The notes under the pieces are model-generated. The model ran no database searches. It had not been told where the DNA came from and saw nothing but the letters and a program-made list of their open reading frames with translations. A stretch of DNA of 32,445 nucleotides from Bacillota bacterium (GTDB lineage: Bacteria > Bacillota > Desulfitobacteriia > Desulfitobacteriales > JAJXUE01): contig JAJZPO010000031.1 in the NCBI GenBank assembly GCA_021811155.1, positions 1 to 32,445 of the forward strand, given 5' to 3'. The position numbers and the translations under genes are program-made. Positions 1 to 32,445 of this stretch are shown here, one piece after another. How positions within the stretch are numbered: position 1 is the first letter of the stretch; each line of letters opens with the position of its first letter.

Positions 1-35
1 TCGAATATCGAAACACGAACATCGAATATCGAGTA
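1..35 (+). repeat. Degenerate heptamer tandem repeat (TCGAATA type), tract 1
   Basis: Five consecutive 7-base units, each close to TCGAATA, fill positions 1-35 and stop where the 5S rRNA begins at 36. The tract may continue left of the window. Related tracts lie at 20751-20785 and 20834-20868, next to tRNA genes. This looks like a genome-wide short tandem repeat family rather than a regulatory site; its function is unknown. Confidence 0.75.
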
Positions 36-152
<117 letters not shown>

Positions 153-156
153 AAGG

Positions 157-193
157 AAGTCCAACATCTTAAGTGGTGTTGGACTTCTTTTTT
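157..193 (+). terminator. Intrinsic terminator of the rRNA operon
   Basis: A perfect 10-bp stem (157-166 with 177-186) with a 10-nt loop is followed by a T-run at 188-193, immediately after the 5S 3' end. Confidence 0.85.
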
Positions 194-197
194 GGGT

Positions 198-218
198 GCC
201 TGCGCCTTAAGTATCATT
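198..218 (+). other. Inverted partial copy of 5S rRNA (anti-5S segment)
   Basis: All 21 bases are complementary to bases 105-125 of the upstream 5S gene (helix IV-V region) if two G:U pairs are allowed: 105/218 and 115/208. The other 19 are Watson-Crick pairs. It starts just after the T-run of the 5S terminator. It could be debris from recombination between rRNA operons, or an RNA element able to pair with 5S rRNA in readthrough transcripts or in trans. The sequence does not decide between these. Confidence 0.7.
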
Positions 219-266
219 GCGTATGTGAGGATTGCTTCAGTTGGGGTCCCCAGCAAGTGCTTGACA

Positions 267-445
267 TGCTTCAGGGCCGCGACGGACCGGGCAAACCCAT
301 AAGATGATTCGGGGCTAGCCCGGTCCTAGTCCAGAGGGGTTAGGACTGGGCAAAGGTTGGCCTAACCCCGTGGGGAAGATAGTTGGACCGCAGGGTCCCG
401 TGAAAATAGCGGGGGCCCCTTTGGGGAGGTGTCTTGCCAGGTAAG
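267..445 (+). ncRNA. Structured GC-rich tract, possible ncRNA or decayed second 5S rRNA
   Basis: No plausible protein is encoded here. Strong helices are visible: GGACCGGGC (284-292) with GCCCGGTCC (317-325), and GGGGTTAGG (336-344) with CCTAACCCC (361-369). A GGACC-GCAG-GGTCC hairpin lies at 385-398. The 3' part resembles the 3' half of 5S rRNA: the 385-398 hairpin matches 5S helix IV in place and loop (GCAG) with different paired bases, and the 14 bases at 434-447 are identical to 144-157 at and beyond the 5S end. An 11-base match to 5S (CTTCAGGGCCG) is at 269-279. The canonical 5S loop A-C core is absent, so a working 5S is unlikely. It could be a 5S pseudogene or a derived small RNA; the terminator at 446-476 would end it. 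No promoter is evident, so readthrough from rRNA would be needed. Confidence 0.4.
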
Positions 446-476
446 GACCTGACTCATAAATGAGTCGGGTCTTTTT
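446..476 (+). terminator. Intrinsic terminator after the 5S-like tract
   Basis: An 11-bp stem (446-456 with 461-471, one G:T pair) with loop TAAA is followed by five T at 472-476. It begins directly after the 5S-like 3' end, as the first terminator does after the real 5S. Confidence 0.85.
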
Positions 477-614
477 ATTTATGTTCAAGGCGATAATTCT
501 TCATGAACGCGATAAAAATTTGAATTTGTCGCAAGGTTGTTTAAGATAAGTAAAGCTACGCTGAAAAGGGATTGTGTTCGCTGGAAAACAGGGATTTTCG
601 TACCAAAATTTCAC

Positions 615-644
615 TTGACGCCACTATATATAGGGGTTTACAAT
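615..644 (+). promoter_or_regulatory. nrdR promoter
   Basis: A -35 TTGACG (615-620) and a -10 TACAAT (639-644) are separated by 18 bp. The first NrdR box occupies the spacer. The preceding stretch, 477-614, holds nothing else I can recognise. Confidence 0.75.
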
Positions 645-667
645 AACGATGGCACTATATTTAGGGA
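621..667 (+). promoter_or_regulatory. Tandem NrdR boxes
   Basis: Two 16-bp palindromic sites of the NrdR-box type (core CWATATWTAG-like) lie at 621-636, with a perfect CTATATATAG core at 624-633, and at 652-667 (core CTATATTTAG at 655-664). Their cores are exactly 31 bp apart, about three helical turns, as is usual for cooperative NrdR binding. Box 1 sits between -35 and -10, and box 2 is just downstream of the start site. Autorepression of nrdR and control of nrdJ is the natural reading. Confidence 0.85.
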
Positions 668-675
668 GGTTGAAT

Positions 676-1134
676 ATGCGCTGCCCATTTTGTGGACACC
701 TTGAAAGCAAGGTGCTGGATTCCCGCCAAGTTGACGAAGGCGCCGCTATTCGCCGCCGCCGGGAGTGTGATCAGTGTAACCGAAGGTTTACCACGTATGA
801 AAAATATGACGAAATTCCTTTGATGGTTGTAAAAAAAGACGGTCGCAGAGAACCTTTCGACAGGAGCAAAATTTTTAACGGCATGTTAAAGGCGTGTGAG
901 AAGAGACCTATTCCGGTAGAGACGCTTGAACAGGCTACGGGAGAAATTGAACGTAAATTGCGCAATACTATGGAGAGAGAAGTTACCAGCCATGAAATAG
1001 GCGAACAGATAATGGATAAGCTGGCTCAAATCGATGAAGTGGCATATATACGCTTTGCTTCTGTATACCGGCAATTCAAAGATATTAATCGGTTTGTGCA
1101 GGAGTTAAATGAGCTGCTGCAGCGCAAATGCTAG
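676..1134 (+). CDS. nrdR: Transcriptional repressor NrdR
   Basis: This 152-residue protein has the NrdR architecture. An N-terminal zinc ribbon with Cys3/Cys6 and Cys31/Cys34 is followed by an ATP-cone domain from about residue 49 to 139. NrdR senses ATP/dATP and represses ribonucleotide reductase genes by binding pairs of NrdR boxes. The ATG at 676 is chosen because the conserved MRCPFCG start follows the ribosome site AGGGAGGT (663-670); an upstream in-frame ATG at 649 lies at the edge of NrdR box 2 without a ribosome site. Its own promoter carries two NrdR boxes, and the next gene is a reductase, so the regulator sits with its target. The identification is secure. Confidence 0.97.
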
Positions 1135-1160
1135 GCTATTGTATGGAGGGAAAGAGAATA

Positions 1161-3464
1161 ATGGATGAAAACAAGGTACCGGCTGACTGGCCGAAGGTAA
1201 CTCTTACACAGAATTCGATTAAGGTTCTGGAAAGGCGCTACTTGAAGCAAGCAGACGGCAAGGTCTGCGAAAGCGCTGAAGACATGTTTTACCGGGTGGC
1301 CAGGGTTGTGGCAGGAATTGAAAGAACACAATACGGGAAGTCCAAGAGTGAGGTGGACAAGCTTTCCAGGGATTTCTATGATTTGATGGTGAATTTGGAC
1401 TTTATGCCTAATTCCCCGACACTGATGAATGCCGGCAGGGAACTGGGACAACTCAGCGCCTGTTTTGTACTCCCTGTCGAAGACAGTATGGACAAAATTT
1501 TTGACGCGATTAAGAATGCCGCTATTATCCACAAGTCGGGGGGAGGAACAGGATTCAGTTTTTCCCGTTTGCGGCCAAAGAACTCGGCGGTCCGCTCGAC
1601 CGGTGGAGTTGCTTCGGGACCGGTTTCTTTTATGAAAGTGTTTAACGCCGCCACAGAGGCTGTGAAGCAAGGCGGCACCAGACGCGGAGCCAATATGGGC
1701 ATTCTGCGTGTGGATCACCCCGATATTATGGAGTTTATCAGCTGTAAAGTGGACAACAACGAGATTACGAACTTTAACATTTCCGTGGGAATTACGGAGA
1801 TGTTTATGGAAGCTGTGGAAAAAGACGCGCCTTACGACCTGATTGACCCTCATACCAGCGAAGTGGCGGGTCAGCTGCGGGCAAGAGACGTATTTAACAA
1901 GATTGTTGCCCATGCCTGGAAAAACGGCGAACCCGGCATCATTTTCCTGGACCGTTTGAACAAGGACAACCCAACTCCTGCCCTGGGTGGAATTGAAGCA
2001 ACCAATCCCTGCGGAGAACAGCCTCTTCTGCCCAATGAGGCCTGTAATCTGGGTTCGTTGAACCTTAAGAACATGGTGGACTTTAAGGGAGATAAACCCA
2101 AAGTTGACTGGAAACGACTGGCCAAGATTACCCGGCTTGCCACCAGATTTCTTGATGATGTAATTGACGCCAACCAGTATCCTTTGGACATTATTGAACA
2201 GGTAGTAAAAGCCAACCGGAAAATCGGTTTGGGTGTAATGGGCTTTGCAGACCTCTTAATCCAGCTCCGCATACCTTACTGTTCTGTTGAAGCGGAACAA
2301 CTGGCAGGCAAATTGATGAATTTCATTCGCAACGAAGCCAGAAAGGAATCAAACCGCCTGGCCTCGGAGCGCAGCGTGTTTGCAAATTTCAAAGGCAGCG
2401 TGTATGATGGCGTCCTGGAACTGCGCAATGCCACAATCACGACCATTGCTCCTACAGGAACTATCTCAATGATTTGCTCCAGTTCCAGTGGTGTAGAACC
2501 CCTGTTTGCCATCGCCTACACAAAGACTGTCATGGATGGAACTGAACTGGTGGAAGTCAACCCGTTGTTTGAAGAAGTGGCCAAGGCGGAAGGGTTCTAT
2601 TCAGCCGGCTTGATGAAGCAGGTAGCCCAATCTGGCTCACTGCATGCGGTGAAAGGCATGCCGGCCTGGGTCAAAGATGTGTTTGTCACTGCCCATGAAA
2701 TATCACCGGAATGGCATATACGTATTCAGGCAGCCTTTCAGGAATACACGGACAACGCCGTGTCCAAAACTATCAATTTTGCCAATTCCGCAACCGAGGA
2801 GGATATTGCTGAGGCATACCTCTTAGCCTATAAACTGGGTTGCAAGGGGTTGACGGTATACCGTGACGGCAGCCGCGAGGCCCAGGTCCTGTCATCCGGG
2901 ACTGATGGACGCCAGGGGGCAGGGTCAGGTGAGGTACAAGAGTTTGCTCAGAAGCAGATTGTACCGCGGCCAAGGCCGGAAATAACAACTGGCATTACTG
3001 AAAAGGTTAAGATCGGGTGCGGCACTCTTTATGTAAGTGTCAACTCAGACGGACATGGTATCTGTGAGGTGTTTACCAATACTGGCAAGGCGGGAGGGTG
3101 TGCCTCCCAGTCCGAAGCAACGGCGCGCTTGGTGTCCATTGCTCTGCGCTCAGGGCTTTCAACAGATGCCATATTGGAACAGATGCAAGGTATCCGCTGT
3201 GCAGCCTGTATCCGCCGGGAAGGGGTAAAAGTCACCTCCTGTCCGGATGCGATTGCCAAAGTAATCAAAAAGTATTACACTACTGATTCAGCCCAAAGTT
3301 CCAAGGAATTGGCCGCAACCTTTGTGGAACGGGAGGCAAAACCTGCTGTCCGCAACCTGGTTAAAGGCGACGGCAAGTCCACCTGCCCGGACTGCGGGGC
3401 AGCCATCAACCATGAGGGCGGCTGTGTGGTCTGTGTAGCCTGCGGCTATTCCAAGTGCGGATAA
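1161..3464 (+). CDS. nrdJ: Adenosylcobalamin-dependent (class II) ribonucleoside-diphosphate reductase
   Basis: A 767-residue class II ribonucleotide reductase that makes deoxynucleotides with coenzyme B12 as radical source, without oxygen. Visible motifs are FMPNSPTLMNAG near the N-terminus, GTGFSFSRLRP, and the active-site Asn-x-Cys-x-Glu signature at 282-286 in TNPCGEQ. A Cys-rich tail (CPDCG...CVVCVACGYSKCG) resembles the C-terminal redox/zinc segment of the family. The start at 1161 follows GGAGGG (1145-1150); an upstream ATG at 1143 overlaps that ribosome site. It lies 26 bases after nrdR and shares its promoter. I see no cobalamin riboswitch, so control seems to be through NrdR. It ends at a strong terminator. 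Confidence 0.96.
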   Translation: MDENKVPADWPKVTLTQNSIKVLERRYLKQADGKVCESAEDMFYRVARVVAGIERTQYGKSKSEVDKLSRDFYDLMVNLDFMPNSPTLMNAGRELGQLSACFVLPVEDSMDKIFDAIKNAAIIHKSGGGTGFSFSRLRPKNSAVRSTGGVASGPVSFMKVFNAATEAVKQGGTRRGANMGILRVDHPDIMEFISCKVDNNEITNFNISVGITEMFMEAVEKDAPYDLIDPHTSEVAGQLRARDVFNKIVAHAWKNGEPGIIFLDRLNKDNPTPALGGIEATNPCGEQPLLPNEACNLGSLNLKNMVDFKGDKPKVDWKRLAKITRLATRFLDDVIDANQYPLDIIEQVVKANRKIGLGVMGFADLLIQLRIPYCSVEAEQLAGKLMNFIRNEARKESNRLASERSVFANFKGSVYDGVLELRNATITTIAPTGTISMICSSSSGVEPLFAIAYTKTVMDGTELVEVNPLFEEVAKAEGFYSAGLMKQVAQSGSLHAVKGMPAWVKDVFVTAHEISPEWHIRIQAAFQEYTDNAVSKTINFANSATEEDIAEAYLLAYKLGCKGLTVYRDGSREAQVLSSGTDGRQGAGSGEVQEFAQKQIVPRPRPEITTGITEKVKIGCGTLYVSVNSDGHGICEVFTNTGKAGGCASQSEATARLVSIALRSGLSTDAILEQMQGIRCAACIRREGVKVTSCPDAIAKVIKKYYTTDSAQSSKELAATFVEREAKPAVRNLVKGDGKSTCPDCGAAINHEGGCVVCVACGYSKCG

Positions 3465-3477
3465 GGGACAGAAGAAA

Positions 3478-3517
3478 AATAGAGGATAGGCGCTTTAGCG
3501 CCTATCCTCTATTTTTT
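3478..3517 (+). terminator. Terminator of nrdR-nrdJ
   Basis: A 17-bp perfect stem (3478-3494 with 3497-3513) is followed by T residues. A-rich on the 5' side and T-rich on the 3' side, it could work in both directions. Confidence 0.9.
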
Positions 3518-3577
3518 AGCATTTCAGGAGTCTGTTTATTTTCCGTTTCAAGGCGGTTACACTAAGGAAAGTGATGG

Positions 3578-3606
3578 TTGCAAATTTCGGATTTTATGAT
3601 TATTAT
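3578..3606 (+). promoter_or_regulatory. ctsR operon promoter
   Basis: A -35 TTGCAA (3578-3583) and a -10 TATTAT (3601-3606) with 17-bp spacing predict a start near 3613, at the edge of the CtsR operator. Confidence 0.6.
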
Positions 3607-3614
3607 GATATTAA

Positions 3615-3631
3615 GGTCAGAGAAGGTCAGG
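3615..3631 (+). promoter_or_regulatory. CtsR operator
   Basis: GGTCAGAGAAGGTCAGG is a direct repeat of two GGTCARR heptads separated by 3 bp, the known CtsR arrangement (RGTCAAA-N3-RGTCAAA) with G for A substitutions. It covers the predicted start site and reaches the ribosome site of ctsR, as expected for autorepression of the heat-shock operon. Confidence 0.8.
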
Positions 3632-3640
3632 GTGGTGAAC

Positions 3641-4108
3641 ATGAGCAACTTAGTTGACCGGATTGAACGTCATATCAAAAAAATTCTTCAGGACACACCC
3701 CAGGGATATGTAGTAATTCAGCGAAGCGGGCTGGCTTCCCAATTCGAGTGTGCGCCTTCCCAAATCAATTATGTCCTGGGCACGCGGTTCACTGTAGAAC
3801 AGGGTTACCTGGTGGAAAGCCGCAGGGGAGGCGGCGGCTATCTCCGCATTGTCAAATTGGGAATTGAAACTCCAGATTATCTGGATGACTTTATTGCCCA
3901 GTTGGACGCAGGGGAAATGACTCAGAATGCTGCGGAAGGATTAATCAAGCGGCTGGCTGAAGAGGGTTTGCTCAGCAAGCGGGAGGCCATGCTGGTGAGA
4001 ACAGTGGTTGACAGGGAGACTTTGTCGCTGCAGGTTCCTGAGCGTGACCGCCTGAGGGCCCGTTTAATGGCAGCTGTTTTGAGAACCCTGGCCCGGGAAG
4101 ATTTTTGA
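3641..4108 (+). CDS. ctsR: Heat-shock repressor CtsR
   Basis: A 155-residue CtsR. An N-terminal winged helix-turn-helix (about 5-72) contains the diagnostic glycine-rich wing RRGGGGYLRI at 61-70; Arg62 is the equivalent of the wing arginine phosphorylated by McsB in Bacillus-type systems. The C-terminal dimer domain binds McsA/McsB. CtsR represses clp and mcs genes through direct GGTCAAA heptads, one pair of which lies just upstream at 3615-3631. The ATG at 3641 follows AGGGTGGTG; an in-frame TTG at 3578 is inside the promoter and is rejected. First gene of the ctsR-mcsA-mcsB-clpC operon. Confidence 0.97.
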   Translation: MSNLVDRIERHIKKILQDTPQGYVVIQRSGLASQFECAPSQINYVLGTRFTVEQGYLVESRRGGGGYLRIVKLGIETPDYLDDFIAQLDAGEMTQNAAEGLIKRLAEEGLLSKREAMLVRTVVDRETLSLQVPERDRLRARLMAAVLRTLAREDF

Positions 4109-4123
4109 TTTGGAGGGGTTGGT

Positions 4124-4633
4124 ATGTATTGTGACGAGTGCAAACAGCGTCCAGCCACGGTGCATGTAACCAAAATTATTAATGGGCAGAAGCACGAGAG
4201 CCACCTTTGCCCCCAATGCGCCCAGAAGGACCAGGAGATGGTCAGTTTCAACCCCAGCTTCGCTATACCCAACTTTTTGGCGGCCCTGTTCAACCTGAAT
4301 TCACAAATTGAGGAAAAAATCTTGCCTGCGCAGTCTGCTGTTTGCTCAAAGTGCGGCCTGAGTTTTGAACAGATAACTCAAACCGGGCGACTGGGATGCA
4401 ACGAGTGTTACAGCGAGTTTGCCGACAAGCTTGAACCGCTTTTACGCCGCGTCCACGGCAGCGGTCAACATGTAGGCAAGGTGCCGCTGCGCCGCGGTGG
4501 ATCCATTCGGCAGCGCAAAGAGATCGAACAACTGAGGGCTTTGATGCAGCAGCTGATTACCAGGGAAGAATTTGAGCAAGCTGCGCAAATCAGGGATCAA
4601 ATCAGGAGTCTGGAACAGGGTTTGGGGGGATAG
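4124..4633 (+). CDS. mcsA: McsA, activator of protein arginine kinase
   Basis: A 169-residue zinc-binding adaptor that activates the kinase McsB and feeds it substrates. Four CxxC pairs are visible: Cys3/6, Cys29/32, Cys74/77 and Cys92/95. They form two treble-clef-type metal sites, followed by a C-terminal UVR domain at about 132-167 (EEFEQAAQIRDQIRSLE) of the sort that contacts Clp ATPases and McsB. The ribosome site GGAGGGG precedes the ATG. It lies 15 bases after ctsR and 3 bases before mcsB, so translation is probably coupled. The length is slightly under the Bacillus protein. Confidence 0.95.
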   Translation: MYCDECKQRPATVHVTKIINGQKHESHLCPQCAQKDQEMVSFNPSFAIPNFLAALFNLNSQIEEKILPAQSAVCSKCGLSFEQITQTGRLGCNECYSEFADKLEPLLRRVHGSGQHVGKVPLRRGGSIRQRKEIEQLRALMQQLITREEFEQAAQIRDQIRSLEQGLGG

Positions 4634-4636
4634 ACA

Positions 4637-5689
4637 GTGGGCATGGAAGAGATTCTGCGCACAACGGCAAGCCGGTGGATGGAGGGAACAGGCAATTTTT
4701 CTGATGTGGTAATCAGTTGCCGGATCAGGCTGGCCAGAAACTTGGAAGGATACCCTTTTCCCAATGCGCTCTCCGAGACACAGGCGAAGCAGGTAATCAA
4801 AGAGGTAGAGGACGCTATAACAAAGGTACCCAAGGAGATGGGGGCTTTCCAATTCGCGACGCTGGATGATGTTTCCCCCCTGGAACGCTTTGTTCTGGTG
4901 GAAAAACATCTTATCAGTCCCCAGCACGCGGAAAACCCCATCGGAAGAGCGGTCGTGATCAAAGAGGACCAGTCGGCAAGCATCATGGTTAACGAGGAAG
5001 ACCACCTGCGCATTCAGTGTTTGTTGCCTGGGCTGAACCTGGAGAATGCCTGGCAAGAAGCAAGCCAGATCGACGACATGCTGGAAGGAAGCCTTGATAT
5101 CGCCTATGGAGAAAAAAGCGGTTATCTTACGGCCTGTCCTACCAATGTCGGTACTGGATTAAGGGCATCGGCGATGGTTCACCTGCCGGCCTTGGTTTTG
5201 ACAAATCAGGCCAGCAGGGTGCTGGGCTTGCTGCCCCAGCTGGGTTTGGCGGTGAGGGGGCTTTATGGCGAAGGCTCTGAGGCTATGGGCAACCTGTTTC
5301 AGGTATCAAACCAAGTCACACTGGGCAAAACAGAAGAGGATATTCTGGCCAATTTGTCAGCCGTAACCCGGCAGATCGTGGACAAGGAAAAAGAAGCGAG
5401 GCAGGTCTTGCTGGAAGATGCACGGGAGCAGGTGGAGGACAGGGTTTGGCGCGCTTATGGGCTGTTGAGCAACGCCAGGCTGATTTCCGGCCAAGAGGCT
5501 CTGGCCCTGTTGTCAGACCTGCGTTTGGGCATGGACTTAGGAATTCTCAGCCACCCCTCGCCGGAGGTCTTTAGCGAATTAATTGTGATTACCAGTCCTG
5601 CCCACCTGCAGTTCTTTACCGGACGTGAAATGAGCGCTGCCGCGAGGGACATGGAACGAGCCAAGCTCATCCGTTCACGTTTGAGTTGA
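4637..5689 (+). CDS. mcsB: Protein-arginine kinase McsB
   Basis: A 350-residue enzyme of the guanidino-phosphotransferase fold. It phosphorylates arginine in unfolded proteins and thereby marks them for ClpC-ClpP; it also inactivates CtsR. Visible are the nucleotide-binding CRIRLARN (28-35), the NEEDH loop (119-123), and the active-site cysteine Cys167 in TACPTNVGTG. The C-terminal RDMERA at 337-342 matches the RDxxRA motif of the allosteric phospho-arginine pocket. GTG at 4637 is preferred because the ribosome site GGGGGGA (4624-4630) is at proper distance; ATG at 4643 is the alternative. All key residues are intact, so an active kinase is expected. Confidence 0.96.
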   Translation: MGMEEILRTTASRWMEGTGNFSDVVISCRIRLARNLEGYPFPNALSETQAKQVIKEVEDAITKVPKEMGAFQFATLDDVSPLERFVLVEKHLISPQHAENPIGRAVVIKEDQSASIMVNEEDHLRIQCLLPGLNLENAWQEASQIDDMLEGSLDIAYGEKSGYLTACPTNVGTGLRASAMVHLPALVLTNQASRVLGLLPQLGLAVRGLYGEGSEAMGNLFQVSNQVTLGKTEEDILANLSAVTRQIVDKEKEARQVLLEDAREQVEDRVWRAYGLLSNARLISGQEALALLSDLRLGMDLGILSHPSPEVFSELIVITSPAHLQFFTGREMSAAARDMERAKLIRSRLS

Positions 5690-5712
5690 CATCACTTAGG
5701 AGGTGGTAGTAT

Positions 5713-8142
5713 ATGTTAGGCAGATTTACAGAAAAGGCACAGAAAGTCTTGATGCTGGCGAAGGAGGAGGCAAAAAACCTGCGCCACCCGGCAGTAGGCA
5801 CGGAACACCTGCTCCTGGGCCTGATCCGGGAAGGGGAAGGGATTGCCGCCAAAGCCCTGCAGGGCCTTGGTGTTGATTTGAACGGTGTAAGGACTCAAGT
5901 AGAGGGGATTGTGGGCAAAGGCGCCGGCACCCAGCCAGGAGAAGTTGGCTTCACGCCAAGGGCGAAGAAGGTCTTGGAACTGGCAAATGAAGAGGGCAGA
6001 CGCCAGGGAGTCAATTATGTGGGAACAGAACACATCCTTTTGGGACTGATACGGGAGGGGGAAGGTGTTGCCGCCCGCGTTCTGGCCAACATGAATGTCA
6101 GCGCAGACAAGGTCTTGCGCCAGGTAATGTTCTTACTAGGTGAGGGGCCAAGCATTGCCGGCGGTATGGGAGGCCCTGCCCCCCAGGCCGGCAGTTCCAA
6201 AACACCCACCCTGAACGATTTTGGCCGGGATTTAACCAAACTGGCCAGAGAAGGCAAGCTGGACCCTGTTGTTGGCAGGGAAAACGAAATTGAGCGGGTA
6301 ATTCAAATCTTAAGCCGCCGGACAAAAAACAATCCGGTCTTGATCGGCGAACCCGGGGTTGGCAAGACCGCCATCGCAGAAGGACTGGCCCAACGCATTG
6401 TGGAAAACAAAGTCCCGGAAATCCTTACCGGCAAGAGAGTGATTACTCTGGACCTGTCGGCAGTCATTGCCGGTTCGAAGTACAGGGGTGAATTTGAAGA
6501 GCGTCTGAAAAAGATCATGGATGAAATCAAGGCCAACGGGAACGTTATTCTTTTTATAGACGAATTGCACACGTTGATTGGCGCCGGAGCGGCTGAGGGG
6601 GCTATTGATGCCGCCAACATCTTGAAACCTGCCCTGGCCAGGGGCGAACTGCAGTGTGTTGGGGCAACAACCCTGGATGAATACCGTAAATATGTGGAAC
6701 GCGATGCCGCGTTGGAGAGGCGCTTTCAACCTATAAACGTAGGTGAACCGACGGTTGAAGAGGCTATCTTGATACTTAAAGGCCTGCGCGACCGCTACGA
6801 GGCCCACCACCGCGTAAAAATTACGGACGAAGCCATCAAGGCAGCGGTAACTCTTTCGGACCGCTATATCTCAGATCGTTTTCTGCCCGACAAAGCAATC
6901 GACTTGGTTGATGAGGCGGCTTCCAGGGTCAGGCTCCAGTCGTTTACCGCTCCACCGGATCTAAAAGACCTCGAAGCGAAAATGGAAAGCCTGCGCAAGG
7001 AGAAAGAAGCTGCAGTCCTCAGTCAGGAATTTGAAAAGGCAGCCCAGTTCAGAGACCAGGAACACAAAATCAAGCAGCGCCTGGAAGAACTAAAAGGTGA
7101 ATGGGAAAATCAAAGGGGCCTGGAGAAATCTGTTGTCAGCGAAGAGGACATTGCTCATATTGTTTCCAGTTGGACAAACATTCCGGTGAAGAAGCTGGCC
7201 GAGGAGGAAAGCGCAAGGCTGCTGCGTCTGGAGGAAACCCTGCACCAGCGGGTAGTGGGCCAGGACGAGGCTGTGAAATCCGTAGCTCGGGCTGTGCGCA
7301 GGGCGAGGGCAGGGCTTAAAGACCCGAAGCGGCCGATTGGTTCCTTCATTTTCCTTGGTCCTACAGGAGTAGGTAAAACCGAACTGGCACGGGCTTTGGC
7401 TGAAGCATTGTTCGGAGACGAAGATTCCACGGTCAGAATAGACATGTCCGAGTACATGGAAAAGCATGCTGTCTCCCGCCTGGTAGGGGCCCCTCCCGGG
7501 TATATCGGGCATGATGAAGGTGGACAGTTGACTGAGGCAGTCAGGCGCAAGCCTTATTCAGTGGTACTTCTGGATGAAATTGAAAAGGCACACCCGGAAG
7601 TATTTAATATTCTGCTCCAGGTCTTGGAAGATGGCAGACTGACTGACACCAAGGGCCGGGTGGTGGATTTTCGCAATACGGTAATAATCATGACCTCTAA
7701 CGTCGGAGCTACTCTGATCAAAAAGGAAGCCAAGCTGGGTTTTATCGCCACGGAGTCCCCTGAGAACGATTACCTGGAGATGAAGCAAAAAGTCACTGAG
7801 GAATTGAAAAAGGCTTTCCGGCCTGAGTTTCTTAACCGCATTGATGAAGTTATCGTATTCCATACCCTGGCAGAGGAGCACATGCAGAAAATTGTTGAGC
7901 TGATGCTTGACGCGTTGACCAAGCGCTTGGCGGAACAGGGATTGTCCCTGCAGGTCGGAGCTGCAGCCAAGGCCTTAATCGCCAGGGAGGGACATGACCT
8001 GATGTACGGAGCGCGTCCTCTACGTAGGGCCATCCAGCGGTTAGTAGAAGACCCACTTTCAGAAGAAATGCTTAAGGGTAGATATACCGCGGGTTCCGTA
8101 ATCGTTGTGGATGCTCAGGATAATCAAATGGTATTTGAGTGA
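5713..8142 (+). CDS. clpC: ATP-dependent Clp unfoldase ClpC
   Basis: An 809-residue Hsp100 unfoldase that threads phospho-arginine-tagged or adaptor-delivered proteins into ClpP. Order: double Clp-N repeat (about 1-145), AAA module D1 with Walker A GEPGVGKT (212-219) and Walker B ILFIDE (279-284), and a coiled middle/UVR domain (about 417-465) for adaptor contact. D2 follows with Walker A GPTGVGKT (549-556) and Walker B VVLLDE (617-622). LGF at 675-677 lies where the ClpP-docking tripeptide is expected. The ATG at 5713 follows AGGAGGTGG. It is the last gene of the CtsR operon, and a terminator follows the stop. The clpP gene is not in this window. Confidence 0.98.
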
Positions 8143-8144
8143 AA

Positions 8145-8170
8145 AGAAGGCCGCTGCACGGCCTTCTTTC
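8145..8170 (+). terminator. Terminator of the ctsR-clpC operon
   Basis: A 9-bp stem (8145-8153 with 8159-8167) with loop CTGCA and a short T-run sits directly after the clpC stop. Confidence 0.8.
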
Positions 8171-8212
8171 GCTCTTAACGGGCAGACAGATGGCGAAGCA
8201 CTGTTCCCGTTA

Positions 8213-8221
8213 TGTTATAAT
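8213..8221 (+). promoter_or_regulatory. radA promoter (extended -10)
   Basis: TGT-TATAAT at 8213-8221 is a perfect -10 hexamer with a TGn extension. No good -35 is seen, which fits an extended -10 promoter. Confidence 0.65.
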
Positions 8222-8255
8222 GAAAGTTGGTAAGAATACACTAGAGGAGAAATCG

Positions 8256-9605
8256 ATGGCAAAAGGCAAGAGCCACTATGTCTGCCAGAACTGCGGCCAG
8301 GATGCGCCAAAATGGCTGGGACGCTGCCCGGGCTGCGGTAGTTGGAACAGTTTTGTGGAAGAAATCTGGCGCCAACCGGTCGCAGCCCAAGGGAATGGGG
8401 ATGAACCCATACTGCTTGACTCGGTTGAGGTAACGGCAGAAGCCAGGACATCCTCGGGCAGCGGAGAACTGGACCGGGTGTTAGGCGGGGGTATTGTCAC
8501 AGGTTCCTTTGTACTGGTGGGTGGAGATCCGGGGATAGGCAAATCTACGCTATTGCTGCAGATGGCCCACCATCTGGGGCAACGGGATGCAATCCTGTAC
8601 GTGTCGGGGGAAGAATCTGTTAGCCAAGTCAAGCTTCGGGCCAACCGTCTCGGCGTCAGTGGGGGGAGGCTGCTGGTATTTTCTGAGACCAACCTTGACC
8701 GCATAAGTTCAGTAATTGATGGGGCAGGACCAAGGGTGGTAATCATAGATTCAATCCAAACAGTGTACTGCAGTCAGATCCAATCTGCCCCGGGCAGCGT
8801 AAGCCAGGTTAGGGAATGCGCAGCGCTTCTGATGCGGTTAGCTAAAGAAAAAAATATCGCAGTTTTTCTGGTGGGTCATGTCACAAAGGAAGGCACTCTG
8901 GCCGGACCCAGGGTTCTGGAGCATATGGTGGACACAGTTTTGTATTTTGAAGGTGACAGGCACCACACTTACCGCATCCTGCGCAGTGTAAAAAACAGGT
9001 TTGGAGCCACGAACGAGATCGGGGTATTTGAGATGGTCGGCCGGGGACTGGACGAGATAGGCAATCCATCGCAGCTGTTCCTTTCCCAGCACTCTGGGGA
9101 AACAGCCGGAGCTGTTGTGGCGGCAACTATGGAAGGGACCCGTCCCCTCTTGGTTGAAGTGCAGGCTCTGGTTACGTCCACCGTGTACGGGAATGCCAGG
9201 CGCATGACAGCAGGGATTGATTATAACAAGGTTTCTCTGCTCCTGGCTGTGCTTGATAAAAAGATTGGCTTTAACCTGGGCACGCAGGACGTGTTTGTGA
9301 ACTTGGCCGGTGGTGTGAAAATTGACGAACCGGCACTGGATTTGGCCGTAATTTGTGCTGTTGCTTCCAGTTTCCGGGATCACCCTATTCCCGCGGGAAC
9401 GGTGGTGATGGGTGAAGTGGGCCTTACCGGTGAGGTTCGAGGTGTGCCACAGATTGAGACTAGGGTTAAGGAAGCAGTTAGGCTGGGTTTCACCCGGTGT
9501 ATTGTGCCCAAATCAAATCTTGAGCAGGTTAGGGATATCAAGACAATAACGCTCAGCGGTGTGGCCTCTGTGCAGGAGGCTCTAACTTCCGTGCTGGAGG
9601 GCTAA
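8256..9605 (+). CDS. radA: DNA repair ATPase RadA/Sms
   Basis: A 449-residue RecA-like, DnaB-like helicase/ATPase that drives branch migration in homologous recombination. It has an N-terminal zinc finger (Cys10, Cys13, Cys24, Cys27), Walker A GDPGIGKS at 90-97, the RadA signature KNRFG at 246-250, and a Lon-protease-like C-terminal domain (about 285-449). The ATG at 8256 follows AGAGGAGAA; longer in-frame starts back to 8139 overlap the terminator and promoter and are rejected. It is followed two bases later by disA. The pairing is known in Firmicutes, where RadA modulates DisA activity. Confidence 0.97.
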   Translation: MAKGKSHYVCQNCGQDAPKWLGRCPGCGSWNSFVEEIWRQPVAAQGNGDEPILLDSVEVTAEARTSSGSGELDRVLGGGIVTGSFVLVGGDPGIGKSTLLLQMAHHLGQRDAILYVSGEESVSQVKLRANRLGVSGGRLLVFSETNLDRISSVIDGAGPRVVIIDSIQTVYCSQIQSAPGSVSQVRECAALLMRLAKEKNIAVFLVGHVTKEGTLAGPRVLEHMVDTVLYFEGDRHHTYRILRSVKNRFGATNEIGVFEMVGRGLDEIGNPSQLFLSQHSGETAGAVVAATMEGTRPLLVEVQALVTSTVYGNARRMTAGIDYNKVSLLLAVLDKKIGFNLGTQDVFVNLAGGVKIDEPALDLAVICAVASSFRDHPIPAGTVVMGEVGLTGEVRGVPQIETRVKEAVRLGFTRCIVPKSNLEQVRDIKTITLSGVASVQEALTSVLEG

Positions 9606-9607
9606 GG

Positions 9608-10678
9608 GTGAAGGATTTTAAAGATAAGTTGAATCAAGCGCTGAAAATGATTGCTCCCGGCACACAGTTGCGCGAAGGCCTGGAAAATATCCTGCGGGCC
9701 AGGACCGGCGCATTGATAGTGCTGGCCCGGTCTCCGGAAATCAATGAGCTCGTGGAGGGAGGGTTCGCTTTAAACTGTGAGTACAGCCCGTCTTCCCTCT
9801 ATGAACTCGCCAAGATGGACGGGGCCATTGTGCTTTCCGCTGACGCCAAAAAGATAATCTGTGCCAACGCCACCCTGATACCAAGCCCGGCCATTCCTTC
9901 AACAGAAACGGGAATCCGGCACAGAACAGCGGAAAGGGTGGCTAAGCAGACAGGAGACATGGTCATCTGTATCTCACAGCGCAGGAACGTCATCACCCTG
10001 TATCTGGATCACAATAAGTATGCGTTGAGGGACCTGGCGGTAATACTAACCAAGGCCAACCAGGCGCTGCAAACTCTGGAAAAATACAAAGTAGTGTTGG
10101 ACAAAGCGGTAAATGACCTCAACACCCTGGAATTTCAGGATCTGGTCACAGTATTCGATGTTGCAAAGGTTATTCAGCGCACCGAGATGGTGATGCGCAT
10201 TGTGAGGGAAGTTGAGGAATATATTACTGAGCTGGGGAGTGAGGGACGCCTGGTGAGCATGCAGCTGGAAGAACTGGTAGCTAACGTGGAAGACGACGGC
10301 AAGCTGATTATCCAGGATTACCAGGCTTTAGGCGGGGAGAAAAGCGCATCTGACATTTTGGAGACCATCAAAGGCTGGTCCAACGATGAGTTCCTCGATT
10401 TGGTAAACATCAGCAGGGCTTTGGGTTATGGTGTTACTATGAGCGTTCTGGACCTCTTGATTTCTCCCAGAGGATTCCGCATTCTGCGTAAAATACCGCG
10501 CTTGCCCGTACATGTAATCGACAACCTGGTCCAGACTTTCGGAGGACTGCAGAAGGTTTTGAAGGCCAGCATCGAGGAACTGGATGAGGTAGAGGGTATC
10601 GGGGAAGTACGGGCCAGGACAATTAAGGAAGGCCTGCGCCGCTTTCGCGAACAGGCCTTACTGGAACGCCCCATGTAA
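9608..10678 (+). CDS. disA: DNA integrity scanning diadenylate cyclase DisA
   Basis: A 356-residue octameric enzyme that makes c-di-AMP from two ATP and pauses on branched DNA. The DAC domain carries both catalytic motifs, DGA at 71-73 and RHR at 104-106. A helical linker and a C-terminal helix-hairpin-helix DNA-binding region (about 300-345, with EVEGIGEVRARTIKEGL) follow. The start is GTG, two bases after the radA stop, with ribosome site GGAGGG inside the end of radA. The operon ends at a hairpin shared with the convergent gene downstream. Confidence 0.97.
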   Translation: MKDFKDKLNQALKMIAPGTQLREGLENILRARTGALIVLARSPEINELVEGGFALNCEYSPSSLYELAKMDGAIVLSADAKKIICANATLIPSPAIPSTETGIRHRTAERVAKQTGDMVICISQRRNVITLYLDHNKYALRDLAVILTKANQALQTLEKYKVVLDKAVNDLNTLEFQDLVTVFDVAKVIQRTEMVMRIVREVEEYITELGSEGRLVSMQLEELVANVEDDGKLIIQDYQALGGEKSASDILETIKGWSNDEFLDLVNISRALGYGVTMSVLDLLISPRGFRILRKIPRLPVHVIDNLVQTFGGLQKVLKASIEELDEVEGIGEVRARTIKEGLRRFREQALLERPM

Positions 10679-10709
10679 AAAAGCAAGTCACAGGACTTGC
10701 CTTTTTTTA
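10676..10709. terminator. Bidirectional terminator between disA and the reverse gene
   Basis: GCAAGTC-ACAG-GACTTGC lies inside an A-run on the left and a T-run on the right, so it can end transcription from disA (+) and from the convergent 10721-11116 gene (-). Confidence 0.85.
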
Positions 10710-10720
10710 CATTCATGACT

Positions 10721-11116
10721 TTAAGTAAAATTGAATATCCTTAAGGTAGAGATTTTTTTATGTTCTTTCAAAAAGACATCATAGAGATTGATATCCAGAG
10801 CATTGCAGAGGGCGGTTAGGTAAAACAAGGTTTTCCCGAGTTCGCTTTCAATCATTTCTTTGCAGTTATCGCACAGATTCCCCGCCAGGTGGGAGTCCAG
10901 CAGCCCCTTTAAATCCTCCAGTTTGGCGTCTTCGGGAATAAGCTTTTTGGCAGCGTTAATTTTTATACAGCCGCAGTTGGTAACCGCTTTCACCGCTGCA
11001 CGATTGACACGGGCAACCGCTTCCTGGGATTTTGACAGGATGTCCAAGATGCTTTGGTGGCGTATAAGCAGTTCAGCAACCGTGTTCTGGAACTCGTCAC
11101 ACAGTATATCCTTCAT
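10721..11116 (-). CDS. Small helical Cys-containing protein, DUF1573-annotated / MazG-like
   Basis: A 131-residue soluble, probably all-helical protein; its function is unknown to me. Homologues of this type are, from memory, often listed as DUF1573 in Peptococcaceae. The C-terminal stretch at 91-111 (SELGKTLFYLTALCNALDIN) resembles the EELGDxLfyLaaLaN helix of MazG-type NTP pyrophosphohydrolases. The usual upstream ExxE motif is not evident, so catalysis is uncertain. Cysteines at 6, 48, 50, 82, 85 and 104, with CGC and CDNC pairs, could bind metal or be redox-active. It is the only reverse gene here, divergent from carD and convergent with disA, with its own near-consensus promoter. Confidence 0.75.
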   Translation of the reverse strand: MKDILCDEFQNTVAELLIRHQSILDILSKSQEAVARVNRAAVKAVTNCGCIKINAAKKLIPEDAKLEDLKGLLDSHLAGNLCDNCKEMIESELGKTLFYLTALCNALDINLYDVFLKEHKKISTLRIFNFT

Positions 11117-11155
11117 AGATTGGAATCACCCTTTCATCCCGCTGTTTTCGCCCTT

Positions 11156-11185
11156 ATTATATCTACTGGCGCAGTTGGTTGTCAA
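11156..11185 (-). promoter_or_regulatory. Promoter of the reverse gene
   Basis: On the minus strand a perfect TTGACA (11180-11185) and a perfect TATAAT (11156-11161) are separated by 18 bp. This is among the closest matches to the sigma-A consensus in the window. It lies in the 116-bp gap shared with carD. Confidence 0.85.
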
Positions 11186-11232
11186 TTAAGGCTTATCCCG
11201 GTCCGGTTAAATGCGATGGGAGGAATGATCTA

Positions 11233-11709
11233 ATGTTTCAAGTAGGGGACAAAGTGGTTTACCCTATGCACGGAGCCGGCATTATTGAAGCCATCGAGGA
11301 AAAAGAAGTCCTGGGTCAAATCAGAAGGTATTATGTTATGCGCCTCCCTTTGGGGGACATGAAAATAATGATTCCCATGTCCAGTGTTAAAGATGTGGGG
11401 CTGCGTCAGGTAATTGACAGCACAAGCGTGGATTTGGTGCTCACCATTCTCGGTGACCGGTCAAACACCATGACCGCCGCTTGGAACCGCCGCTACCGGG
11501 CAAATCTGGATAAGCTGCGCAGCGGCAATATCTTTGAAGTGGCGGAGGTTATCAAAAACCTGGCTTTGAGGGAAAAGGAGAAAGGACTATCAACCGGTGA
11601 GAAAAAGATGCTGGAAAGCGCAAGGCAGATTTTAGTCAGTGAACTGGTCCTGGCCGGAAACAGGCGTGAGGAAGAGGTTGTTTCGTTAGTCCAAGGCGCT
11701 TTGGCCTGA
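11233..11709 (+). CDS. carD: CarD family RNA polymerase-binding regulator
   Basis: A 158-residue CarD/CdnL-type protein. The N-terminal Tudor-like RNA polymerase-interacting domain (about 1-60) begins MFQVGDKVVYPMHGAGIIEAI, the hallmark of CarD and of the Mfd RID. A helical C-terminal domain that touches promoter DNA follows. Such proteins stabilise open complexes, often at rRNA promoters. The ATG at 11233 follows GGGAGG (11218-11223). A possible longer frame from 11179 would run through the reverse promoter and is rejected. It is transcribed alone, with a terminator at 11823-11843. Confidence 0.93.
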   Translation: MFQVGDKVVYPMHGAGIIEAIEEKEVLGQIRRYYVMRLPLGDMKIMIPMSSVKDVGLRQVIDSTSVDLVLTILGDRSNTMTAAWNRRYRANLDKLRSGNIFEVAEVIKNLALREKEKGLSTGEKKMLESARQILVSELVLAGNRREEEVVSLVQGALA

Positions 11710-11822
11710 GAACATCAATTTCGCCGCGTTTATACTTCACGGTACTAAAAAACGGGGGTCCTCACGAAGTCATTACATAGAAGGCATACGAGAGGATTTC
11801 GGGGGGGCGTTCTAACAGTCTG

Positions 11823-11846
11823 AAAAGCCCGGTTGGGCTTTTTCTG
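11823..11846 (+). terminator. carD terminator
   Basis: AAAAGCCC-GGTT-GGGCTTTT with further T residues. Between the carD stop and this hairpin (11710-11822) I recognise nothing. Confidence 0.75.
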
Positions 11847-11867
11847 TTGCTGTACGGGAGGGCTTCC

Positions 11868-11897
11868 TTGAAAAAATATGGTAATCTATCGTATAAT
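11868..11897 (+). promoter_or_regulatory. Promoter of the PIN-TRAM / ispD / ispF operon
   Basis: TTGAAA (11868-11873) and TATAAT (11892-11897) with an 18-bp spacer. Confidence 0.75.
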
Positions 11898-11941
11898 GTA
11901 CGAGTGAGCGAGTAAAGAATATAGGCGAAGGGGGTGAACAG

Positions 11942-13072
11942 ATGATACGCAAAATCGTTCGCGGCATCATCACACTGTTATTTGCAGGGGCTGGTTTTTC
12001 TCTGGCTTACTTGTTATTAAGTCCACATTTCGGCTTTAGTTTACTGAACTGGAGCAACGCGCAAAAACCTTACGTCTATATCGGTTCGGGCATAGTCGCT
12101 GCCGGCATAGGCTTTCTGCTGGCGCCGTGGATTATTGGAGTCTCGGTAAAAGTCATTCGCTGGTTTGAAGCCAAACTGCAGAAGATGCCGACCAACGACC
12201 TGGTCGGCGGAGCCATAGGTCTTATTATCGGATTAATTATTTCCGCCCTTGTGAGTACGGTACTTTCCCAAGTCCCTTATGTGGGCGCGTTTTTGTCCAT
12301 TTTATTGATTTTTTTCATGGGCTACCTGGGAATTAGCCTGGGAACCAAACGCAAGGAGGATGTCTTCTCGATTTTCTCCGCCTTTCCCCGCTTCGGTAAA
12401 GAGAAGAAGACCGAGCCGCGGGGCAGCAGTTATAAAATCCTTGACACCAGTGTCATTATAGACGGCAGGATTTCGGACATTATCAAAACAGGTTTTGTCG
12501 AGGGTACTTTGCTGATTCCAGGATTTGTGCTGGAGGAGCTGCGCCATATTGCTGATTCCTCAGACCTGTCCAAACGCAACCGGGGCAGGAGGGGTCTGGA
12601 TATTTTAAACAAAATCTCAAAAGAGTCGGACATTAAAGTCCAGATCTATGAGAAGGATTTTGAGGATATTGCCGAGGTCGACAGCAAGTTGGTTCGCTTG
12701 GCCCAGGTCCTGGGGGCCCAGGTTCTAACCAATGACTATAACCTGAACAAAGTCGCCGAATTGCAGGGTGTCAGGGTACTGAACATCAATGAATTGGCTA
12801 ACGCCGTGAAACCTGTAGTGCTGCCCGGGGAGGAAATGGTGGTTCAGGTGATTAAGGACGGCAAAGAAATTGGCCAGGGTGTAGCTTATCTGGATGACGG
12901 CACCATGATTGTAGTTGACGGCGGCAAGAAGTATATTGGCCAGACCGTTGGCGTTTTGGTCACCAGTGTGCTGCAGACTGCAGCAGGCCGGATGATTTTC
13001 GCCAAGCCTAAGAACGCAGAAAAAAAGGGACTGGGCTCCCAGCCGTTGAATGAGGTGAACATAATTGGGTAA
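11942..13072 (+). CDS. Membrane-anchored PIN-TRAM domain protein (YacL type)
   Basis: A 376-residue protein. Four hydrophobic helices lie at about 8-27, 44-68, 86-108 and 113-134. A PIN nuclease domain (about 164-285) follows with candidate metal ligands Asp168, Glu198/Glu199, Asp247 and Asp265, then a TRAM RNA-binding domain (about 298-354). It matches the YacL family, which sits in this same place next to ispD in many Firmicutes. A cytoplasmic RNase tethered to the membrane is likely, but its substrate is unknown to me. The ATG follows GAAGGGGGTG. Its stop overlaps the TTG start of ispD by 8 bases. Confidence 0.9.
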   Translation: MIRKIVRGIITLLFAGAGFSLAYLLLSPHFGFSLLNWSNAQKPYVYIGSGIVAAGIGFLLAPWIIGVSVKVIRWFEAKLQKMPTNDLVGGAIGLIIGLIISALVSTVLSQVPYVGAFLSILLIFFMGYLGISLGTKRKEDVFSIFSAFPRFGKEKKTEPRGSSYKILDTSVIIDGRISDIIKTGFVEGTLLIPGFVLEELRHIADSSDLSKRNRGRRGLDILNKISKESDIKVQIYEKDFEDIAEVDSKLVRLAQVLGAQVLTNDYNLNKVAELQGVRVLNINELANAVKPVVLPGEEMVVQVIKDGKEIGQGVAYLDDGTMIVVDGGKKYIGQTVGVLVTSVLQTAAGRMIFAKPKNAEKKGLGSQPLNEVNIIG

Positions 13073-13763
13073 AGTCGCAGCCTTGATACCTGCAGCTGGA
13101 CAAGGCAAACGCATGGACAGCGGTGTAAACAAGCTGCTTTTGCCCCTGGAAACTAAACCGGTACTGGCTCATACTCTGGCAGTTTTCCAAGCTTGCTCTC
13201 TGATTGATGAAATCATTGTCGTTGCAGCCCCTGAGGAAAAAGATATAATTAGGGAAAAAATCGTGAAGTCCCTCGGCTTCACGAAAGTCCGTCAGGTTGT
13301 TGCGGGGGGCAGGGAGAGACAGGACTCTGTTCGTCTAGGACTTGACAGCATAAGTCCCGACATGAAATGGGTGGTCGTGCACGACGGTGCTCGGCCTCTT
13401 TTGCTGTTGCCGCAGTTGGAAGAAATTATCAGACAGGCTTTGGAACACGGTTCGGTCATTACAGCAGTTCCGGTGAAAGATACTATAAAACGGGTGGACT
13501 CCCAAAACAGGGTGATGTCCACTGTGCCCAGGCATGAATTGTGGGCTGTACAGACTCCCCAGGTATTTCCCAGGAGTTTGCTTGCAAGAGCCCATGCGGA
13601 GGCCCGGAGCGCCGGGTGGGTTGGCACGGATGACGCTGCCTTGGTGGAAAAACTAGGTGAACCCGTACATGTGGTCATGGGCAGTTATGAAAACCTGAAG
13701 CTTACTACCCCTGAGGACATGGTTGTGGCTGGAGCAATATTGTCCAGGAGGAGAGAATCCTGA
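13065..13763 (+). CDS. ispD: 2-C-methyl-D-erythritol 4-phosphate cytidylyltransferase
   Basis: A 232-residue enzyme of the MEP isoprenoid pathway that joins CTP and methylerythritol phosphate. The N-terminal nucleotide-binding loop [11 protein letters not shown] with Lys23 in GVNKLLL, and [11 protein letters not shown] in the middle, are diagnostic. The start is TTG at 13065, chosen because GAGGTG (13052-13057) is well spaced and the reading frame begins with the conserved strand. It overlaps the upstream stop by 8 bases and the downstream ATG by one base, so translation of the three genes is probably coupled. Confidence 0.95.
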
Positions 13764-14239
13764 TGCGCATAGGATTGGGCTATGATGTACACCGTCTGGT
13801 CGAGGGCAGGGACCTGATTCTGGGTGGGGTTAAGATCGAGTATGTGTTAGGCCTGGATGGGCATTCCGATGCCGATGTTCTGGTGCATGCCGTGATGGAT
13901 GCATTATTGGGGGCGGCGGCATTGGGTGATATCGGGCGGCACTTTCCGGACAGTGATGAAAGTTTCCGGGGAGTGTCCAGTTTAAAGCTGTTGGCCCGCG
14001 TAGCAGCGTTGCTCGCCGGGGAGGGCTATGAGGTGGGAAGTATTGATGCCACCATAGTGGCCCAGCGGCCAAAGCTTGCTCCGTATATGGGATTGATGGC
14101 TGGGAATATTGCAGGTACCCTGGGTGTGGAGACAGGGAAGGTCAACGTCAAGGCTACAACGACGGAAGGATTGGGTTTTACCGGGACTGGCGAGGGCATC
14201 GCTGCCTATGCAATTGCCGGTTTGCATCCTTCCTGTTGA
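13763..14239 (+). CDS. ispF: 2-C-methyl-D-erythritol 2,4-cyclodiphosphate synthase
   Basis: A 158-residue trimeric MEP-pathway enzyme that cyclises CDP-methylerythritol phosphate. Zinc ligands Asp8 and His10 (GLGYDVHRL) and His42 ([12 protein letters not shown]) are present, as is the C-terminal [12 protein letters not shown] signature. The ATG overlaps the ispD stop (TGATG). The -35 element of the gltX promoter overlaps its stop codon, so the operon has no space for a terminator here and some readthrough into gltX is expected. Confidence 0.96.
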
Positions 14240-14276
14240 GATTGCGCTAATACAGTGTATAATTACTTAGCGTAAT
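14236..14276 (+). promoter_or_regulatory. gltX promoter with embedded inverted repeat
   Basis: TTGAGA (14236-14241) and TATAAT (14258-14263) are separated by 16 bp. ATTGCGCTAA (14241-14250) and TTAGCGTAAT (14267-14276) form a 10-bp inverted repeat with one mismatch. One arm is in the spacer and the other covers the predicted start. This is the geometry of a dimeric repressor operator; the regulator is unknown. Confidence 0.6.
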
Positions 14277-14297
14277 GTTTTTGGGAGGTTGAAAACT

Positions 14298-15755
14298 ATG
14301 AGTAAAGTAAGGGTGCGTTATGCCCCGAGCCCGACTGGGCCGCAGCACATAGGCGGGGCTCGCTCGGCTTTATTTAATTTCCTCTACGCCCGGGCCACGG
14401 GCGGCAAGTTCATACTGCGCATAGAAGATACTGATTTGGAAAGGTCCAGCCGGGAATCGGAGCAAAACATTCTCACGGTTTTACGTTGGCTGGGAATGAC
14501 CTGGGATGAAGGGGTCGATGTGGGAGGTCCTTTCGGTCCTTACCGCCAAACAGAACGGTTGGATACTTACCGCATCTACACCCAGCGCCTGCTGGAAATC
14601 GGAGCGGCGTATCACTGCTATTGCAGCGAGGAAGAACTGGCAGCGGAACGGGAAGAACTGATTTCCAGGGGCGAAACACCGCGCTATCTGGGGAAATGCC
14701 GCAATCTAACGACTGAGCAGATAAGGGAATATGAGGCTCAAGGCCGGAAACCCGTGGTGCGCTTCCGGGTACCGGAAGACCATGAGATAAAGGTCAACGA
14801 TTTGGTGCGGGGCGAAGTCAGTTTCGATTCCAATCTCATCGGTGATTTTGTTATCGTCAAATCTGATGGCATCCCCACCTACAACTTTGCCGTGGTAGTG
14901 GACGACACAACCATGGAGATTACCCATGTGCTTCGGGGTGAGGAGCACCTGTCAAATACGCCGCGTCAGGTGCTGATTTACCAGGCGCTGAATCTGCCGG
15001 TACCTGAATTTGGCCATATTTCGCTGATTTTAGGCAAAGACAGGAGCAAAATGAGCAAGCGGCACGGATCCGTATCAGTGGCTCACTACAGGGAACAGGG
15101 ATACCTGCCTGAGGCGATTGTAAATTTCATTGCCCTGCTGGGTTGGGCTCCTCCGGGAGAAGAGGAATTCTTCAGCATGGAAGAGTTGATCGGAGCCTTT
15201 GGTCTCGACAGGGCCGCCAAGAACCCGGCGGTCTTTGACATGGACAAGCTCAACTACATTAGCAGCCATTACATCAAGAAAGCAGAACCCTCACGCCTGG
15301 CTGAACTGGCCGTTCCCCACCTGCTGGAGGCAGGATTCTTAACGGAACATCCCGATACTGCCGGCTTTAAGTGGCTGACCAGGATGATGGCCGCTGTTCA
15401 GGAGTATCTTGCCTATGTGGGACAGGTAGCAGAGTATGCCCGCTTTTTCTTCGGCGAAGAGGTCACGCTGCAAGGCAGCGAGGCCAGAGAGGTGCTGCAA
15501 GGGGAGCAGGTGCCTCCGGTCACTGAGCTTTTTCTAAAAAAACTGGAGGAAGCCGCTGAGTTAACGCCGGAAACGGTCAAGGGGATCCTTAAGTCTGTTG
15601 GGAAAGAACTTAAACTGGGCGGCAAGCAGGTGTTTATGCCCCTAAGGGTTGCTCTGACCGGGGAGACTCAGGGCCCGGAGCTGTACAACCTGATACCCCT
15701 CCTGGGCAAAGAGACAGCCGCGAACCGGGTCCGGTCTGCCATGAAACAGTTATAA
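14298..15755 (+). CDS. gltX: Glutamyl-tRNA synthetase
   Basis: A 485-residue class I aminoacyl-tRNA synthetase charging tRNA-Glu (in many Firmicutes also tRNA-Gln, if GatCAB is present; not visible here). The HIGH motif is HIGG at 17-20 in PSPTGPQHIGGARSALFNF, and KMSKR is at 251-255. The length is typical. The ATG at 14298 is chosen because GGGAGG (14283-14288) abuts an alternative in-frame TTG at 14289 too closely. The next promoter (15756-15784) starts in the base after its stop codon. Confidence 0.96.
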   Translation: MSKVRVRYAPSPTGPQHIGGARSALFNFLYARATGGKFILRIEDTDLERSSRESEQNILTVLRWLGMTWDEGVDVGGPFGPYRQTERLDTYRIYTQRLLEIGAAYHCYCSEEELAAEREELISRGETPRYLGKCRNLTTEQIREYEAQGRKPVVRFRVPEDHEIKVNDLVRGEVSFDSNLIGDFVIVKSDGIPTYNFAVVVDDTTMEITHVLRGEEHLSNTPRQVLIYQALNLPVPEFGHISLILGKDRSKMSKRHGSVSVAHYREQGYLPEAIVNFIALLGWAPPGEEEFFSMEELIGAFGLDRAAKNPAVFDMDKLNYISSHYIKKAEPSRLAELAVPHLLEAGFLTEHPDTAGFKWLTRMMAAVQEYLAYVGQVAEYARFFFGEEVTLQGSEAREVLQGEQVPPVTELFLKKLEEAAELTPETVKGILKSVGKELKLGGKQVFMPLRVALTGETQGPELYNLIPLLGKETAANRVRSAMKQL

Positions 15756-15784
15756 TTGACGTCTCTCAACCCAAGTCATATAAT
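15756..15784 (+). promoter_or_regulatory. Promoter of the cysE-cysS operon
   Basis: TTGACG (15756-15761) and a perfect TATAAT (15779-15784) with 17-bp spacing, immediately after the gltX stop. Confidence 0.85.
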
Positions 15785-15790
15785 ATTGAA

Positions 15791-16056
15791 TAAGTTTAAG
15801 ATTTTCTAACTGCAATGAACGGGAAGTTAGACAGAGGTAACCCTGACAGAGAAGGCTGCCGGCGGCTGAAAGCAGCTTAGGGTCAAACTGTCAAAGTGCG
15901 CCCGGAAGCAGGCCTGCTGAACTTGGAGTAAGCAGGCCCGGTTGCCGACGTTAACGGCTGCTCCTTTTGGAGTGTTGAGCGGAGTCCCCCAGGGACTCAA
16001 GCAGAGTGGAACCGCGGCTCCCTTCGTCTCTGTCGAGAGGAAGGGAGTTATTTTAT
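15791..16056 (+). promoter_or_regulatory. T-box riboswitch leader, cysteine type
   Basis: The leader of cysE-cysS carries the T-box consensus AAGCAGAGTGGAACCGCGG at 15999-16017. The tRNA-end binding bulge reads TGGA, which would pair with a UCCA 3' end; tRNA-Cys is known for U at the discriminator position, so this fits Cys. A TGC triplet at 15897-15899 is the best specifier candidate, although I could not draw stem I with certainty. GCTGAAAG at 15864-15871 is a usual stem I element. The competing terminator is CTCCCTT (16018-16024) with AAGGGAG (16041-16047), then a T-rich tail. Uncharged tRNA-Cys should permit readthrough. Confidence 0.9.
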
Positions 16057-16160
16057 TCCCCGCGAAGCAGATTTTGAGTCGAAATAGCTTGGGGTATTTC
16101 TGGGTAATTTTGTGACTGGAAAGCTTTGGTTTGTTCCCGGGGTGGAGGAGGTTTTGGGCG

Positions 16161-16829
16161 ATGTTTAAGCGAATACGCAAAGATATCCAGGTAATATTCG
16201 AACGGGACCCGGCTGCGAGAAGTGTTTGGGAGGTGGTGCTGTGTTATCCCGGTTTTCATGCCATCCTGATGCACAGGCTGGCCCACAAGCTGTACTGCAG
16301 GGGATGGATTCTCCTGCCCCGCATGATTTCTCAAATCAGCAGGTTTTTTACCGGCATTGAGATCCACCCTGGAGCAAAAATCGGTGAAGGCTTGTTTATC
16401 GACCACGGTATGGGGGTAGTGATTGGGGAAACCGCCGAAGTTGGGAACAATGTGACCCTGTACCAGGGGGTAACCCTGGGAGGCACGGGCAAAGAAAAAG
16501 GCAAGCGCCACCCCACTGTGGGAAATAATGTTGTTATTGGTACCGGTGCGAAAGTACTTGGTTCCTTTAAAGTAGGGGATAATGTAAAAATAGGCGCAGG
16601 CTCTGTGGTCAATAAGCCCGTACCGCCCAATACCACAGTGATAGGCGTGCCAGGAAGGGTAGTAATACGCAACGGCATAAACATAGCCGATGCCGATGCG
16701 GCCATAGACCTTCACCATGAGATTTTGCCGGACCCTGTGGCCGAAATGCTGATTTGCCTGCAAAGGAAAATTGACCGGTTGGAACACCGGATAAGCCAAC
16801 TGGAGGGGAATAATGATGAAGATTTATAA
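16161..16829 (+). CDS. cysE: Serine O-acetyltransferase
   Basis: A 222-residue enzyme that acetylates serine with acetyl-CoA as the first step to cysteine. A helical N-terminal part (about 1-65) is followed by a left-handed beta-helix of hexapeptide repeats (about 66-175) with the active-site region [10 protein letters not shown] and the [13 protein letters not shown] loop. The ATG at 16161 follows GGAGGAGG. The C-terminal end (NNDEDL) overlaps cysS by 17 bases. Being behind a Cys-type T-box with cysS, synthesis of cysteine and its loading onto tRNA respond together to uncharged tRNA-Cys. Confidence 0.95.
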
Positions 16830-18243
16830 CACTATGAGCCGGAAAAAGGAAGAATTCATTCCCAGGGAGGAAGGAAAGGTAAGCATATACGCGTGCGGAC
16901 CTACAACCTATAACTTCTTCCACATAGGCAATGCCAGGATGTTTCTGGTATTTGACACGATTCGGAGGTATTTTGCTTACCGGGGCTACAAGGTAACCTA
17001 TGTGCAGAATTTTACCGATGTTGACGATAAGATTATTAATCGGGCCAGGGAGGAAGGTATGGATCCTCTGGCCTTGAGCGGAAAATACATTGCAGAGTAT
17101 TTTACAGATGCCGCAGCTCTGAACATTAAGCCGGCAGACGTTCACCCCAAAGCCACGGAACACATTGTGGACATGCTGGAGATGATCAAGACTTTAATCT
17201 CCAAGGGACTGGCTTACGAAGTTGACGGGGACGTCTATTTTGAAGTGCGCAAGTTCCCGGGTTATGGCAAACTGTCGGGACGGTCTGTTGACGACTTGCG
17301 CTCCGGCGCCAGAGTAGACGTGGACGAGCGCAAAAAAGACCCGCTTGACTTTGCCCTCTGGAAAGCTGCCAAAGAAGGCGAGCCCTACTGGGAAAGCCCT
17401 TGGGGCAAAGGCCGTCCCGGCTGGCATATCGAATGCTCCGCCATGTCCCTAAAATACCTGGGGCCTGGGTTTGACATTCACGGTGGCGGCGGGGATCTCG
17501 TTTTCCCGCATCATGAAAACGAAATCGCACAGTCGGAAGGATTTATGTCCGGCGGGACCTTTGCCCGCTACTGGATGCACAACGGATTTATTACCGTAAA
17601 CCAGGAGAAAATGTCCAAGTCCCTGGGGAATTTCTTTACGGTCAGAGACATTACGGCCAAGTACCCCGGCCAAGTGGTGCGTTTTTACCTGGTGGGAACC
17701 CACTATAGAAGTCCCTTGGATTTTGACGACCAGAAACTGGAGATGAGCAAAAAGGCATTGGCAAGGCTGTACACTACCAGTAATCTGGTCAAAGAAGCCC
17801 TGGCGAGAGAGGGGACCGGTGCAGGAGCGGGCGGAGAGCAGCTCCTGCAAAGCGTCAAACACGCTGAAGCAGAATTTGTTGCCGCTATGGACGATGACTT
17901 TAATACCGCACTGGCCGCAGCCGCCCTGTTTGACCTGAGCAAAGAGATAAACAGCTTTGTAAGTGACTATGCCCCTTCAGCTGCGGGGCACCAAGCCTTG
18001 CGCCAGGCCCTGGAGGCGTTCGCCCGGTTGGGCGATGTGCTTGGCCTTGACCTGCTGCAGCCGGAACAGTCCCAAAACGATAACCTGGTTGACAAACTGA
18101 TGGAACTGATTATTGGCATCAGGTCCCAGGCCAGGCAGAACAAGGATTGGCCCACTGCGGACAAGATCAGGGACGGGCTTAAAGAAGCCGGCATTGTACT
18201 GGAGGATACTCCTCAGGGGGTACGCTGGAAAAGAAAACTGTGA
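16813..18243 (+). CDS. cysS: Cysteinyl-tRNA synthetase
   Basis: A 476-residue class I synthetase. HIGH is HIGN at 37-40 and KMSKS is at 266-270. Zinc-binding residues for cysteine recognition are present: Cys28 (ACGPTTY), Cys208 (IECSAMS), His233/His234 and Glu237 (PHHENE). The length is normal. Two adjacent ATG codons (16813, 16816) follow GGAGGGG, and either could be the start. It overlaps cysE by 17 bases and is followed 12 bases later by mrnC, all under the T-box. Confidence 0.97.
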
Positions 18244-18255
18244 GTTGGTGAAATT

Positions 18256-18663
18256 ATGGATCCCCTGCAGTTAAATCCCCTGGCTCTTGCTTACCTGGGG
18301 GATGCGGTATATGAACTGGAGGTACGCAAGTATTTATTGGATCAGGGCCTGGTCCGGGTCAAACAACTTCATGCTGCTGCAGTAAGCATGGTAAAAGCAA
18401 CTACTCAGGCCAAGGTTATGCATAGGTTGCAGAGCTTACTGGACGAAGAAGAAAGCAGCGTTGTGAGGCGGGGGCGCAACAGCAAATCAGGGTCCCCGCC
18501 GAAAAATACCGATGTAATTGACTACCGCTACGCTACTGCCTTTGAGTGTCTGATTGGGTATTGGTACCTAAAAGGGGAACAACATAAGATCGACGAAGCC
18601 TTCCAACAAGCTCTTAAGGTAGTGGAAGCTTCGGACAAATCAGATTTGGACAGGGTGGATTAA
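18256..18663 (+). CDS. mrnC: Mini-ribonuclease III
   Basis: A 135-residue RNase III-fold protein without a double-stranded RNA-binding domain, which matures 23S rRNA ends. Catalytic Asp16 is in LAYLGDAVYELEV and catalytic Glu97 in RYATAFECLIGYWYL. The ribosome site is weak (GAGTTGGTGA). The place between cysS and rlmB is the usual one in Firmicutes. Only 3 bases separate it from rlmB. Confidence 0.95.
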   Translation: MDPLQLNPLALAYLGDAVYELEVRKYLLDQGLVRVKQLHAAAVSMVKATTQAKVMHRLQSLLDEEESSVVRRGRNSKSGSPPKNTDVIDYRYATAFECLIGYWYLKGEQHKIDEAFQQALKVVEASDKSDLDRVD

Positions 18664-18666
18664 CTA

Positions 18667-19410
18667 ATGGATGATTTTGTCTATGGCCGGAATTCTGTTT
18701 TGGAGAGCCTGAAAAGCGACCGACCGGCCAATAAACTGCTGGTTGCCAGGGGGGCGGGGACCGGGTCGGTCAAGGAAATTGTGGCCCTGGCCAGGGATAA
18801 AAAACTCCCGGTGCAAGAAGTTGACCGCAAGACTCTGGACGCTGCTACAGAAAACGCCAACCATCAGGGTGTTCTCCTCTACCTGGCCGCCAAGGCCTAT
18901 GTGGAGATAGAGGAGATCCTTGCGCTGGCCGCAGAGAAAGGTGAACCTCCTTTCATCCTGGTGCTGGATGAAGTTGGCGATCCCCATAATTTAGGTGCTC
19001 TCCTGCGTACGGCGGATGGAGCGGGTGTGCATGGAGTGGTGATTCCACGGCGCAGAGCGGTGGGGTTGACCGGCGCGGTAGCCAAAGCGGCAGCAGGGGC
19101 TGTAGAATATGTGCCGGTGGCCAGGGTCCCCAATCTCAGTCAGGCTCTGGATGGACTGAAAAAGGCCGGGTGCTGGGTGGTCGGGGCCGATATGAACGGA
19201 GTCGATTACCCCTATAACGTGGATTTGCGCGGGCCTCTGGCACTGGTAATAGGGGGAGAGCACAAGGGGCTGGGCAGGCTGGTGCGGGAGCATTGCGACC
19301 TGGTGGTCAGGCTGCCTATGCTGGGACGCGGCGGGTCTCTCAACGCCGGGGTTGCCGGTTCAATTTTGATGTACGAAGCGCTGCGCCAGCGGGCCGAACT
19401 CGAGAAATGA
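18667..19410 (+). CDS. rlmB: 23S rRNA 2'-O-methyltransferase, TrmH/SpoU family (RlmB type)
   Basis: A 247-residue SPOUT methyltransferase. The N-terminal substrate-binding domain begins with the characteristic VYGRNSVLESL and covers about 1-75. The knotted SAM-binding domain contains DPHNLGALLRTAD (motif 1), GGEHKGLGR (motif 2) and LGRGGSLNAGVAGSILMYE (motif 3). RlmB methylates G2251 of 23S rRNA; assignment to this exact nucleotide is by family and place. Its stop overlaps the ATG of a truncated yacP remnant (ATGA). Confidence 0.93.
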   Translation: MDDFVYGRNSVLESLKSDRPANKLLVARGAGTGSVKEIVALARDKKLPVQEVDRKTLDAATENANHQGVLLYLAAKAYVEIEEILALAAEKGEPPFILVLDEVGDPHNLGALLRTADGAGVHGVVIPRRRAVGLTGAVAKAAAGAVEYVPVARVPNLSQALDGLKKAGCWVVGADMNGVDYPYNVDLRGPLALVIGGEHKGLGRLVREHCDLVVRLPMLGRGGSLNAGVAGSILMYEALRQRAELEK

Positions 19411-19457
19411 CACAGTACTTGCTTGTGGACGGGTATAATAGCCAAACTTCACCTTGA
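19407..19457 (+). pseudogene. 5' remnant of yacP/rae1 (NYN-domain ribonuclease)
   Basis: The ATG overlapping the rlmB stop opens a 16-codon frame, MTQYLLVDGYNSQTSP, then TGA. YLLVDGYN is the N-terminal strand of YacP/Rae1, the NYN (PIN-like) nuclease usually found between rlmB and sigH; its Asp is a catalytic residue. Homology stops after Asn11, and the rest of the roughly 170-codon gene is absent. The -35 element of the sigH promoter starts in the stop region. The ATGA coupling is that of the intact gene, so this is best read as an internal deletion. Confidence 0.75.
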
Positions 19458-19483
19458 CTGGCTTCTTTTCTTTCAGGTATAAT
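19454..19483 (+). promoter_or_regulatory. sigH promoter
   Basis: TTGACT (19454-19459) and TATAAT (19478-19483) with an 18-bp spacer, a sigma-A-type promoter. The leader is about 105 nt. Confidence 0.8.
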
Positions 19484-19510
19484 GAGGTTGTCTAATTGCG
19501 TTCCAGTTTT

Positions 19511-19588
19511 AGCCGCCTCCGATTATGCAGGCATTATGGATTAATGCTTTTTATTTTTAAGTTATTTTTTAACCCCGAGATGGAGGCG
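19511..19588 (+). promoter_or_regulatory. sigH 5' leader with anti-Shine-Dalgarno and hairpin
   Basis: CGCCTCC at 19514-19520 is fully complementary to the sigH ribosome site GGAGGCG at 19582-19588. AGCC at 19511-19514 could add pairs with GGCT at 19592-19595, sharing one base with the first helix. Between them a 6-bp hairpin GCATTA-TGGAT-TAATGC (19531-19547) runs into a T-rich tract, like a weak terminator. Together they could limit translation or transcription of sigH. This is a prediction from pairing only. Confidence 0.45.
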
Positions 19589-19595
19589 ATTGGCT

Positions 19596-20243
19596 TTGAG
19601 CGTTAGCGCCCCTAGAGACCTGCCTGAGGTATTGGTTGATGCGCTGGTAGATGAAGAAGTGGTCGAACTGGCCAAAGAGGGCGATGATGCAGCCCTCGAA
19701 TATTTGATTAACAAATATAAGAATTTTGTCCGGGCTAAGGCTCGTTCCTACTTCTTGATAGGCGCTGACCGGGAAGACATTATTCAAGAGGGAATGATTG
19801 GACTTTACAAGGCCATTCGTGATTTCCGTGGGGACAAATTGTCATCTTTCCGCGCCTTTGCCGAACTGTGCATCACTAGACAAATTATTACAGCTATCAA
19901 AACAGCTACAAGGCAGAAGCATATTCCGCTTAATTCATACGTCTCGTTAAACAAGCCTATCTATGATGAGGATTCGGACCGCACCTTGCTGGATGTCATT
20001 TCGGGCACCAAGATTACTGACCCGGAAGAGCTGATTATCAGCCGGGAAGAATTCGATGATATCGAGGAGAAAATGGGCGAAATCCTCAGTTCCCTGGAAT
20101 GGAAAGTTCTGATGTCCTACCTCGAGGGCAAATCATATCAGGAAATTGCGGTTGACCTGAAGCGCCACGTGAAATCCATTGACAATGCGTTGCAGAGGGT
20201 GAAGCGGAAGCTCGAAAGATATTTGGAGAAAAGAGACAGGTAA
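19596..20243 (+). CDS. sigH: RNA polymerase sigma factor SigH (Spo0H)
   Basis: A 215-residue sigma-70-family factor for the transition to stationary phase and early sporulation. Region 2 is seen in DREDIIQEGMIGLYKAIRDF with the following AELCITRQIITAIKTATRQ. Region 4 is the C-terminal LEGKSYQEIAVDLKRHVKSIDNALQRVKRKLE. TTG at 19596 is preferred over TTG at 19590 because GGAGG (19582-19586) is 9 bases before it and only 3 before the other. The length matches Spo0H. A hairpin terminator follows. Its presence supports a spore-forming lineage but does not prove sporulation. Confidence 0.95.
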   Translation: MSVSAPRDLPEVLVDALVDEEVVELAKEGDDAALEYLINKYKNFVRAKARSYFLIGADREDIIQEGMIGLYKAIRDFRGDKLSSFRAFAELCITRQIITAIKTATRQKHIPLNSYVSLNKPIYDEDSDRTLLDVISGTKITDPEELIISREEFDDIEEKMGEILSSLEWKVLMSYLEGKSYQEIAVDLKRHVKSIDNALQRVKRKLERYLEKRDR

Positions 20244-20283
20244 TTAACCAGCCTGAAAATTTAACGATACATAACCTGAGTGC

Positions 20284-20311
20284 ATAGGGCCTGTTGGCTC
20301 TATTTTCTTTT
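20284..20311 (+). terminator. sigH terminator
   Basis: ATAGGGCC-TGTT-GGCTCTAT (one G:T pair) followed by a T-rich tract. Confidence 0.75.
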
Positions 20312-20319
20312 TGGCAGAA

Positions 20320-20347
20320 ATTCAGAACTCAGGAGTCAGAATTCAGA
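20320..20347 (+). repeat. Degenerate heptamer tandem repeat (ATTCAGA type)
   Basis: Four consecutive 7-base units close to ATTCAGA lie at 20320, 20327, 20334 and 20341. The unit differs from the TCGAATA tracts but the period is the same. It starts right after the T-tract of the sigH terminator. The remainder of the gap to the tRNA promoter (20348-20520) has no gene; it holds three TTTGACC copies and a spaced inverted repeat (20470-20481 with 20509-20519). Confidence 0.65.
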
Positions 20348-20520
20348 CATGCATGCCGCTTGACGGCACCACTGATGAATGAAACAGGCCGGTCAGAAAG
20401 AAAATTTGACCCTAGCAGACCCAAAAGGCTCAAGCAGAGTGGCTTAAGAAAATGATTCGAGCAAACTTTGTCAAAATTCTTTTTATGGATCTTGTTGCCG
20501 TTTTGACCAAGAATTTGACC

Positions 20521-20549
20521 TTGCAAAACTTAAGATAGCGTGATAATAT
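20521..20549 (+). promoter_or_regulatory. tRNA cluster promoter
   Basis: TTGCAA (20521-20526) and TAATAT (20544-20549) with 17-bp spacing predict a start about 15 bases before the first tRNA. Confidence 0.5.
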
Positions 20550-20569
20550 ATTTCTGCACTTGAGAACAA

Positions 20570-20645
20570 GCCGACGTAGCTCAATTGGCAGAGCAGCTGA
20601 TTTGTAATCAGCAGGTTGCGGGTTCGAGTCCCATCGTCGGCTCCA
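20570..20645 (+). tRNA. tRNA-Thr (anticodon TGT)
   Basis: A 76-nt cloverleaf: acceptor GCCGACG with CGTCGGC, anticodon loop TTTGTAA giving TGT, T-loop GGTTCGAGTCC, and encoded CCA at 20643-20645. First of four tRNAs. Confidence 0.97.
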
Positions 20646-20661
20646 AGTTTTTTTATTTAGT

Positions 20662-20748
20662 GGGTAGGTGGCCGAGTTGGTCGAAGGCGCCTGACTGTAA
20701 ATCAGGTACGGCGAAACGTCGGTGGTTCGAATCCATCCCTGCCCACCA
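20662..20748 (+). tRNA. tRNA-Tyr (anticodon GTA)
   Basis: An 87-nt tRNA with a long variable arm, acceptor GGGTAGG with CCTGCCC, anticodon loop CTGTAAA giving GTA, and encoded CCA. Class II shape fits bacterial tRNA-Tyr. Confidence 0.97.
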
Positions 20749-20750
20749 GG

Positions 20751-20785
20751 TCGATGTTCGAAGTTCGATATTCGAAATTCGATTA
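20751..20785 (+). repeat. Degenerate heptamer tandem repeat (TCGAATA type, inverted), tract 2
   Basis: Five 7-base units beginning TCGA lie at 20751-20785, starting two bases after the CCA of tRNA-Tyr. Read on the minus strand the units match the TCGAANN form of tracts 1 and 3, so tracts 2 and 3 face each other as imperfect inverted repeats around 20786-20833. Confidence 0.75.
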
Positions 20786-20833
20786 TAAGATATAAAATCA
20801 GCCCTTTTTGCCCTTAAGGATTACAGGAGATAT

Positions 20834-20868
20834 TCGAAGGTCGAACATCGAATAGCGAATATCGATGT
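20834..20868 (+). repeat. Degenerate heptamer tandem repeat (TCGAATA type), tract 3
   Basis: Five 7-base units (TCGAAGG, TCGAACA and three relatives) end at 20868, the base before tRNA-fMet position 1. Same strand and unit as the tract before the 5S gene. Confidence 0.75.
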
Positions 20869-20943
20869 CGCGGGGTGGAGCAGTGGTAGCTCGTCGGGCT
20901 CATAACCCGAAGGCCGCGGGTTCAAATCCCGCCCCCGCAACCA
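20869..20943 (+). tRNA. Initiator tRNA-fMet (anticodon CAT)
   Basis: A 75-nt tRNA with anticodon loop CTCATAA. Both initiator hallmarks are visible: the first acceptor position is an unpaired C1/A72, and the anticodon stem has three consecutive G:C pairs (GGG...CCC) next to the loop. Encoded CCA at 20941-20943. Confidence 0.95.
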
Positions 20944-20945
20944 AT

Positions 20946-21021
20946 GCCGTTATAGCTCAGTAGGTAGAGCGTATCCTTGGTAAGGATAAGGTCACCGGTT
21001 CAATCCCGGTTAACGGCTCCA
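20946..21021 (+). tRNA. tRNA-Thr (anticodon GGT)
   Basis: A 76-nt cloverleaf: acceptor GCCGTTA with TAACGGC, anticodon loop TTGGTAA giving GGT, encoded CCA. In many bacteria a Thr tRNA of this kind directly precedes tuf; here only a tuf remnant follows. Confidence 0.97.
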
Positions 21022-21031
21022 TAGAATTATC

Positions 21032-21056
21032 AAGACAGAGGAGGTTCTGTCTTTTT
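21032..21056 (+). terminator. tRNA cluster terminator
   Basis: An 8-bp stem AAGACAGA with TCTGTCTT, loop GGAGGT, followed by T residues. Confidence 0.85.
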
Positions 21057-21160
21057 CGTTTTTCTGAACATTCCCCATCGGATTGACCATAATTGGTATT
21101 TGATGTAAAATTAGGAATACATGCTCTGAAAATCGAGACCAGTCCCAAAGAATATAACTA

Positions 21161-21259
21161 CTGATTACCCCTATCGCCAGTGAAGAAGGACTGCGCTTTG
21201 CTATCCGCGAAGGCGGCTGTACGGTAGGCGCAGGGATCGTAACCGCGATTGATAAATAG
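21161..21259 (+). pseudogene. 3' remnant of tuf (elongation factor Tu)
   Basis: Reading from 21161 the frame gives [19 protein letters not shown], then [12 protein letters not shown] and a TAG stop. This is the extreme C-terminus of EF-Tu (domain 3), 32 codons of about 400. In-frame upstream is a TAA at 21155-21157, with no start or ribosome site; 21057-21160 has no recognisable coding similarity. Canonical Arg in EGGRTVGAG is Cys here and the tail is changed, as in a gene no longer under selection. The place, between tRNA-Thr and rpmG-secE, is a classic tuf location. An intact tuf is expected after fusA beyond the window. Confidence 0.85.
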
Positions 21260-21266
21260 CCTTTTG

Positions 21267-21295
21267 TTGACAGTAAAACTAAATTGTGATAAAGT
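21267..21295 (+). promoter_or_regulatory. rpmG-secE-nusG promoter
   Basis: A perfect TTGACA (21267-21272) with a weaker -10 TAAAGT (21290-21295) at 17 bp; GATAAA at 21288 is an alternative. Confidence 0.6.
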
Positions 21296-21344
21296 AATTT
21301 GGGTAACCGACTAAACAGCTGGACTCAGGCCGGGAGGTGCAAAA

Positions 21345-21494
21345 ATGCGAGTTGGAATCACTCTGGCATGTACGGATTGTAAAAACCGTAACTACGCTTC
21401 GATTAAGAATAAAAAGAACAATCCTGACCGTTTAGAGTTAAAAAAATACTGCCGGACCTGTAAGACCCACACGGTTCACAAAGAAACTAAATAA
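21345..21494 (+). CDS. rpmG: 50S ribosomal protein L33
   Basis: A 49-residue zinc-ribbon ribosomal protein. Cys9/Cys12 and Cys36/Cys39 form the metal site, so this is the zinc-binding (C+) form. It begins [17 protein letters not shown] and ends HTVHKETK. The ribosome site GGGAGGTG is five bases before the ATG. First gene of rpmG-secE-nusG. Confidence 0.97.
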
Positions 21495-21571
21495 TTTCTT
21501 TGCTGCCACACGCCAGGAGGCGTTGTTTTGTCCTCGAAAGCGGGCGATTTTGAGCGCAAGGATGTGTAATA

Positions 21572-21793
21572 ATGAGCGCCGTGAAAAAAACATCACAGAC
21601 AAGCCAGGCGGTAGGCAAATCAACCAGATTTTTCCGCGGTGTTTGGTCTGAGTTGAAGAAAGTACACTGGCCCAATCGTTCTGAACTGATAACTTATACT
21701 ACAGTGGTCTTGGTCTCCGTGGCAATTGTTGCGCTCCTCATCTGGATTGTTGACAGTGCCCTGACTTTGGCGCTAACACAAATCCTGAAGTAA
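21572..21793 (+). CDS. secE: Preprotein translocase subunit SecE
   Basis: A 73-residue single-span SecE. A short cytoplasmic N-terminus leads into the amphipathic RFFRGVWSELKKVHWPNRSEL segment (conserved Trp-Pro, hinge), followed by one membrane helix (about 42-66). It clamps SecY in the Sec channel. The small size is usual for Gram-positives. AAGGATG serves as the ribosome site. The 77-base gap after rpmG shows no terminator. Confidence 0.95.
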   Translation: MSAVKKTSQTSQAVGKSTRFFRGVWSELKKVHWPNRSELITYTTVVLVSVAIVALLIWIVDSALTLALTQILK

Positions 21794-21843
21794 GCCATGG
21801 GGGGGTGAAGGGGGATTCCCGCTGGGGAGTGTCCCTTTGTGTT

Positions 21844-22368
21844 ATGGAGAAAAACTGGTTTGTGATTCATACCTATTCAGGCTATGAAAACAAGGTCAAG
21901 ACCAACCTGGAAAAAAGAGTGGAATCCATGAACATGGAGGACAAGATTTTTCGCGTCTTGGTTCCCATGGAGGATGAGGTCGAAATCAAGAACGGGAAGA
22001 AAAAAGTTGCCAAGCGCAAAGTCTTTCCGGGTTATGTAATAGTGGAAATGATTATGACCGACGACTCATGGTACGTGGTTCGGAACACACCCGGTGTGAC
22101 CGGTTTTGTCGGCACGGGGGCCAAGCCTATTCCTCTGCAGGAAGGCGAAGTTAAGGTTATCCTGCGTCAGATGGGTATGGATGAACCGCGAGCGAGGGTG
22201 GATTTTGACCTAAAGCAGAGCGTCAGGGTAACATCCGGTCCCTTCCAGAATTTTATCGGCATTGTGGAAGAGATTCACCCTGACAAGGGTAAACTAAAAG
22301 TCTTGGTATCCATGTTTGGCCGGGAGACCCCGGTCGAACTGGAATTTTCCCAAGTTGAAAAACTTTAG
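21844..22368 (+). CDS. nusG: Transcription elongation/termination factor NusG
   Basis: A 174-residue NusG: NGN domain (about 1-115) starting [19 protein letters not shown], and a KOW domain (about 123-174) ending [16 protein letters not shown]. The ATG at 21844 matches the family N-terminus. An in-frame GTG at 21805 would add 13 unconserved residues. The ribosome site (GGGGAG at 21824-21829) is rather far, so the start is decided mainly by homology. NusG binds the RNA polymerase clamp and, via KOW, ribosomal protein S10 or Rho. Confidence 0.96.
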
Positions 22369-22400
22369 ACGCAATTTTCCTGGTTAGGAGGTGTAGACTT

Positions 22401-22829
22401 ATGGCCAAAAAAGTGGTCGGTCTGGTAAAACTGGCTATTAACGCAGGGAAAGCCACTCCTGCTCCTCCGGTCGGTCCCGCTCTGGGTCAGCATGGGGTCA
22501 ACATTATGGCCTTCTGCAAAGAGTATAATGAGCGGACCAAGGACCAAGTGGGTCTGATTATTCCTGTCGAAATTACCGTTTATGAAGATCGTTCCTTTAC
22601 TTTCGTTTTAAAAACCCCGCCGGCTTCTGTCTTGTTGAAAAAGGCAGCTAATATCCCTTCCGGTTCGGCTGAACCGAACCGCAAAAAAGTTGCCAAAGTG
22701 GCAAAAAGCAAGGTGCGGGAAATTGCCGAGATGAAGATGAAGGACCTGAACGCTGCCAGTATTGAGGCTGCTATGCGCATGGTTGAAGGCACGGCCCGCA
22801 GCATGGGTATCGAAATCATCGAAGGTTAA
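22401..22829 (+). CDS. rplK: 50S ribosomal protein L11
   Basis: A 142-residue L11 with N-terminal [19 protein letters not shown], which lies at the GTPase-associated centre and is involved in thiostrepton binding and the RelA response. The C-terminal 23S rRNA-binding domain (about 76-142) follows. The ribosome site AGGAGGTG precedes ATG by seven bases. Full length, nothing odd. Confidence 0.98.
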
Positions 22830-22878
22830 ATCATTAGTGGGAGGATAGAAATCCGCTAAACCACAAGGAGGTTAAGAC

Positions 22879-23574
22879 ATGCCCAAGGTAGGAAAAAAAT
22901 ATTTGGAGTCTGTGAAAGAGTACGATGCCAACGCCGTTTTCGAGCCCTCCCAGGCTCTGGAACTGGTTAAGAAAATGGCTAAAGCCAAGTTTGATGAAAC
23001 CGTGGAAGTGGCTTTCAAACTGGGTGTAGACCCTCGCCATGCTGACCAGCAGATCCGGGGAGCCTTGGTGTTGCCCCATGGTACCGGAAAGACGCGTTCT
23101 GTACTGGTGTTTGCCAAAGGGGATAAAGCCAAAGAGGCCGAAGGTGCGGGAGCTGATTTTGTCGGGGCAGAAGACATGATTGCCAAGATCGAGCAAGGCT
23201 GGTTTGGCTTTGATGTGGTCGTGGCTACTCCGGACATGATGGGTATGGTAGGTAAATTAGGCCGGGTTTTGGGTCCCAAAGGTTTAATGCCAAACCCGAA
23301 GACGGGCACAGTAACTTTTGACGTGGCCAAAGCTGTTAAAGACGTCAAAGCCGGTAAGATTGAATACCGTGTTGATAAAGCCGGTATCATCCATGCCCCA
23401 ATCGGCAAGGTCTCCTTTGAAGTGGATAAACTGGTCGAGAATTACAAGGCTATAGCTGAGGCTATGGTGAAAGCCAAACCTGCCGCTGCAAAAGGACAGT
23501 ACATGAAGACCATCTCGGTCTGTTCCACCATGGGCCCAGGAGTAAAAATCAACCCGTTAAAGGCTATGGGTTAA
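22879..23574 (+). CDS. rplA: 50S ribosomal protein L1
   Basis: A 231-residue L1 of the ribosomal stalk that guides E-site tRNA release. The signature [21 protein letters not shown] is complete. In many bacteria L1 represses translation of its own L11-L1 mRNA; a binding site would be expected near 22380-22400 or 22830-22878, but I could not identify one with confidence. The ribosome site AAGGAGG precedes the start. Confidence 0.98.
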
Positions 23575-23580
23575 GCCGGT

Positions 23581-23609
23581 TTGACAACCGTGACGCCAAA
23601 TGGTAAACT
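23581..23609 (+). promoter_or_regulatory. rplJ-rplL promoter
   Basis: A perfect TTGACA (23581-23586) and TAAACT (23604-23609) with 17-bp spacing, directly after the rplA stop. Confidence 0.75.
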
Positions 23610-23625
23610 GTCCTTTGTTAGGCAA

Positions 23626-23754
23626 CTAAATATCCCGGTACTAACTGTAGACAGCAGGTGTCCGTTATGGACTTAATTAAGGCCTGCCGAGGTTGGGGTT
23701 AATGCACGTGATGGGCATTCTTGACCTCTGCTGTCTGCAGGGGTCTAAATTTTT
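23626..23754 (+). promoter_or_regulatory. L10 ribosomal protein leader with attenuator
   Basis: The leader contains the conserved GTAGACAGCAGGTG (23647-23660) and GGCCTGCCGAGGT (23691-23703, approximate) segments of the Firmicute L10 leader, the binding site of the L10-(L12)4 complex. It ends in an attenuator hairpin, GACCTCTG (23723-23730) with CAGGGGTC (23738-23745), followed by AAATTTTT. Excess L10/L12 should favour termination before rplJ. Confidence 0.85.
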
Positions 23755-23783
23755 GTACAGAGGTTTGCAAGGGAGGTGGACAA

Positions 23784-24308
23784 ATGGCAAATTTAGAAGC
23801 GAAGAGTCAAGTAGTTGCAGAGGTTAAAGACAAACTCTCCCAGGCCAAGGGAGTGGTTTTAGCAGACTACCGTGGATTGACTGTAGCTCAGGTTACCAGG
23901 CTCAGGGCACAGCTGCGGGAAGCAGGTGTAGAGTACAAAGTCATCAAAAATACCATGGTCAAGCGTGCCGCCAGCGAACTCGGCCTGACTGGACTTGATC
24001 CGTATTTGGAGGGTCCAACGGCTTTAGCCTTTGGCTTAACCGATCCGGTTGCTCCCGCTAAGGTTTTGACCGAATTCGCTAAAGCTAACAAAGACCTGGA
24101 AATCAAGGCGGGAGTCGTCGAAGGCAAAGTCATCGGTTTGGATGGAGTCAAGGCCTTGGCCGATCTGCCGCCGCGGGAAGTGCTGCTGGCCCAGGTTCTC
24201 GGGGCAATGCAGAGTCCTTTGGTTGGCTTGGCTAATGTACTGCAGGGACCGATACGCAAACTGGGTTATGCCCTGGAAGAGGTTCGCAAGCTCAAAGCCG
24301 CTCAGTAA
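23784..24308 (+). CDS. rplJ: 50S ribosomal protein L10
   Basis: A 174-residue L10, the base of the L7/L12 stalk. The N-terminal 23S-binding domain includes VVLADYRGLTVAQVTRLR and VIKNTM; the C-terminal helix carries L12 dimers. The ATG at 23784 follows GGGAGGTGG. A longer frame from 23721 would pass through the attenuator hairpin and is rejected. Regulated by the leader upstream. Confidence 0.98.
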   Translation: MANLEAKSQVVAEVKDKLSQAKGVVLADYRGLTVAQVTRLRAQLREAGVEYKVIKNTMVKRAASELGLTGLDPYLEGPTALAFGLTDPVAPAKVLTEFAKANKDLEIKAGVVEGKVIGLDGVKALADLPPREVLLAQVLGAMQSPLVGLANVLQGPIRKLGYALEEVRKLKAAQ

Positions 24309-24354
24309 ATCACTACTTAAAGTCTTTAAGCGATTATTTTAAGGAGGAAATAAA

Positions 24355-24732
24355 ATGTCCAAAATTAATGAGATTCTGGAAGCCGTTAAAGGGCTCACTG
24401 TGTTGGAACTGGCCGAGTTAGTGAAAGCTTTTGAAGAAGAGTTCGGTGTCAGCGCCGCTGCTCCTGTTGCCGTTGCTGCCGCTCCTGCCGGCGCTGCTGC
24501 GGCCCCGGTTGTGGAAGAGCAGACCGAATTTGACGTGATCCTGGCTGAAGCAGGCGAGAAGAAAATCAACGTAATCAAAGTCGTGCGCGAAATCACCGGT
24601 CTGGGCCTGAAAGAAGCCAAAGACCTGGTTGACGGAGCTCCCAAAGCTGTAAAAGAGAAAGTCGCCAAGGAAGAAGCCGAAGCTATCAAAGCCAAATTGG
24701 TTGAAGCCGGAGCCAAAGTCGAAGTTAAGTAA
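24355..24732 (+). CDS. rplL: 50S ribosomal protein L7/L12
   Basis: A 125-residue L12: N-terminal dimer domain (about 1-35), an Ala/Pro-rich hinge (about 36-54), and the C-terminal factor-binding domain with [23 protein letters not shown]. It recruits and stimulates elongation factors. The ribosome site AAGGAGG precedes the ATG. It is followed by a long hairpin lacking a U-tract. Confidence 0.98.
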
Positions 24733-24742
24733 TCACCTTAGT

Positions 24743-24792
24743 CAATAAATCTGGAAAAGGCTCTCTTAAGGGGGGCCTTTTCCGCGTTATTG
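24743..24792 (+). other. Long stem-loop after rplL without T-run
   Basis: CAATAA (24743-24748) pairs with TTATTG (24787-24792), and GGAAAAGGC (24753-24761) with GCCTTTTCC (24775-24783), with further imperfect pairs inside. No T-run follows, so it is a weak terminator at best. A partial transcription barrier or RNase processing site between rplL and rpoB is plausible. Confidence 0.55.
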
Positions 24793-24889
24793 ACGTGGTA
24801 ACTTAAAAGTTCATTTTGAGTCGGAAATCGGCCCGGGGGCGCTTCTCTGTGGGTCGGAATACAGAAATCGGCTTCTTCGAATCTTTCGC

Positions 24890-24918
24890 TTGACAACTCC
24901 CGGCTTTGGTGGTATTCT
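24890..24918 (+). promoter_or_regulatory. rpoB-rpoC promoter
   Basis: A perfect TTGACA (24890-24895) and TATTCT (24913-24918) with 17-bp spacing. A perfect TATAAT at 24938-24943 without a clear -35 may be a second start. Confidence 0.7.
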
Positions 24919-25056
24919 TAATAAATGTTACTGCAATTATAATGGCAAAAATAGGCTCTGCTAACAGGGTGATACAAGGTTGGGACTGCATAATCAGAAT
25001 CGGTCCAGGCAAAAATATATGGTTAGTTGCGCTATGCTTGCAAGCCGGGTGTTCGG

Positions 25057-25088
25057 GCGAGGTTATTCGGGGGAATAGCCTTGCTTTT
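25057..25088 (+). terminator. Terminator-like hairpin in the rpoB leader
   Basis: A 12-bp stem (25057-25068 with 25073-25084, two G:T pairs) with a GGGG loop is followed by TTTT at 25085-25088. It lies in a leader of about 220 nt, 65 bases before rpoB, and could attenuate rpoBC. The rest of the leader (24944-25056 and 25089-25139) has no convincing gene. Confidence 0.5.
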
Positions 25089-25152
25089 GGCTGTTTCTGC
25101 CATATTAACGCAGTTGTAAACCTGTTTCAACATACATAAGGGGTGAGCGGTA

Positions 25153-28100
25153 ATGTTCTATCCTGTCAAAGTAGGTACCAGGGAGCGTTGGAGTTACGCG
25201 CGTATCCGGGAAGTACTTGACATGCCAAATCTCATCGAAATCCAGCAGAACTCCTACGAGTGGTTTCTCCGAGAGGGGCTGCGCGAGATGTTTCGTGATA
25301 TCTCGCCTATCCAGGACTTTACCGGCAATCTGGTCCTGGAATTCGTTGACTATTCGCTAGGGGATCCTAAATATGAGGTGGAGGAGTGCAAGGAGCGGGA
25401 CGTTACCTTTGCCGCCCCTCTGCGGGTAAAGGTAAGGTTGATTAATAAGGAAACCGGCGAAGTTAAAGAGCAGGAAGTGTTTATGGGAGACTTCCCGCTG
25501 ATGACCGAGAAGGGAACCTTCATTATAAATGGCGCTGAACGGGTCATTGTCAGCCAGTTGGTCCGGTCTCCGGGGGTCTACTATCATGAGCAAATTGACC
25601 CCAGCGGCAAGAAAATCTATGGGGCTACGGTAATTCCCAACCGCGGCGCCTGGTTGGAATTTGAGACGGACATAAACGACAATATTTTTGTCAGGGTAGA
25701 CCGGACACGCAAACTTCCGGCCACAGTCCTGATCCGGGCTTTGGGTTATGGTTCCAATGGCCAGATTGCAGAGTTGTTTGACGATGATGAGCGGGTCCGG
25801 CTGACGCTGGAGAGGGACAACACGGAATCTGTTGAAGAAGCCTTGGTTGAGATTTACAAGCGGCTTCGCCCCGGCGAACCTCCTACTGTCGACAGCGCCC
25901 GTTCCCTGCTGGAAACCCTGTTTTTTGACGCCAAGCGCTATGACCTGGCTAAAGTGGGCCGGTATAAATTAAATAAGAAGTTGAAGTTGGACATTGACCT
26001 AAACATCCGCCACATTACGCGGGAGGACATTATCGCAACCATGCGGCGAATGCTCAATCTGATGCAGGGTGAGGGGCATGCCGACGACATTGACCACCTG
26101 GGTAACCGCCGGCTGAGGTCGGTGGGAGAATTGCTGCAAAACCAGTTCCGCATCGGGCTGTCCAGGATGGAGCGGGTGGTTCGGGAAAGAATGACCATCC
26201 AGGATGTGGACGTGATCACACCCCAGGTGCTGATCAACATCAGGCCGGTTGTGGCTGCGATCAAGGAGTTTTTCGGCAGCAGCCAGCTGTCGCAATTTAT
26301 GGATCAAACCAATCCGTTGGCGGAGCTTACTCATAAACGCCGTCTAAGCGCCCTGGGCCCAGGGGGACTCAGCAGGGAACGAGCTGGTTTCGAGGTGCGG
26401 GACGTACACCACTCCCACTACGGACGCATGTGCCCGATTGAAACGCCGGAAGGTCCAAACATCGGTTTGATTGGCTCTTTGAGCACCTTTGCCCGCATCA
26501 ATGAGTACGGTTTCATTGAGACGCCTTATCGCCGGGTGGATAAGGAACGGGGCGTAGTAACCAGCGTTATCGAATACCTGACTGCGGACGAAGAAGACCA
26601 GTTTATTGTTGCCCAGGCCAACGCTCCTTTGGACGAGGAAGGCCGCTTTGTTGAACCAAAAGTCAATGCCCGTCACGGTCATGAGATTTTGGTGGTGCCG
26701 GTGGACCGGGTGGATTACATGGATGTTTCACCGAAACAGGTAGTGTCCATTGCCACAGCTCTTATTCCGTTCCTGGAGCACGATGATGCGAACCGGGCCC
26801 TGATGGGTTCCAACATGCAGCGCCAGGCCGTACCACTGTTGAAAACTGATGCTCCCTATGTGGGAACAGGCATGGAATACAAGGCTGCCAAGGATTCAGG
26901 GGTTGTGGCTATAACCAAGAAGCCTGGGGTAGTGGAGCGGGTAATCGGCAATGAAATATTCATCCGCACTGATGACGGCCTGATGGAGAAACACAAGCTG
27001 CTCAAGTTCACCAGGTCCAACCAGGGCACCTGTATCAACCAGAAGCCCATAGTTTCCAAGGGTGAACGCGTAGAGGCTGACCAGATTATTGCCGACGGCC
27101 CTTCGACTGATTTCGGGGAACTGGCCCTGGGACGCAACGTTTTGGTTGCGTTCATGACCTGGGAAGGGTATAACTACGAGGATGCCATCCTGATCAGTGA
27201 AAAACTGGTCAAGGAGGACTATTTCACCTCCATCCACATTGAAGAATACGAATGCGATGCCCGGGACACCAAGCTCGGTCCGGAAGAAATCACGCGCGAC
27301 ATCCCCAATGTGGGTGAGGACGTCCTGAAAGATTTGGATGAAAGAGGTATTATCCGGGTAGGGGCTGAGGTCCGCCCTGGAGACATCCTGGTCGGCAAGG
27401 TAACCCCTAAAGGGGAAACTGAACTGACTGCGGAAGAGCGCCTGCTGCGCGCCATATTTGGTGAAAAGGCTCGCGAGGTCCGCGACACATCCCTGCGGGT
27501 GCCTCATGGCGAGGCCGGAAAAATCGTTGATGTAAAAGTATTCTCGCGCGAAAACGGGGATGAACTGGCCCCCGGCGTTAACCAGCTGGTCAGGTGTTAC
27601 ATCGCACAGAAACGGAAGATTTCTGAAGGGGATAAGATGGCCGGCCGGCACGGCAACAAGGGTGTAATTTCTCGCATCATGCCGGAGGAAGATATGCCCT
27701 TCATGCCCGATGGGACACCGATTGAGATTGTACTCAATCCCCTGGGCGTTCCGTCAAGGATGAACATCGGACAGGTGCTGGAATGCCACCTGGGATGGGC
27801 TGCAAAAACCCTGGGGAGAAAGGTTGCGACCCCGGTTTTTGACGGTGCCAGCGAAAACGACGTGTTTGATACCCTAAAGCTGGCCGGATTGCCGGTAACC
27901 GGCAAAACACCCCTCTATGACGGGCGAACCGGCATGCCCTTTGACAACAAAATTACAGTGGGCTATATGTACATGCTGAAACTGGCCCACCTGGTGGACG
28001 ACAAGATTCACGCCCGCTCCACAGGCCCATATTCACTGGTTACGCAGCAGCCCCTGGGCGGCAAAGCCCAATTCGGCGGGCAGCGTTTCGGTGAGATGGA

Positions 28101-28482
28101 GGTTTGGGCGCTGGAGGCCTATGGCGCATCCTACACCTTGCAAGAAATTCTCACCGTTAAGTCCGACGACGTGGTAGGCCGCGTAAAAACTTACGAGGCC
28201 ATCGTTAAGGGTGAAAACATCCCTGAACCCGGGGTGCCCGAGTCCTTTAAGGTATTGATCAAAGAGCTGCAGAGCCTGGGTCTGGATGTGAAGGTCCTTT
28301 CCGAAGATGATCTGGAAATCGAAATCCGGGAAGTTGAGGAAGACATAACGGAAACAGCCAAGGAACTAGGGATTGACATTCAGGGGGATGCGCCGCTGGA
28401 GGAAGCTCTGGATGTCGAGGTAACAGAAGATGAGTATTTTGATGAAAACCTGGACGACATCAATTATGATGACCTCGAATAG
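25153..28482 (+). CDS. rpoB: DNA-directed RNA polymerase beta subunit
   Basis: The 1109-residue beta subunit. Conserved blocks include [19 protein letters not shown], the rifampicin-site cluster I from Ser376 ([20 protein letters not shown] then [10 protein letters not shown]), and [25 protein letters not shown] and the C-terminal [24 protein letters not shown] are also present. Residues equivalent to the commonest rifampicin-resistance positions (Asp, His and Ser of cluster I) are wild type, so sensitivity is predicted. An acidic C-terminal tail follows. The ribosome site GGGGTGAG precedes the ATG. It lies 27 bases before rpoC. Confidence 0.99.
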
Positions 28483-28509
28483 TACCTTAGGCGAAGGGAG
28501 AGAGATTCT

Positions 28510-31500
28510 TTGCTAGATGTCAATAATTTCGACCGGATGAGAATAGGTCTGGCTTCTCCTGAGCAAATCCGCGCCTGGTCCAGCGGGGAGGTAAAAAAGC
28601 CTGAAACCATTAACTACCGGACTCTGAAGCCCGAACGGGACGGACTGTTTTGCGAAAAGATTTTCGGACCTACCCGCGACTGGGAATGTCACTGCGGCAA
28701 GTATAAACGCGTACGCTATAAAGGCATTGTCTGCGACCGCTGCGGTGTAGAAGTCACCCGTTCCAAGGTAAGGCGCGAGCGCCTGGGCCATATTGAACTG
28801 GCTGCTCCCGTATCCCATATCTGGTATTTTAAAGGTATTCCCAGCCGTATGGGGCTCCTCCTGGACATGTCTCCACGGGCACTGGAAAAAGTACTCTACT
28901 TCGTTTCTTATATTGTCATCGACCAGGGAGAAACTCCGTTGATGAAAAAGCAGCTGCTGACGGAGACAGAGTACCGGGAGTACCGGGAGAAATATGGCAA
29001 CAAATTCGCCGCCGGCATGGGGGCTGAGGCCATCAAGGTCCTGCTGGAGGACATTGACCTGGACAAGTTGAACCGTGAACTGCGCCAGGAGTTGAAAGAA
29101 GTTACGGGCCAGCGCAAAGTCCGGGCTATCCGCCGGCTTGAAGTGGTGGAGGCTTTCAACAATTCGGGCAACCAGCCTGTGTGGATGATAATGGATGTTA
29201 TCCCGGTGATCCCGCCCGAACTCCGCCCCATGGTTCAGTTGGATGGCGGCAGGTTTGCCACTTCCGACTTAAATGACCTATACCGGCGGGTAATAAACCG
29301 CAACAACCGCTTAAAACGCCTTTTGGATTTGGGGGCTCCGGACATCATCGTCCGCAACGAGAAGCGCATGCTGCAGGAAGCGGTGGACGCTCTGATTGAC
29401 AACGGTCGCCGCGGCCGGCCTGTCACCGGACCCGGCAACCGGCCGCTGAAATCCTTGAGCGATATGCTGAAAGGAAAGCAGGGACGCTTCCGTCAGAATT
29501 TGCTGGGTAAACGGGTTGACTACTCCGGCCGTTCGGTCATCGTGGTCGGGCCGGAACTCAAACTGCACCAATGCGGCCTGCCGAAGGAAATGGCCCTGGA
29601 ACTCTTTAAACCCTTTGTGATGAAGCGGCTGGTCAACGACGGGCACGCTCATAATATCAAGAGCGCCAAGCGGATGGTGGAGAGGGTCAGGCCGGAAGTC
29701 TGGGATGTGCTGGAAGAAGTCATCAGCGAACACCCAGTGCTGTTAAACCGGGCGCCGACCCTGCACCGGCTGGGGATTCAGGCCTTTGAACCGATACTTG
29801 TAGAGGGGAGGGCCCTGCAAATCCACCCCCTGGTGTGTACAGCCTACAATGCAGACTTTGACGGCGACCAGATGGCAGTACATGTACCTTTGTCAGCCGA
29901 AGCCCAGGCGGAGGCGCGGCTTCTGATGCTTTCCGCCCATAACATCCTTAATCCGAAGGATGGGCGTCCGGTTGCTTCTCCGACTCAGGACATGGTGCTC
30001 GGGTCCTACTACCTTACCATGGAGAAACCTGGGGCTAAGGGCGAAGGCAAGCAGTTCATGAGCTATGATGAAGCCTTTATGGCTTATGAGTTTGGCGAAG
30101 TGGAGCTGCATGCCAAAATCAAGATCCGGGTTGACGGCGTGTCAAAAGAGACCACTGTGGGCCGGATGGTGTTCAATTCGGTTATACCTGAAGAAGTTGG
30201 CTATATTAATGAAGTGGCCAGCAAAAAGGTATTGGGCAACATTGTCGCCAAATGTTACAGGCTTTTGGGCAATGCGGCCACGGCTGACATGCTGGACGGC
30301 ATTAAAAAGCTTGGCTTTACCTATTCTACCCGGGCAGGGATTACAGTTGGCATTTCCGATATCGTGGTGCCTGTCGAAAAAAGAAAGATCCTAAGTGAGG
30401 CAGATGCCTCTGTGGGCCAGGTGGAGCAGCAGTTCCGCCGCGGCTTGATTACCGATGAAGAAAGGTACCAACTTGTTATCGGAATCTGGAACAAGGCCAC
30501 CGATGAAGTAACCAAGAGCCTTATGGACACGCTGGACAGGTTTAATCCGGTTTATATGATGGCAACTTCCGGCGCAAGGGGCAACATCCAGCAGCTGCGG
30601 CAGTTGGCGGGAATGAGGGGCTTGATGGCCGACCCATCCGGGCGGACCATCGAACTGCCGATTAAGGCCAATTTCCGTGAAGGCCTGACGGTTTTGGAGT
30701 ACTTTATCTCCACGCACGGCGCCCGTAAAGGCTTGGCGGATACCGCCCTCAGGACCGCTGACTCCGGTTATCTGACCCGCCGCCTGGTGGACGTCTCGCA
30801 GGATGTGATTGTGCGGGAAGAAGACTGCGGCACCAGTGTTGGAATCACGGTGGATTCGATCAAAGACGGCAGCGAGATAATTGAAAAGCTGGAAGAACGT
30901 CTGGTTGGACGCTATACTCTGGAGGAAATCGTTGACCCCGAGACAGGTGAAATCCTGGCCTCGCCGGAGCTGGAAATCAGCGAAGATGCGGCCAAGAGGA
31001 TAGCTGCTCTCAATGAATCCGTCAAGATACGCTCGGTTTTAACCTGTAAAACCCGCTATGGTGTCTGCAAAAAATGCTACGGCCGCAACCTGGCAACAGG
31101 CAGGCAGGTAGAGATTGGCGAAGCTGTGGGTATTATCGCTGCTCAATCCATCGGTGAGCCCGGCACTCAGCTGACAATGAGAACCTTCCACACCGGCGGT
31201 GTAGCCGGGGACGACATCACCCAAGGTTTGCCGCGGGTGGAAGAGCTGTTTGAAGCCCGCAAGCCCAAAGGGCAGGCAATAATCGCCGAAGTTGAAGGCA
31301 AGGTCACGCTGCACGAAGTCAAGGGCCGGCGGGAAGTGGAAGTCCTGGCGGATAACGGTGAGCGCCACCCTTATCCGATTCCTTTCGGTTCACGCCTGAA
31401 GGTAAAGACCGGACAGGTCATCGAGGCGGGCGATGAGCTCACAGAGGGCTCGGTCAATCCACATGATATCCTTAAAGTTAAAGGCATCAGGGGTGTTCAG

Positions 31501-31953
31501 ATTTATCTGCTGCGGGAAGTTCAACGGGTTTATCGCCTGCAGGGCGTTGATATCAACGACAAGCATATTGAGGTCATGGTGCGCCAGATGCTGCGCAAGG
31601 TCAAAGTGGAAGACCCCGGAGACACAGGCCTTTTGCCCGGCGGCCTCATTGATGTGTTTGATTTTGAAGAGGAAAATGCCAAAGTTATCGCTGAGGGCGG
31701 TGAGCCGGCAACTGCCAGGCCGATTCTGCTGGGAATCACCAAGGCATCTCTGGCAACGGACTCATTCCTCTCTGCAGCTTCCTTCCAGGAAACCACAAGA
31801 GTATTGACTGAAGCAGCCATTAAAGGCAAAGTCGATCCTCTCCTGGGTTTGAAGGAAAATGTGATCATAGGCAAGCTGATCCCGGCAGGCACCGGTATGT
31901 CGCGCTACAGGAACATCAAAGTGGGCTTAGAGGGTGAAAAACCTTTAGCTTGA
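28510..31953 (+). CDS. rpoC: DNA-directed RNA polymerase beta' subunit
   Basis: The 1147-residue beta' subunit. An N-terminal zinc ribbon (CHCGKY...CDRCGVEV) is followed by the catalytic NADFDGDQM with magnesium ligands Asp449, Asp451 and Asp453. The bridge-helix and trigger-loop region includes [21 protein letters not shown]-like sequence, followed by the second zinc site (EDCGTS...[14 protein letters not shown]). No large lineage insertion is evident. TTG start at 28510 with AAGGGAGAGAG upstream, which may lower initiation. The promoter of the next gene overlaps its stop. Confidence 0.99.
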
Positions 31954-31978
31954 CACCATTTTTAGTAAATGTTACAAT
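31950..31978 (+). promoter_or_regulatory. rplGB-rpsL promoter
   Basis: A perfect TTGACA (31950-31955) and TACAAT (31973-31978) with 17-bp spacing; the -35 overlaps the rpoC stop codon. Confidence 0.8.
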
Positions 31979-32012
31979 CATATAGTGCGATTTTCAGAAG
32001 GAGCCAAATTAT

Positions 32013-32264
32013 ATGCAATTGGAAAGGTTAAAAGCTGCCAAGCAAAAAACTGTTGGCTTAAAACAAACCTTGAAAGCAGTTGAAAAAGGGCAAGCCAAAA
32101 TTGTTTTTATTGCCGATGATGCCGAACAGCATGTTACCAGACCGTTGTTGAAGCTGTGCTCCGAAAAGGCGGTACCGGTAGAGGTGGTTGCCGGCATGGA
32201 AGAATTGGGCAAAGCCTGTAATATCGAAGTGGGCGCAGCCACTGCCGCCGTTCTGCAAGAATAA
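32013..32264 (+). CDS. L7Ae/L30e-family kink-turn RNA-binding protein (YbxF type)
   Basis: An 83-residue small alpha-beta-alpha protein of the L7Ae/L30e/S12e/Gadd45 family. KIVFIADDAEQHVTRPLLKLC and the following VPVEVV...ELGKAC are typical of bacterial YbxF/YlxQ. These bind kink-turn RNAs such as the k-turn of SAM-type riboswitches or T-box stem I in vitro; their cellular role is unsettled. ATG follows AGAAGGAG. Between rpoC and rpsL is the standard place of this gene in Firmicutes, at the head of the str operon. Its own promoter is clear. Confidence 0.93.
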   Translation: MQLERLKAAKQKTVGLKQTLKAVEKGQAKIVFIADDAEQHVTRPLLKLCSEKAVPVEVVAGMEELGKACNIEVGAATAAVLQE

Positions 32265-32283
32265 ACCACTGAAAAGGTTGCTG

Positions 32284-32309
32284 CTTGCCCGGGCGCCTGC
32301 CCGGGCAAG
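32284..32309 (+). other. GC-rich perfect hairpin between the L7Ae-like gene and rpsL
   Basis: CTTGCCCGGGC and GCCCGGGCAAG form an 11-bp perfect stem around the loop GCCT. It is not followed by a T-run, so it is not a standard terminator; it may stabilise or mark an mRNA processing end ahead of the str operon. Confidence 0.6.
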
Positions 32310-32351
32310 GCTGCGGCATTTATTTGACATTTTGGGAAGGAGGTGTACGTC

Positions 32352-32445
32352 ATGCCTACGATTAGCCAATTGATTCGTCACGGTAGAGAAACCATTGAGA
32401 AAAAATCAACTGCTCCTGCACTGCAATGGGGTTTAAATTCTTTGA
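32352..32445 (+). CDS. rpsL: 30S ribosomal protein S12 (partial, cut by the window end)
   Basis: The first 31 codons of S12, [20 protein letters not shown], then [11 protein letters not shown]. The WGLNSL segment in place of the short APALxxCPQKRG form indicates the longer S12 version with an extra loop before PQKRG, as in Bacillus (APALNKGYNS-type). The ribosome site GGAAGGAGGTG precedes the ATG. S12 shapes the decoding centre and is the target of streptomycin resistance; the relevant residues lie beyond the window. It should continue into rpsG, fusA and tuf. Confidence 0.96.

Follow-up and report, generated by a model that had tools for sequence, protein, structure and literature searches.

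The 5S rRNA gene and the tract behind it

The window analysed in this study is the whole contig of 32,445 nucleotides (JAJZPO010000031.1), which belongs to a fragmented draft assembly and begins just upstream of a 5S rRNA gene. No other complete 5S was present in the assembly. Behind this true 5S and its terminator lies a tract that was resolved into a mosaic of 5S pieces and inserts, with a terminator of its own at the end (Table 1). An ordinary T-box leader (15806-16034) and an ordinary ribosomal protein L10 leader (23627-23760) were also observed in the window.

Table 1. Features of the 5S rRNA gene and of the 5S-derived tract, in window coordinates
Feature	Position	Strand	Basis
True 5S rRNA gene	36..152	+	Rfam RF00001, 99.3 bits
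Intrinsic terminator of the 5S / rRNA operon, gaagtccaacatctt aagt ggtgttggacttctttttt	156..193	+	directly visible in the sequence
Inverted 5S fragment, left arm of relic 1	198..217	-	reverse complement of 5S 106-125, 19/20 identical
Remaining left part of relic 1	222..268	+	98% shared with contig C34 over 151-269
Copy of the 5S helix II 3' strand	269..279	+	cttcagggccg, identical to 5S 95-105
Structured insertion in 5S loop A, ~95-96 nt	280..375	+	homology to a dispersed repeat's core
5S helix IV (GGACC-GCAG-GGUCC) and loop E remnant	377..408	+	helix IV region at 377-398; 22 bases shared with the relic of G001; like functional 5S of G005
Second small G+C-rich hairpin insertion, ~20 nt, loop E region	~409..429	+	alignment
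5S 3' end and spacer	434..447	+	14 bases identical to 144-157
Terminator of the relic	443..476	+	14-bp stem (443-474), T tail

The predicted fold of positions 200-476 was far stronger than that of dinucleotide shuffles (z -4.3, 0/200), in agreement with a preliminary description that had reported a strongly structured tract after the true 5S. Its GCAG-loop hairpin with paired bases (GGACC-GCAG-GGTCC, 385-398), its 14 bases matching the 5S end and spacer (ttgccaggtaagga) and its separate terminator were all recovered, and the derivation of the tract from 5S was right. The 5S core loop is absent, as had been stated, since loop A is taken up by an insertion of ~95 nt that has no relation to 5S. 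This insertion had been overlooked, together with its dozens of relatives in the genome, the inverted arm and the copy of helix II.

The 5S 3' end is retained in the tract. The 5' half (helix I 5' strand, helix II 5' strand and helix III) is gone, and is partly replaced by the inverted fragment, which aligned to 5S with a local score of 18.0 (shuffle maximum 14.0) and recurs in contigs C34 and C146 of the same genome. Within the helix IV/loop E part, 22 bases (agatagttggaccgcagggtcc) are identical in a relic of the sister genome G001. A search of positions 150-660 against Rfam returned no family at threshold and only chance-level matches, and the RF00001 5S model gave no match even at E<=10. 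The assignment as 5S-like thus depends on the individual pieces and on the bridging relic in G001.

Both inserts of the tract, in loop A and in loop E, fall in the same regions as the insertion sites listed for expanded bacterial 5S, namely 66-68, 68-70 and 96-98 (Stepanov & Fox, PMC7812874). This coincidence would fit an expanded functional 5S in which an expansion segment in loop A is either excised or taken into ribosomes. Such a function is hardly credible here: the missing 5' half refutes it for this copy, which only a trans-assembled molecule could rescue, RF00001 does not match, and a normal 5S adjoins.

Arrays of 5S relics and terminators

Contig C34 carries an array in which a 5S 3' end is followed by a terminator, a first relic, a terminator, a second relic with the same insert as the window, and a terminator. 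The first relic is composed of the inverted arm, a hairpin and the 5S 3' half, and its left part is also present on C146. Over 151-269 the window tract aligned at 98% with the left part of relic 1, and over 276-478 at 80% with relic 2, as though a deletion had fused the two. As the stretch 151-231 was found at three places in the genome and the contig starts close to the 5S, the relic parts in the window may also have been wrongly joined in the assembly. On C34 and C146 (L028:1-28 and L024), the non-5S stretch gggcatgcaagtcctattcacggcaggg stands in place of 5S before aaaagtaggtcgttgccagg, so these operon ends carry either a further relic or an expanded 5S that is truncated where the contig stops.

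In the sister genome G001, the array runs from a 5S through a terminator to a relic that lacks the insert and is followed by a further terminator, and the pairing between the left and right arms of this relic is imperfect. 5S-terminator-relic arrays with other hairpin inserts were found in G005 and G015, two relatives within the taxonomic order; the latter is D. dichloroeliminans LMG P-21439, as shown by agreement with the coordinates published for its expanded 5S (PMC7812874). The tract probably belongs to a tandem array of such units, each made of a 5S or a 5S relic and a terminator, which would rearrange by recombination between repeats. Recombination between tandem 5S-terminator units most likely generated the relics in this way.

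Helix IV and expression of the tract

In the preliminary description, the changed but still paired bases of helix IV had been taken to indicate selection for a new small RNA. However, functional 5S genes in G005 (eight places), G011 and G015 have GGACC-GCAG-GGUCC as their normal helix IV, and the relic of the sister species G001 carries it too. The changed pairs are therefore most simply read as an inherited 5S allele, and in these comparisons helix IV looks like an allele of functional 5S that offers no evidence of selection on a new RNA. Within the 5S part of the tract the reported covariation did not hold; genuine covariation was measured among the copies of a dispersed repeat, and in the tract it concerns the loop A insert (276-375).

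The strong fold, the preserved hairpins, the tract's own terminator and the paired helix IV can be reconciled with a functional small RNA of 5S origin that is made as a separate transcript or by read-through, is then processed and works outside the ribosome. Such an RNA is nevertheless very unlikely. A strong terminator stands in front of the tract, and a sigma-70-type scan of 194-480 on the + strand detected no promoter. Helix IV is most simply explained by inheritance, the genome's two copies differ by large indels in their 5S-derived part, and the two arms of the G001 relic do not pair perfectly. Judged from its place behind a terminator and from the absence of a promoter match, the relic is most likely not made as RNA, and its role would be at most that of a spacer and back-up terminator.

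The loop A insert and the core of a dispersed repeat

Elsewhere in the genome, positions 276-348 of the window had approximately 30 matches of 77-86% (82% over 73 bp, E about 5e-13). These matched sites form the middle of a repeat of ~200 bp. A covariance model (R2) was built from 14 dispersed cores, with the 5S-embedded copies left out. It matched the window at 274-375 (76.9 bits, E 5e-18) and C34 at 315-416 (81.7 bits, E 2.9e-19). The core is therefore found in two settings, inside a short repeat and inside 5S loop A. No family was found in Rfam for the insert, at threshold, at E<=10 on the tract or at E<=1 on full repeat copies.

When 17 cores were aligned, including the two embedded in 5S, 97.2% of the cells in paired positions were paired, and compensatory changes on both sides were observed in 7/27 pairs (shuffle mean 2.0, with 0/500 reaching 7; slid structures gave 0-1). 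In this alignment (A1), the both-side changes of helix 4 came mostly from the two 5S copies, and helix 2 varies among the dispersed copies too. The covariation might reflect selection on the hairpins of the repeat itself, acting on RNA or on single-stranded DNA during movement.

Distribution and site of the repeat

The repeat is present in ~45 copies or fragments in its own genome, where the core model gave 46 matches, many of them cut by contig ends. A short form of ~98 bp has two hairpins and lacks the core, which is contained in a long form of ~200 bp (L012, L013, L014 and other copies). The core-less short form was also found in several copies in G001, in at least four in G000 and in a diverged state in G002. 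Among 74 genomes of the order, the core model matched 46 times in the own genome, twice in G001 and once in G073; this last match is a fragment at a contig end and may be mis-binned. Under strict filters, the same model gave no match in the 397 genomes besides the own genome among 398 of the phylum. The exact core pattern was found among genome contigs only in the sister MAG DBS2-4.bin25, and was not found in viral contigs; phage records searched with the tract and plasmid records searched with the repeat gave no match. Outside a single genus, sampled by two genomes, the core of the repeat is thus almost absent.

A strict test for a hairpin plus T tract directly upstream was applied to the 34 copies with a readable left flank. 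An intrinsic terminator was detected right ahead of 27/34 of these copies, compared with 104/3000 random positions (3.5%), and most of the seven failing copies showed a hairpin with a T tract by eye. The orientation is fixed in the terminator-associated copies, with the T tract first and then the repeat. At its own end the repeat has a GC-rich hairpin and then TTTCTT, and at L071 a second copy stands directly behind a short one.

A separate sequence of ~105 bp was observed next to six copies of the repeat (L142-L147, on contigs C82, C6, C111, C125, C147 and C33 of the own genome). It is apparently the end of another mobile element. In both short and long copies, its junction with the repeat lies at one and the same base close to the left end, pointing to a second element with the repeat as its target.

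A Y1 transposase (PF01797) was considered as the mover and rejected: the genome holds one complete and one partial copy, with no repeat-like ends near the complete one. A resemblance to the hammerhead was considered by eye and dropped. No autonomous parent of the repeat was found, and the repeat is apparently non-autonomous.

Origin of the tract and of its insert

The tract, which lies at the distal operon end, is probably a non-transcribed 5S pseudogene whose loop A was colonised by a structured mobile repeat module. The structured core, as part of the non-autonomous repeat, would have entered loop A of a relic, and the insert was then most likely copied between operons by homologous recombination.

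The insert may have arisen first as a 5S expansion segment and have moved later into the dispersed repeat, an order of events that would be compatible with a pseudogene. Among all copies of the core, the two in 5S diverge most (about 80% to the dispersed copies), and core-less repeats occur in G001, G002 and G000; both points speak for this order. The core is unlike 5S, to which it has a local score of 8.0, no better than shuffles, and an origin within 5S is possible but doubtful.

It was also considered that the ~95-nt core might be a structured RNA module that moves on its own. It would then have entered two RNA contexts that are unrelated to each other, 5S loop A and the two-hairpin repeat behind terminators, lengthening a helix of the host in both cases, with the fold kept by compensatory changes. 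This is speculative and on balance improbable. If true, movement would be guided by RNA or by hairpins, unlike that of described bacterial repeats.

Comparison with known systems

In Peptococcaceae, Stepanov & Fox (2021) described 5S remnants that bear insertions, stand in tandem at rRNA operon ends and are each preceded by a terminator; these were inferred to be likely untranscribed pseudogenes. Like these remnants, the window tract follows a normal 5S at the distal operon end, behind a terminator and in multiple copies, lacks a terminal part and carries large paired insertions at the same sites. It differs from them in that its left arm is an inverted 5S fragment and its loop A insert is a member of a dispersed repeat family. 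Relics of this kind are thus already described in related bacteria, and the new part is the homology of the loop A insert to the dispersed repeat. The origin of 5S insertions was left largely open by Stepanov & Fox; the presence of the same structured module in a repeat family of the genome provides a possible source for at least one of them. The analysis also brought to light a repeat family whose placement, right after intrinsic terminators, is unusually strict, and corrected the inference of selection from helix IV.

The prokaryotic 5S expansion segments, such as that of the 244-nt 5S of D. dichloroeliminans, are also self-folding inserts near loop A and helix IV/loop E. Unlike the tract, these molecules retain the complete 5S core. 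The insert model gave no match to the expanded 5S of D. dichloroeliminans (L152).

Group IIC introns insert directly after terminator hairpins, and the repeat shares this site with them. The resemblance was dropped on inspection, as the left end of the repeat lacks the 5' GUGYG, no domain V could be recognised and the length does not allow for a reverse transcriptase. Like REP, ERIC, BOX, RUP and MITEs, the repeat is short, hairpin-rich, dispersed, intergenic, built of nested modules and too short to encode a transposase. It differs from all of these in having no Rfam match and in being strictly placed and oriented directly 3' of intrinsic terminators.
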